Origin: Ornithodoros turicata
Lineage: Eukaryota; Arthropoda; Arachnida; Ixodida; Argasidae
DNA: 64,000 bases
Assembly (NCBI RefSeq): GCF_037126465.1
Contig: NC_088201.1
Coordinates: forward strand, 125,252,324-125,316,323
Reading direction: 5' to 3'
Part shown: positions 1 through 64,000 of the stretch, in pieces
How the letters are laid out: every line of letters starts with the position of its first letter
Position numbering within the stretch: the first letter of the stretch is position 1
Made by a program: the position numbers and the translations under genes
Notes under the pieces: model-generated
Databases searched by the model: none
Seen by the model: only the letters and a program-made list of their open reading frames with translations
Told to the model about the DNA's origin: nothing

Positions 1-2560
1 TGCATTATCAACGACATAGAGCTTTCATAATAGGTCATACTCTACGAGACCGTCCCAAAAGTAGAATTATTTCAATACACTGATTAAAAAATTCGCAACT
101 CACCCTTGCACATTTGGTGGATTGTATTCTGGCTATTGTGTAATGACCAGTTTGCGTTCCTCCAAACGTTCTTCATTTGGAAGATGTTGATTACATTCGG
201 TCGAACGCAATCTTTGTAGACTATGCTTTGTTGTGATCTGAATTTTAAATTCTGCATTTGATCTGCAGCTTGATTTGTATTTGGTTTGTCTCACGCAAAT
301 ACAATGAAATAATTTGCGCTGTCAGTCGAACAAGGCCAAAATCTCGGCACAAGTGCCTGTTGCCACATCAGATATCGAGGCGAGTACCATCATCTTCTTG
401 ATACTTTTTTATTTTTTCTGCAGAATTTTGAAAATGTGCGAGGAATAAGAAAAATATTTAATGAAATGGTAAACACAACTCATAGAGGCCGGAACCACGA
501 CCTACTAGATTATAATGACCATGTCATAGGCACCCCTTCCCAGCGCCGCATTTGGAAGCTAGCGGTGGCGCTACTCATCAACACTCATGGCCGCTCATGG
601 CCACTCACCGATGAGTAGCGGTAGTGCTACTCATCGGCCCGGTTACTGCTTCCTCGCTTTCTGTAATACTTTGCAGTACTTTGTGCTTTAGCTTATGTTA
701 GTATTTCTAGAAGCGGTGGATGCCCAAGAGGAAATGCTTCTTTCTAAAGTTGATTATCATCATCATTCTACGCGTTTTCACGAGAGCTGTTGCTGTCGTC
801 TGCTACGGTAGTCGTATGTCCTCTTCTGCGCGTTCAAAATTCAAGTAGCCATTGTCCAATCATGATGTAGACCTCGCGGGCTCGCCTAGAGGATCGTGCG
901 GACGGGCTTCTCATAGGGTTTGCCGATTATGACATGGTCGTTATAATCTAGTAGGTCTTGGTCGGAACACAGGCGCTGGAAGCGCTGTCGCTAAGTGATA
1001 GCCATAGTTCGCGATTCTTCATCCGCGACTCATCATCGCTTGGAAACGGAGCATTAAACCATTCCTCGCTACAGTTAATCGTGGATCGTACCAGCTTATC
1101 GTAGTCTCACAAGAGAGCATAATCATTTCCCCAGAATATCGCAATACCCTTCTACAGAAGCAAAATTACCTGTGCTTTTTCCGAAACTCCTCGTTCAACA
1201 ACCTGGCGTGCTTTCATGGCGTCCCATGTTTTTGGGTCCTCTGACTTGCGGTTAAACAGCAAATTAGGTATTTTCTGCTCCTCCCATCGCCAGTGGCTTA
1301 AGGACGAAAATGAGACCGCGTTGCTATTGCTATACTTTAACGACGTTGCAGTGTAAAGAAGTTACGTTTCAAGAAAATCACATAGCTAAAAAAAAATAAA
1401 GGTTGGAACGCCCATCTTACTGAGCTCGGGTTTGCCACCCTCACGACGGAAATTAAGTTTGCAGGATTCACACCAGCTTATTTGAATCTCAGACGGGTAA
1501 TAGCATTTCCCCTCGAAAACACGCTGCGGTCACTGAGAACAGAACCCAATCGATCGTATATACAAAGTACGCGGAGCATCTCCTCGAAATACTCTCGACT
1601 GTTATTCGTTCAGCGCTCGAGCATCTCAAGGTCGCTAGACCGGACCAATCTCTCCAGTAGTCTATTTCCACGTAGAAGACGCAGGCCCGATTATTGGGAT
1701 GCTACTTTCCTTTCTGATCCGTCTTTGCTTTCGAGAGAGAACCTTCCTCTCAATTTCAAACAATCCTTTACTTTCGGCCTTCCTGTCGCAATCACGAAAG
1801 GATACTTTTGGATAGGTTGCTGATGTGTTACCTCTCGTTGCAACTTTCGCTTCCGTTGACATGCTGTCGGTTTACTTGTTTCCTAAGAGGACCTTGTAGC
1901 TTGTTAGTGGCTGAAGCAGCATCGCAGCCTTATAAGATGAGACGCATAGCGTTAATGCAGCCATATTTGGCGGCGTACACCACGAGGATATCGTTAATGC
2001 ATCAACGTTAACACGTGTCAAGGACAGCGGAAACGAAACCCAACTGGAAGTTCTCTATCCCTCTCCCACGTCAATGACAGCCCAGGGTGCAACGCATGAG
2101 TAGGCAGGATTGGGATTTGTTGAAATCGCCTGTTCAATCGTCAGTTCTGAAGCTCAGGTAGTAATAGCTTAAATCATTTTAGGTTCAAAATGAAGGGCGG
2201 TAGCTCTTCTCTATGATATGGTCTTGTAGTTACACTATGTACTCGGGAGGACACGGTTGTCTAATATCAACATTCCATGGGATATCTGATCTCAAATCTC
2301 TAAGTGTTGCAAGACTATTTCTTTCGAGTAATAAACACGTGCAGCACATGGTTGACCTGCAAATACAATATTGACAAAGCACTTTCAAGCGCATCACAAG
2401 TAATATGGAAAGCGAAGTACTGACATGCGATTTTAGTTAACCGTGTACCAAACAGTACTCTCGCTATCAAACGCGATGATGGAAGCACCTGTCGTTAGGA
2501 AAGCCCAAGCTACGTTCAAAGCTGCCACTGCCTAAGGAAGGCGACCAACTGAGGAAAGCA
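1..2560. other. No gene recognised; one spaced inverted repeat
   Basis: I see no coding exon or known repeat family here. The supported structures are an inverted repeat of about 45 bp (489-535 against 922-968) and a 12-bp hairpin near 608-637 built from GATGAGTAGC and its complement. The short ORFs show no recognisable domain and no coding-like character. Confidence 0.5.
489..968. repeat. Spaced inverted repeat, arms about 45 bp
   Basis: The left arm holds CCTACTAGATTATAATGACC followed by ATGTCATA. The right arm is its reverse complement with about one change in the core. Roughly 385 bp separate the arms. It may be the subterminal part of a small foldback transposon, but I cannot fix the ends or a target duplication. 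Confidence 0.5.
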
Positions 2561-5100
2561 GATTTTGTGTGTTCCTCAGGAAAGGAACGAAATCAGCGAA
2601 GGGAAAGTCTCATTCAAAAAAGTGATGATGATGATGATGATGATTGGGAGTGTAATGGCGCATTGACAACAAAGATCATAATGCGCCATAAACTGAGGTA
2701 TGATTGAGACAGTGGTGACATTCAAAAATTTGGGCCCAGGCATACACTTAGCGATGCTGCGAAGCGTTGTAGACTCTCTCGCTAACCGGAGCGACGATCC
2801 ATATCGGATAAGGGCACACCTTACTCGTATTACTTGCAGGCATGAACTCTGCAGTGACAACGAGCAATCTCGTCCTGTCTACATAACATACCTCAACCTT
2901 CAACCCCAACCTTCTTCCAGCACATCGCGGACGGCGGCAGGTGTTGGAAGGAACCCGATCCAACCGCGAAACCGCCCTCCCTTCAGTCATCTGAGCTGAC
3001 AGCGCAAGAAACACGGAGTCATGGGCGCTCTCAGCGCAGATGTCTCAATACCAACTAGCCCAATCCTCAACCCTTCTCCCATCAGTCCACCCACCTGAGA
3101 TTCTCTGGAGGAAGTGAGGATTCCGGGCTCTCCCGCTATAACCTCCTCTCTCGCACGTAACCGAGATGACATTTCCCTCTTCCTTTTTTTATTTTCTTTT
3201 TTGCTTTCTCATGTATAGATGTCCCCTACTAGTGCTCATTGTAGCGTCCATTCTGGCCTGCCCAGCGCAGACCTACCGACCTCTTCTGCGGAGGGCCCCC
3301 ATCGACACCCCATGAGATGGCTTCCTGCAGCGGCGATGGCAGTGTGATGTATGTCCCTAAGAGGAGCTGGATGGACAAGAGCCAGCCCCTGCTCGGACAC
3401 TTCATCATGAACTCCGTTTCTGAACGTTTTGGGGTTTCACTTTCATAGAGAGACACCGGACGGAGGTTACACTGCGGGTGAACAGTCCTGGAGTGCCTCC
3501 CCAAGAGTCCCTCAATGAAGGTCCTACACAATGCACTCACCGGGATGCGTATTTCCAAAACACTACCCAGTGCAACAGATCGTGCTTTCTCCACTCTTAG
3601 CGGATGATAGGTGATGCTCTGGCAACCTACATTGCTGTGACGACCCCGAGACGCCACTGCCACCCGAGTGATTTGAAACGTTTCAAATATCGTTGGAGGA
3701 GAGAATGCAGGGACCTTTCGTCAGTACCCTTCCACTTCTGCAGCCGAACTTTCTATAAGCTGTGTTAAATTGCAGATGTTGGCTGTGTGGTGCTTTCCAG
3801 AATGATTGTGTTTTTCAGGATCTGTGATTCACGATGAAAAGAAGGATACTTCTTGGAATGGGGAGAGCGTGTTAGCGAGTTTTAATGGCTTGGTACTCTT
3901 AAGGTAGGATACAAGCCATCCATAGGCCGTCGACGAAGGTAGCCTTTTCCTGTTCATCATTATTTGAATTGAACTGTTCGAGGAAAATTTGTCGTGCGTT
4001 TGGCACGATATAGCAGAGCCAGCGGAGCTGCGAAGACTCGTGGTGCTTGTAGTGTCATGATTACCATTGAAACTGAGATGATAGCAACATTTCGTGAATC
4101 GTGAATAGATTTCTGTATGTTATAGGCATGGAATGAACATCATTCAGGCAAACACCTAGCGTAAATGGGAGGTACATGCATGGGTAGAAAAACTGAACCA
4201 GAACGCAAAGGAGAAGTTTTCTGTAGCAGTGAAAATAATTTAATATCACCGAAAGGGCATATATGTGACAGTTTTAGTTTCGAGTTGATGGTAGTGTACC
4301 ATATAACGGTGTCATCACTGGTCTGTCCGTGAAAACTGCCGACGTATGTTGCAGTATTGCTCTATTGCAACTAGTTGCCGAATATGTCTCAGTTATAATT
4401 ATGTCTACGAGAGTGCCCACTGCTCTCACACTGCTCGTCGCATATTTATAAGTATGACAAGCTGGAATCTGGTCAGCGAACATGTTCAGTTTCCTACAGA
4501 TAGCACCCAATCTATTTGTATTTAAATGGACCATGAAAAAAAAAGCAATCAGCTAAGCTTTCGTATTTTCCGTGTTTACATCTCCCAAGGTATTACGAGA
4601 TAGGACGAAGATAACTGACAAAGAGAAGTTATCTTGTTATATTATTATGTTGTAAGTCCATTAAATGTTGTACTACTGTAATTTGATTTGGCGTTCATTT
4701 TGACCGTGTTTCGAGAGGACTCAAGATTATAAACACCGAAAACCGAAAGTCGGTTGCTCGTGCTGACGCAACAGCAAAACTATAATCAATAAAGAGACCA
4801 CAACAGTTTCGAAGCTGTAAGCCACAATTTGTGGACCATTGTGCGCCATTTTCACGGAGCCACCTCTACGTCTCTTGATACGATGTCTCAGCTGGTATCT
4901 TCGGTGGTCTCACTCATACACTGTCAATGCTCACAGTTCAACATAGTTCACAGTGTTGTGGTCTCAACATATCACACAACAGGAAGTCGAGCCATGAAAT
5001 TGCAAATTACGTGAAATTTTTCCCAGCGAATGCTCCGCTTTATGTTTCAGATGTAATTGATGTAATCGTGCGTAATGAATAAAGACGAAACGAAAACAAA
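2561..5100. other. No gene recognised; GAT microsatellite
   Basis: The only certain element is a (GAT)n tract at about 2623-2644. A 144-codon minus-strand ORF (3229-3663) has no recognisable domain, and I treat it as chance. The rest looks like anonymous intergenic or old repeat sequence. Confidence 0.45.
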
Positions 5101-5111
5101 ACAGACTCAAA

Positions 5112-5210
5112 AAGTATGATGCCCCGAGACTAGGGTACACACTAGGGTTTTACATTATGCATCATCTTCACCAGCTCGGTTGCTGCCTAGCCGTTTTTTC
5201 ATTGTCAAAA
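5112..5210 (+). repeat. Partial copy of a hairpin-plus-tail repeat
   Basis: The motif CCCCGAGACTAGGG is followed by ACTAGGGTTTTACATTATGC and the tail CATCATCTTCACCAGCTCG...CATTGTCA. The same tail follows a long hairpin at 54834-54961. Here the hairpin has collapsed to a short CCGAGACTAGGG / ACTAGGG remnant. The family is not one I can name. Confidence 0.6.
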
Positions 5211-6039
5211 AGTATCGCTGACGAGACATCAGATGGAAAGGATATCTGCTTTCTGTTCCTCCATCGATATTTGAAACCGGTGAAAATATAGTAGCGTCTC
5301 GGCGTTGCCATGGTAACACAGGTTGCCAGACGATCAGCCATCGCCCGCTAAAGCTAGACAGAGCGCGATCCGTTGTACAGGGTAGTGTTTTGGAATTACG
5401 CCACCGGGATGGCCAGCTCCACCGTACCCGCCTTCAGCAGCAAAACTGTCCTGGAACATCCTGGTACCTCCGGACGTAGATGCGGCTGTTGCCCTCATAG
5501 AGTGCTTCCACTCATAGCTCCTGACTCGGCAGCCACCTCCTGACGATGCCATCATCGACACGCTCAGGGCTTGAGCGTTGATGCGTGTGTGTGGGTGTGG
5601 GTGGAAGCTCCTCCGGGCAGGAGCTCCTCCACAATCAGCTATCCCATGTCGGAAAGAGTCTAAGCCCTCTTCCCGTTACAGTTAAGACTGTTACAGTTCT
5701 TAGAAGGGTCAGTCGACACGAGTCAATGTGAAAGGATGAGGCTACTTCCCTTGTCCAAACTCCCGACAGACAGTTGAGAGGAAATTGATGTCAGACAGTA
5801 AACAGGTTTGGGCATTGATCGAGTGTGTTCGTGCTCTCTGGGGCAGCAGCTGGGGTTAAGACAAATCGGGCGTGGAATCCCAGCGGATTCCGGGTAGGGA
5901 ATCCCACAATACAAATTACGAGAACACGACAACGCAGCATCTTTGTGCTTCGTAGGGGCGTATGTCACTTCTTGAAACAGGTAATGGGGTATGTGATGTC
6001 GGGTACCACATAATTTAAGTAGATTGAAACAAAATTTTA

Positions 6040-6320
6040 TTAACAAATACGTGTATGCGACGCTTCACTGTACTTATTCACGTCGAGAGCTGCAACAGGG
6101 CAGAACATGGGAGAACTGATGATCTGAGGCTGGAACAGCATAGAAAGGGCAAATACATACAAAGCCTCAATTGCTTTGGAAATTAACGAAGAAAGATGGA
6201 AGTCTCTGAAAAGGTTAGCCAGCTGTAGGACTCGAACCCACATCTTTTGGATTACATTCAGCATTGTCATGCCAATATGGGACCATTGCGCGTTGCCGCC
6301 ATACGCAGGGCCCATTGGTC
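6040..6320 (-). repeat. Decayed tRNA-derived SINE copy
   Basis: Read on the minus strand, 6214-6265 contains a tRNA 3' half with the B-box-like GGGTTCGAGTCC. It is followed by a tail (CTGTTCCAGCCTCAG...CATCAGTTCT) that is repeated at 52345-52400. The 3' half matches the tRNA-like head at 52532-52604 almost base for base (AGATGTGGGTTCGAGTCCTA), so both belong to one family. The 5' half of the tRNA moiety is diverged or lost. Confidence 0.6.
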
Positions 6321-6618
6321 GATGAAGAGTGTGCGAAGTAAAAGCACGGCAAAAGCCAGTCTCGTCGCCACCACCACCGCGCAAAAAAAGTTCAAAAAAG
6401 ACATGTCTTAAATTCCTATTGCCGTGCCATAACGGCCTCAGAACGGATACGAAACGGCGAGATTGCTGTGCCGTCCGCGGTCGCCGTCCGCCGTTGCCGC
6501 ATGTGTGGAAACTTTTCTCGTGTAAAAACGAGGAAAACGGAGAACATACCATATTTACAGCGGAATTCAAATATTTTTGCCACGGGAAGCTACGATTGGT
6601 TCCTGGATTCGAGTCCTA

Positions 6619-6639
6619 CTTCTTCTTCTTCTTCTTCTT
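6619..6639. repeat. (TTC)n microsatellite
   Basis: A pure TTC tract followed by a short TAT/ATT stretch. Confidence 0.85.
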
Positions 6640-6793
6640 ATATTATTATTCGAAATTCAGGTTCTTTAGCTCTGCTGGAACATTTCCTAATGAAAACGTT
6701 ATAGAGCGAAGGAATGAACAACCAAGGTACTAAGAGAAAATAAAATAAGGGTAGGAAACGTTACAGCATAATACAGGCAGGGCATCACGCGTA

Positions 6794-9383
6794 CACTCTA
6801 AATCCAGTAACTCTAGACGTTACTTTTAAACTGGCATAACTTCCAGAATAAGGGTTACTTGTCGATGACCGTAGAGGTTACGCAAGATTTATAAGTGGCG
6901 TCTTATGTCTGAGCGGTTTTTAGCGGTTACTACACATGAAAACAACGCGCGTAACTTGTAAAAGATTGGTTACGCATAGCCTGAGTTACCCTTAAAAAAA
7001 AAAAGACAGTTACGATATGCCGCCAAGGATGTAGCTGATTTCGGGCGAACGGTGGACTGTGGTTGGCAACACTTCCACAGGAGTTTGCACAGGAATGTGC
7101 GCCGAATTTAATTTGGTTTGCGTTTGCGCTTCGTCGCTGCAACTCAGAGCTGGTAGAACGCTGGCTTTCGCGGCCTGCGAAACGCTGCGACAGTTGGTGA
7201 GTATACTCTACAATAGCTTGGGGTTACTACTCAGTTTAATCTTGTGACATCAACGGATACAGGCGGATGACTTTGACAAACGCCGGCGTCCGTGGCGTCC
7301 CGCGAGGACGCTGCACTGACGGGGACTGCGACTTGACTATGAATTGATGAGTTCGTTACTGACCACGACGATAATGGCTGTGCAACGAGGGTGCAGTGCT
7401 TCTACTGCGATCATTACCCGTCGAAGCACGCAGCGTTAAGCGAAATAGGTATGTTCCGTGTTTTGACTCAGTGCATGTGACTGTATGTTATATCGTAACC
7501 GCGGAAGCGTATGATGATGACGACGTTCTTCATTGTACCTCATTTGAATAACACAGGTTCCTACGTAACGCAAAATACGTTCCAAATACCGTTTTTGTTC
7601 ATGTGAAATACTGTTGCCTTTCCGTTGCTCGCGTTCGTGTCGTCACGAACGTTCACAGCAGGGCCCGTTAGATCTAGATCTGCTGCAGTACGCGTTGTCG
7701 TGATGCGTGCAGTGGGTTACGCAGTTGCCTGCCAGCGTGTGACAGCAGCTGTTGTTCGTTTCTTCAGAAGGGTACCCGGAGAGGCAGGTATGCAAAGTCA
7801 GCAGTCTATGCGACGCCATCACATCAGTTTGCCGGTGGACGCCTACAGATCGCGTAACAAATTCACAATACCGTAAGGGCCGATCTGTTTTCGGCAAGTG
7901 AAGGCAGCTTCAGAGTTGTAGCGACTCGTCGGGAACAACCGCAAAGTGGAAAGCCGCGGAGTATTCCAAGCGATATATTTTCTATTAAAATCCGTTATGC
8001 AGCTTAGCACAATGTTTTTGTCCCTTTCTGGTGATTTATGAGTCAATAATCAGTCAACCATTCCTGGGATCTTTCTACTAGGGAACTCACATAAAGTGCA
8101 AGTGTGTGATCCACGTCAAGAGGAGACTCAATCGCCCGCCCCCTGTGTCGATGAATATGGTAAGCTCTAACATGACACACTGTGATGAGAGAGTATTTCC
8201 ACATCTGTGTTGCACATCACAGGGCAGCCCAGCTCTGATTATGCGCACCTCACGTTTTAACAGGGAATTTTGAAGCGGCTAGCACAGGCAAGGCTCAGTT
8301 CCCAGGTGAACAGCGATGTGCCACCATCGTCGAGGTTGACCAGGGTGGACGGCATCGAACCATCAGCATTGACACAGACCAGGGTGAAGAGGTAGCTGGT
8401 AAAGGAGGTGAGTTACATGTGAGCTCTAAAGTAAGCCGTATTTCATTGTGTACTTATTTTCATCCTCAGTCATTCAACCCGGATTGGCAATTGCCACCTA
8501 GACCTGCCGTTTTCTTTACGGAACCTGAGAAATGGCTTTATGGTGGCACCCAAGGGAAACGCATACCACTTCACCATGCTTGTACTTTGGAAAAGGCCGT
8601 CGTCCTGTGCCTTCTTATGTACGACATTAAGGACTGGTCCTACCCACTTGCGCACAGCAAGACGCTGCTGCAAGATGCAACAAGTAGTCGTGAATGACGA
8701 CGTTCAAAAGGCATGCATGAATGGAAAATTGAAGGACCTTCTGAAGGCGGCTCGAGAAGAAGGACATAATTTTAGTGCAATATTTACACCAAAGCCAAGG
8801 GGAAGATAAGTGCCGTTTTGTTTTTCGTTCACATGTATTGCACTCGAAAGAATAAAAGCTTCTGTCGCACAGGTTGTGAAGAGAGGGAAGTCCAAGATCC
8901 AGTGGCGGCAGAGAGGGATACAAAACCTCAAGAATGGTGCCACCGATATTCCGAGCAGCGGCTGCTCCCTCAACGTCGCCGTCGTGATCATAGGTATAGT
9001 GCATTGAAAGGTTCGTGGTGACATGCTTAGAAGTTTACTTTATCATTTTGTTCATGAAAAAAAGCTGGGCGTGCTAGCATTTGGGAAACTTATTAACATG
9101 TCACCACAAACCCTGAAGTGCATTGCCTATGATCAAGAAGGTGAACAGTTCGGAAGCAGCCCCTGCTTGAATATCGGCGGCGCCATTCCTGGGTTTTGTA
9201 AACTTCACGGCCTATATAGCATCGCGAGTAACCTGTATTTAAGGGTTACCAGTCAACCACGGCTCAGATGACGTATGGGTTACACTGTAACCCACCCCCA
9301 TGGGTTACACGGTAACTACTAAAATAAAGGTAAAAAACCAGCACACTTTTTACTCTTATTTAGGGGTTACTACATTTAGAGTG
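6794..9383. mobile_element. 2.6-kb TIR DNA transposon with exon-like ORFs
   Basis: The left end is CACTCTAAAT followed by an AGTAAC-type segment. The right end is the reverse complement (GTTACTACATTTAGAGTG). Both are flanked by TA, or by GTAC if the TIR is read as starting at ACTCTAAA. GGGTTAC motifs recur inside both ends (6840-7010 and 9230-9370), with a palindrome TGGGTTACACTGTAACCCA near 9272-9290. Such subterminal motif repeats are typical of transposase-binding regions. At 2.6 kb, and with spliced-looking ORFs at 8.26-9.0 kb, it could be a decayed autonomous copy. The superfamily is uncertain; its ends resemble the MITE at 46861-47265. Confidence 0.6.
8264..8991 (+). pseudogene. Exon-like ORF series inside the TIR element, family unknown
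   Basis: Three segments have splice-like borders. One is about 8264-8407, between TTTTAACAG and GTGAGT. One starts at 8470 after a pyrimidine-rich TTTTCATCCTCAG. One is about 8872-8991, between a CGCACAG acceptor and a GTATAG-like donor. The second segment reads SFNPDWQLPPRPAVFF and then a well-composed stretch to about 8697. The phase between segments one and two does not fit, because the frame continuing into the second segment meets a TAG just before the donor, so the gene is broken or my borders are wrong. I recognise no catalytic motif. It may be the transposase or accessory gene of the surrounding element. Confidence 0.3.
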
Positions 9384-9399
9384 TACCTTGGGGAAAACT

Positions 9400-10420
9400 G
9401 CTGGGATTTGAGAGACGTTATATGTATAACGCGAACCAAGGGTAAAAATACGGGCATTAATAGAGCACATAAAGCCAGAATACTCAGTGGCACTATTTCT
9501 CTCTGTCTCTCACTATCAACAACGCCAGCTTTCTGCCAAGATGAGCTCAGTACCACTGGCAGTTCGCACTGTTTCCTGGACCCACTTCACCACCTGGGCC
9601 ACGGTCGGCTCTACGAGTACCCGTGGACATCGTCCATCATGCCACCTTCCTATTTTTCCAAATACATACAAAGCCGTTCCTATTTTCCAGAATAGGAACG
9701 GCACGTGACCGATTCAGACTTATCGAGGTACTGGAGAACGGGTGTTTGCGATTGGCGAACGGTGCTCTGGGTACTGACTTCATAAATCTTCGAGCTACCC
9801 TTCGCAGCTTCATCCGGCGAGGGACCCCACGGTTGAACATCTAGACAATGGTACCCCCGAGCCGCAAGTTTCATTTGTTTTGACCGCAAATTCTATTCAT
9901 TTGCCTTATTGTTCTCCTTCCACTATTTCTTCAAGTTGGGTTCGTTGCAATATTTTATGTGAACCGCATAACTGGTAGAGTGGTTTTAGAAATAATGTTA
10001 TCGAAACAAGTGTGTGACTGGACGAATGATGCGGTGACCGGCAGGTCCCGTCCCAGCGTTATTCGGACCTCGGACAACTCTTACTCTCACGGGGTCTAGA
10101 CCTCACACCTGCACATGTGTAACACTATACGTCTTCCGTGTCTGGCTATCAGTATCTCGCTCTCTTATCGAGTAGTCTCGCTCACGCATCAGTAGGCAGA
10201 TTGCGAAGGATTGGAACGATTAGAAGGGATTTAGCAGATCGAAAAGTCTTTATGATAGCGGTTCCGAAAATAGGATACGACAAGGACCTTTTTCCTTTGA
10301 AGTGAATGACATCACGTTGCTGATCTTCGGATTTGACAGCTTCCAGAGAAGTACAGTTTTCATAGAGCGCTCGCGATGTACTAAAGCTTCCTCATGTATG
10401 CCTCTATTTTATTCTACAAC
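9400..10420. other. No gene recognised
   Basis: Several short overlapping ORFs occur on both strands at 9480-9890, but none has a domain I can name. The stretch around 9660-9710 contains a short inverted motif (CGTTCCTATTTTCCAGAATAGGAACG). Otherwise I see nothing. Confidence 0.4.
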
Positions 10421-10423
10421 AGC

Positions 10424-10655
10424 GCCACGAAGCAAGTGTGGCTATGAGCGGCGAGCAGACGTGAACAGAGGGAGAGAGGACCGCAGGAAGAAGTTGGGGA
10501 CAAGGGGGTTAGTGTGCGTCCTGCGCTGATTTCAGAGGGAACTGTGCCGACAGTCGTCTGGAAACTTTGCGGGAAAACGCCGGAAAGCCTTAGAGAGCAC
10601 AGCCTGGTGGCAGGATTCGAAGCCGCCACATCCTAATCGTAGGCACAACCTTGGC
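10424..10655 (-). repeat. tRNA-derived SINE, family A copy 1
   Basis: Aligned by eye, this segment matches 33745-33995 over most of its length: CGAAGCAA-TGTGGC..ATG, then TGTGCGTCCTG, GGAA-CTGTGCCG and CACAGC...AGGATTCG. On the minus strand the head contains a B-box-like sequence (TCGAATCC). Two dispersed copies with the same internal order define a repeat family. The tRNA head here is less clear than in the second copy. Confidence 0.6.
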
Positions 10656-11639
10656 TAGCACCTCACACAACCTTGGCTAGCACGCTTTTACGCACTCGTC
10701 CATGCCGCTGGTTTGCTGTGCGCCTGCACAGCGCGTGTCGATTGGTGTCGTCCACGTCGTCTGGCTACACGAACGCCGCGGATTTACAGCGCAGGCGGTG
10801 TGCTGCGGACTATTCGCGCAATTATAGACCTTGTCGCAAGTATAGACCGTGTCAGACCACCAGTCTCTGTGCGCTCCTTAACCCTGCTCCCGTCGACGAC
10901 ACAACAGGGGTTGACTGTCAAAATCGCTCTTCCCATTGGGATGAATACTGGTGACCGCCGTCTTTAATGAATATGACTGACGACAACGTAATATTCCATA
11001 TAACTAGTCATCCGGTAAACATCTCAGTAGTGTATCAACGTTCGGAAGATCAAGGAAACAGAAGATTGCTTGCTTCCGCGTGCGATATGCACAGTTGTTC
11101 ACGTGAAGAGTGTTGGCCGATGCGATATCCTTTCTACACCAGTTCACGAGCGGGATACAAATGAACGAACACACACACGGGAAAATGAAGGAACTCTGCA
11201 AACGGCAGTATACAAGTGCAAAGTTCCTGTGACTACCACGGGGCGATAGCACTAACGACGGCGCCCATTCCTTCAATCGCGTTTTTGTGTATAGAGTTCG
11301 CAGATGTCCGGGATTCGGCTGCGGGAGATACAGCCGCGGTGACCAAGAATGAAGGAACGTAAACGACGAGCGGCCGATAATGCCTGGAAGCGGTTTGCGG
11401 CAAAACGTGCCGGCATTACACTCGGTCCGATGTTCAGAAACGCGCGCCAAAGAGTACACAGACTTCAACAGGAAGAGAACGTGTTTGCAGGTGAAACTCG
11501 TTTTTATGCACGAGGCCCATGGCAAGCTATGGTTGGGTTCACCGTTGCGCCGGATGTAATTCATGTACGATCACAGCGCAGGGATCGACTGCCCTTCGTC
11601 TGCTGCAATGCTATGTAGTAGTAATTGGGTGTTTACGTC

Positions 11640-11882
11640 GCGAGACAACTGAGATCATGAGCGACGCCACAGCGGTCGGTCTGTGGATTGCTTTTGCTCA
11701 CCTGAGGGTTCTTTAACGTGCGATGAAAGCTCATCACACGACTCCCCGTGTTTAACATCCCTCGCGGAAGACGGCGTGTCTAAGCCTGCCACCAAGTTGC
11801 TGGCGTACTCGGCCGGGTTTGAACCCGCGACCTCGGGATCAGAAGGCGAACACGCTACCGACTGACCCACCGAGGCCGGTTG
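11640..11882 (-). repeat. tRNA-derived SINE with LINE-like tail
   Basis: On the minus strand it starts CCGGCCTCGGTGGGTCAGTC, then TAGCGTG (A-box region), then a B box in GCGGGTTCAAACCCGG. The tRNA-unrelated body contains CGTGTGATGAGC and CGCACGTTAAAGAACCC. The 3' end reads CGCGACGTAAACACCCAATT and then TACTAC, a tail shape shared by arthropod SINE/LINE partners. This is the clearest SINE in the window. Confidence 0.8.
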
Positions 11883-11889
11883 CAATGCT

Positions 11890-12750
11890 ATGGCATTTCA
11901 TAGCTGTTTGGCAGTACGCCAGAGGGTACAGTGAATTTTTCATATAGAGAAATGCTTTGTAAGTGAAGTTGTTGCGTGGCCGAGAGAATGGAAGCCTGGG
12001 GTAGGCAACAACATCTGCTCATGATTTATCTGAGACATAAGCTATGGTGCAGTATGCCAACAACACTCAGAAGGCTCTCTATTCTTCTTGGAAGCATTGC
12101 CCCTGACGAAAGCATCAGGAAACATTATGCCATTCCCATGATCTTGTTACCATCACTACTTATTGACGATTTGATAAATGGTCGCTTATGATGGCAGTTG
12201 CGCCACTTGACAACAGGGAAAATTGATAAGGACGTCGACAACAAGAAGACGTAAAAGTTTAACGTTTGGGTTCGCGGATATCTCGAAGGAAACACTGTTA
12301 TTACATAAACACAATCTTGTGTTTGAAATATTCTGACGGGAAAATTATGAAATGCACATATGCGCTATGTGCATTAAATTATATCGTAAATGTATATCAA
12401 CTCAAGGTCAATATCAATTTGAAAGAGCATATTTCTTAGTAGCTGTATACTTTATGCTGCATGCCTGCTATGCATGGGAACAAAAATATTGCACTATCTT
12501 AGACACATTCGGCAATGACATGCCTATACGGTCAGGTGTTGCCTAGAGAAGGGCGTAGTGTCTTTTCGTGAGGAACAACGTACTCCGAATGTGGAACGAA
12601 CTTGTTTATTCCTGGTATGACACGGACAGAACCTAATCCTAGTACACCCGGCTGCAGACTGCGCGAAAACAAGCCCACAGCTGCCTCTTATCGCCAAGCC
12701 GTGAAGGCGCGAAACAGTTATCGACAAGGCCGCGTACAAACATAAACCGA
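11890..12750. other. No gene recognised
   Basis: AT-rich sequence with short ORFs only. I see no repeat boundary, RNA gene or domain. Confidence 0.4.
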
Positions 12751-12753
12751 TAA

Positions 12754-13294
12754 AGGCTGGTTCACACTGCCACGTTCGCGCTTACAGGCTACGGGTTGCG
12801 CTTACGTAGTACCCATCTCGTTGCCGGCTACGTTCCTCCATCGTTCACATTACTACGTTTCGGCGCTCCGTTCCTCCAATGAGGAGCGGCCTCCTAGAGC
12901 GCCATCCTTCCGAAGAAAAGTGAAATAGAGCCACAGAGTAGCATGGCGTCCAGCATCCAGCACCCCGGTGCCGGCTGCTTTGGAAGACAATCAGATATTG
13001 CTTGACGATGTTCTTAACTGTTAACTGTTAAAGTTCTTAACTTAACGCCATCGTCGACAGTGCAACGTAAGGAGACGCGCGAGACAAAACATATGCGTGG
13101 CATCCGAACTTTTCTGCCATCCTATTGGCCCGTGCGCTTACGGTTACGGATCTTGCGGGAGAAAAGTTGAAGTTGCGTCAACTCCTTGCGGAGACGATCT
13201 TGCGGGCGCCGTCTCTTCGTCGTCATGGCAACCCCCACCGTAAGCGCCCGTAACCCGTACCCGCAAGCGTAAACGTGCCAGTGTGAACCAGCTT
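12754..13294. mobile_element. 541-bp MITE, PIF/Harbinger-like ends
   Basis: The left end is AGGCTGGTTCACACTG and the right end is its reverse complement with small changes (CAGTGTGAACCAGCTT). The arms continue imperfectly for about 50 bp, with the alternating motif GCGCTTACGG / CGTAAGCGC. A TAA flanks each side (12751-12753 and 13295-13297). A 3-bp TWA target duplication is the established signature of PIF/Harbinger elements. There is no coding capacity. The Harbinger-type transposase at 53054-53754 is a possible relative of its mobiliser, but nothing links them directly. Confidence 0.7.
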
Positions 13295-13299
13295 TAAGA

Positions 13300-15880
13300 T
13301 ATCACAAAGGGTACGGTAGAAGGAGAGATTGTGGAAGAGCATGCACGTTACTTTTATTTGGTAGCGGTACGTTGTTGCTAACTTTTTCAAATTTGTATCG
13401 ACTCTAGCATACGTTTCTGTGGAGTAGCGGGTAGCGGTGTTTTCATTACTTCGTTTTGGTAGCGGGTACAACACTGCCTCCTGGTGACCTCGACAGCCGC
13501 GACGTCTGGCCAGTAGCGACTATCGCTGGTTCTGACTTTCGATCTAACTTTTCTCGATATCAGAATAACTGACTATTATGAAATTTGATTGGTACTGCAT
13601 GCATCTCGAAGAGCTCTGGTGCGCTATGCATCGCAATTTTTTTCGACTTGATTTTGTATTTCAGTAAGCTTACACAGTCAGTGTAAAAGAATACTGGATA
13701 CCTTTCAATGTGTATTCCGCTTGTTTCAATGAGCATATTTTGCTCCTGAATATGTTGCCACCATAATCATTCTCTCATCAGTATAATCATACGTGTGTCA
13801 GTAGTCATAATGCGTGGGTAAGTGTTATCTTGCTCGTGTAAGTAAGGAACGTTAATTTCTCGTACATTTACACAAACGCTTCCTGGCTCACTACAATACA
13901 AGTCACTACAATAGCCAATTTATTCAGTGTAGTCGCTCCGTATTCAATTGAAAGTCCTCACGACTGCATGATGAATTATTTTAAACGGGCCCACCGCTGC
14001 TAATCTGGTTTGTGTCACAATGAAGTGCACTGTTCATCACTCTGTCTGGGTTTTTTTTTTTTTTTTCGTTTAAAGTGCCGCTACGGATTAGCAAAACAAT
14101 ATGTAGTTTAAGTTGTTCGTGTTGTAAGTCAACTAAGATTTACTCAATAAATATACCAAGTTTGAAGGTATGAAGAACGTTGCCAAGTTACTGAGTAAAG
14201 ATTCGAAATAAAAATAAAAATAAGGCTGTTGAGACTATCTGTTTAATATGCAAAACAAGACGTTCGTGCAATAGGCTTCACTTCTTGACCTTATTTTATT
14301 TTTATACCAAGTTTGGTGAACTTCACAAAAATAACGGGACAGTCAGACAAGTTAGACAAGAAACGCTATGTTCTTGAATGCTTCACTGTTCAATTTTTTG
14401 TTACCAATGCATGAGAAATGCCCGCATAAAATTTGAGAGCTAAACCTCCAATCTTGTTGTTACGCAGTGCTGATCTAATGTGATCTAATTTGATACTCTT
14501 ACACGAAAACTTGTTTAACGATTATAAACAAATATAACGAGTTCGCAGTGTGACATGTTCGTACTACCTATAGGAAGTGTCACGCAAAATATTTCCCGTT
14601 GTAAGAGCGCATTTCCTGAGAAAATCGGCTGACGAGAGAGCCCGCAGCTGGGGCGATCTATTCCACTCGTTCTGGCGTGTTGTGACATCAGATTACCGAC
14701 AGCTTTTATTGGCTTCCGAGAGTCATCTGCTACGGCGTAAAGTCAAGTAAACTGCTCTGTGTCGTAACAGGTAGGGCGGCGCTAAAGACAACCGTAAAAA
14801 GAAAGAGAGAGAAAATAAGTCGAGCGCCTCACTAGTGAGCGGAAAACGTGACGTCGCAGACTAGCAGAAGAGGGAAGACGATTTTCTGACCGGCGAGATT
14901 GAAAGCTCTCTTGAGCCACCGGGTAATCCTAATTTCCACTCCTCCTTTTTTATATTTTAGAGCGGTTCTATGCTCCTTCGAAGGAGCACAAAACAATGCC
15001 ATCTGAAATAATCTTACTGTTAGGGGCTCACTGTCAGGGGGTCAGCTGTTAGGGGCTCACTGTCGTGAACATCCTGTACGTACGTGGCATCGTCTAAACA
15101 CTCCTCTCCCTTGGCGCGATATAAACCGAACGGACGAGGCAAAGGCGCGCGATGCAGATTGGTCAATTCGGAGAGCCATGTTGGCTCTGACGTTGGCGTC
15201 ACATGCTCCAGAGAAGAAGCGGCAGCGGCGGTTGCCGCTTCACATGGCAGTCCATGTGAGTGGCTCCGCGGCGTCCGTACCTGCATCTCGTCGCCCGCAG
15301 CAGTAGCTGAGAGGCGGTACTGCGTGGCGGTGTGCGGTAGTGAATAGCGGCATTATGGGCCGTCCTAGGGAGTGCACGTACGGAAGACCAATCAACAGGG
15401 CGATCGAACCATGCACGAAACGAACACGCACGTACCGGACAGGCGAACTCAAATAAACAAATCTGTCGCTGTCGTTGATTTGATACCACTGTAACTTCCA
15501 TTATATCTGCCTGTTCTTTTTTTTTTGTTTTGTTTCATTCGTATCATGAAACGGGATGCTCTAGCGTGCCGACTAACACAAACATTTTCCTTATCAAGCA
15601 CCATGAAAAGTACTGACCATGTATAAGGCCCCCTATATACGCTGCCCCGGGTCCCCACCATTGTACATTGAGCACTGATACCTCTGAGAAGTAGGTAAAG
15701 AACGCTCGGAGCCTGCATAACGTGACCAGTGTGTGCAAGACTGGGCCAGCGCAACGAATGATATTTTCATTTGGAAGAGAAGGAATCTGTCATCCAGCGA
15801 AGAAAGGAAAAGTCAAGTTTCCGGAGATGGAGGAAGAATTGTCAGCCTGGATATCGCTCCAACGAAAATGAAAAAGAAAA
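13300..15880. other. No gene recognised
   Basis: A poly-T run lies at about 14050-14066. I find no coding exon. Short two-strand ORFs at 15020-15500 lie in a GC-rich patch with CpGs and have no recognisable domain. Confidence 0.4.
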
Positions 15881-15910
15881 GGCTCTCGTGGGGGAAAAAA
15901 ATGGACCCCA

Positions 15911-15961
15911 GATTTTGCGGCGGAAAGTCGCCAGTATCTGGCGGCTTTCCGCCGCAAAGCT
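15911..15961. repeat. GC-rich perfect hairpin upstream of the THAP gene
   Basis: The sequence TTTGCGGCGGAAAG and then CGCCAG is mirrored as CTGGCG and then CTTTCCGCCGCAAA around a TAT centre, leaving only single unpaired bases. It lies about 270 bp upstream of the THAP start codon. It could mark the terminal region of the surrounding two-gene transposon, or be an unrelated palindrome. Confidence 0.7.
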
Positions 15962-16229
15962 TGAGGAAACCTCAAAGCTGGACTCCCTCCACTTTTGCGG
16001 CATGCCGGCTGAGGCGGGGGGAATACGGTCCAGGCCTCGACAAAAGTTTACTGAACACGCGAGCGGTGTATTTACTCCTCGGTGCGACACCCTAGCGGCA
16101 AGCGGAAGCTGGCTTGTTCACTGTTTCAGAGGGGCGGAGGAGTGAGTAGGTCTCCCGTAAGTTTGTGCGGAAGTGACGTCAGTTCCCTCGCGGCCTCATC
16201 TTCCGTGCCTCAGAAGCGTGGAGTCTCGC

Positions 16230-17874
16230 ATGGCAGCACAGTGTGTTTTTGCTAATTGTTGACTGTTTGCTGACCGTAGCAATAAGTTGTGGACACCCAA
16301 CCACTATTCCAGGATTTGTCAGGCTCACTTCGTCACTCGTAAGTACAAAATCCACGCGAGGAAAAGCATTCCGTTAGCGACTTTATATTATTTTTTCTGA
16401 AGGTCATCCATCCAGCGACCCTGCAGATGTTGACTATGTGCCATGCAAGTTCTTCCAGAATCCAAAGAAGGCTGAGAGAGCTGAGGAAAGGTGTAAAAGG
16501 TAGGTCCAGAATGAGCGGAACAAGTAGACGTATAATTTGCAAATGCTGACCTTTGTTGCTTGTTGTGCACAACACTGTATATTTGCTGTTTTGTCTGCTC
16601 TTCTTGTGGGCACCTGCGTTACATGGTCCTAGCTGAGAATAGGGCTAAGCAAGAAAGGGACAGCGTGCCAACCGAAGATTCTGATCAAGAGTACATGGGT
16701 GCTACAGGAGGCCAACCATTATCTTTGGATGAGGTGACAGGAACCGGTAAGTGGTCGTTGCTGGGCCATTGCCTTAGTATGTAGCTCAGATAGTCCTTAG
16801 CCATGACATGCTGCTTATTTATTAGAGGTGTACAGACAGATCCGTTATCGTACATGTGTACCAACTGTGCTGCAATTCATGCTGCAAACAATGCGCTGCG
16901 ATTACGGGTGGCAGAGCTGGAGCGTCAAAATGGTGTGCTGCAAAAGAAAGCGGCAAGCATAAAACGACATCACCAAAACAGAAGACGAAGAATCCCTGTA
17001 CTACGCTGGTATGCTTTTGCATAGTCCAAACTGTACAGCTGATTCATTTGGATAACCGAGGGAAATTATTTTCTTCTCACGATTACTTTACGAGGACTGT
17101 AAAAAGCCCATTTTTTGCAATCCTTATCACAGTTCTCCCAGTACCGCGATCAACCTTCCCCTGTGCCTGCCACCTCTACATGTTTCTCATGAAACTCAGA
17201 CTGAACACACCGTTCCAGCACCTAGCATATCACTTCCATGGTACACCCAGGACTGTACGGAAAGCTTTCGATGCATGTCTCAGACCGCTGTCACAGATAG
17301 CAGAAGAGCTAGGGGCTTTCGCTACATCGGAAGTTGCGAGAAGCTGGATCACTGATAAAGACAGTGTCCATTTTCCTAGACTGCAAAGTGCAGTGCATCG
17401 CAAAGGTGCAAGAAACGCTGCAAAGTGTTACGAAACGGTCAGTGGAAGGCAAACAGGAACGAGCGCCCACTTGTCCAAGACTTGCCCACTTGAGTGAAAC
17501 CTGTCCAAGAAAATATTTCGTATTTTGTATTTGGCAAGCTTTCGTGTTATATTACGGGGCATGTTTTATAGGGCTGTTAGGCTTACTACAAGAAGGAGAC
17601 CAAGTTATCGCCGACAGGTGATTCCTCCTCCATGAGGAGTTCTTCTCACGGAACATACAACTGGTTACACCAAGCTTCACACGGGGAGTGAAAGAACTTC
17701 CACATGAGCTCGTGTGCCGATCCACAAGACTGTCATCCTCATGAATAATTGTGGAACGTGCAATTGGACACGTTAAGAAGTGGATTGTGATGACTGGTAC
17801 AGTGCCGCACTTCCTGCGCAAGGATTATAGTAATATCCTTACTATTGTTGCTTGATGCTACAAATATGATGAAA
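16230..17874 (+). pseudogene. THAP-domain transposase gene, multi-exon and decayed
   Basis: Exon 1 (16230-16338) starts ATG, encodes MAAQCVFANC, then has an in-frame TGA (16260-16262). It reopens as a THAP C-terminal half (NKLWTPNHYSRICQAHFVT), ending at a GTAAGT donor. Exon 2 (16403-16499) gives HPSSDPADVDYVPCKFFQN, a typical post-THAP linker. Exons at about 16643-16746 and 16828-17020 follow; the latter has CTNCAAIHAANNALRLRVAE, a coiled-coil segment common after THAP domains. The catalytic part follows: a helix-turn-helix region (LMKLRLNTPFQHLAYHFHGT, about 17180-17245), a first-Asp strand (VSIFLDC, about 17365), a second-Asp motif (VIADR, then a stop, about 17610) and a Glu motif (VERAIGHVKKW, about 17750). 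This is the DDE_Tnp_4-like, THAP-fused type seen in IS4EU/ISL2EU transposons (assignment inferred). The central part of the THAP domain is missing and at least three in-frame stops occur, so it is dead. Confidence 0.75.
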
Positions 17875-18010
17875 CCATTGGTGAAGGTATGAGCTACTGG
17901 GTTTTGCCCTCTTTCTGTCTAGTAAGGGCGAACAGTACCAAGCCCCTTGGAATATCCGCTACATGTCACCCTAGTTCCAGTAAGGTATTGCACAAAGTTT
18001 CAGGTCACAG

Positions 18011-18052
18011 AAATAAACAGACGAATAAATAGTTTGTACCAGAATATTTATT
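18011..18052. promoter_or_regulatory. Opposed poly(A) signals between convergent genes
   Basis: AATAAA occurs on the plus strand at 18012-18017 (with AATAAAT at about 18024), after the THAP transposase. AATAAA also occurs on the minus strand (TTTATT, 18047-18052), after the end of the SWIM/YqaJ gene. The two genes therefore end tail to tail within about 200 bp, as expected if they belong to one compact two-gene element. Confidence 0.5.
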
Positions 18053-18129
18053 GCACAGATAAAACATTGCACTCTGCTATTTGGTATGATTATATGTACA
18101 TTGAAGCCACATTGTGCAGCCTTTCAACC

Positions 18130-18338
18130 ATCTAGCAGAATACTTGGCAAAATAAATTCTTTGAAAAAGCTAGTGATATTCTCAATGTTACCTTACCAAA
18201 GCTCATCATCTTTGGTAACAGTGAGTAACAACCCTCCACGCTCACCATATAGGAATAAATAACACAATTCTGTAGGGGTTGAGATGCAATTGTGTTTGCA
18301 CATGGTAATGCCACCTACGCGACGTCTTTAGTGTGCCT
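18130..18338 (-). pseudogene. 3' part of the SWIM/YqaJ gene, cut off by the LTR element
   Basis: On the minus strand, directly beyond the retrotransposon's target duplication, an open frame reads TLKTSRRWHYHVQTQLHL and ends about 20 codons later at a TGA. YqaJ-family nucleases have a Y-x-x-Q-x-Q motif shortly after the E-x-K strand, and HYHVQTQLHL fits it. The frame is the same as that of the YqaJ exon on the other side of the insertion. A minus-strand poly(A) signal follows. The frame ends earlier than I would expect for a full YqaJ domain, so the gene was probably already shortened or has a further exon I cannot see. Confidence 0.6.
18335..18338. repeat. Target-site duplication GCCT, left copy
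   Basis: GCCT immediately precedes the left LTR and recurs at 24412-24415 immediately after the right LTR. A 4-bp duplication is in the normal range for LTR elements. Confidence 0.8.
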
Positions 18339-18732
18339 TGTTGCGACATGGGTTCCGAGTCGACGTGGTAGCGAGCCGACACAGCCAGGGAAGGAAAACT
18401 ATACAGGTTTATTTACAGTGACATGTCAGTATGCGAGTGAGCAGTACAAAATGGCGCGCAGCGCTTTTAAAGGCTTGAACAAAGGAGCCACCGTTGACCT
18501 TCGCTGGATATGGCACCACGGTTTCCCAGAAATCCCTTGGAGCTGCGGAAGCACTTAGACTGCGTCCCTTTCTTTCCAACTTGGGGTAGGCCTTTGTTCC
18601 TGCGTTGGTTTGGATCGTGCAGATTCCTCAATGGGGATTAAAAGCGTCTGGCAGGTGTGCGTCCTTGTCGTCTGACCGAAGGTTCGAAGGACCTCTAACT
18701 TCTATTCCTTTCACCTTGGCTCTTTCGTAACA
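18339..18732 (-). repeat. 3' LTR of the Gmr1-like retrotransposon
   Basis: This 394-bp LTR is bounded by TG..CA (TGTTGCGACATGG...TTTCGTAACA on the plus strand). It differs from the other LTR at one position that I can see, A at 18675 against G at 24354. The element reads on the minus strand, so this is the downstream LTR. It contains AATAAA on the minus strand (18408-18413) for 3' processing. Confidence 0.93.
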
Positions 18733-18752
18733 TCACCCCGCCGCCGGGTGGT
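18733..18752 (-). promoter_or_regulatory. Candidate polypurine tract
   Basis: On the minus strand the bases abutting the 3' LTR read GGCGGCGGGGTGA. They are purine-rich with two interruptions, and sit where plus-strand DNA synthesis is primed in LTR elements. Confidence 0.5.
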
Positions 18753-19300
18753 CCATCAAGAGAAGGAGCGATCTTGAGTCTTGCTCCTTTGGATTGATGC
18801 AGAATCGCAGAAGCACACTCTATTTGCCAGGATGTCCAATCGTGGCACGAAGTAATTGGATGCTCTGATGCCGTGCTTTCAATTTGCAGAAGTGTTTGGC
18901 GTCGAATAGGCCAGACCAAGAGACCTCCCTGCTGTTTTCCTTCTTCGAAAGGTGACCCACTTATATAGTAACTGCAGGTAGAATGAGCACACAACAAAGG
19001 TAGAACAGTGACAGAATCGACCAACCACTCCAAACCACAATCCCAACACAGACAAGTGCCGGTTTTGTCGCATCGTCTGCCAGACTTAACAACATAAGGA
19101 CAAATCCTACGATTTATTCCCAGCTATCCCCAATAATCAAGAATATGTCCCATCAGTGCAGATCACAGCCAATCCTCCCAAAGTGAGACAGTTGTCTGTC
19201 AAAGCGCGTCCATGCGGGATCCTTTTCACGCAAATGCAAAAATGCAAACATTTCCCCAGATATTTACAGAATTTGGTCCACTTGGAGCTCGTCTTCTGAA
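18753..19300 (-). other. Pol to 3' LTR spacer without a gene
   Basis: About 550 bp follow the pol stop. A 112-codon ORF (18695-19033) runs into the LTR and has no envelope features such as a signal peptide plus C-terminal membrane anchor. I therefore treat the stretch as untranslated. Confidence 0.6.
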
Positions 19301-22300
19301 CTAAAAAGAGCGACTAAGCCCGTCAGCGTTACCATTGTCAGCTCCCTTCTTGTACTTTATCTCGAAATTATAAGGCTGTAACGCTAAGCTCCAACGGAGC
19401 AGTCGACCATTCTTCGCGGACATGTTTTTCAGCCACGTTAGCGGGCAGTGGTCAGTCTCAATTACAAATTTGGACCCGGACAGATAGCAAGAGAGGTTTT
19501 GGACTGCCCAGATCAAGCATGCGCACCCTTTTTCTGTTGCGCAGTAGGCTTCTTCTCGCCCCGTCAGTTTGCGACTTATATACAGAATTGGTCTTTCACG
19601 ACCGCCTTCATCTAACTGACAAAGGACTGCACCAATGCCACGATCGCTGGCGTCACACTGCACGAAGAACGTGCGGTTGTAGTCCGGGGCCTTTAGGATA
19701 GGCTTGTGTGTGAGTGCCTCTTTTAACTCGCGGAAGGCCCTTTCCTTTGTGTCATCCCACTTGATGACATTCGGTTCAGTCGTTCTCAAAGCATCGGTTA
19801 GGGGACTAGCGATACTGGAGTAACTTCTGATATAATGCTGGTAGTACCCCGCGAGTCCTAGAAACGCTCTAAGCTCAGTTTTGGTAGTTGGTCGCGGGTA
19901 CTCTGCTACAGCTGCGATCTTCACGTCGGCTGGACGGCGATATCCTTGTCCTATCACATGCCCTAAATACGTGACCTCGGCCTTCCCGATCTGACATTTT
20001 TCCGCACGCACCGTGAGTCCTGCGTCGCGAAGCCTTTCCAGTACGGTTCGAAGATGCCGAATGTGATCTTCCCAGCCGTCCGAGAAGATAGCGATATCAT
20101 CTAGATACGGGAGTGCGAAATCTCGCAGCCCTTTTAGCACGCGGTCCATAAGGCTCGAAAAGAAAAAGGGAGCGTTCTTTAACCCAAAGCTGAGCATTTT
20201 TGGGCGAAATGTTCCCAACGGGGAAACAAAGGCGGCATATCTGCTTGCGCGCTCCGTTAAAGGGACTTGCCAGTACCCGCGAACGAGGTCTAGGGTGGAG
20301 ATGTACTTCGCCTTACTTACGACCTCCACCCTTTCCTCGATATTCGGTATCGGATACGTTTGATCACGGGTAATGGTATTCAACTTCCGATAATCTACGC
20401 ACGGTCGGGCGTCCTTTCCGGGCACTTCTACTAGTATCAGTGGGGATGTGAAATCGCTTTCCCCAGGTTCGATGATACCTAGATCTAGCATGCGCTTTAT
20501 CTCGCTCTCCATGATCTCTCTCTGCCTCGGCGATACTCGGTAGGGCTTGGAACGAACCGGCTCATCACTAAGTAGCTCGATGTCGTGTTCCACCAAATTC
20601 GTTTTTCCCGGTCTGCTCGAGAATACGTCCTGGTATTCTGAAAATATCTGTTTTACGTCTCTCAACTGGTCTTCAGGAAGCGTCCCACTGTTCACTACCT
20701 TTCGGAGGAGTTCTTCAATGCTAAATTCTGGGCTACCAACTGCCTTGGGTATGTCCTGTGACATCTCCTCTGGCGCGTTCAGAGTTAGATTTACCACTGC
20801 CTCGCGCTCCCGGTACGGTTTCATTAGATTACAGTGAAACAGCTGGATGTCCTTACGCTTGCCTTCCATTTTTACGGCGTAGTTGGTCTCAGAAAGCTTC
20901 TGTACTACGCGAGCTGGGCCTTCCCATCTTACATCCAATTTGTTTTGTTTAGACGGTTTCAGAAGCATGACCCTGTCGTCTACTTGAAAGGTCCTTGCTT
21001 TTGCCGATCTGTCGTAGTATTTCTTTGATTTCTCCTGAGCTGACTTCATGTTTGCTCTTACTACTTCTCTAGCTCTGTACAATCTATCGAGCAGATCTAA
21101 AATGTACTGGACTACATTTGGGTCTTCTCCTTTTCCCTCCCAAGACTCCTTCAACATTCGCAAGGGTGTTCGTAGCGAACGCCCGTACACGAGCTCGGCC
21201 GGACTAAATCCCGTGCTCTCGTGTGCTACAGAACGCAGCGCAAACATCGTTGCCGGAAGGCATGACTCCCAGTTAGTCTTGTGCTCGTAACATAATGCTC
21301 TCAGCACCCTTTTGAGGACGGAATGCATCCTCTCCACGCTGTTGGATTGAGGATGATGCACTGAGCTATGGATTATTTTCATGCCACATTTCTCTAGGAA
21401 GGTAGTTGTGAGGTTGCTCGTGAAAACACTGCCATTGTCGCTCTGGATTTCTGCGGGGAAGCCCACCCTAGCAAATATGGAGAGGAGCGCGTCTACCACT
21501 TGCACGGAACTCAATTCCCTTAGAGCTACGGCCTCGGGGAACTTCGTGGCTGGACACAGCGGTGTTAGAACGTAGCGATGTCCTTGCTCTGTCGCGGGTA
21601 AGGGACCGACAATGTCAATCACCAGTCTGCGGAAGGGCTCGGTGATTATTGGCACGAGACACATTGGGGCCTTTCGCTGATCTGTCGGCTTTCCCACGCG
21701 TTGGCATGTATCGCATGATTTCACCCAGTTTTCGATGTCTTTCCAGCAACCTGGCCAGTAATACTCCGCAGTTAGACGAGCCTTAGTCTTTCGAACGCCT
21801 AAGTGCCCTGACCACGCATTGCTGTGAGGCAAATGCAGGAGATCTTCCCTGTACTTTTGTGGAACGACTACTTGGTCAAACACTCTACCGTTTTTATCCC
21901 TGTATCGCCGATACAGCAAGTTCTGTTTTTCGTAGAATGAGATGTTCTTTCTAGCAACGCCCTCTTTAACGCTATCACACAGGTTACGTATCGATGGGTC
22001 GCTCTTTTGCTCTGCTGCCAAAGCAGCTTGATCTACTTTCGCCAGCGATTGGAAACTGTTAGATACTGGCGCCAAGATCGCCCCGCACTCGTCTGAATTT
22101 TCAGTATCTTTACTAGACTGCATGTCCGAGTTTTTCTCACTAACTTCGATATCGCTGGTCTGATCTGACTTCGGCGATTCGTCTGACGTCACGGCGTTCG
22201 CATTTGTCTCAGGAGCGCTTTTGTCGGCGCTGTACGTCATCTGTCCGGCTAGCTCTCGCGCCTTGGAGCGTGTCAACGCCTGCACTAGTTCTAGGGAAAA

Positions 22301-22783
22301 GCACTGTCCCCTATCCCGCAGCAACTGATCCGATTTGTTGGAAAAGAGGTACGGATAGTGCGAAGGGAGGTTCGCGGAAACGGCTGCTTCTGTTGCAAGT
22401 ACTCCGAAAGGTCCCTCAATCGTCACTCTGGCTACAGGAAGGCATACACTATTCTCCTCTACGACTTGCTTAATCCACGCACAATCACCTGTTAGGTCGT
22501 CGGGGCGAATGTACGAGGGAGGGATTACGTCCATCGTGGCAGCGGAGTCACGAAGTACTCTGCATTCCTTCCCGTTTACTCTAAGGGTTTTCGTGTACGG
22601 ATCCAAGAGCTTTATGTTTTCCTCGCTCTCGCTCACATAGGAAAATACCATCTTTCTCTCACACTGGGCTGCCATGTGACCCGGTTTCTTACAGTTATAG
22701 CAAACTTTAGGCTTTCTGGCTTCAAATACCCTGGTGTTCTCTCGACTGGGTCTAGTCTCGACTTCCCTTTTCGTGGCTACCGT
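19301..22783 (-). CDS. pol: Pol polyprotein: zinc knuckle, protease, integrase, RT, RNase H
   Basis: The frame is open from just after the gag stop (22784-22786). The first ATG is at 22675, giving 1124 codons. Upstream of that ATG the frame encodes a CCHC knuckle (CYNCKKPGHMAAQC), so the ATG lies inside it and is probably not the real start. Residues below count from that ATG. Protease has D43-S44-A45 in VLRDSAATMDVI. Integrase has a zinc motif H283/H290/C320/C323 and a catalytic triad D353, D412, E447 (DD35E spacing), then a GPY-like module to about residue 621. RT has PCVDYRKLN (757-765), D795 in STLDLVRGYWQ and YLDD at 856-859. RNase H has D1007, E1048, D1074 and D1117. All key residues are present and the frame has no internal stop, so the enzymes look intact. 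Protease is probably cis-acting in the particle. The domain order is the notable feature. Confidence 0.93.
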   Translation of the reverse strand, partial: TVATKREVETRPSRENTRVFEARKPKVCYNCKKPGHMAAQCERKMVFSYVSESEENIKLLDPYTKTLRVNGKECRVLRDSAATMDVIPPSYIRPDDLTGDCAWIKQVVEENSVCLPVARVTIEGPFGVLATEAAVSANLPSHYPYLFSNKSDQLLRDRGQCFSLELVQALTRSKARELAGQMTYSADKSAPETNANAVTSDESPKSDQTSDIEVSEKNSDMQSSKDTENSDECGAILAPVSNSFQSLAKVDQAALAAEQKSDPSIRNLCDSVKEGVARKNISFYEKQNLLYRRYRDKNGRVFDQVVVPQKYREDLLHLPHSNAWSGHLGVRKTKARLTAEYYWPGCWKDIENWVKSCDTCQRVGKPTDQRKAPMCLVPIITEPFRRLVIDIVGPLPATEQGHRYVLTPLCPATKFPEAVALRELSSVQVVDALLSIFARVGFPAEIQSDNGSVFTSNLTTTFLEKCGMKIIHSSVHHPQSNSVERMHSVLKRVLRALCYEHKTNWESCLPATMFALRSVAHESTGFSPAELVYGRSLRTPLRMLKESWEGKGEDPNVVQYILDLLDRLYRAREVVRANMKSAQEKSKKYYDRSAKARTFQVDDRVMLLKPSKQNKLDVRWEGPARVVQKLSETNYAVKMEGKRKDIQLFHCNLMKPYREREAVVNLTLNAPEEMSQDIPKAVGSPEFSIEELLRKVVNSGTLPEDQLRDVKQIFSEYQDVFSSRPGKTNLVEHDIELLSDEPVRSKPYRVSPRQREIMESEIKRMLDLGIIEPGESDFTSPLILVEVPGKDARPCVDYRKLNTITRDQTYPIPNIEERVEVVSKAKYISTLDLVRGYWQVPLTERASRYAAFVSPLGTFRPKMLSFGLKNAPFFFSSLMDRVLKGLRDFALPYLDDIAIFSDGWEDHIRHLRTVLERLRDAGLTVRAEKCQIGKAEVTYLGHVIGQGYRRPADVKIAAVAEYPRPTTKTELRAFLGLAGYYQHYIRSYSSIASPLTDALRTTEPNVIKWDDTKERAFRELKEALTHKPILKAPDYNRTFFVQCDASDRGIGAVLCQLDEGGRERPILYISRKLTGREEAYCATEKGCACLIWAVQNLSCYLSGSKFVIETDHCPLTWLKNMSAKNGRLLRWSLALQPYNFEIKYKKGADNGNADGLSRSF

Positions 22784-22786
22784 TTA
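22784..22786 (-). promoter_or_regulatory. In-frame gag terminator, candidate readthrough site
   Basis: A single TAA separates gag from the downstream frame. The next 36 codons to the first pol ATG are open and encode the Gag-type zinc knuckle. Either translation reads through this codon to make Gag-Pol, as some retroelements do, or the stop is a recent inactivating mutation. The sequence alone does not decide. Context: GAC, TAA, ACG, GTA. Confidence 0.5.
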
Positions 22787-23758
22787 GTCCGTCAATCTCT
22801 CTTTGCTTGACGATCTACGCCCTTCTTCTTTAGCACGCTCTCCTCGTTTGAGAAACTCTGTCCGGTTCTCCCTACTGTTTTTAGACCGAACAACTTGGTC
22901 CTCTTTAAGACCTCTCCGAGTCGCGTATTCCTCTGCGTATTCGGCCGCCGTTTGGATATTAGGTTCTTTTAGCCTGTCCTGAATCCAAAATTTGGCTTGC
23001 TCCGGGATGCCACGGTAAAATTGCTCTAAAGCAACGCACTCGACCACTTTGTCGTGATTCCCGTAGGCTTCCGCACTCTTGAGCCATTCGACTAAGTTGG
23101 CTTTAAGGTTGTACCCGAACTCTGGATAGGACTCACTCGTCTTTTTCGTCGCGTTACGAAACCTTTGCCTGAACGCTTCCGTGGACAAACGATACTTCTT
23201 TAGGAGCGCTGACTTTGTCTTATCATAGTCGGCTGCATCCTCTTTACTCAGTCTGGCGATCACATCGGCCGCTTCGCACGGGAGTAGAGTTAGCAATTTT
23301 TGAGGCCAGCAATCTTTCGAGAAACCGACTTTTTCGCACGTTCTTTCGAAGTTGACGAGGAACAATCCAACGTCTTCGCCTACCTTGAACGGTTGCATCA
23401 AGTCTTTCATCTTGAAGCTCTCTGTCCCCCTCTCACTAGACGGGGTGGTAGCACGACTACTCCCTTGGACCTCCAGACGTTTCATTCCCAAGTCTATCCT
23501 TTTTGCTTCGAGTTCCTGTGCCTTTACTCTTTCCTCGGCCTTCTGCCGCTCTACCTCAGCCCTCTGCCTCTCTTCCTTTTCCTCCCGCTCACGCTTCTCT
23601 ACGATTAGCTCCCAACATTCTAATAGCTCAATTTCCTCTACGTCTGATCCGTGAATGAGCTCTATCAAATGTGGTTTTCTTTTTGCCTTCTCTATGTTGA
23701 TTCCCAAATCATCACATAGCGCTAGTAGGTCCGGCACGCGCAGCTTATTAAGATCCAT
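22784..23758 (-). CDS. gag: Gag with SAP-like start, coiled coil and SCAN-like capsid
   Basis: 324 codons from ATG at 23758. Residues 1-35 (LRVPDLLALCDDLGI..KPHLIELI) look like a SAP/HeH-type helix pair. Residues 50-95 are a highly charged Glu/Arg/Lys coiled coil. Residues 115-195 form the N-terminal capsid region (FLVNFERTCEKVGF). Residues 196-280 run FRQRFRN...EWLK...VVECVALEQFYRGIPEQA..WI...EP....AAEYAEEY, which matches the helix pattern of vertebrate SCAN domains. SCAN domains are known to derive from Gmr1-like capsids. The protein ends in a basic tail, and the nucleocapsid zinc knuckle lies after the stop codon, in the pol frame. It would form the virus-like particle shell. Confidence 0.88.
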   Translation of the reverse strand: MDLNKLRVPDLLALCDDLGINIEKAKRKPHLIELIHGSDVEEIELLECWELIVEKREREEKEERQRAEVERQKAEERVKAQELEAKRIDLGMKRLEVQGSSRATTPSSERGTESFKMKDLMQPFKVGEDVGLFLVNFERTCEKVGFSKDCWPQKLLTLLPCEAADVIARLSKEDAADYDKTKSALLKKYRLSTEAFRQRFRNATKKTSESYPEFGYNLKANLVEWLKSAEAYGNHDKVVECVALEQFYRGIPEQAKFWIQDRLKEPNIQTAAEYAEEYATRRGLKEDQVVRSKNSRENRTEFLKRGERAKEEGRRSSSKERLTD

Positions 23759-23995
23759 GTCTCACTCAGAACTGGCTACACTCCGCACTGTACTTTTTCC
23801 TGACTTTCGGTTTCACACAGTAATTACCACACAGGTACTATCACACAGCTATCACAAAGTTACCACACAGGTATCACACAGAAAGTTTCCAACTGCCGCT
23901 ACAATTTCACACAGTCTATGCAGCTAACAGCCTGGCAAACGAGCGCATAAAAACCAAGCACTCACCCACGCTAGAAGTCATGGCCCGACGAAGTC

Positions 23996-24017
23996 AATCC
24001 CGACGCTGCCAACCAGT
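23996..24017 (-). promoter_or_regulatory. Candidate tRNA primer-binding site
   Basis: Reading minus, the bases after the 5' LTR are AC, TGGTTGGCAGCGTCGGGATT. A TGG start within a few bases of the LTR edge is the usual primer-binding signature, complementary to a tRNA CCA end. Two TGG positions are possible, at offset 2 or 6. I cannot name the tRNA. Confidence 0.6.
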
Positions 24018-24411
24018 TGTTGCGACATGGGTTCCGAGTCGACGTGGTAGCGAGCCGACACAGCCAGGGAAGGAAAACTATACAGGTTTATTTACAGTGA
24101 CATGTCAGTATGCGAGTGAGCAGTACAAAATGGCGCGCAGCGCTTTTAAAGGCTTGAACAAAGGAGCCACCGTTGACCTTCGCTGGATATGGCACCACGG
24201 TTTCCCAGAAATCCCTTGGAGCTGCGGAAGCACTTAGACTGCGTCCCTTTCTTTCCAACTTGGGGTAGGCCTTTGTTCCTGCGTTGGTTTGGATCGTGCA
24301 GATTCCTCAATGGGGATTAAAAGCGTCTGGCAGGTGTGCGTCCTTGTCGTCTGGCCGAAGGTTCGAAGGACCTCTAACTTCTATTCCTTTCACCTTGGCT
24401 CTTTCGTAACA
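24018..24411 (-). repeat. 5' LTR of the Gmr1-like retrotransposon
   Basis: This 394-bp LTR is identical to 18339-18732 except at 24354 (G). On the minus strand it carries a TATA-like CCTTTAAAAG around 24143-24151 and, about 55 bp downstream, AATAAA (24087-24092). That order fits promoter, short R region and poly(A) signal. Confidence 0.92.
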
Positions 24412-24845
24412 GCCTTCAGGGGACAGGCAAAAGTTAGCTCCTTTCTGCCCTTCTTCAACTAAATTTGCAGGTTCAACATCCCTAACACTGTACACACTAG
24501 CATAGCACTTCACTTCTACCAACATTGACGAGTGACAGTTGCAGTCAAAAAGTCTGCACCCCAGGAAAGGAAAGGTGGGGTCTATCATGAGCGCAGAATT
24601 GGTTTGATCACATGTTTCAAGCTCTATCTGAGCTGCAGACTCTTTCGAAATCCTAGGGTGCTCCATTGCAAAATTGCACATATCCTTCAGGCTCTCTCTT
24701 ATATCACTTTGGGTCATAGAGTAGAGTGCTCTCTCTGGTGTTATGTAGATTTCCGAGGACGCTGTTTCGTGGCTTGTATGACCTTGCGGTGTACCCTGTT
24801 TTGATTTACTTCGGTCAGTGTGAAGTCCCTTGCTTGTGGAGCAAT
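24412..24845 (-). pseudogene. YqaJ-type nuclease exon, interrupted by the retrotransposon
   Basis: The exon starts after an acceptor (TTTGTTTCCAG) at 24845. It encodes about 145 residues with a recognisable YqaJ/lambda-exonuclease-like core. AMEHPRISKESAAQIE corresponds to the family's helix before the catalytic strand. LMIDPTFPFLGCRLFDCNC corresponds to the D-P-x-x-P-F-L-G-x-x-x-D block, with the Asp shifted. LVEVKCY is the E-x-K strand. The nuclease would act on DNA ends. The frame runs straight into the LTR and resumes at 18338. The exon phase does not match the preceding exon's phase, so this copy may have been defective before the insertion. Related SWIM-plus-YqaJ proteins are abundant in arthropod genomes as transposon-like genes. 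Confidence 0.7.
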
Positions 24846-24959
24846 CTGGAAACAAACGATGCATGAACTCTGTGTGCTGGAATTAAGTTTTACAAGAATA
24901 CTTAGGGCAATGTGACCTACAGTTGTTTCAAATACTGCCCCTGTCTAACAGCACCTTAC

Positions 24960-25160
24960 CTGTTTTAGCTTTGCTGCAAAGGACCCAAAATCTATTTTTA
25001 AGGACTTTGCGTTGTTGCCACTTTTTGGTGCCTCTTTTGTTGGTTGTTGACGTTCATATCTCAGGTCCTCAGCTAGTTTTGACTCAAGCTGGTACACAAT
25101 GGCAGCAGATGCACATGTTTTCCACGACAAGATTGTTTGAAATTTTACATAAAAACGGAA
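24960..25160 (-). pseudogene. SWIM/YqaJ gene, middle exon
   Basis: Bounded by a GACATTCAG acceptor and a CAG|GTAAGG donor. The open frame reads ILSWKTCASAAIVYQLESKL, AEDLR and on to AAKLKQ. I recognise no domain in it. It sits where this protein type carries a linker between the SWIM finger and the nuclease. The acceptor choice is by frame and is less certain than the donor. Confidence 0.5.
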
Positions 25161-25249
25161 CTGAATGTCCTATTCAGTACTAAGAGAAGCAGATGTGGTA
25201 TATTTTATTTACTGTACGCTATTACGTTTGATTGATCCTCGCACCATAC

Positions 25250-25383
25250 CTGCTTTAAACGAGGCATTACCCACGGGCAAGGTATGTCGGTCACAGAGGG
25301 ACCTTCCTTGGTTGCAGCCTTCACAGACACGCTTTGGAAGTATGGCATATAGCAGACTGCTGCTGCATGGCTACAACACCTTC
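25250..25383 (-). pseudogene. SWIM zinc finger, second-half exon
   Basis: Acceptor ATGTTAG at 25384-25388, donor CAG|GTATGG at 25250. It encodes RCCSHAAAVCYMPYF and then a segment ending TDIPCPWVMPRLKQ. C-S-H followed by AAAV is the C-x-H half of a SWIM finger. The T-D-(I/L)-P-x-x-W block is characteristic of the region after the finger in SWIM/YqaJ proteins. Splicing to the upstream exon reconstitutes a C-x-C-x5-C-x-H finger in phase. Confidence 0.65.
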
Positions 25384-25512
25384 CTAACATGGGAATACGG
25401 AATGGCACTCAGTCAATATTCAAAGTGCCACTCTGCCAAAATTCATTAGTGCCGTATTCGATCTGTCTGTAGAAAGGTTATGGGAGATGAATTCTGCCCC
25501 TGCATTTCTCAC

Positions 25513-25672
25513 CTGCAGTGCATGTACACAGCGCATCCAGGATCCTTCCTTCAGTCTCCGCTGCCACCCAGCAACTGTAGACTTCATATGTTCGCTGTGA
25601 TGGGCTCACAGTACCTTTGACAACTAAGGTGCGAAGCCTTGGTACAGCAACACCGATGCCATGTGCTTTCCC
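25513..25672 (-). pseudogene. SWIM zinc finger, first-half exon
   Basis: The frame reads HGIGVAVPRLRTLVVKGTVS, PSQRTYEVYSCWVA, ILDALCTCTAG and ends at a GTGAGA donor (25507-25512). The V-x-P-S-Q-R...W-V...G-x-I-L-x-A-x-C-x-C-x-A-G pattern is typical of transposon-type SWIM proteins. The acceptor is placed near GCACCAAG by homology, so the 5' border is approximate. Confidence 0.65.
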
Positions 25673-25765
25673 TTGGTGCAAGTATAATGAGAAAATGGAT
25701 TCCCCACAGCAAATGATGAATGAATGAATTTGACACAATGAATGTATTTTTATCTGCTTTTACAT

Positions 25766-25924
25766 AATAACATGTCTCTAATGGCTTGTACGATTTCATA
25801 GCTTCCTTGTCAACATCAGGAGACTTTAGGAAATATTGGAAGATATCTTCGCGCGTGACAGCGGACCATAGATGCCGCAAGCCGTGATATGACAGTCGTT
25901 CAGGATTTGTCAACTTAAAGACGC
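25766..25924 (-). pseudogene. SWIM/YqaJ gene, N-terminal exon
   Basis: It begins after a GTGTTGCAG acceptor at about 25925. The frame reads VFKLTNPERLSYHGLRHLWS and then IFQYFLKSPDVDKEAMKSYK, PLETCYY. The S-Y-K-x-L-E motif precedes the SWIM part in this protein type. The exit donor is probably the GTAAAA at about 25765. An upstream first exon should exist at 25.95-26.4 kb, but I cannot identify it. Confidence 0.55.
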
Positions 25925-25939
25925 TGCAACACAAACTTC

Positions 25940-26780
25940 GCGTGAGGTCAATACCACTTATTATTCGACAATTTTACCTCATTACCACTTTTGCAACACT
26001 CGTTATACTTATATTTTTACTGTCACTAATAAAATGCATAAGGCAAGCAACAGTATTGTTTTTGTACCCACGAGATTCAAGCTTGTCTTTCGCTCATGCT
26101 TCTTTGTTCTCAAATGTATCCTGCCTCGGCTAATTCTCATTGCTTAAGTTGCTTTCCAGCGCTATTTATCGATCGTGCTAACTCATGTGCAAGCACAGAA
26201 AAGCGTAGAAGTAACACGCCAGTTTTCAGGGAGTTCTTACCTCTTTTTCAACAGACTTCGAGAGCTAGTATACACGTCTCCAACTGCCATGGCAATCATC
26301 GTCTGCTAGCGATAACACGGAAGTAGACCCTTCCCATGATTTCTAGAAACCACCAGACACCTACTCAAACCACCTTTCGAGAACATTCAAACCATACCGA
26401 AACTATACCACGGTGTGTCGCCACCAGCGCACTCGCTCACCCTCTCAACGAGTAAACGAGCCCGTTTCCGATCGCTGGTATAGGCTGTCGCGCCGGGGAG
26501 AAAATACAACGCTCGCGTGTTCCATAAACTTTAGTCGGGACCTGTACATTCCTTAGGAAAGAAAAATCGCTCGAGAACACCATGATTTGCCACAGTGTTT
26601 CGCATGGTCGCTGCTCACAGCACATTTTGCAATCATATTCTGCGACATGTATACAAGTCTGTCGAATGAATTAGTTCCCGTGGTGCATTTTAGTAGGCAG
26701 GTTAACCACTTCGTGTAAAAGGATGTGTCAACCGAGGTAACTTCTGTGCTCCTTTTATGCTAATTGGAAGTTTGGCTTTG
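25940..26780. other. No gene recognised; probable upstream region of the SWIM/YqaJ gene
   Basis: No domain or repeat is visible. If the two-gene transposon is complete, its right end should lie here, but I could not match any stretch to the 15.9-16.2 kb region as an inverted repeat. Confidence 0.35.
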
Positions 26781-26783
26781 AAT

Positions 26784-27270
26784 CAGAGCCGTTTATAGAG
26801 AGAGTTTGGCCATTAGGAGGAGCCTAACTTAAAGAGCGTCATGCGTCGTCACAGATGAACGACCTCCCTCGTCGTGCTCTATTGTTATCCGCTCGTCAAC
26901 CGGTCGCCGACGCCATATTGATGCCGATCGTTGTTCACAATCCAAGCAGAGAAGACACGTGCGTACTTCTTGCTTCGAAAGCCTTTCGTCCTTGAACTCT
27001 TTCAGTTCGACAACAAAGGCCCTCTTATCAATGACGCCAGTGGGTCATAAGCCGGTTATTTCTGTAGATTACCATCAGCGCGACCACCATGCTGTAGACC
27101 AGTTGGCGGAGAGCATCAATATGGCGCGGACTAGATGGCTGATAATCGGATTCCGCTCGGATTCAGGCTTTTTGGGCGGCGCAACGACGACTCGTGACGT
27201 CAAAATAGGCTCCACCCATGAGGCGGCAAAAGATGAAAGAATGACCAAACTCTCCCTATAAATGGCTCTG
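26784..27270. mobile_element. hAT-type MITE, copy 1, with perfect 8-bp duplication
   Basis: The left end is CAGAGCCGTTTATAGAGAGA. The right end is its reverse complement (TCTCCCTATAAATGGCTCTG). CTTTGAAT flanks both sides (26776-26783 and 27271-27278). An 8-bp duplication plus CAGAG-type termini is diagnostic of hAT elements. The body (487 bp) has no ORF of note and is shared with 43699-44166. Confidence 0.9.
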
Positions 27271-27350
27271 CTTTGAATATGCGGGTAGCACCACCTATCG
27301 TGTGACATGTTAATCTCCCATGGAGCATTGGACCCAGTGTCCCTGATAGG

Positions 27351-29065
27351 CAGTGTCGGGGGTAACTCGTTACTGTATCTAAGTTACTTTTTTCGGTAAC
27401 TTTTAAGTGAACTCATCGCTTTGAAGCTCCAGTAACTTCTTGAGGAGCTCGTTAATTTTTTAGGTAACTTTGTCAAAGTAACTTGGAGAACGTTCCAAGT
27501 TCCATTGTACGATTCTCGTCTGCAAATATCGGGAGCTTTGACCCCCGAGACAACAACCTGCACGCCGGCGATACGTGCACGGCGCGTCTGTCTCCCTTGG
27601 TGTTACGGGGTGAACGTTACAAATTCGCTTTTGGACGTGCATTAGGAGGCTGAGGTGTCGCTCATTTTAGCGACGAGCAGTGTATTTATAATGACAAAGG
27701 GCATTGTGTAGTAGGGTTAAAACTTGGCGCAGTTCTACATTATATGCTCTTGATATGTGCTAGCACAACTCATAGAACACAAACCTGCTTTGTGCTTCAT
27801 TCAAGAACCTTATTACGAGATCAAAATCACCAAATCCCCCCCCCCCTAAAGAAGCACATAAATGTAGGTTTCTTTCGTCTTATCGGATATTGATATAGTT
27901 ATTGTATACAGGGTGTCCACGCTAAGTGTGAACAGATTTTTTAAAAATATATCAATCACTTTTTCCGAGATGAAATCAATTGCAATATAGCATATGCTGA
28001 AGGGCACTCCCTAGGGGGTGCATTAACAGACTCCTAAGGCAATGTCTTAATTAACTTTCAATAATTAACTTTTTAATTATAAAAGCTACGAAGTTGCTCC
28101 AGTGAGAACATCTGATCTCTTCGGTCGCCAGATACCAAAGCCGTTTTCAGAACAAAAATCCGTTCGATAGATCGTCCGCAAAAAATTCGTGAAGGAACGC
28201 CATTTTTTTTCTTATTTTATTCATTGCGCATCTCTAGAGACGCGTCTTTCCTTCGTCCCCAATACGAGAGGATGAAAGAGCACACTATCGTCTCTTGCGC
28301 CCTGGAAAAAGATTAAAAGAAAACAGAAAATGCAGCCCAAGATAAGGGCGGTCGCGATAGAGTCACCCGATACATTTGTGTTTTTGTTTTGTTCCCGCAA
28401 GTTAAAGCTAATCTTCGACGCATGAGGCGGCACTGTGCTCTTTCACTCTCTCACACTGGGGGTAAAGGAAAGCCGCTTCTTTGAAGATGCACAATAAACC
28501 AAATAAAGAAAAAAATGGCGTTCCTTCACGAATTTTTTGCGGACGATCTACCGAACGGATTTTTGTTCCGAAAACGGTTTTGGTATTGGTGACCGAAGAG
28601 ATCAGATGTTCTCATTGGAGCAACTTCGTAGCTTTTATAATTAAAAAGTTAATTATTGAAAGTTAATTAAGACATTGCCTTAGGAGTCTGTTAATGGTCC
28701 CCTAGGGAGTGCGAGTGCCCTTCAGCATATGCTATATTGCAATTGATTTCATCTCGGAAAAAGTGATTGATATATTTTTAAAAAATCTGTTCACACTTAG
28801 CGTGGACACCCTGTATACACAAATTGTTTGAAACGTCTTGCATCGCCCATTGTGATATCAAGATCTGAATTAACTATAAAGAAGTCAAGAAAAGTATATA
28901 TTGGGTAGCCAGTAACTTGAAGATAACTCGTTACTTCAAAAAGTAGCACAGGAACTTCAAGTTCATTTTCATTGCGTGTAACTTCGTTATTAACTTTGTT
29001 AAATTTCTTGCATCATATCTTAACTGGTAACTAGTTCCCTTTGTCGAGTAATTTCTCCATCTCTG
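27351..29065. mobile_element. hAT-like element rich in GTAAC motifs, carrying a nested foldback
   Basis: The left end is CAGTGTCGGGGGTAACTCG. The right end, reversed, is CAGAGATGGAGAAATTACTCG. Both termini are followed by about 140 bp of TAACTCGTTACTT-like repeats (27361-27490 and 28905-29050). The 8-bp flanks are CTGATAGG and CTGAGGGG (6 of 8 identical). Without the nested element at 27907-28815 it is about 800 bp. It is non-coding. Confidence 0.65.
27907..28815. mobile_element. 909-bp foldback element, ACAGGGTGTCC family, nested
   Basis: Two arms of about 300 bp are near-perfect inverted repeats (27907-28205 and 28512-28815). They begin TACAGGGTGTCCACGCTAAG and are flanked by TA. The loop of about 300 bp (28206-28511) is not repeated. 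No transposase is encoded. The high arm similarity implies strong hairpin formation in RNA or single-stranded DNA. Confidence 0.85.
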
Positions 29066-29069
29066 CTGA

Positions 29070-30350
29070 GGGGTGCCTCCCCGTAAAACGGTTGTCGTAA
29101 ACCACTTTGCGGCCCTCGCTTTGCCCTGTACTCTGCGTTCGTTATAAGCAGGTGTTTGCAGATAATCAAAGTACTTGCAAACGTTTTCCCTTATGTTCTA
29201 CGAACCTATGATTATATAATCATCCGATTCTCCAGTTTTTGAACTATGAATCGAGTTTCCCCCAATAAGAGTACAGCCTCTTACATACTTCTTCATGTGC
29301 GCTAATGGTGGTTTGAACACCGATACCAAAAACAAACAAAAATTGGAGCGTGTAAGTGTGCGCAAAATTGCGTCGCTTTTCTCAAAGTGCGATTAAAATG
29401 TGTGCAATACTGACTACGAACACCACTGTGTTTGTGAACCTGCTTTATGTATTCGACTTCCACTTGGCTCATCTGTGCACCGACACGTGAAGTGGGTCAT
29501 TCGAACTATGGATATCAGTTAAACATAAGTTACGCATGCTATTTTGGATACATGAATCAGGTCTCGGTTGACAATAGGGTATCACAAATAGGCTGACTCA
29601 CCTTACGTGTAAGTCTACTCCCAATTTGGATACAATATCAATTAGCGCTAACCTTTGCAACTGTCGTTGATTGCTTCTGACAGCACTCATTAATTCACAA
29701 CCTATGCACTGCGCGAATTAACAGACCCAGTTGTTCTTCTATGCATCTCAGTGACATTGCTGTCACTGTAGCCTATAGCTGCTTCACGCCATGAGCTCTC
29801 ATAATCTGTCGTTGATCAGGGCGGAGCCATTATTTAGCCCTTTGGGTGGGTTCCAAGATAATGGAATATGGGTCAGGGACGAAGAGAAACGGTAACGCCT
29901 ACCATAGTGTAATATGCGGGAAGCACCAAGGGAAATGAAAGACAACTGCTTGACAACGGTCAATTACCGTACCGCTGTTTACTTAACTGCCTTTTTTTCT
30001 AGTACGTGTTAAAGATATGCACCAAAAAACCACGCCACTCAAATATCTATTACCAAGTAAGCACGATTTTGGGACATGTTTAGAGGTGCAGAAAACAAAA
30101 ATTAAGATAAATGGCATTATCCCATTTCTAACTCGGCGTCGTAAAGATCGGATCAAAATTTCCAGTTCTGCGAAAAAATAATGCTTAAACGACGGCAAAA
30201 TTATTTCTTCTATCGTTTCAGTCGACACCTGCACTTTTCCTTTTAGCAGGGTCGGCCTGTTGTACCTTATATATTGCATTTTTTTGAGTGAGACCAACCA
30301 AAACATTCCATTTAGATTTATTTATGTATAAATTTAAAGTAGAATAATTT
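29070..30350. other. No gene recognised
   Basis: AT-rich sequence. A 107-codon minus-strand ORF (29983-30306) has no recognisable domain. I see nothing else. Confidence 0.4.
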
Positions 30351-31451
30351 TGTACACGCCCTTATGAGAAAATATTCGTCCATGCTATAGAAATTCTATA
30401 GAAATAAGTCAGAAGGGTCAATAGATGTGATATTGAAATTCTATAGATTTTATATGGAAGATCCTTTGGAATCGCTTTGGACCACTAATGGTTATCTGGG
30501 AGAGACTTCCTTTTGACATTTGTCCAAAAGATTTCAAGACGTTGGGGTTATTATTGTACGGCAACCGCGACGTGTCGTTCCAAGACAGAACCGGAGGAAC
30601 ATGACAGCAGTTAACTGACCTTTGGTTCGTCCAGCAAGAGAAGTGCGCGAGGACCGTGCTCGTCCTAGCTTACCTCGTGCTGCCTGGACCATTTAATTCT
30701 TAAGACGATAAACAGTAAGGAAGAAAAAGAAAAAAAAAACAAGTTGCGGATATGCACTGACGCGAAAGGAATAGTCCAACACAAAAGACATTTCCGCTCT
30801 GGACTTCCTTTAGACTTCCGTTTGACAGTCAACACGCTTTGGTTTGAACATCTATTGAAAGTCATTGACTTTTCTTTTGATTACTCCCCATTTCCTCTCT
30901 GTACATTCTACGTTGTCTCGGGTTGCCTTGGCTTCAAATTTAATTCAATCAGCTGTGAAGTATTAAGGGAGAAAAACGCAAAGTCACGTGTGAACAGGTG
31001 CACGTTATTGAGTCACTTCATTTTTTAAATCATCGACGCGACGCTCTCCTTGGTCTCCAGTAGGCCGGTGCTCGTCTACCTTCAAAGTGTTCTTACAGGG
31101 AAAGCGCAATTTTGAGCTTTTGTCTGAAAACATAGAATAGCATCTCCTTAATCTAATGTATTGTAGCATCTGCATTTAATATTAGTAATATCACACTTCC
31201 TTTACGCCTATCTCCAAATGGGAACAAAAGGTGGCCATTACAGTGTCGCATGCTTGACATTTACACACGCTTCCATGGATACACCAGTAATGTAACTCCG
31301 TCATCGTGTCAAATAGTGGAATAAAGAAGACCTCAAAATACGACGGGTGTGAACCATGCAATTGAAGTCCTTTGTGCATGCTCGGAAAATAAGTTGAGGT
31401 GAGCGCAAACTCAGAACCATGTGCAATACAGCTCACTAGACGAAGCAGCTA

Positions 31452-32491
31452 CAGCTCGAAGCAGAGTTAACTGGAACGCCGCTTCGACCAGCGGAGCAAG
31501 GGGCGAGCCACCCTGGCGGCATCTAGCAGAAATAAAGGGCCAGGGGGTTTTGACATTTTCATTCTCGTCGGAGGGCTGTTCGCTGTGGCGTGCACGAAGA
31601 GTGCGCAATCAGGCTGGCGTTATCAACGCTGGGCTCGTTTGTTTTGGGCGACAGTGTCTGAAGGATTGCGAAGAATCGATTATACCTCGATGGTGCGCGC
31701 CAGGTTAGCACGTGCGAACCAGTCGTCTCTCGCCTCTCCTAAACTTCCAGAACTAAAATTGAGGTGAAGTGATCCAGATGAGGAAAATTTTCAGAAAAAG
31801 GATTGATGTGGGGCAAAAAAAATCAAAATGCGATCTACGAAAGGTGGGAGAGACAAATTTGGGGAACGTGCAGTCGAGGTAGGGACGAACCTCTGCTGAC
31901 AAAAATTGAAGTGAGGACAAAGGTCATGGTGAATTTGTCTAGCTCTGATCATCATTCACTAAGGGAGAACCTTCACGGTGACTCCCTGCACTGTGTGCCA
32001 GCGTGCACACAAATATTTGTGTACTCATTGGCTGTCCTTCCGAGAAACTCCCGAGAAACGCGAGATGCTACACCATGAAAGCATTGTTTTATTACTATTT
32101 AAAAACTCATTGCGATGGTTTCGCGATTGCCATTGTTAATTATTGCAAGCCTCTTCGCATCCTCTGTTCTGAGCACAGTAAATTTTCCGAAAGAGAGAAG
32201 TTGTTATTCATTTCATTCGATCACACAATGCGCCAACCTGTTTCCAGGCGCGTGCCATGACATCGACTCTCCGCATTATCTCAGACATAATCGCCTAAAA
32301 CGCAAACAGGCGCAGCGTTGATAACACAAGCTTGATTGGGCACTGTTCGGCCCACCCCAGCGAACACCCCTCCGACTGGAATGGAAATGTCGAAACGCCC
32401 TCTCCATTTATTTCTGCTAAAGGCCGCCAGGGTGGCTCCCCTCTGGCTCTGCCGGTCGAAGCGGCGTTCCAGTGAACTCTGCTTCGAGCTG
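31452..32491. mobile_element. 1.04-kb foldback element with about 200-bp arms
   Basis: The arms 31452-31650 and 32290-32491 are inverted copies (CAGCTCGAAGCAGAGTTAAC, then TGGAACGCCGCTTCGACC). Both are flanked by TA, which suggests a Tc1/mariner-type target. The arms also share CGCCAGGGTGGC-like and TTATCAACGCTG segments, with several substitutions. It is non-coding. Confidence 0.7.
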
Positions 32492-33280
32492 TACAAATAC
32501 TTTTTATACCATTAAGCTTATCCCTCCCTCAATATGATGAAATAAATATGACATTAGGAGACTCGCCTGTAGCAGCAATATACGTCTCGAAGCATCTGTG
32601 TCCGAAATCCATTTGGCGGCGAATTTCTTTCCTCACTAATTATGTACGCTTTGCAGTATCTGTAAACCCGCATCAATGTTCTAGAGGTTCTCGATCCGAT
32701 GGACGTCCAGCATGCCCACATCGGGCCACTTCACACGAACAAAAATCCACATGGAACGCGGAAAAAAACTAACTTATCAGAGAACGTGTAAATGGCGCCA
32801 CAACGCTCTCAAGTAAACATGGCAAAAATCAAGCGGGGAAGGAAGGGATGGGCTCGGCTTGAAAGCCAAACAATGTTGCCCGCCGTGATTCACTGTCATG
32901 AAGAGCGAGGAATTGAGGAGGAAAGGTGCGCTAAAAATAACAATATTGACGAAAAGAAGAATGAAATACCAGGTGTTACTATAATTATTTTAGGCAGAAA
33001 CGCGAGTTTTTTCCTTCGTTTAATATGCAGCGCAAATAACTAAGTATTAAGTACCGACCTTGCTGGCGTGCTCCTCGATCTGGCTTTGTTGTAGGGAGCG
33101 GAGGGGAGGATGTGCTATCACGTGGAGCCCCCCCCCCCCCTCATTTTCTCTCCTTCCTACTCTAGGAATGTGCAACCCCCTATTGTATAATCTAATACCG
33201 CTACATTAACCCACTTTGTGGTTCCACCTAAGTTTTCGTAACGAAAGGAAAGTTAGGTAGCAAGTGAGCTGGTGGTGACG

Positions 33281-33407
33281 ATCCATGACTTGAAAACCCG
33301 TAACGAGGTAGAGGACGATAACAGACAAACACAAACACGATCTAAAACCGTGTTGGTGTTTGTCTGTTATCGTCCTCTACCTCGTCTCGGGTTTTCAAGT
33401 CATGGAT
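33281..33407. repeat. Long snap-back hairpin, stem about 58 bp
   Basis: ATCCATGACTTGAAAACCCG, GAGGTAGAGGACGATAACAG and ACAAACAC are mirrored after a 9-base loop (ATCTAAAAC). The arms differ only by small indels (TAAC against AGAC near the base). No ORF uses it. The outer part (GAAAACCCG-AGACGAGG) resembles the outer part of the hairpin at 54834-54920. Confidence 0.9.
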
Positions 33408-33744
33408 AAGTTTTCGTGTTTCCTCCGGAATGCCCTTCTTTTGATCGTTCTTTGGATTGCCTATTGACTTGTCTTTTGAAAATGAAGAAGAAGGAAGTCC
33501 AAAGGCCGTCAGTAGATTTCCTTTGGCGCGACCTCTTTAGACCATCAGGAAAAAGAAAGGCCAAAGGCCGTCTAAAGCAGTTGTCTGGACAATTGTCTAT
33601 AGAAAATCAAACCAAAAAAAGGCAAAGAAGCCAAATAATGTCCAAAAGATGTCAATAGAGAGGCAAATTTCATTTTGTAAGGGCGTATACACGCACGTAT
33701 CCACGATTGTGCTGGATTGTACCCGTTTTTGCTAATTCCATTGT

Positions 33745-33995
33745 AGCACCGCGAAGCAAACTGTGGCCATGTGAGGCGCACAAACGTGGACAGATATGAC
33801 AGGACAGTAGGAAGGAGAGGGAGGGGTCAGTATGCGTCCTGGGCCGACTTGAAGGGAAGCTGTGCCGGCATTGCTATGGAACGTCTGCCGGGAAACCTAG
33901 GGAAAACCCCCAGACAGCACAGCTGCAGGAAGGATTCGGACCCACAACCTCCCTGTCTTCAGGACGGCTACCACCACAGAGCGGATGCTTTTAGA
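33745..33995 (-). repeat. tRNA-derived SINE, family A copy 2
   Basis: On the minus strand the head contains TGGTGGTAGCCGTC (A-box-like) and GTGGGTCCGAATCC (B-box-like), a reasonable tRNA promoter spacing. The body (CAGCTGTGCTGTCTGGGGGT, GCCCAGGACGCATACTGACC) is shared with 10424-10655. Part of its head and flanking sequence is duplicated at 34735-34860. Confidence 0.7.
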
Positions 33996-34200
33996 CGCAT
34001 ACGGTTATGAACCATTGTACTCGGAGCCGCTGAACCATGAAAAAGATGTGCATCACCAGATTTGCTTTTCAATTTATTCCCCCCCCCCCCCCAAAAAAAA
34101 AAAAGATTGGAGAAAGGCGTTCTTCCATATGAGTAAGTTTGCTGTAGCCCTAGTGAAGCCACGCGTTAATGATTACATTTACTTATTACTCAACTTGTTA
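33955..34200 (+). repeat. Local direct duplication, unit 1
   Basis: CTACCACCACAGAGCGGA and CATACGGTTATGAACCATTG and CAGATTTGCTTTTCAATTT recur in the same order at 34750-35010. Both units end around a CCACGCG(T/C)TAATG..TACA segment. A C-run followed by an A-run splits this copy at 34080-34105. Confidence 0.8.
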
Positions 34201-34734
34201 TTTTTCGTATTTTTCGTGCCGCAAGGCACTCAGACGAACGATGAGACGAGGAATACGTTTATTCGGGAATGGGAATTATACGCCCCTGCCTTGGAATATT
34301 TATGATTTATATTTCATTATGATTTATTCTCCAGTATTCGCTAATCAATCGAAGCCATTAGACAGTAAAGATTTCGATTATTTTTAATTTTTCTGAAAAA
34401 TAATAAACGCGAAAAGGACGTTTTTTTTGTTTGTTTTTTCAGCAGTTCAAACTTTCCGGAAATTGTGCATCTCTAGACTCTTGGCGCAATTGGCATAGAT
34501 CAAACCCAATTCGCGTGAAAAAAACAGGACGCCGTCACGGTACGAGTCCAAACGCATTTTCGAATTGAATTGAATTGAATGATGACAGCTGAAGAAAAGG
34601 CACCAGCAGTCTGCACCCTCTGATTGTTGGACAGAGATGCTAACAATTACACCATGCTAGCTATACCCCCTCTCCGACGTACCAATCCACGCTAGGAACC
34701 AGGGAGACACATACTCACCCTTCAGCCTGTCCCT

Positions 34735-35010
34735 GTCTTCAGAACGACTTTGGCTACCACCACAGAGCGGACGCTTTTAGCCGTATACGGTTATGAACCA
34801 TTGTACTCGTAGTCGCTGAACAATGAAAAAAGTGGTGCATCTCCAGATTTGCTTTTCAATTTTTCCTCAAAAGAAAATTGGAGAGAGGTGTTCTTCTAAA
34901 AATTACACGGAATTTTGCATATCGACATGCCATCCTTGTGCATTTGCTATAGCTCTAGTACAGCCACGCGCTAATGGTTACACTTACCTGAACTTTTTAT
35001 ATTTCGTATT
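34735..35010 (+). repeat. Local direct duplication, unit 2
   Basis: This is the partner of 33955-34200, about 780 bp downstream. It contains an extra segment of about 40 bp (around 34905-34950) absent from unit 1, and lacks the homopolymer runs. The duplication includes the SINE head. Confidence 0.8.
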
Positions 35011-35070
35011 TTAAAGTATAAATCTCTATCTCTAAAAAATATAACTCGTTTTTGGGTGTGATTTGACGAT

Positions 35071-35245
35071 GCCCTGACTGACTCCCTTTTTGGCGTATAC
35101 GCACACCGTCTGGCAAAACTACACCCCTCAGAGAAGATGTCCTCTGAACACCTGTTTTGGTGTAATCCAGCGGTACCCTAACTGACTCCCTTTTTGGTGT
35201 ATGTCTACACCCTCAGGCAAGGCAACACCCTTCAGTAAGGGTGTT
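35071..35245 (+). repeat. Two-unit imperfect tandem repeat
   Basis: CTGACTGACTCCCTTTTTGG and the following GTATAC-CACACCGTCTGGCAA-type segment recur about 100 bp later as CTAACTGACTCCCTTTTTGG. The array ends in a hairpin AACACCCTT-CAGT-AAGGGTGTT (35222-35243). Confidence 0.6.
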
Positions 35246-36080
35246 ATGTCGAGGACAACAGAAACACAACACATAAAATAACAGCTATATTATTTATTTT
35301 GATTACCTATAATGCACTGCATGCACTGCAATAAGAATTGCATAGTCACCGTGCAATAAAAAATACAAAAAGTGTCGACCAACATAGCGACGAAGATGAA
35401 GGTATTACGGTGAGTCCAAGAGAAATTCCGTCCAACTCCAACTCCAAGAGAAATTCTGCCTGTGTAGTGAAGATAATGAACTGTGAAATGCCTTCATCAA
35501 ATTAAGGGCGAACCACAAATTGCATTATAGTTACGCGGAGGGATCAGGCTAGAGAAGAATTAAGAGTACACAAACACAGCCCTCGTCAACACGCAAGCAG
35601 CTCAAAATAGAAAGTAAGGCAATTGGAACAGAGTCAGCGAAGTGTCGGTAACGAGACTCGAACAAATACTTCTCACATTCCAACTCGCCAGGGCCTTGTC
35701 CAGAAGACACGCACAGTCATTGACTCAGCACATCTGACCGGAATCAGAGAGCTGTTGCCTTGTGGTTTCGTTTCCTGCTACCTCTTGCCTCTTGAGTCGT
35801 TGACTCTTGCCAGCTGGTTTACTTTCTACCACAAATTGTACCAACTGCGATTGTTACGTATACTTCTTGACTTTGACTAACGGCCACATGCGACCGTTAC
35901 AACGCGACGCCCACTGTTCTCTGATCTAATCCGTACATTCCACTTAAGGTTCGAACATAATCTGAAACTCCCCGCTTTAAAGGCGCCTCAATCAACAAGA
36001 CAGTACACATTATCCTTAACACCTTAGGCGAACCTAAGTGGACACCTAAACGGGCGAGGATCCTTTGAGGATCCTTTGTA

Positions 36081-36275
36081 CTAGGGTGTTTGCTCTAACG
36101 TGCCCAGCGATCGATAAAACAGAAACGAGCGCTACTTTTCAGCTACGTGACTAGGAAACAGGTGCTACTAGTGAAGCAGTACCTCTTTCTTACTCAAGTA
36201 AAAAGTACCACTCGCTTTACTTTTATCGCTCGCTTTAGATATAATTACTGGACACGTTAGAGCAAACATCCTGTA
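36081..36275. mobile_element. Small foldback MITE with AGGRTGTTTGCTCTAACGTG ends
   Basis: GGTGTTTGCTCTAACGTG at the left is mirrored as CACGTTAGAGCAAACATCCT at the right, about 195 bp overall. The interior (GATAAAACAG..AAACGAGCG against GCTCGC..TTTTATCG) also folds back. The TATACAGG-like right terminus resembles the ACAGGGTGT foldbacks elsewhere in the window. Confidence 0.6.
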
Positions 36276-36281
36276 TAGTAT

Positions 36282-37052
36282 AACTTCACTGCAGTTGAAA
36301 TTACAAACGTCAAGGATGCCTTTCAAATTTGCCGCCACTTCGAGAGAACAGAAGAAAAAAGATGACACCCCTCTCTGGTTTACTCTCTCCTTCTCTCTTT
36401 CGACATGCGCTACGTGACTTCTGTACCATGTGTACTCTCTCCTTTTGAATTTGCATGCCGGTGCAGACGTTTTTCGCGCTGAGGCCAACGTCGTTCGCCT
36501 TGAAAATAGTTCGTGTGATTTCAAATGTTTGTGAGCAATTCGCTCATGGTGCAGGTGCTGTTGTATCTTCATACCTAAGTTCTTACTTCAAGCTATTGTT
36601 TTTATACTATGTGCAGCATTGTACTGCATGTACGTGAAAGCGCCGGGAACATAGCGGGGAAATCCGAGTGAGAGGGTATAGGAGAGGGCACGCAGCGCAC
36701 ATGCGCAGTTCGAACGAGTCAGCACGCACTTTTTGGCGCCATTTGCCGGCTCTACCTTCGCGATTCGCTAGGATGATCACGTGGCCAAGGGGCGCGGTGG
36801 TTTTCGTGGCAAAACTTTGGAAGCTAGAGCTGCACTCGACTGGTCACGTGGCGCTGCTCGAAAGAGAGTAGTAGAAGGTAGACCAGCGAGGGGAGGCACG
36901 GACACGGAGTCAGGGAGGAGATTGGTGTCATCTTGTTTCTTCTGTTCTCTCGACGTTCGGAAGCTCGCTCGGAAAGTTTGCTGGTTGTGGGCAGTTCATT
37001 TGAAAGGCATCCTTGACGTTTGTAATTTCACCTACAGTGAAGCTACACTATT
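36282..37052. mobile_element. TIR element of about 0.77 kb, CTTCACTG ends
   Basis: CTTCACTGCAGTTGAAATTA and CAAACGTCAAGGATGCC at the left are mirrored at 37000-37050. Inner segments (TTCTGTTCTCTCGA..GATGTCATC) also pair. The middle is GC-rich (36660-36900), with an N-myc-like CACGTG and a GCGCATGCGCAGT palindrome of the NRF1 type. It is non-coding, and I found no clear target duplication. Confidence 0.6.
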
Positions 37053-37059
37053 ATGTCAT

Positions 37060-38510
37060 TGACGGTATGATCTTGTGGCCATCCTCAGATGCTACTAGTG
37101 CATGCATCGAAAACTGTGGATCTGCTCGAGTAACACACAGCAAATGTGTGTGTTTTGTCTTCTTTCTGCTACATCCTCCTTCTTCAAATAACTAGATGGT
37201 AGATGGTTTCTGGAGCTATATGTTTTCCCTGGTGGGCACCTGCAGCTCCATTTCTTTTAAACTTCTGCGTAATTGCGAAGACGTGACTTGAACGTGCGAC
37301 GCTCTGACATGAGCCTTACGGTTTCTTTCGGTCTCTCATGTGTGCTGTGCGCTCACTGCTTATATTCGAAAAACGAAAGAGCACAAGAACCGCTTACCAG
37401 CTAATTATGTTGCGTTTTGCTCCAAATGGTATTTTTCGTCTTCACTACTGTTGCAGATAATTCGCTTTGCGTGAAAACATGGTCTTTTGCGTATGCATGC
37501 TACCTGAACCACAATGGGACCTCTATCCTTATTGTGAAGGGCCTCATTATTTCATTCCCCACATCGCCACCACCAATGGTGTAGAGTATCGTCCCTGGCG
37601 ATGAAACTCCCCATTCATCATCTTTAAATAAAGTTGTCGTTGATAGCTGAACCAGTTGCTTTCTGTAAATAAGGTAATGTTTCTTCTACTACATTACGGG
37701 TCGCATTTCCGAGCTCCATGATGGAACTGGTTTTTCTGAGATCCCCTAGCGCGGGATGGGGGTGGGAGAGAAGGTTGCAAAAAATCGAGCTCATACACGG
37801 CGCTGGTCCAGCTTGTCTGCTAACTCCGTCGCCCGTGGGATCAGTGCAGTAGCTAGGAGACAGAGATAGCCCGACTGAGTAGAACAGTTTCAACGTTAAT
37901 TCGAAATAGTACCCGCACACAAAAGTGTCTCAAAGTTTTCCTAGGGCTCTGGAACAATCCACCATCCCAACGCTTTGCGGCAGACTCCCTGCAACTGTTC
38001 CTGACAGACCCAGGCTAGGCTTTGATTGCGTCTCGACGTTGACTGTTTCTCTTTGATTGTGACTACCTCAGTGTCCCAGTGATCTAATATTGCAGTGTGT
38101 ACTGCTTGCAGCCGCGGCCAGCGAGCGAGATTACCGGCCCCGAGGATGGTCCATGCCCGGGTCCCCTCCTCACGATACCGTGGTGATAACACATTTCAGT
38201 ATTACTTCTTTGTATGATTACGATAGGACTTGGATCCGGCGGGCCCCTGGAGTGGCCCCTGCCATTGGGGGCTATCCTCGGCTGCCCCATGCTCTCGCCA
38301 GCCCTGCCTGCAGCCTCAACAAACGAATGCGGAGCAGCAGGTCGTCGTGGCTCTCACCAACCTGGCAACCTTTCCGCGTATTTTACATCTACATATCCCC
38401 CCTGCACTTGTGAAAAAATAAAAAATAAAAAGAAACTAATCACGACATTGAGAGTCTTTAAGTGTGTCCTACAATTCATATAACCTGCTATACGACGCGA
38501 AAGGGGGATT
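37060..38510. other. No gene recognised
   Basis: Short ORFs at 37624-37920 and 37941-38483 overlap on both strands. They have no recognisable motif. Confidence 0.4.
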
Positions 38511-38639
38511 TTTAGCCTGGAACCTATCGGGGGATTTCTCGTGGACCATTTTTAGTACATGTCTAAATAACTTCTAAAAGAACCGGGATTTTCCCTCTGC
38601 TTCCTTCAGTTCGAGGATATTGTGTAAACAAAAACACAC

Positions 38640-39605
38640 AAAGAAAAAAAAACTGTAGAGGTCTAGTCGACTTCCAAACTGAGATGCCTACTGAACGTAT
38701 AACCCTGTAGAAGTCTAGTAGGCATCTAGATGCAGACGTTCACTAAACATCTAACCCCATAGATGTCTAGTAGACGTCTACTTTTAGGCTTAGACATAAG
38801 TCTCAACTTATCCCTGCGTTGGACGTCTATTCGACCACCACATGCTACGTGGGCAGGCATGCAACCAACAGATTGTACATTCGACAGCTTTTTTGGGCTG
38901 TCAGTACCTATTGAATTTTTTTCGTAACTTCTTTCAACTTCATATTTGCGTTTGAACACTTACAGGGCCTACGGGAGTTGAGGATGTATCATCAGGGAAC
39001 ATAAGTAACTGGACTCTAATATTCCAATATTATTTCCAGAAGTTCAACAATATGTGTTGCTAAATTATGGACATTATTATGTAGCCCTTGTCTAGCCCTT
39101 CATAAGCGCCTGTACCATCATTTGTCTTGTCGCAATGCTGCGCGAACGTAAAGTGCATACGCTGGTCACTTTTGCAGTGTTTTAATAGCTTTACTTAAAC
39201 TCAAGTTGTGTCAAAATATGTGTGTGTGTGTGTGTGTGTGTGTGTTCATGTGTGAGCTACTGCATGCCACTTCCACACGCACAGCATACATTACTGAAAC
39301 AATACACATATACAGAGAAGCTTTTAGGTGTGGTCCAATAAAGGCTAATGAAGGTATCATCCTTGACATTATGGCTAAGTAAGGTCTACTACAGGGCTAG
39401 AAGCCGCCTCAGTCTGGTATATAAATGGTCTAAAGTTGGACTAGGGCAAGGCGTTGGATGTCTTTGAGACGTCTAGGTGACGTAACCTTAGCTATGGTAG
39501 AGGAAGGATAGAGGAACTCCCCTAGACATTAATGGTATTGGGAGACATCGACTAGACCTGTCAGTCGTCCAAATTTAGACGTCGATTAGACATTTATTAT
39601 CCCAC
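38640..39605. repeat. Element with recurrent TAGACGTCTA-type motifs at both ends
   Basis: GTCTAGTCGACTTC, GTCTAGTAGGCATCTAGATG and GTCTAGTAGACGTCTAC occur at 38655-38800. GACGTCTAGGTGACG, GACTAGACCTGTCAGTCG and AGACGTCGATTAGAC occur at 39465-39600. These short palindromic motifs at both ends suggest a MITE, but the outer boundaries are not clear. It encloses a (TG)n tract. Confidence 0.5.
39219..39245. repeat. (TG)n microsatellite
   Basis: An uninterrupted TG dinucleotide tract of about 27 bp. Confidence 0.9.
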
Positions 39606-40356
39606 TTTTGGCTACATGGGTTGCCACATGTGTACCTCACTTAACTTTCGACCACCATTCCAACATTGTTATCATATCTCATCTCACACTGGCTACAGTT
39701 CTGACGCTACCCACATAAGTGAGGCGAGCAACGGCAAACCAGTCTCGTCGCCAACACCGCCACCATACACCATCACCCCACGTACACTTCATTTCCGTAC
39801 TTCATTCGTAGTCGTATTACGTTCATCCAACAAACAACAAATTTATTGCATTTGTAATTGGATAGTTCACTCACTATTCAGGTATACGCGTGCCGATCCT
39901 GGAATCCTCACCACATATTAACAATGTAGGTTGTAACATAATATATTGACAAAACAACAACGCGTTTGGTTTTCGATAAGCATTACATTTTTATCTTGTT
40001 TCTTGTGACATTAAATGCTTCGCGACAGCAATCCGGAGCCTAGGGACGACAAGAAAATTGCGAACGAACAAGCTATTTCGTTCTGGACGTTGGCCACCAG
40101 CTTATTTGGGTTTTCAACCGACACTAATGTAAGGTAAAAAATATTTATTTTATTCCTTCCTAGAGATCAACTTGACTCAAAGATCCAGTACTCAAAATAT
40201 TCACACCATCTGTAGACATTACGTGCTTCCCAAATAGATAGATTCGGAATATATCGGACTATATATATCGGAATATATATATCGGAATATATCGGTTCAT
40301 AGATAGATTCGGAATAGATAGATTCCCAAATAGATTCGGAGTGTCTAGGTGCAGGT

Positions 40357-41378
40357 CAGGGTGTCGAACCGAAACGTTTTTCGTTCCGGTTTTCGTTCCG
40401 GTTACATCATAAACGATCCGGTACCGGTTTTGCTCCGGAGCAAAAAAATAACGGTTCATACCGGTTTTTAACCGGTTCCGCTTCTGCTGGGAATATTTAT
40501 CCCCACAAAAAAATCAATGTTACAAAATGTAAACCCGTTTATTCCGCATACATGGTATTTAATATTAATAGACAGCTGTGAAATTGGTAGCTCCTGGTTT
40601 CTGTAGGTTACTGTCTGTTCAAATAGGCTTTCTCCTTTCTTGAAGCGCATGCTACACACGGACTTGTTTCTCGTCATGTCATACGTAAAGTACTTTCTTG
40701 CTGGGTTGGAGCGATCGCGTCCCATCTGAACGTCTGTTGCTACTGTCTAGCCAGCAAGCACCACCGCACGAGTACGACGCAAATCGAGGAACACCTTCAC
40801 TCACAAACGCGCTCGACGGCTCCGTTTTATTTTCTCCGTGTCCTGTCCACAAAAGAGTTGCCACTTCGCACGGGCTTGCCCTCGCGTATACGTAAATGTA
40901 TTCAACTTAGCTGCTCTCAAACAAGAGACGCGTTGCGCGACATTACCGATAAAGAAGCCGTTATGCAGCCCCCTTGGGTCTCTGTTTAGTTGAGGAGAGT
41001 TTGCGGGGATCAAATTAGAACGAACAGTACGGCACATTGCTAGACTGTCACATGTACCTCTAAGCCTGTGTGCGTGCGCGAACGATAAACCATTACAAAG
41101 GGAGCCTAAGGGTCATAGTATACCGACATACATTCCACCGTAACCGTAACCCTCGTATGGTACCCATGACATGACTTCAGAGCACACGACGTCTGTTTCA
41201 TTCGCCTATCCGTACTACAAACCGGCGAAGTTTTTTGACCGAAAACCGTTAAATATATTTTTCGGTTTCCCTCCTGAGCGAAAAAAACGTATACGGTTTC
41301 GATTCCGTTCCGGTTCGCACCAAAATAGCGGTTTTTTTCGGTTTTCGGTTCCGGTTTTCGGTTCCCCCCGACACCCTG
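40357..41378. mobile_element. 1.02-kb hAT-type MITE with perfect 8-bp duplication
   Basis: The left end is CAGGGTGTCGAACCGAAACG. The right end, reversed, is CAGGGTGTCGGGGGGAACCG. GTGCAGGT flanks both sides exactly (40349-40356 and 41379-41386). Subterminal regions are dense in TTCCGGTT and CGGTTTT motifs on both strands. It encodes no transposase. The 8-bp duplication and CAGGG terminus place it in hAT. Confidence 0.9.
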
Positions 41379-42498
41379 GTGCAGGTAACGTTACAGAGAG
41401 TTGGTGCCTCTCTCGTAGCAACAGCGCGAGAGTCTCCGCTCCTCACCAGAGAACTCTCACAACTAGAAACCAAGTTGGCGAAGAGGGTAAACTCAACAAC
41501 TAAGCCGCCATGATAGAAACGGTAACCACAGCGTGTTACGAACGGTATGTCGTACATGCTCTGTATGCCGCTCTCTCATGTTGCAGCAGAAGGTTAAAAC
41601 GGTACGATACCCCTTCCTTACGAAATACGAGGCAATCCAAGCACACACGGTGGTAGTAGACAAAACAAACCCGGTTTGCACGCGGAGTCCAGAGGAAAAA
41701 AAAACGACATGGATTGGGCTGGATATCAGGGATGCCAAGGCAGAATATCGTTCATGCACTGAGGGCCAGTTCTCAATTGGCGACGTCCGACGCGGCGTCG
41801 TGAGCGGGCGGCGGAAGTAGAGGCGCATTTCTGCCACCCCGTCAGAGCGCACGATTTTCATGTTCCCACCAGAGTGGCATTCCGTCGAGCAAAGGAGACG
41901 AAAAATCAGGAGGCGTGGCCTTTCTGTGTCACCTTATTGGTCGCCAGCTCTCGTTCTCGGCAACTCTCGCCGACGTCGTGAAAGAAGTTCGGCATAGCAG
42001 TTTTTTTACACGACGTTATGGTTACTAGAAGGGAGAGGTTTGAAGACCGCCGGAGCAACGCTGGCCCCAGCGCGCGAGCCTACCGCCTGGTGGCGCTGCC
42101 CACAGCGGTGCCGTCACTTCTGTGCGGAGGCACTACCGGCGAAGCGTGAAGTTCGCCGTTCTCTCGGGTATTTCTTCGTATCAAAAACAAAACAGGACGC
42201 ACGTGCTTCCGAATACCGAGTGCAGTGGCAAGTCATTAAACAGTCGAATATGGGGTGATCATATTCATCCGTTTGTTTCAGCCGCGCAAACGTGAAGCTA
42301 CCGGTGGCTTTATTGTTGGACACGTTGAAGAGATCAAGTGATGTGTCCTTGAAATAATTATCTTGCCTTTAATGTTTATCTATAAAAATCAAAAGTCAGA
42401 TGCCAAGCAATGCATAAACACAGGATGCTTAATTTAGTTACAGTTTATGTACAAAATACACGCCTTAATCTACAGGTAGGGCTTCCGGTTCTCAGTGG

Positions 42499-42500
<2 letters not shown>

Positions 42501-42551
<51 letters not shown>
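42501..42551. repeat. (TA)n microsatellite
   Basis: An uninterrupted TA tract of about 50 bp. Confidence 0.95.
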
Positions 42552-42555
<4 letters not shown>

Positions 42556-43698
42556 AAACGGCAGGAAAATATCCAAAACCCGAAACCGTAGGGGCGTCGA
42601 AAAAACGGGATAGGCACTCCAGCAAACACGGTTTAGCCCTCTTGGGTTTGCTTACATTTTCTTTCTGGTTTGGCCTTTAAGGAAAAAAATGAATTCGTGT
42701 GACGCAGTAAAAACGTGAAACTGACTTGGTGAGTTTAGGAGAGTGCATGTGACAGCCAATCTGCGGAACATGCCTGTAAGCATCAATATATCGGTAACGG
42801 CTTTAGCGTGCAGCCGCGTGGCGCTAAACGAATGCGTTATCCTATTCTCTAGCATCACAATTAGAGCATACGGTGATGGAGATGGGTATAGCAGACCACC
42901 CATGTCCCACTGTTTAGAGGCTTCTGCAGGCAGTTCCTCTAAGGTACATTCCCTTGTCACCAGACAATTTTTCTGCAATATTCTGCAATGTAATACACTA
43001 AACGTGCACCACTGCATTAGTCTGTATATCTAGCATGGTCCATAACCCCATAAAAACCGCGGTAATAACCGACATAACCGCGATAAAACCCCCACATGCC
43101 TTGCATTGAAGTACTTTTCACACACTTCAGAGTCCTCCTCTGTCGGCCCTTGGAATGGCACGGGACCACTTTGCAAAGAGATCCGAAGAGGTCTTATGAA
43201 CAGCCTGTGAACTCCAGTCGTGCAATCTCATGCTTCAGTGTCCCACTCTCACCCTCAACGCATTACCCTTGTGTGTGTTTTTTAAATTAAGTCATCTTCT
43301 TCGGTAATCCATCTCATCCTTCTTTCACCGTTTGTTAGTCATCTTTTTTGGAGTCTTTGCCTTTAATCTATCTCACCCTTCTTTCACCATTGTTAGTTTA
43401 TCCTTTATTTCCCAATTCTTTTCTTTTTTTCTAATAAATATATCTCCCCCCCTCCCCCGGGGGAGGATGGTGCACGGAAAAGCGAAGCCCTTTTCGTGCA
43501 GTTCTTGTAGCCGCCGTCGCAACCGGGTATAAAACACTATCTTTGAGTTTCCTTCTTTGTCGACGGCATGTCTTCTCACGCCTCGGTCCTCGACCGCAAC
43601 AGCTGTCGATAACTTCACCGAGCAACAAACTTTTAGCGTCCGAAACCATCAGAGACAACTTCCTCCTTCAGACGCTCGTACTCAAACCGACGGCGCAC

Positions 43699-44166
43699 CA
43701 GAGCAGTTTATAGGGAGAGTTTGGCCATTAGGAGGAGCCTAACTTGAAGCGCGTCATACGACGTCACGGCTGAGCCACCTCCCTCGCCGTGCTCTATTGT
43801 TGTCAGCCGGTCGCCGACGCCATATTGATGCTGATCGTTGTTTGCGATGCAAGGCGGGAAGACACGTGCGTACATTGTCCTTCGAAAGCCTTTCGTCCTT
43901 GAACTCTTTCAATTTGGCAACAAAGCCCCCCTTATCACAGGCGGCTGTGGGTCATAAGCCTGCTATTCCTGTAGATTGCATTCATTGCGACAACAAAGCT
44001 GACGGACAGCATCAATATGGCGCGCACCAGATGGCTGATAAGCGGATTCTCCTTGGATTCAGGCTTTTTTGGGCGGCGCAACGACGACTCTGACGTCAAA
44101 ATAGGCTCCACCCACGAGGCGGCAAAAGATCACAGAATGGCGAAACTCTCCCTATAAATGGCTCTG
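43699..44166. mobile_element. hAT-type MITE, copy 2
   Basis: Same family as 26784-27270: CAGAGCAGTTTATAGGGAGA at the left and TCTCCCTATAAATGGCTCTG at the right. The flanks are CGGCGCAC and CGGCGCCC (7 of 8). The bodies share GGCCATTAGGAGGAGCCTAA and GAAAGCCTTTCGTCCTTGAA. It sits inside the 41763-44379 inverted pair. Confidence 0.88.
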
Positions 44167-44384
44167 CGGCGCCCCTGATCGAAGCGCCGGATTCTCCCCT
44201 CGCGGCGGGATCGCGCAGGGGGGCCACGCTCTCTCGAAGGAAACGCGCGGCGGTCGTCAAACCTCCTCCTTGTCGTAACCAAAACGTCGTCTCTCCTCTC
44301 CCGACTCCAGAAATGCGCGTCTATTTCCGCCGCCCGCTCACGACGCCGCGTCGGGCGTCGCAAAGTGGGAACTGGCCCTGAAAG

Positions 44385-45360
44385 GCCGTGTGCCTATCGA
44401 CTATGGCGGCAACCAGATTTCTACGTTGGGAGGAGGGATGGGCTCGGTCCAACTCATTTCCTCTCCCCTCTCTCTCTCCAGTGTGCGAGCATGCTTTGTG
44501 CTTTGCAAAGTGTGTCGCCTGCGTCTCAACAAGTTTACGAACTCAGATTTGTGTTCTCTTCTGTTGAGAATCATTAATTATAATTGTAATTAATCGTAAT
44601 TGCATAATAATTGCGCTTTTATTCTGCGTCTCCTCCTTACTAGATCTATCGCGTCTCCATATACGTCGACTGCAACGCCCCCGTTGTCTGTCGACGTCGC
44701 GATAGTCAAGCGGCGAGCTCGGTGGTTCCACTGCGCTCTCCTAGTTCACTGTAGCTGTGTGTGTGTGGGGGGGGACGGAAACAGACCATCCAAGAACAAT
44801 GTTTCCAGACGCACGGTTAGATTGGCCACCACATGTCATCATATACTTCTGAAAACCTATACATTAATTTTAGGATACTACCGTTTCACATAGAGAAACA
44901 CTACTTTGGGAGAATGCAGTGTGAGATGCACGTGGACTGTAATGGCATACTTGGTTTTGAATTGGATACCGGGGATGTGGAAGCAGAGTGGCGCTCACGC
45001 AATATAAGGTCGTAGTTGGTCATGGCGGCTACCAGATTTCGACGTTGGGACCAGGGATTGGTCTCCGTACAAATAATCTCCTCTGCCTCATTTCTCTTTG
45101 TCTCAGCTTTTGTTCGCACGTCTCCATACGATTTCTGTGCTCTTCAGCAAGTGTCAGAAATCTGCCAGTAGCTGTGGGAAGGAGACGGAAAAGGACCTTC
45201 CAAAAGCAATGTTGCCAGATGCCTGGGTAGATTGGGCGTCACATCACGATATACTTCTGGAAAACTACAAATTAATTTTATGATACTTTCATTTCACGTA
45301 GAGAAATACTATTTTTGAAGAATACAATGTGAGACGCACGTGGATTGCAATGGCATAAGT
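44385..45360 (+). repeat. Local tandem duplication of an anonymous segment
   Basis: Unit 1 (about 44390-44955) and unit 2 (about 45015-45355) share several blocks in order: ATGGCGGC(A/T)ACCAGATTTC, CGTTGGGA, ATACTTCTG(A/G)AAA..TA, TTTCAC(A/G)TAGAGAAA and the terminal CACGTGGA(C/T)TG(T/C)AATGGCAT. Unit 1 has an insertion of about 220 bp. I recognise no gene in either. Confidence 0.75.
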
Positions 45361-45364
45361 TCTG

Positions 45365-46850
45365 TAAGGCTCTTAAGACACGAGATTTAGTCCGCAGTGG
45401 CATTTTAACCACTATTTATATAAATTATTGTTCAAGTGCATTTGCAGAAAAAAACAGGAACCAACAGAATACCATAATAGTGCATGGTCCCAGCTGCGAT
45501 ATTTATTTTCGATACTAATATAATAATAATATTTAATTTCCACACTATTTGGCCACACGCGCCGTGTGGAGCATTACCTATAAATCTCACCTACCTCCGG
45601 TATTAACCATTGAGAACCAGACCGTCTAAATCATTCTTGCACTGCCATATGATTATCGTGTTTCTCTGAAAGACTTTTGTATTCTTCGTATAACAAACTT
45701 GAAAAATATGGCATACTAAGTACAACTTCCCATAGTAGCTTGTGCATTTCTTATCGTAATGTATTTTAAACAGTGTAATAGTGTACTAGTGTTGACACTC
45801 AATAAATTCCCTCAGACAACTTACTGTATCATTAAGGACAAGCTTACACTGTTATTAATAGAGTTCTGTATTTTTGCGTCAGTAACCTTGCCAGTGCAGA
45901 GGTGGCTCGTACATTAAATATACATTGTTATTCGAATTGGTGTTCTGATGGAGTGAAAAAGGTATATTTCCCATTTGTACTCTTTTCACGTCAGATTTAC
46001 ACCTCACAAAAAGAGAAAAGGCGGTCATCTGCCCCTTCGTTTGAGAAGAAGGCGTATAAGAGGTATACGAACCTCGCGGAGAAGCGGTAACGCGTGCATC
46101 TGACTCCTTCTCACACCTTCTCTCCTCGACCGCTCCGAGACGTTCGCGATCTTGTGTGTGTGAAGCTCAGAGCTATGAGGAATTGATGCATTCGGTAGTA
46201 GATCCACCCATGGCCGTGAGAGATGTGCTTGAATACGGTAAGGCTTAACAAAACCGTTTCATACTTATAACCTTTGTTCGATGGAGTCAATTCAGCGAAT
46301 TCTTTATCATTTTCAGGTTTCATACCAGCTTGACTGGTAATCAGGCGTGTCACTGTGATTGAAACACGGGTGCGGTCAATTTGCTGTACAGGTCCTTACA
46401 TTGTGTTTCTGGTGAGCCGCTTACGACGTACGTCTATTTGTTTTGCAGTTTTATCGTGCAAATTGGCCGCTGGACGTTCGAACGCTGGAAAAGACATGCT
46501 TTCAACGAAATTGTGCACAGAGGCGCCATGGTATTAACGTGTCAGAACTTGCAGTCCAAGTCCAAGATGGAGTAATGCAGTGTTTCTGTAGGTAGTGTGA
46601 CGTTTCCGATTTGCATTCCTTTTTGCTGTGTGTGGTGGTCGATACTGGACACTTCGATTCCAATGGCCAAGCCGGTTTGGATTAGAATTTGGACGTATGT
46701 ACTATTTCATTCTTTGTACCTGTTTCGTGTCACTATGGCTAATAAATGTGTGTAACAATTCACATTCGTTCTTCTGTGGTGCCAAATTGACGTTCGGTAT
46801 CTCGTATTTCACTCCTTATTTGGTATATCATGTGGGCTACAGAACTCCAT
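45365..46850. other. No gene recognised
   Basis: AT-rich sequence with short ORFs only. I see no repeat boundary. Confidence 0.4.
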
Positions 46851-46860
46851 CGAATGAGTA

Positions 46861-47265
46861 CACTCTTAAAAATTAGGGAGGGGGGGGGGGGTAATGGCAG
46901 GATAGGCACGCCGTTTTTGGCCACACGGAAGTGGACGTCGTCACGACTATAGCAAAAAAAAAAAAAAACAGGACACAAAACACAAAGAACGGAGGATAGA
47001 GGAGGATGAAGGATGGGGATGTGGTGTAAATGGACTCCACTGCATAGCACGTTCCTAGCCAACCATCATCTCGAATGATATCGGTATCTGCCCTGATTGG
47101 TTGAAAACGGGAGGCCTAGGCCTTTTCTGTGACAATTATGAACAGCATAAGTGTCACAAAAATGGTACGCCTCCCGTATTCAACAAATCAGGGCGGATAG
47201 AGATATCATTCGAGACGATGGTTGGTTAAGAGCGTGCTATGCAGTAAAGTTCATGTTTAAGAGTG
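46861..47265. mobile_element. 405-bp MITE with CACTCTTAAA ends
   Basis: CACTCTTAAAAATTAGG at the left and TTTAAGAGTG at the right, each flanked by TA (or GTAC if read one base in). Longer inverted blocks lie inside: CTGCATAGCACG..CCAACCATC and GAATGATATC, mirrored at 47165-47255. A poly-G/poly-A-rich insertion lies near the left end. It has no ORF. Confidence 0.8.
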
Positions 47266-47269
47266 TACA

Positions 47270-47755
47270 CTGTTAAAACGAGAACACTGTCAAGCGAGGC
47301 TCTCTGAACTGTAGCGAGTGTGGCGTTGTAGGGGACATAGAACACATCCTTCTCAGGTGTCGGAAATACGTTGGTGCTCGAACGGTATTAGAGGTTAGCC
47401 TCTCTCGTGTGGACTCCCGAGCCTTCGACATCGCGAACCTGTTAGGTCGTCCGTCGTCCGACAAGGCGCTGAGGGCACTTGAAGATTTTCTACATACAAC
47501 CGGGCTTATGGACATTCTGTGACTCGGCGAATGTGTGTGCCCCCAGCGATTCCGACATTTTACACTCACACGAAAGGCTTGTTTTTCTGAGGATGTCACT
47601 TCGCTGCGGTTATACCCGCTGCACCGCTTGCATTGTGCGCATTGGCTCTGTTCATTTTGTTCCCCTCTCTCTGTTTTATTTTGCTGAGTACAGACAACCG
47701 GCAAGATTCGGAAGCGATTCTCCAACAACAAATAAATCTTCACTATGACACGTGG
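47270..47755 (+). pseudogene. LINE ORF2 C-terminus with 3' UTR
   Basis: The frame ending at TGA (47519-47521) encodes LNCSECGVVGDIEHILLRCR and about 55 further residues. C-x2-C-x7-H-x4-C is the terminal zinc motif of I/Jockey-type LINE ORF2 proteins. About 230 bp of 3' UTR-like sequence follow, with AATAAA near 47731. The upstream part of ORF2 is absent, because the preceding sequence is the MITE end. It is a 5'-truncated copy. Confidence 0.7.
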
Positions 47756-47902
47756 GGATCCACCACTACTGATTCTCCAACGTTCTTCTACCTTCTACGT
47801 ATTTCTGGGAGATATGTTGGAAAAATGGAAGCCTCGTTCTTTTATAAAAGGAAGTACTAAGAATAGTGAGCACAATGACACATTACTTTCGGTGTACTTT
47901 CT

Positions 47903-48292
47903 GTGTTGGTTATGGGTGTGTTAACCGCTTACGAACTTGTCTACGAAGCAGGACATAGGCTCGCTCTCCAATGGGTTCCCGCCCAGTGCGGTGTCGAAGG
48001 CAATGAACTGGCGGACAGCGCCGCCGAAGCAGCTCTCTCGTCTCGGACACGGACGCGTATTACACCGCTGAGAGGCTATCGGCGGTCCACACTTCGAAGC
48101 CTTATGACTCCTCTGGCTGCCCGCCAACGTACCGCTGACATACTACCCCCCGCCATGCTGAGCAGAGTTGACCCAGCGCTCGCTTTCCGCATGCCAGCAC
48201 GTATCACTCGTCAAGATGCCGCATTAGTTCATCGAATGCTCCTCGACGTGGCCTTCACAGCACAGTGGCGCTACCGCTTGAGACAACTTTAG
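47903..48292 (+). pseudogene. LINE RNase H domain fragment
   Basis: ALQWVPAQCGVEGNELADSA, then AEAAL, matches the His-x-Gly-x-x-Gly-Asn-Glu-x-Ala-Asp motif of LINE RNase H, with the His replaced by Gln in QWVPAQCG. A C-terminal extension continues to RYRLRQL and a stop, where the zinc motif would be expected in a full ORF2. It lies downstream of the ORF2 C-terminus above, so the two are separate insertions or are rearranged. Confidence 0.7.
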
Positions 48293-48821
48293 CAAAACTC
48301 CTAATAACCGATAGCCTTTTCTCAGCTTCTCTACGTTGGAATGCAGGCTAAACACGAGTGCTGCCATTGTTTATCTTATCTCAAACCCCAGCAGTATAAT
48401 ATTTCTTCCAGCGGTCTTCTTTACCATGTTCGCTCACCTGAGATCTCTCAACAAGTGAAGAATGTTTTCTGTCACAAGTGCTTCATGAAACAATTTTCTC
48501 GTGCAACGACACTGAAAACTATTTTGCGAATGAGTTTGCCAGTGCAAATTGTTTCAAACGCTATTCGTCATCGCAAATATTTTTCCGACTGAGTTGTGGA
48601 ATACTAACACACAGTGTATGATAGTGGTAGACTTGATTTATTTGCAAATATATATGTCAGTCAAATATATATAATCAGTTATATTTGATAAGGCAAGTTG
48701 CAGAATCACTTCGGATCTCTCGCAAGTACTCCATGGATCAATTTGAACCTCCAAGTAACTTTTGCCTTAAAGGTCTGGTTTGGAAGTGGAACCGCTTTCG
48801 TGCACCTCTTTTTGCAACCGG

Positions 48822-49060
48822 CAGTGATGGGCAGTACCTGAAGTACCAAGTACTCAAGTGGTACTTTAAGTACATTTCTGTGTACTTGTACTTTACTGTA
48901 AGTACATTTTAAATCGTGTACTTGTACTTTACTGTAAGTACATTTTAAATCGTGTACTTGTACTTTACTTTAAGTACACTTTAAATCGTGTACTTCGTAC
49001 TGTACTTCAAGTACTTTTTTCCGAGTACTTTCCCATCAAGTACTCAAGTACCCAAACTTG
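48822..49060. repeat. hAT-like MITE built from AAGTACTT-type repeats
   Basis: It starts CAGTGATGGGCAGTACC and ends CAAGTACCCAAACTTG (reversed: CAAGTTTGGG). The interior holds about three tandem units of roughly 36 bp (GTACTTGTACTTTACTGTAA, GTACATTTTAAATC). The termini resemble 27351 and 63168. The flanks do not show a convincing 8-bp duplication. Confidence 0.6.
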
Positions 49061-49097
49061 GACTGCAGACAAAAAATCACGAAAGAGTATAAAAAAT

Positions 49098-49202
49098 GCA
49101 CCCTACTAAAAGCGCTAAGATTACAGCAAGAAGACGAAAACGCACAGATAGGGCAATCTCCGAGTTTTCGTCGTCTTGTAGTCATTTTAGCGCTTTTAGT
49201 GG
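49098..49202. repeat. Imperfect hairpin, arms about 38 bp
   Basis: ACTAAAAGCGCTAA and AAGAAGACGAAAAC are mirrored by GTTTTCGTCGTCTTGTAG and TTTTAGCGCTTTTAGT with a few mismatches. The loop is about 30 bases. It is adjacent to the AAGTACTT element and of unknown nature. Confidence 0.65.
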
Positions 49203-49209
49203 AATGCAG

Positions 49210-50880
49210 TACCAAGAGTCCCAGTCTGACATTTTACCAAAAATGGTTTTTGTGCTTTCAAAGAGCATATTTCTTGAAGCAAATCTATTGCTGAGAGGCT
49301 TGAAATGTTGAAAAAGTATCAACACTTCTATGGTTATGTAAAACGAATGGAATGAACACTGTAACCAGCAGCACAATGACTTGGTCCATTGTCATTTCAG
49401 TTCTCCCAGTGGAGGGTTCTATGCTCTTTTATATTGTTTCCTTCATTGGCAATTATCATTTTATATCACATTATATGTGTGATTGCATTACATGATGAAC
49501 ACTCTGAAAGACACACATGCTTTCATTTCTACATTTTACGTTTTTTAATTGGTCACATGCATTACATTACTGCAGATCACAGTCGTATAAAAATGAAGGC
49601 TTACATTGAGCTTCATCCTTTTTTACTTTCTTCATATTCTTTTTTTGAACATGGTGTATTTCAAAAAGCATCAAGGAATGCCCAGAAATATATAATCTAT
49701 GTTTGCTTGTACTTTTTTCCCTTGAAATTTCCTAGCCTGTTATAGCAGAAGATTAGTACCCGAACACCACACTAGGCGGGTGATCTTGGATCAGTCAGGA
49801 CATAATACTATTTTGCATAATCACAGAACAGCTGACTGATTACCTTTCACGTTACTGCAAACGTTACTACATTACCTACACGTTACTGCAAATTATGACA
49901 TCTGAGGAAGTTCATATTCACGGGCTAGCACTTAACCTCGGACTTTAAGGCTTCAGAGCATTTGTCAAGAATACTCGCTAAAGTTTTGACAAAAAGGCAA
50001 GACATAGATACTAAACAGTGAAATGCAAAGTGATACAAATTAAATGTGAAATGTTTGCACACACTGTGCCATTACTTTGCTGGACGTAACTGAGCCAGTG
50101 TGCTGTGAGAGCTCGTCACTGCTGTACCTTAGAAATGAGCGGCTGGAGTAATCATGATAGAGGAAAGAGGAAGCATCAAGTCATTGATCTGTAACATTTT
50201 GGTAGACGTCTCCTGTTTTTCTTTTTCTCTCTTTTTTTTTTTTTTTTTGCTATGCCTTCCCCTCTGGCCCATGGAGGCTTTACAGTATGATTATACCATC
50301 GAGGTGTGGGCCCTATTTCGTGACCTTTGGACGTCTGCATTTATCAATTAGGTTTTACCCTTAGCAGTATTGTAATGCGGAGAGTTTAACGTTCCATCGT
50401 CCCCCTTCTTTGCAAACTCATTAAAAACATCAGGGAAATTTTTGTCGAACATCTAGTTCCAGACGGGCCTTCATATGATAGATATGTAGCACGCCAAAAC
50501 CCGCAACCAGGCAACCGAAACTGTCATTCTATCTTGTGCATGCGTTACAGTGCGAAGGTAGAGGTTTCTGCCAACAATCGCTAAGAATGTCAAAGACAAC
50601 AAAGTCTAGTTATTACTAATTTTTCCCTGTTTCCTTCATCATTTTTCAATAAATTCGTCTGCTTGAGCAAATATGACAAAAATACAACAGCGGCCGTAAC
50701 GGGCGAACTTCGGGTTTCCGGGTCTGGTAACTGCGTTCCACAAGATGGCAGCCTCCGATGTTTGACGCTGATTTAACGGCAGCTTGACCCACCTGAGCCG
50801 GATATCTTGTCCTCCCTGCACAGATTCTGACGACCGGCGGCGTCTGTTACGGGCACAGGAGAAGATGACGCAGCGGGCCG
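49210..50880. other. No gene recognised
   Basis: AT-rich sequence with a T-run at about 50231-50248. A 118-codon ORF at 49389-49745 is rich in hydrophobic residues but has no family I recognise, and I regard it as chance. Confidence 0.4.
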
Positions 50881-50885
50881 CAAGC

Positions 50886-51245
50886 ATGAACCGCGCATTT
50901 GTGTTCGATTCGATCGGTGTAGTAGAGCAACATCCACCCTTGTGGCAGCTGAGCAACGAACAATACCGGATGTTCGCAAAAAACACCACCTTTGGGAAAA
51001 AATATGTGAGAAACTTAAAAAGAAGCACGCAGATGTCCACATAACAACAGGTGGGTGCACATAAATTGCGATAATTTTTGCTTTTGCCGCATCCTCATAG
51101 TTAATTTATTCCGATCTATTTCGACTTTCAAATGTGACACCGTTTTTAAAGTGTTCCGTGCATTTCCCTGAACAGATATTGTGAAGAATATATCAAGACG
51201 AGAAGCGCACGACAACTGCAACAAAGAGTGGATCCGCGGCACCAG
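50886..51245 (+). pseudogene. MADF-domain protein exons, frameshifted
   Basis: ATG at 50886 starts MNRAFVFDSIGVVEQHPPLW, then QLSNEQYR. The following helix (LWEKICEKLKKKHADVH) is in another frame, shifted by one base around 50968. This is the MADF pattern: leading helix, P-x-L-W, then W-E-K-I. The exon ends at ACAACAG|GTGGGT (51050). A second exon starts after CCTGAACAG at 51176 and reads DIVKNISRREAHDNCNKEW. MADF/Myb-type proteins are the usual second gene of PIF/Harbinger transposons, and a Harbinger transposase faces this gene 2 kb away. The frameshift makes it a pseudogene unless it is an assembly error. Confidence 0.65.
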
Positions 51246-51339
51246 TATACACTGGCAAGTGGCAATTTTACAGTGCCCTCACATTCCTTGACTAAAACTG
51301 CCCGTCTGGCCCTGTCATAATTACTGGATTCCCAAGCAG

Positions 51340-51720
51340 AAATCTGGAATGGGACCATTTCAAAATGGTTTAACGAACTAGTCCCACTCTGGGCCCAGTC
51401 TGATAATGGTCCCACTGTGGTCCCACCCTGGTAATGGTCCCACTCTGGTCCCACTTGCAAAGTGGTCCCATGGGGGACCAGTTCGTTAAACCACTTCAGA
51501 ATGGGACCACTCTGGAGTGGAACCATTTCAAAGTGGTTTATTGGACAGGTCCCACTTTGAGTGTGTCCCACTTAGTGACTGGGACCGGTTGAAAGTGGAA
51601 CCAGCTTCACGATGGTCCCACTTGAATGGAACCAATGGAATTGATCCAGTGGTCCCTCCTGCTAAGTGGTCCGGGATACGGTCACTTAGCAGCTGGGACC
51701 ACTGAATGCATGACCGAAAA
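51340..51720. repeat. Array of degenerate TGGGACCA / TGGTCCCA motifs
   Basis: About fifteen copies of GGGACC/GGTCCC-centred octamers occur at irregular spacing on both strands. A larger inverted repeat pairs AATGGTTTAACGAACTAGTCCC-like sequence at about 51367 with its complement at about 51475. GTGGTTTA and AGTGGGACC variants recur to 51715. The minus-strand ORF across it is a by-product of the repeat. Confidence 0.7.
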
Positions 51721-52329
51721 TAATGTGTAGAAATGCACATATTGCTCAAGTAAATACCGTTTATTCTGCTAAAAGCACACACTGAGCAGAAAGAAATAAT
51801 CAATACATCTCTACATGTTCATACTACGTAGTATAAGTCTGATCACTCACTGTGTCTTGACAAAGCGTATGCCTGACTGTGCGATGCACTCACGGACCAC
51901 AGGGAGCTTTCCTTCGTTGGCCACCTGACATCTTGTATTTTCTTAGAGAAGATGACACATGACACTCCTGTTTTCCATGCAGGTCGCGACACCCCCTTCC
52001 TCTTCACCGTACGTTCGAAACCTTCTTATCCTGTTTCTCTTCAAGTTCCTCATAAGTTTCTAAAATGAAACATCTGTTTAATAGTAATCAAAACATCACA
52101 GTCATCACTCAAACCTGCAAACATTCGCGATGTGCAGTCCGATTGGTGTTTCACAGTGCGTTTTGCCCCTACGCCGTTTAGGTCTTCTTGGCGTCAAAAC
52201 TCTTCCGGGAAATAGACAATGTGTTGCACAGGAACCATTGTCATCGCATTGTCTTACAAAGCCCACTAAAACACACGTAAATACTGCACAGGAGATACAC
52301 CATCCTTGCGACGGCAACTGAAGACAAAA

Positions 52330-52445
52330 CCAGCTTGCTTGCGTCCCTTCTATGTTGTTCCAGCCTCAGGACATCAGTTCTTTCATGTTCATCAGTTGCA
52401 GCCTGCGTCGACCCGTCGTATGAATGTGTGTGTGAGTGAGCAAAA
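52330..52445 (+). repeat. Separate piece of the 6.0-kb SINE family tail
   Basis: CTATGTTGTTCCAGCCTCAG, then ACATCAGTTCTTTCATGTTC, match the reverse complement of 6085-6150. Here it lies upstream of the tRNA-like head rather than downstream, so it is either a second copy fragment or a rearrangement. Confidence 0.6.
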
Positions 52446-52531
52446 ATGTAAGAGTGAAAGGAGGATGAGTGAGAGAGAGTGGCTGGTTTGTCCCTTCAGA
52501 TGACGCACCCTGGAAGTCGCTGAGAAGGCGT

Positions 52532-52604
52532 GTTAGCTTAGTTCAATTGGTAGAGCCCTGGACCGGCAATCCAGAAGATGTGGGTTCGAGTCCTACAGCT
52601 GGCT
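52532..52604 (+). repeat. Intact tRNA-like cloverleaf, head of a SINE
   Basis: The 73 bases fold by inspection into acceptor (GTTAGCT / AGCTGGC, two G-T wobbles), D arm (GTTC..GAGC), anticodon arm CTGGA-CCGGCAA-TCCAG, 5-base variable loop and T arm GTGGG-TTCGAGT-CCTAC. The apparent anticodon is GGC (alanine-type), but position 33 is C instead of the near-invariant T. The 3' half recurs at 6214-6265 with shared flanking sequence, so it is a SINE head rather than a functional tRNA gene. A poly-A run at about 52772-52784 may be its tail. Confidence 0.65.
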
Positions 52605-53053
52605 AACCTTTTCAGTGACTTTCATCTTACATCACAGAACTCTTGTTTCCTTGCGTGGGAAAGCCCAAGTGACCATGGGGGCTCAAAAGAAAATTGGGAT
52701 ATTATGAATAATGCACAGCTAGATAATGGGTTGAGCAACTACCGCCGTGCACGTTTTGGCCCTGTGGTTCAAAAAAAAAAAAAATTAGAAAACATATTAC
52801 GTTTGCAATCAGCGCTGCAGCCAGATCCTAGATATGCAATAGACACGTTATAGACAATAGGCACACATTTTAATGTTTAAAAAGACACGTTCCATCATTG
52901 GGGCAGAGATTCACTTGTGCTGAAGTAGGTCCGCAGAGTGTCGCGCACAAAGGCTGCGCGCGATGAACATTATGCGCGCGTTGGAGGCATATCAAATGCC
53001 CTAGATTGGGTGACGCAGTTAGCTTGTGCAGTTCGCGTGAAGGATGGGTCGCA

Positions 53054-53754
53054 CTACTTAAGCAAGTTATGGAGAACGCAAACTGTTTGTATGAGCAGGG
53101 ACACTTTCTCTGGGGTCGCGTAAATTTTCGTATGAAAAATTCTTAAGCGATTTGAAAGCACTCCAAATGTACTCTCTATAATTATCCGTGCTCTCGATAG
53201 CCTATAGTTGAACGTCTTCTCTTCCTGGTTGAGGAACAGCCCAGGGTAGGGCTTCATGACATTTTCGGACAACGGGAAGGCGTCATCAGCTACTGTGACG
53301 GCTGGCAAACACAGGCATGAGTTGGTGAGCTTTACACTTGTAGGCAGGTTAGCGGCACCATTTGAAACCTGCTTTCCAAATGACATTCTTGCCCACACGC
53401 CACCATCACTTGCAGAGCCTGGCGTACCACTGTGAGCATACAATATGTTCTGGCGCGCATCGACGAGCGCCAAAAGTATCATACTCAACGAATTCTTGTC
53501 GCTGTAGTACAGCGATCCGCTTTTTCCAGGTTTCACGATTTCCACATGTTTGCCGTCCATGGTTGCCACACAGTTAGGAAATTGCCACAACATCTGGAAT
53601 TCCTGGGCTTTGTCCAGCCACTCCTATTCGCTTCTTGGTAGCTGTATCAAATGTCCAAATTCGGCCAGAATTGCTTTGCATGTGTCACATAGAATGGTAT
53701 TCACTGTACTGTGGCCCATTCGGAACTGGAACGCCAACGATGCTTGGCTTTCCC
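53054..53754 (-). pseudogene. PIF/Harbinger-type DDE transposase (HARBI1-like)
   Basis: After an acceptor (CATTTTTAG, exon from 53754) the frame encodes a helix-turn-helix segment (GESQASLAFQFRMGHSTVNT). It meets an in-frame TAG (53624-53626), then continues without a stop to 53054. Downstream are EWLDKAQEFQMLWQFPNC, first Asp in ATMDGKHVEI, second Asp in VADDAFPL, Glu in RIIIESTFGVLSNRLRIF and the C-terminal VCVLHNLL. All three catalytic positions are kept. The N-terminal exon is not found, so this copy is broken. The gene converges on the MADF exons at 50.9 kb, which is the standard two-gene Harbinger layout. Confidence 0.88.
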
Positions 53755-53942
53755 CTAAAAATGATAGAACACGCATGTATAATATCTGCTAGCGCGGCAG
53801 CTTCGGAACAATATCCAATGCATAGATGCATGCCTGCAATGCACTGAACGGAATATAAAGTAAGAATGAAAGCTGACATTTCTTTCCGTGAACAAACTTT
53901 CACTGCATATAATCGTTTGCTTATACCTTTCCAATACAAGTA

Positions 53943-54824
53943 TACAGGGTGTCCCAGAAAACGTATCATTGAATTATAATAAAAAAAACTACACCACCTA
54001 GAGTCATGTGGTCAATGGCATTTGTTCTTACTGGGTTTTTGCCACCTCCTCGTGTGAATGTCGTCTAACGTAAGTTCAATTATGTAAATTTTTGCGAGCT
54101 TAAGTCGGAAATTAGCCAAGTAAAGGTCACTTTTTTACCCCACCAATGTGAAGAGCGTGTCTAATTTAGTCAAATTAATCACAATTGACAGGGATATTCA
54201 GGAGCTATCCCATCGGAAAAAATAGCCGAACATCATGCTCTACGGAGGTCGCACAGAATAGCGCACGATGAATTTTTCAGCGCAGTCTTTGTCAGCCCGA
54301 CGAAAGGAGGTTGGAAACCCAGCCCTCCCCGACGTCGCAGAAATAGATAAAACAGGCATGGCTTATCACGTCCGACTTTCGCTGGGATAATGCTTTCCCT
54401 CTCCCAATTTCAGGAACTGTTACTTTTTCTACTATCACTCTGTGGGCTGGCTTCGGAACCTCCTTTCGTCGCACTGAGAGCGATTGCGCTCAAAAAGTCA
54501 TCGCGCGCTATGGTCCGGCGCTCTGAAAAGCATGATATTCGGCTATTTTTTCCGATGGGATAGCTCGTGAATATCACTGTGAATTATCGTGAATTTGAGT
54601 GAATTCGGCACACTCTTCATATTGGTGGGGTAAAAAAGTGAACTTTACTTGGCAGATTTCCGAGTTCAGTTCGCAAATATTTACATAATTAAATGTGGAG
54701 TACATGACATTCACGTTAGCAGGTGGCAAAAACTTAATAAGAACAAATGCTGTTGATCGCATGATTCTAGGTGGCGTAGTTTTTTTATTATAATTCAATG
54801 ACACGTTCTCTGGGACACCCTGTA
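53943..54824. mobile_element. 882-bp foldback element, ACAGGGTGTCC family
   Basis: TACAGGGTGTCCCAGAAAAC starts the left arm and its complement ends the right arm, with TA on both sides. Almost the whole element is one inverted repeat; for example ATCCCATCGGAAAAAATAGC (about 54209) pairs with its complement at about 54545. Only a central part (about 54300-54480) is unpaired. There is no ORF of note. Confidence 0.88.
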
Positions 54825-54833
54825 TACAGTACG

Positions 54834-54961
54834 CATGCATAATGTAAAAACCCCGAGACTAGGGAACACGAAGGGACAGACTTCGTGTTCCCTAGTCTCA
54901 GGGTTTTTACATTATGCATCATATTCACCAGCTCGCTTGCTTCCTAGCCATTTTTTCATTG
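54834..54961 (+). repeat. Perfect-stem hairpin plus conserved tail
   Basis: ATGCATAATGTAAAAACCCC, GAGACTAGGGAACACGAAG is mirrored after the loop GGACAGA, with one mismatch in about 39 bp. The tail CATCATATTCACCAGCTCGC..CATTGTCAG follows and is shared with 5160-5208. The hairpin begins 10 bp after the foldback element above. Confidence 0.88.
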
Positions 54962-56017
54962 TCAGTACGCATGCCATGATTGAAAGCTACTCTTCCAACC
55001 AAAAAGGAACTAAAGCTTTAAGTTCAGAAAAGTAATTATTGCCTACGTGTAGCCAGATATCCCAGCGTCATCGTCAGCCGGTCACTTGCCGGCACACTAC
55101 CGCGCATATTCGTGTCAAGCTTCGAGATACGCTTCTGTAATTTGTTGAGTATAACATCAAATGTCTCAGCGTCCATTATCAAAATACTCCGATAGGCGTT
55201 TGGGTCGTCCGCACGGAGATCTGGGATGAGACAGTTTTGCGTTTAATATCCATTTCTTTGCCTACATCTTGTCTCGGTGTTTCATGTGCCTGCACTCCTC
55301 GTCATCAATAAGGAGTGCCAGTGCAATAAGTTTTCTTTTTCGTTGATCCATCTAGACACAAAGATGCAAGTGCAAAGAAAGAAAAGGACTGGCCGTCGGA
55401 AAACCGATTCGTGTGAATGCTAGAGTACGAGCGGGTGTCTTCAGACGGGAGGGGACCCCGTTTTCCTTGACATCCCTCTCACCTCTTCAAGACGGTCTGC
55501 CGCCAGAAAACTGACTTGTGTTAGGTCTCAGTGTGCTTTCTCTTTACATCACACGGGGCACGAGTATGCAGGCTTAGAGGATAATCCCTTTACGGGCAGA
55601 TAAGCAACCTTTTGTACTAGTCTCCAAGGCTGTCCGTGATCCATGAAAGTAAAGGGGGGAGAGAGAAGATGCAGGAACCAGCCACCTCCAACCTCCTCGC
55701 TTACTCGGCGGATGGGTACCGTCAAAATCTTCCGCGCGATTTTTCCAGTGCGACAGCAGATACCGACACAGTGTAACCTAAAGTCCCTCGATCGCTCTTT
55801 GAGAAGTAGCGACACCCCTTGCGGCGCCGACAGGGAGCGTTCGTTGGTCGAAGGTGCTCACGTGGTAGTTTGCGCCACTTCCGCCGTGCCGCTTTGCTTC
55901 CGTCCGCCATGATCTTCCCAAGTTCGCTCCTCGCTCAGTTCGTGCGTTCGTGCTCTTTGCGGGTAGTTTTTGAAGGCCGAACTATCGCGTTGAATCGCCT
56001 ATCATAACCGACTGAAA

Positions 56018-56225
56018 ATGACTGGCTGCTGTGCCTTCGGGTGCAATAGTCGTCCTGAAACAGGACAGGCAATGTTTGCCGTTCCAATGGGGAAAAGCAG
56101 TAAAGAAGTAGCAAGGCGGAAGGCGTGGCTGCACAAGATTGGAGGAAAAAACTTCAAGCCAACGAAAAGCACAAGTGTCATAGTCTTCATCCTTGTGACC
56201 CATGCCGCCGTCTCTACTTCTCTGC
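56018..56225 (+). pseudogene. THAP-domain exon, frameshifted
   Basis: ATG at 56018 begins MTGCCAFGCNSRPETGQAMF, then AVPMGKSSKEVARRKAWLHK and NFKPTKS. This matches the THAP pattern: C-x2-4-C, F-x-x-P, R-x-x-W, F-x-P. The last zinc pair appears in another frame as KCHSLH near 56177. A shift therefore lies just before it, and the C-x2-H spacing is enlarged. Upstream (55830-56010) is GC-rich and could be the 5' leader. It would be the DNA-binding part of the surrounding element's transposase. Confidence 0.75.
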
Positions 56226-56286
56226 TGACGTTCCCCACGTGTTAAAGAATTCGAGAAACCATTTATCACACGGCCAACCGGATATA

Positions 56287-56915
56287 TACAGGGTGTCCCA
56301 GAAAACGTGTCACTGAATTATGATAAAAAAACTACACCACCTAGAGTCATGCGGTCAACAGCATTTGTTCTTATTAGGTTTTTGTCACCTCTTAATGTGA
56401 ATGTCATGTACTCCAAGTTTAATTATGTAAATATTTGTGAACTGAACTCGGAAATTTGCCAAGTAAAGGTCACTTTTTTAACTCACCAATATGAAGAGCG
56501 TGCCAAATTCACTCAAAATCATGATAATTCACAGTGATATTCACGAGCTATCCCATCGGAAAAAAATAGCCGAATATCATGCTTTTCGGAGCACCGGACC
56601 ATAGCGCGCGATGGCTTTTTGAGCGCAATCGCTCTGAGTGCGACGAAAGGAGGTTCCGAAGCCAGCCCACAGAGTGATAGTAGAAAAAGTAACAGTTCCT
56701 AAAATTGGGAGAGGGAAAGCATTATCCCAGCGAAAGTCGGACGTGATAAGCCGTGCCTGTTAATTTGACTAAATTAGACACGCTCTTCACATTGGTGGGG
56801 TAAAAAAGTGACCTTTACTAGGCAAATTTCCGACTTAAGCTCGCAAAAATTTACATAATTAAACTAACGTTACACGACATTCACATGAGGAGGTGGCAAA
56901 AACCTAATAAGAACA
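56287..56915. mobile_element. Truncated foldback, same family as 53943-54824, nested
   Basis: It begins TACAGGGTGTCCCAGAAAAC and follows the 53943 element closely, including ATCCCATCGGAAAAAAATAG and the GACGAAAGGAGGTTCCGAAG block. It stops at GGCAAAAACCTAATAAGAACA without the last roughly 75 bp. It lies inside the P-like element, so it arrived later or was part of a later deletion event. Confidence 0.82.
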
Positions 56916-56929
56916 CCTATAGATGGTTA

Positions 56930-57640
56930 AGATTACCTATGAAGACAACCCGATTGTGACAACCTGACAAGAACAACCTGACATGACAACACGCGCTGAA
57001 AAAAAGACCCTTTTCAGGGCCGTTCCAATTAGTCAGCATGAGGCTTGCAGCTGTGTTAGCAGGAAATCCAAATTGTGTGTGTTTTTCCCTTATACTTGAG
57101 GGTGGGAAAATTATAGTAGCCAGCATAGGGACATTAGTGGGAAAAATTACGGTAAACCGAGGCATTACTTGGAACAGCTACCTCCTTACAAGACGCTGTG
57201 CAGAAAATGAAAAAAGTTTGGTGTAGTTGAGGTTGAAGTTTGTTTGATTCTGGAAAAAAAAAAGAAGAAACGAACGAAAAGGCTAAGTTGCAATTCCCTA
57301 GCAGATGCATTACAGAGAGTCACTATCGGTCATGCTTGTGCAGATGTTTTGTCTTGTTATCTTCCTAACAAGCAAACGGAGTCGTGCAGGACTGGCAAAC
57401 AGCACTTCCGAGAAATAGATGAGAAGTCTTCCTTCGAAGACGTTTTCGTTTGGTTTTCATTCAAGCGTTTCACTGCACAGCCAAGTGGTTCTTCGTCATG
57501 CTGTAACACTAAGCGGCATGCTCCTACTTCTGATTTGGGAGTTCAAAAACAAGTCAAGGACGTTTAGCATTCAAAACGCACGCACATACACAAAATTTCG
57601 GTCTGCTGAAGTGAAATTAGCAGGCGGCTAGCAAGACAAT
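56930..57640 (+). other. Residual interior of the P-like element, no domain recognised
   Basis: ORFs at 57038-57226 and 57244-57567 have plausible amino-acid composition but no transposase motif that I can identify. They may be remnants of the catalytic exons. Confidence 0.3.
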
Positions 57641-58053
57641 GTATCAGCGAACCGAACCGGCGTCGATACCTGGGAAGGACATGGCGGGCGGAGGAGTGAA
57701 AGGGAGAAGAATAAAGAGGGCGAGGGAAGGGTTGTCGCTACTTCCCAAAGAGCGATCGAGGGACTTTAGTGTAACCTGGTTCGATGGGCTCTCGGTCGGT
57801 GTGTACGTGTACTCATACTTCATGTTTTATATATATGTATATATAAACGAAAAGCAGTAGACATATAAATTTGGTGTCTATCGATTCCTGAAATATTTCG
57901 AGAAAAATAACAGAGCAATATCTTCGCGATGGCTATAGAAGTTTAATAAAACCTGTTCAAAGAGGTACGAGAAAAAAATGTGTATTTTTTTCATATTTGT
58001 GACGTCGCCGTAAAATACATAGGACATGTTTCGGAATTGTGTCCCTTTATTGA

Positions 58054-58548
58054 GGCTGCGTTCGAATACCTCGCGCCCGCGAAGCCGCCTGATTAGGCAG
58101 CAGAGTAGACCCCTTTGCTTGTCGCTATTGGAACAGGCTTGCCTAGCCGAGGCGCCTGTGGCGCCATCTCGTTGCTCACGCAAGAAATGCGTACGGCGCA
58201 AGCGCAGCAGGACTCTAATGCGCTAAGTTTGTGGGACATCGTGCATAAACTGTCACCTTCACAACTAAACATGTGTTGCAACTCTCTACGCAGTTTAAAA
58301 AAAAAACATACCACTATGCGCAACTTTACATTTAAAGCCAGCAGAAACAGCGGGCACGCTGGTACCGTCAACGCGCGTCTCCATCCCGGCTGTCAGATGG
58401 TCAGGTGTGTAACTAGACTGCATCGATGCGCACTAGGTCGTAGCCGACAGAATAGCGGACTTGGCGAGATTTGGAACGAGACTTAACATGGCGGCACTTC
58501 CGGTTAGACCGCTAGGCAGTCGACTAAGCGGTGTATTGGAACGCAGCC
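58054..58548. mobile_element. 495-bp MITE with GGCTGCGTTC ends
   Basis: GGCTGCGTTCGAATACC at the left and GGTGTATTGGAACGCAGCC at the right are imperfect inverted repeats. The flanking triplets are TGA and TTA. The terminus shape and 3-bp target suggest PIF/Harbinger, with a degenerate duplication. There is no coding sequence. Confidence 0.6.
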
Positions 58549-58644
58549 TTAATTCATCTCGTCTTCCTCTTTATAGTGAAACCGCCCGCGTAAAAATCTG
58601 GTGGTTACCGAGAGAAAGCACAAAAAAGTTCCATGGGAAATACA

Positions 58645-59540
58645 TTGGGACCATAGAGGAAGGAAACACAAGGAGCGGCTCTTCGCTCCAGGCTAGCGTA
58701 GCCAACCACTGGCGGTCGCTCCAGTCAAAATCGCCATTGCTTCCTGTCTACCACGTGATCCCCTGTAAAGTTTCGGTTTTGCAACGCTTTGTTTCTCGCG
58801 CTGCTCTCCGTATGATTTTGATTTTTGAAAGTAATTTATTGTGAAAATGTGAGCATCATCGTAGAAACGACGTATGGTAATGTGTTCCTGTCCCGGATGC
58901 GGCTCTCGTTGAATTGAAAACAGCTCTGTCACGGGAACGCGTTTTGTTCGTAAGTACACGGTCAGTTGTTTTAGTCGTCCGTGTGTGTTCGAGTCATCTT
59001 GAATTTGTAGAGGACGGTGGTCTTCCTCTACATGAGCCCCGACCGGCGATGATGGTATGGGTATGGGATGTCCTCTACAAATTGTTCATTTGAGACCTCA
59101 AAATGTGCCGGACAATCATTTCATATCTTCTGTTGTTGTACGAATCTGATTAATGGTATTTTGAGTACGGCATTCTTTACCAAGGAACGCACATACGTTG
59201 GAAGTAACCGTTGCCACACGTGATGTTTCCGGTCCCACGTACTCCTTTTGCGTTCTGCACACTGTGACTGGTCTTCTAATAGAACAGTAAACAGCCGAAC
59301 ACACAGAAATACAGTGCAAGCACGCGTTCAACGTAATACTTCCATCTGAACTGTGACACAACTACAGCTCGCGTCGTCTGCTCTGCTGGCGCCATGCTGT
59401 CTGGAGGGTCACGTGAGCGGTCACATGGTAGACAGGAGCATCCCAGAATTTACTGCGAAGCCGGCTACGCTCATCCCGATGGAAAACTGTCGGAGAGGCC
59501 GCTCCTTGTGTTTCCTTCCTCCATGATTGGGACGGAGAGC
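58645..59540. repeat. Inverted repeat pair around 0.7 kb of anonymous sequence
   Basis: GAGGAAGGAAACACAAGGAG, then CGGC, at 58658 is mirrored at about 59498-59520. TCCTGTCTACCACGTGA at about 58743 is mirrored near 59424-59440. The arms are interrupted and diverged. It is possibly an old foldback element. Confidence 0.55.
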
Positions 59541-59544
59541 TGGT

Positions 59545-62500
59545 ATGCCCCTCTTAAGAGGGGATATCACCCGTCGCGGCCCCATGTATTTTCTATGGGG
59601 CAAACTTTTCCATTTTTCTCGATAAATACTCGTCCGATCTTCACGATATCGGTCTCATTTGATAGCTTTTAACAATTACGAGAAAATAGATTTTTCAAAT
59701 TTTCAATTTTCGCTTGGATTTTTCGTTGAGACGTTGTAGAACGTGTGGAAAATAGCCAACAATTGACCTTGGACTTCTGAAGCGAATAGCAGAAAAAGAA
59801 ATCATCCTAGGCGACATTTGCTCAATTCATTTTCTTCTAAAATGTGTCCTGAACGTTTTGGTACCACTATCTCGCGTGTAAAGTTAGCCGTTCTTGAGAT
59901 AAATGAAAATTTCTCAGGGTATGTACAGCGCTTCCTCGGGACAACTTTCTCTGCCGCCCGGTGCTGCCACGACGCGGGCTTTACGTCCAGAAGGTATTTA
60001 TCCGCGAAGTGTGACCCTTATTTCAGCATACTCCGAGTTTCCCTTTCCCCGGAAAAAAAGGGGAAGGGCGCTAAGCTCCACTACAGCGGGGCTATTGTTT
60101 TCCCTGCTGTGTGGCTTATCCGCGCCGGCCTTTGAGAAGCGGGCACAAGTGGGCATGTAATGACTCAGCATGCTATTCTCGGTATTGGACTCGTCCTTGC
60201 AGTTCGGACTGTCCCGTCGATTCGCTTGGTTCCTGTGTGCGTGCGAAATATATGTTTGGCGCAGGGACGAGCAGCGATGATGAGCTGAGCAACTGAAAAT
60301 TCAGCACCCGCCAAAATAATGATGATAATAACTACTAGTGAGATAAGCACAAAATCCCCATTGTCTTGCGGCCTCCCAAATAGAACAAACGGCGTCTAGT
60401 CATAACGGCCCGGATAAATCTTTATTTATTTATTTATGCTGTTGTATGAGCCGTTCCACTTGTGCTGGTTGCGTATTCTGTGTTCTGGGTCTGCAATTGA
60501 TAAGCGAAGCTCTATGTTCTTAGTGTAATTTTGTTGTAATGTGCTCCGTGTACAGTATCGTTATAGCCCTATTTATTAAAGTCAGTTACCTGGCTATCTG
60601 AAACCCAATCCATTCTCTTTCCCATAATATGCAGGTGAAAGTTTACCAGATATTTATAAAGGAAATACCACTTTCAATGCTACCACTGGGGGTGTGATAG
60701 ATCAGCTTCATATGTTATAGTGAAAAGAGTAGACAGAGCGACGGAAAAGAGTCGGACAGCAAATAAAATACCAAGTCCGGACAGTCGCCTCAACCTACCA
60801 TCTTTGCCTCCATGTTTGTGCGTGTGCTGCCGAATGTGTAACTCTCCTTCCTAAAGGGTCATTGTCAGTTAATAAGATTCTGAAAATCATCGATAAATAT
60901 TTCGGCTTGTGATACGTCTTGTGCATTGGTTGTATATTTCATGCACTATAACCGTGGTTAGTGCCGATCCCCACCTTCCAGTGAGGTCTTTTTTTTCGCT
61001 CGCTCTCTCTTGTTGTTCTCACTTTGTTGTCGGGAATTCCCTTGTAAGGTTGGTAACAGGTCAACGGTGGACGACCACCGATCCTTTTCAAGTTCGAAGC
61101 ATTTCTATCTGGGTTTGTGGACGCGACCTCTGTATGTATAAGATATCGCTTTCAGGCCCGCCGACACACACACAAAAAAGGGGGGAGCAAAGAAAAATAA
61201 AGATGTAACAAAGAGCATTGACCATTGATATGCGCTGCTCGTTTGCGAATATGAATCTTAAATGTTGTTTAGTTTTTAACAATGTCATCTTATCTCAGCA
61301 ATGAAAACGAAGGAAAACTACATTTTGTGGCAGAGTTTTAGTACAAAATAGCACATATGTCACATACTCAATCGTTTGCTATAGTGCACTTAAAGTATAC
61401 GTACAGCGCGGTTCTGTTGAGCACCCAAAATGTTTTTATGGAAATTGAATGATTCTGACAAAACTACTTAATTAATTAAGTATTATTTACCAGTTTAAGG
61501 GCTGAGTTGTCAATGAGACAGTCTTTCTTTCCGCTGCTTATGGGGCATGCACGAGCAACACCGAGCACCCTTTTCCCGCTATTACTGGTCGTTATTGTTT
61601 AGCTTTATTTATTACAAGTACCATTCTTTTCGTATTTTTATTTGCTAGCATTCAGATTATTCGCTAAACGTTTCTTCTGGCATTAATTTATACTTCAAGA
61701 CGTGCACGCGCAACAGGGAACGGTTGCATCCCTGCGTCCGTGGATAACGTTTACGATAATGGTAATATCATATGTTCAACTCCAGCCCAAATGATCGTAT
61801 TCGGACAACTGATACTTTTTCTGCGCGAAGATACAAAAGGGAAAGGAAACATGTATACGATGTGTATGTGCTGTTTTTTTTTTCTTCTTATTCAGTACCG
61901 AGCGAGAACAAATACACAAGTCATACTCTCGTGTAAAAATTTGTACACAAAAGGAGGTGTTCAGTCAAAAGTGGCGTTCAGTGAAACGTCTTGAACAAAA
62001 CCGCATTCAACTGAGTAGCATTCTGTCAAATTGGCGGTCCACGTGCTAGCCACTAAGTGCCGATTTAAGTATTGTCGCAAAAATGTAGTTGCTGAAGGTG
62101 CACGTTCATGGGGTGGACAGTTGGTACCATCACATGCGAAATTCACAAGTTAGTAATTTTTGTTTAATTGGTGAGGGTATTGCAAACGAACATTGCATAG
62201 CAGAAGTACAGCCCCACTGATGCCAACACAGAATAAATTATTTCGCCATCGTGAACCGTTGTCTATTCTTCCAGCCGGGAGATTTCGGTGTAGCAGCAAA
62301 ACGATAAAGAAGTCGAACAGAGTGCAAACCAAGGGAGCAGCCGACAGACACATGAATAGATGCGTTTGTTCCCCAAAGCTGCGTTCTCCTCAAGCACCCC
62401 TCTTTTCTTATGAGATTAACCGCGCATCCCGAGCGAAGTCGGGGCGAACAAAAACAACAAGGTCACGCATGCTGTGGGGACTACATGCCCCCGCGCTGTA

Positions 62501-63150
62501 TCGCGCGCTTCTTGGACAACGGCACTAGTTACAGCACTCGGCGCCCCTAGCGCCACCTCGTGGCTGGGTAGACCCCGGCGCCATCTCGTGCCCAGAAACG
62601 ACGAATCGGCGCGGGATACATCCCCTCTTAAACACCTCACCCTTTAGTTTGACTCGCGCGCACATAGGACTCTCGAATTTGTGGAAGCTCGCGTGACAAG
62701 CAATACATAGTATCTTTTTTGGCTTTAAAAAGGTACGCCACTGCCTTCCTACGTGATCTTCATGGTTCTAAGGGCACGTCTTTATTTTGGTTTTTAAAAC
62801 TTTGTCCACATTGTCCGTAACGGAAATACGAGAAACAAACAAACAGGAGCAACAGAGAAAGGAAGACGCAGTGGCCGAAGGTGAAACAAAATGACAGAAA
62901 AAAAAAAAAACGCCTACAGGCCTAGGAATCTGTCCACCTACCTAGCAGCTCAATAAAATAGTGTCAATAATAATGAGAAAATACAGGACCCTGAGCACGT
63001 ACGCAAAAGTCCGTGCAACGTCCGGGTATCTCCGTGTAAATTCCTGTGAGGACAAACGACGGATATTTGTGGGAAGTCCTAACCAGTGGTTTGTCCAGGA
63101 TCCCAAGCACGGAGTGGTTTTGAAAAAACATTGGGGGGGGGGGTCATCAT
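59545..63150. other. No gene recognised
   Basis: About 3.6 kb with only short ORFs. The 60.9-61.2 kb stretch has a 3' UTR look (AATAAA near 61196), and 62.4-62.65 kb is GC-rich. Neither is tied to a recognisable exon. Confidence 0.4.
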
Positions 63151-63167
63151 TATATAGTTATGTCATT

Positions 63168-63345
63168 CAGTGATGGCCACTAACTACTTGTACAGTAGTT
63201 TAACTATAAAGCTACTAACTACATTGGGATGGAGTAGTATAACTAGCAGTTCAACTACTTTTCAGGGGAGTAGTTAACACTACTTCTTTAACTACTGCAA
63301 TGTATTTACCTACATCTATAACTACTTAACGTTGTCCATCAACAC
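63168..63345. repeat. hAT-like MITE built from TAACTACT-type repeats
   Basis: It starts CAGTGATGGCCACTAACTAC and ends near ACGTTGTCCATCAACACC (a degenerate inverted terminus). About ten TAACTACT / AGTAGTTA-like motifs lie between. The start matches those at 48822 and 27351. No clear target duplication is visible. Confidence 0.55.
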
Positions 63346-63349
63346 CAAT

Positions 63350-64000
63350 CCCTTGTAGTGTTGTTGGACACCTAAATATGAATTACAAGCAGTGATAATA
63401 TTTCAGATCTACTCTTGTGCTTACGTCGCATAATTCACATACTGTTGTAAAATCCACTGCCTGTCCCTTGTATATTACGCACTGACAAAAGAGCTTGTTG
63501 CGGAAATATTTTCTATGGAGTGAAAGCTTCCGCCATAAAGGTACGCACAACATACGACGGATCATGTACGAGATTTACACTCAGGCTCCTCCGTCACAGA
63601 TCAATGCGCCACGCACAAATATTCTGGTGGATGCCGATTTCGCCACTGTGGACCGTAAAATATTTTCGCTTAGCCACGATGATCGATCACGTAGCCATCC
63701 TATGCGGTTATGTGCACACCAGGACGGTAACCAAGGTATTACGCCGGCCGCTACGATCGTCAAATACAAAGCTTGCGATGGGATTCTTTCTGCGCCCTAC
63801 GTGATAAACTAAGTTACAGGATTATTTCACAACAAATGAGGCTTCACTAGACAAGCATTAAAAGTGAAGATTTAGTACACATGCACGGCACAATTGCTCT
63901 GCACCTCCGTTCTCATCAAACAAGTAGCTCAATGTAAAAGTCGGAAGCACAATCGTGTCGTAAAGGTTGCGGCAAAATCCGAAGTAGTTGGCGCCTGCAG
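63350..64000. other. No gene recognised
   Basis: Overlapping short ORFs at 63495-63812 occur on both strands without a recognisable domain. Confidence 0.4.

What the first reader, a model, noticed from the sequence alone, without database searches (positions are those of the whole stretch)
19301..22675. Ty3/gypsy-type retrotransposon with integrase ahead of reverse transcriptase (Gmr1-like order)
In a single uninterrupted frame the order is protease (D43), integrase (HHCC, D353/D412/E447, GPY-like module), RT (YLDD 856-859), RNase H (D1007). Seen directly. Known: nearly all Ty3/gypsy elements have RT-RNase H-integrase; the reversed order in a Ty3-like element defines the Gmr1-like group, first described in deuterostomes. 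An apparently intact, young member in what looks like an arthropod genome is worth placing.
Basis: partly seen in the sequence, partly recalled or inferred. Interest (0 to 1): 0.85.

Follow-up and report, generated by a model that had tools for sequence, protein, structure and literature searches.

The report
Integrase-first gypsy retrotransposon in ticks
A jumping gene, likely young and likely in a tick genome, belongs to a family shared with vertebrates and molluscs whose DNA-inserting enzyme sits ahead of its copying enzyme, and in its own arthropod branch every member compared has an inserting enzyme one residue shorter at the active site than all the other relatives compared.

Summary
The ORF at 19301-22675 (minus strand) reads protease, integrase, reverse transcriptase, RNase H. 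It lies in a 6,073-bp LTR element (394-bp LTRs, one difference; 4-bp target duplication AGGC). Two corrections: the ORF's ATG is inside the zinc knuckle, so it is likely no real start; and one in-frame TAA separates gag from the rest, while 94 of 174 listed relatives carry gag, integrase and RT in one ORF. So this copy is young but likely cannot make Gag-Pol itself.

The order is no local rearrangement. RT and integrase trees (79 rows) each put all 52 integrase-first rows on one side of a single branch; they include fish, turtle, salamander and scallop elements. Gag carries a SCAN domain, a Gmr1-like mark in print. It is a Gmr1-like member; Gmr1-like elements in protostomes were reported in 2013 (crustaceans).

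New here: the window's 27-row clade (its named members are ticks, spiders and a beetle) has a DD34E integrase, lacking the loop glycine three residues before the catalytic Glu; the other 52 rows have DD35E with that glycine. On the RT tree this is one change. I found no report of it in the papers searched. Copy number was not measured: the genome search did not complete.

The parts
18339..24411 (-). whole LTR retrotransposon, 6,073 bp
   Evidence: LTR pair, TSD and ORFs
24018..24411 (-). 5' LTR, 394 bp, TGTT...AACA; TTTAAAAG at 24143-24150 and AATAAA at 24087-24092 as possible TATA and poly(A) signals
   Evidence: signal roles are inferred from motif only
18339..18732 (-). 3' LTR, 394 bp, one difference from the 5' LTR
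24412..24415 (-). target site duplication AGGC, left copy
18335..18338 (-). target site duplication AGGC, right copy
23996..24015 (-). candidate primer binding site TGGTTGGCAGCGTCGGGATT, 2 bases downstream of the 5' LTR
   Evidence: sequence; resemblance to a tRNA-Leu 3' end is recalled and imperfect (one extra T), untested
22784..23758 (-). gag ORF (324 aa), ends in an in-frame TAA (22784-22786)
22913..23179 (-). SCAN domain (capsid C-terminal domain) in Gag
   Evidence: PF02023, E 7.8e-14 (coordinates); matches solved SCAN-containing chains of ZNF24 (E 0.0011) and PEG3 (E 0.0023)
22661..22702 (-).
   Evidence: PF00098 weak hit, below its cut-off, on the N-terminal part
19301..22783 (-). open pol frame after the TAA (protease, integrase, RT, RNase H)
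22547..22549 (-). protease catalytic Asp43 (D-S-A triad)
   Evidence: no Pfam hit for the protease piece
21692..21865 (-). integrase HHCC zinc-binding domain
   Evidence: PF17921
21326..21643 (-). integrase catalytic core with D354, D413, E448 (DD34E)
   Evidence: PF00665; spacing
21329..21364 (-). active-site loop and catalytic Glu, SVHHPQSNSVER; loop glycine absent
20816..20920 (-). integrase C-terminal (GPY/F-type) module, reads GPA here
   Evidence: PF22938; GPA in 5 of 52 integrase-first rows
19952..20416 (-). reverse transcriptase, YLDD at 20096-20107
   Evidence: PF00078
19370..19759 (-). RNase H
   Evidence: PF17917/PF17919

Best explanation
This is a 6,073-bp LTR retrotransposon of the Gmr1-like (integrase-first) branch of Ty3/gypsy elements, likely in a tick genome, with a SCAN-type Gag and a DD34E integrase, and it would have moved by reverse transcription of its RNA inside Gag particles followed by integrase-driven insertion. 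Shown: LTR pair, 4-bp target duplication, domain order, SCAN domain, position in the RT and integrase trees, integrase spacing. Inferred: a transcript starting in the 5' LTR is translated, in working relatives, as one Gag-protease-integrase-RT-RNase H chain; the SCAN part joins Gag subunits; the protease cuts the chain; RT copies the RNA from a tRNA primer; the integrase joins the cDNA to target DNA with a 4-bp stagger. The integrase-first order most likely arose once, before the sampled vertebrate, mollusc and arthropod elements split. In the arthropod lineage the integrase then most likely lost one residue, the loop glycine, next to the catalytic glutamate. This copy likely inserted recently; its single in-frame stop would limit it to Gag unless read through, so it most likely moved with proteins from another copy or gained the stop at or after insertion.
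For: Order by Pfam on pieces. 160 of 174 listed relatives have integrase before RT; the rest are 6 incomplete, 3 incomplete with several RTs, and 5 models fusing several RTs, of which 4 scored RT-first and 1 integrase-first. Of those 4, P0215 alternates IN-RT-IN-RT and the other 3 are fused models holding a real RT-first stretch. RT tree: integrase-first rows one side of a branch, 100/100, in 100% of 200 bootstrap trees. Integrase tree: the same, SH-aLRT 100. SCAN in Gag; SCAN is listed for 33 of the 51 other integrase-first rows of the tree (my count). Printed sources tie SCAN to Gmr1-like Gag: PMC4131045, PMC4592553, PMC3424704 (passages). LTR and TSD. DD34E with Asn at E-3 in 27 of 27 rows of the window's clade; DD35E with Gly at E-3 in 52 of 52 others; one change on the RT tree, 100/100. 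Host: 98% match in O. turicata.
Against: The original cod Gmr1 sequence was not among my rows by name; the link rests on order, SCAN and vertebrate relatives. RT-first rows came from a separate search and from three fused models, so a close RT-first neighbour could have been missed; only 120 of 5,145 RT hits and 120 of 426 integrase-plus-RT hits were visible. Roots are assumed on the RT-first side. No AU test was run; the RT tree warns of long RT-first branches and odd composition in 4 rows, the integrase tree of 14 long branches. SCAN is not listed for 10 of 11 spider-type rows. Pfam does not see the protease. One contaminant locus (L020) has an integrase piece upstream of a P0097-like RT, 1.8 kb apart; I read it as two elements, but it was not resolved. 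In this copy the TAA interrupts gag-pol. Copy number, expression and other copies were not seen (genome search did not complete).
Confidence: 0.93

Rival explanations
1. An ordinary Ty3/gypsy element (Mag, CsRn1 or other) whose pol was rearranged locally, in this copy or lineage only.
For: Most Ty3/gypsy elements are RT-first, as 28 of the 30 contaminant loci with both domains scored here were.
Against: RT and integrase separately fall in the integrase-first branch; 160 of 174 listed relatives share the order.
Confidence: 0.02
2. The arthropod lineage acquired the integrase-first order independently of vertebrate Gmr1-like elements (convergence).
For: The arthropod clade is deep and distinct (27 rows), and RT-first sampling is thin.
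Against: All 52 integrase-first rows form one side of a 100/100 branch on RT and of an SH-aLRT 100 branch on integrase; SCAN Gag is shared by tick, beetle, fish, turtle and scallop rows.
Confidence: 0.04
3. The gag stop is a programmed readthrough stop, as in some retroviruses, rather than damage.
For: Gag and pol are in one frame with only one stop, and everything downstream is open.
Against: 94 of 174 listed relatives, among them the nearest full-length ones P0002 and P0003 (80-83% identical in integrase and RT), carry gag, integrase and RT in a single ORF; the stop is TAA and lies before the zinc knuckle, so unsuppressed Gag would lack its RNA-binding part.
Confidence: 0.08
4. DD34E is an alignment artefact or decay rather than a real lineage feature.
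For: It is a one-residue difference in a loop, and 52 of the 174 listed proteins could not be scored by motif.
Against: The spacing was counted on raw motifs too: 76 proteins with 34, 46 with 35; 27 of 27 against 0 of 52 in the alignment; all 79 rows keep D, D and E.
Confidence: 0.03

Closest known systems
Gmr1-like Ty3/gypsy elements (Goodwin and Poulter 2002; title seen in a reference list; paper not held)
   Same: Integrase upstream of RT; RT and integrase of Ty3/gypsy type; SCAN-type Gag; animal hosts.
   Different: Found here in ticks and relatives; integrase DD34E instead of the DD35E of the vertebrate rows; SCAN not listed in most spider-type members.
Crustacean Gmr1-like elements GyRex4, Gychoro2, GyMaja1, GyLiva4 (PMC3587641, passages)
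   Same: Arthropod Gmr1-like elements, called there the first described in protostomes.
   Different: Sequences not fetched, so whether they are DD34E or DD35E is unknown.
Squirrel and Toxo clades of Ixodes scapularis (PMC4748124, passages)
   Same: Tick Ty3/gypsy clades said to be likely chelicerate-specific; the passages give TG..CA LTRs, 4-bp duplication, CCHC Gag.
   Different: The passages give two ORFs, no domain order and no SCAN; either clade could be this lineage. Supplements were not readable.
Ty3 of yeast (PDB 7q5b, 4ol8)
   Same: Homologous RT-RNase H (E 3e-73, 4ol8) and integrase (E 3.9e-27, 7q5b).
   Different: RT before integrase; DD35E with the loop glycine.
SCAN zinc-finger proteins of vertebrates (ZNF24, PEG3)
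   Same: SCAN domain homologous to this Gag's capsid part.
   Different: Host transcription factors; said in print to derive from Gmr1-like Gag (PMC4592553, PMC3424704; passages).

Membership tests
Gmr1-like Ty3/gypsy | integrase upstream of RT in pol | tested here: met
Gmr1-like Ty3/gypsy | RT groups with integrase-first elements of vertebrates, apart from RT-first elements | tested here: met
   100/100
Gmr1-like Ty3/gypsy | integrase groups the same way | tested here: met
   SH-aLRT 100
Gmr1-like Ty3/gypsy | SCAN-type domain in Gag | tested here: met
   printed link
Gmr1-like Ty3/gypsy | direct grouping with the named cod element Gmr1 | not testable with these tools
   no sequence of that name was among the listed hits or 41
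LTR retrotransposon | LTR pair, TG..CA ends, target duplication | tested here: met
LTR retrotransposon | tRNA primer binding site next to the 5' LTR | tested here: inconclusive
   candidate TGG... site; no host tRNA set searched; one search found only one tRNA-Ala-like gene in the window
LTR integrase of the DD35E type | 35 residues between the second Asp and the Glu | tested here: not met
   34 residues
Intact autonomous element | unbroken gag-pol coding | tested here: not met
   in-frame TAA at 22784-22786
Errantivirus-like retrovirus | env gene | tested here: not met
   between pol and the 3' LTR the minus strand has no ORF of 100 aa or more except one with a TTG start that runs into the LTR (18695-19033), which was not searched

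The most novel reading that the evidence does not exclude
Arthropods carry their own, previously undescribed Gmr1-like lineage that lost the hinge glycine of the integrase active-site loop once and became fixed as DD34E, while still integrating. It would be a natural exception to the DD35E spacing of LTR-element integrases and would show that the integrase-first order and SCAN-type capsid predate the split of arthropods and vertebrates.
Probability: 0.55. Interest if true: 0.6.

Novelty: new variant of a known kind. Interest (0 to 1): 0.5.

Why it matters
It shows integrase-first gypsy elements with SCAN-type Gag in several tick genera and a beetle, and integrase-first relatives in spiders, so the ancestor of the vertebrate SCAN domain is likely older than its best-known hosts. 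The clade-wide DD34E integrase is a natural test of how much loop length and the hinge glycine matter: in HIV-1 the loop 140-149 is described as crucial for activity (PMC2920056, passages), yet this lineage likely kept inserting without the glycine, as the near-identical LTRs and clean target duplication here suggest.

Tried and rejected
Local rearrangement and a fully intact element were both tested and rejected. Two scans of viral contigs found no relatives, nor did the first of prokaryote genome contigs; the second gave 34 loci with conventional Ty3/gypsy RTs in records filed as bacteria or archaea, read here as eukaryotic contamination. Of these 34, 23 served as RT-first rows. Dropped: L010, L018, L028 and L033 (no integrase match); L022, L030, L031, L032 and L034 (RT or integrase match too short); L020 and L025, which scored integrase-first because an integrase piece lies near the contig start. 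L025 has a second integrase piece after its RT; L020 was not resolved. Plasmid records: no match. The interrupted flank ORF looked like a YqaJ-type exonuclease to me (recalled motif); Pfam on the pieces and on the joined flanks did not support it. A first motif count was fouled by RNase H and protease matches and replaced by a restricted one.
Full report
What is there. The ORF at 19301-22675 on the minus strand is real and open. Pfam on its pieces gives the integrase domains first (H2C2, rve, p58_C) and RT plus RNase H after them. The protease piece hits no Pfam model; its Asp43 is in a D-S-A triad, which 30 of 106 relatives share at that site, so it is likely a lineage variant rather than damage to this copy. 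The ORF is part of a larger element: two 394-bp LTRs (24018-24411, 18339-18732) with one difference, TGTT...AACA ends, and AGGC directly outside both. A search of the window with LTR, gag and pol pieces found no second copy.

The start and the stop. The frame is open from 22783 and continues, across one TAA, into gag (22784-23758). In 94 of 174 listed relatives gag, integrase and RT lie in one ORF, including P0002 and P0003, the nearest full-length ones. I read the TAA as most likely specific to this copy or its close kin; I could not look at other copies, because the genome search did not answer in nine tries. The closest protein, P0001, is a 979-aa model that starts within the protease and says nothing about the stop.

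Host. P0001 is 98% identical over the RT region and 99% over integrase, from the soft tick Ornithodoros turicata. The window is therefore likely from that species or a near relative (inference).

Is the order a local accident? No. The RT search (5,145 hits, best 120 visible) and a search with integrase plus RT of a beetle relative (426 hits, best 120 visible) gave 174 distinct proteins. Of these, 160 have integrase before RT, 6 are incomplete, 3 are incomplete with several RTs, and 5 are models that fuse several RTs, 4 scored RT-first and 1 integrase-first. P0215 of those alternates IN-RT-IN-RT; P0097, P0098, P0101 and P0084 hold a conventional RT-integrase stretch.

Trees. For 79 rows I cut RT-RNase H and integrase apart: the window, 51 other integrase-first proteins that I chose from the 174 for spread, three conventional stretches (P0097, P0101, P0084), yeast Ty3 (pieces) and 23 of the 34 contaminant loci from prokaryote records. 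On RT the integrase-first rows are one side of one branch with support 100/100 and in 100% of 200 bootstrap trees (quick version). On integrase the same split has SH-aLRT 100 (quick method only). Within it, the window joins a 27-row clade (RT: SH-aLRT 100 and 100/100; integrase: SH-aLRT 99) whose named members are ticks (Ornithodoros, Ixodes, Haemaphysalis, Rhipicephalus), spiders (Argiope, Araneus, Oedothorax, Stegodyphus, Trichonephila, Uloborus) and the beetle Onthophagus. The other 25 integrase-first rows include coho salmon, goldfish, Coilia, soft-shelled turtle, Pleurodeles, the scallop Ylistrum and one hard tick protein (P0241, Dermacentor); 18 of the 25 are unnamed. Both trees warn of long branches on the RT-first side and of rows with odd composition; the inner order of that side is not used. 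No AU test was run.

Gag. The window's Gag has a SCAN domain (E 7.8e-14) and matches solved chains of SCAN proteins. By the precomputed Pfam listing (my count), SCAN is present in 9 of 12 tick-type rows (in the other three no gag was found), 3 of 3 beetle-type, 1 of 11 spider-type and 20 of 25 other integrase-first rows. In frogs SCAN is reported in over 50% of Gmr elements and in no other element type (PMC4131045, passages), and vertebrate SCAN domains are said to derive from Gmr1-like Gag (PMC4592553, PMC3424704, PMC8143547, passages). The original paper on that (PMC3209298) and the 2002 Gmr1 paper are not held.

The integrase spacing. Between the second catalytic Asp and the Glu the window has 34 residues, not 35. 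In the integrase alignment, 27 of 27 rows of the arthropod clade have 34 with Asn three residues before the Glu; 25 of 25 other integrase-first rows and 27 of 27 RT-first rows have 35 with Gly there; all 79 keep D, D, E. A motif count over the 174 proteins gave 76 with 34, 46 with 35, and 52 not scored because the region was missing or the pattern did not fit. On the RT tree, which does not contain these columns, the trait needs one change, support 100/100. The simplest reading is one deletion in the arthropod lineage. One tick protein, P0241, is DD35E but lies outside this clade. By alignment to the HIV-1 numbering as I recall it, the lost residue is the equivalent of Gly149, the end of the flexible loop 140-149 described as crucial for activity (PMC2920056, passages). 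That the lineage still integrates is inferred from the near-identical LTRs, the clean 4-bp duplication and the many open relatives; it was not tested.

Is it in print? Listings are capped and were judged by title, counts and abstract starts. Gmr1 alone (2,184 papers, 30 listed, none of the 30 on retrotransposons of this kind), Gmr1 with SCAN (188, 15 listed), Gmr1 phrases (12 papers, among them crustacean, annelid, mollusc and frog surveys and one on a Drosophila domesticated gag gene, but none by title on ticks, spiders or beetles), Gmr1 with arthropod and tick terms (33, 20 listed), SCAN with tick, spider and arthropod terms (49, 15 listed, none of the 15 holding 'SCAN domain'), DD34E with retrotransposon and integrase (5 papers; by title four concern DNA transposons and one mixed Anopheles elements), other spellings (13 papers) and two more (3; 137, 10 listed, none of the 10 holding Gmr1) gave no report of this lineage or of DD34E in an LTR element. 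The library lacks most subscription journals. The Squirrel and Toxo clades of Ixodes (PMC4748124, passages) may be this lineage; their supplements could not be read. PMC8556966 (passages) already lists Gmr1 among clades present in several phyla.

Verdict. A new member of the Gmr1-like group, in a lineage with a fixed integrase variant: new variant of a known kind.

Noticed in passing
window 24412-24882 (-) and 18245-18334 (-): The element interrupts an open frame that would continue for 30 codons across the empty site; it resembles a YqaJ-type exonuclease to my eye (recalled), but Pfam shows nothing above chance.
   Followed up: partly
window 53057-53623 (-): DDE_Tnp_4 nuclease (E 4.9e-26), likely a PIF/Harbinger-type transposase piece.
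   Followed up: no
window 16829-17494 (+): ORF with a HTH_Tnp_4 match (E 2.4e-06), just above the cut-off, likely another transposase relic.
   Followed up: no
window 52532-52604 (+): tRNA-Ala call with anticodon GGC, which eukaryotes do not normally use (recalled); possibly a tRNA-derived SINE.
   Followed up: no
P0241 (Dermacentor silvarum LOC125939922): A second integrase-first lineage in a tick record, DD35E, grouping with scallop-like rows; contamination not excluded.
   Followed up: partly
P0141 and P0164, P0220: SCAN Gag proteins filed under Anaplasma and a pol protein filed under an archaeon; likely tick or other arthropod contamination of those records.
   Followed up: no
L001-L034: 34 contigs filed under prokaryotes encode Ty3/gypsy RTs, likely eukaryotic contamination.
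   Followed up: partly
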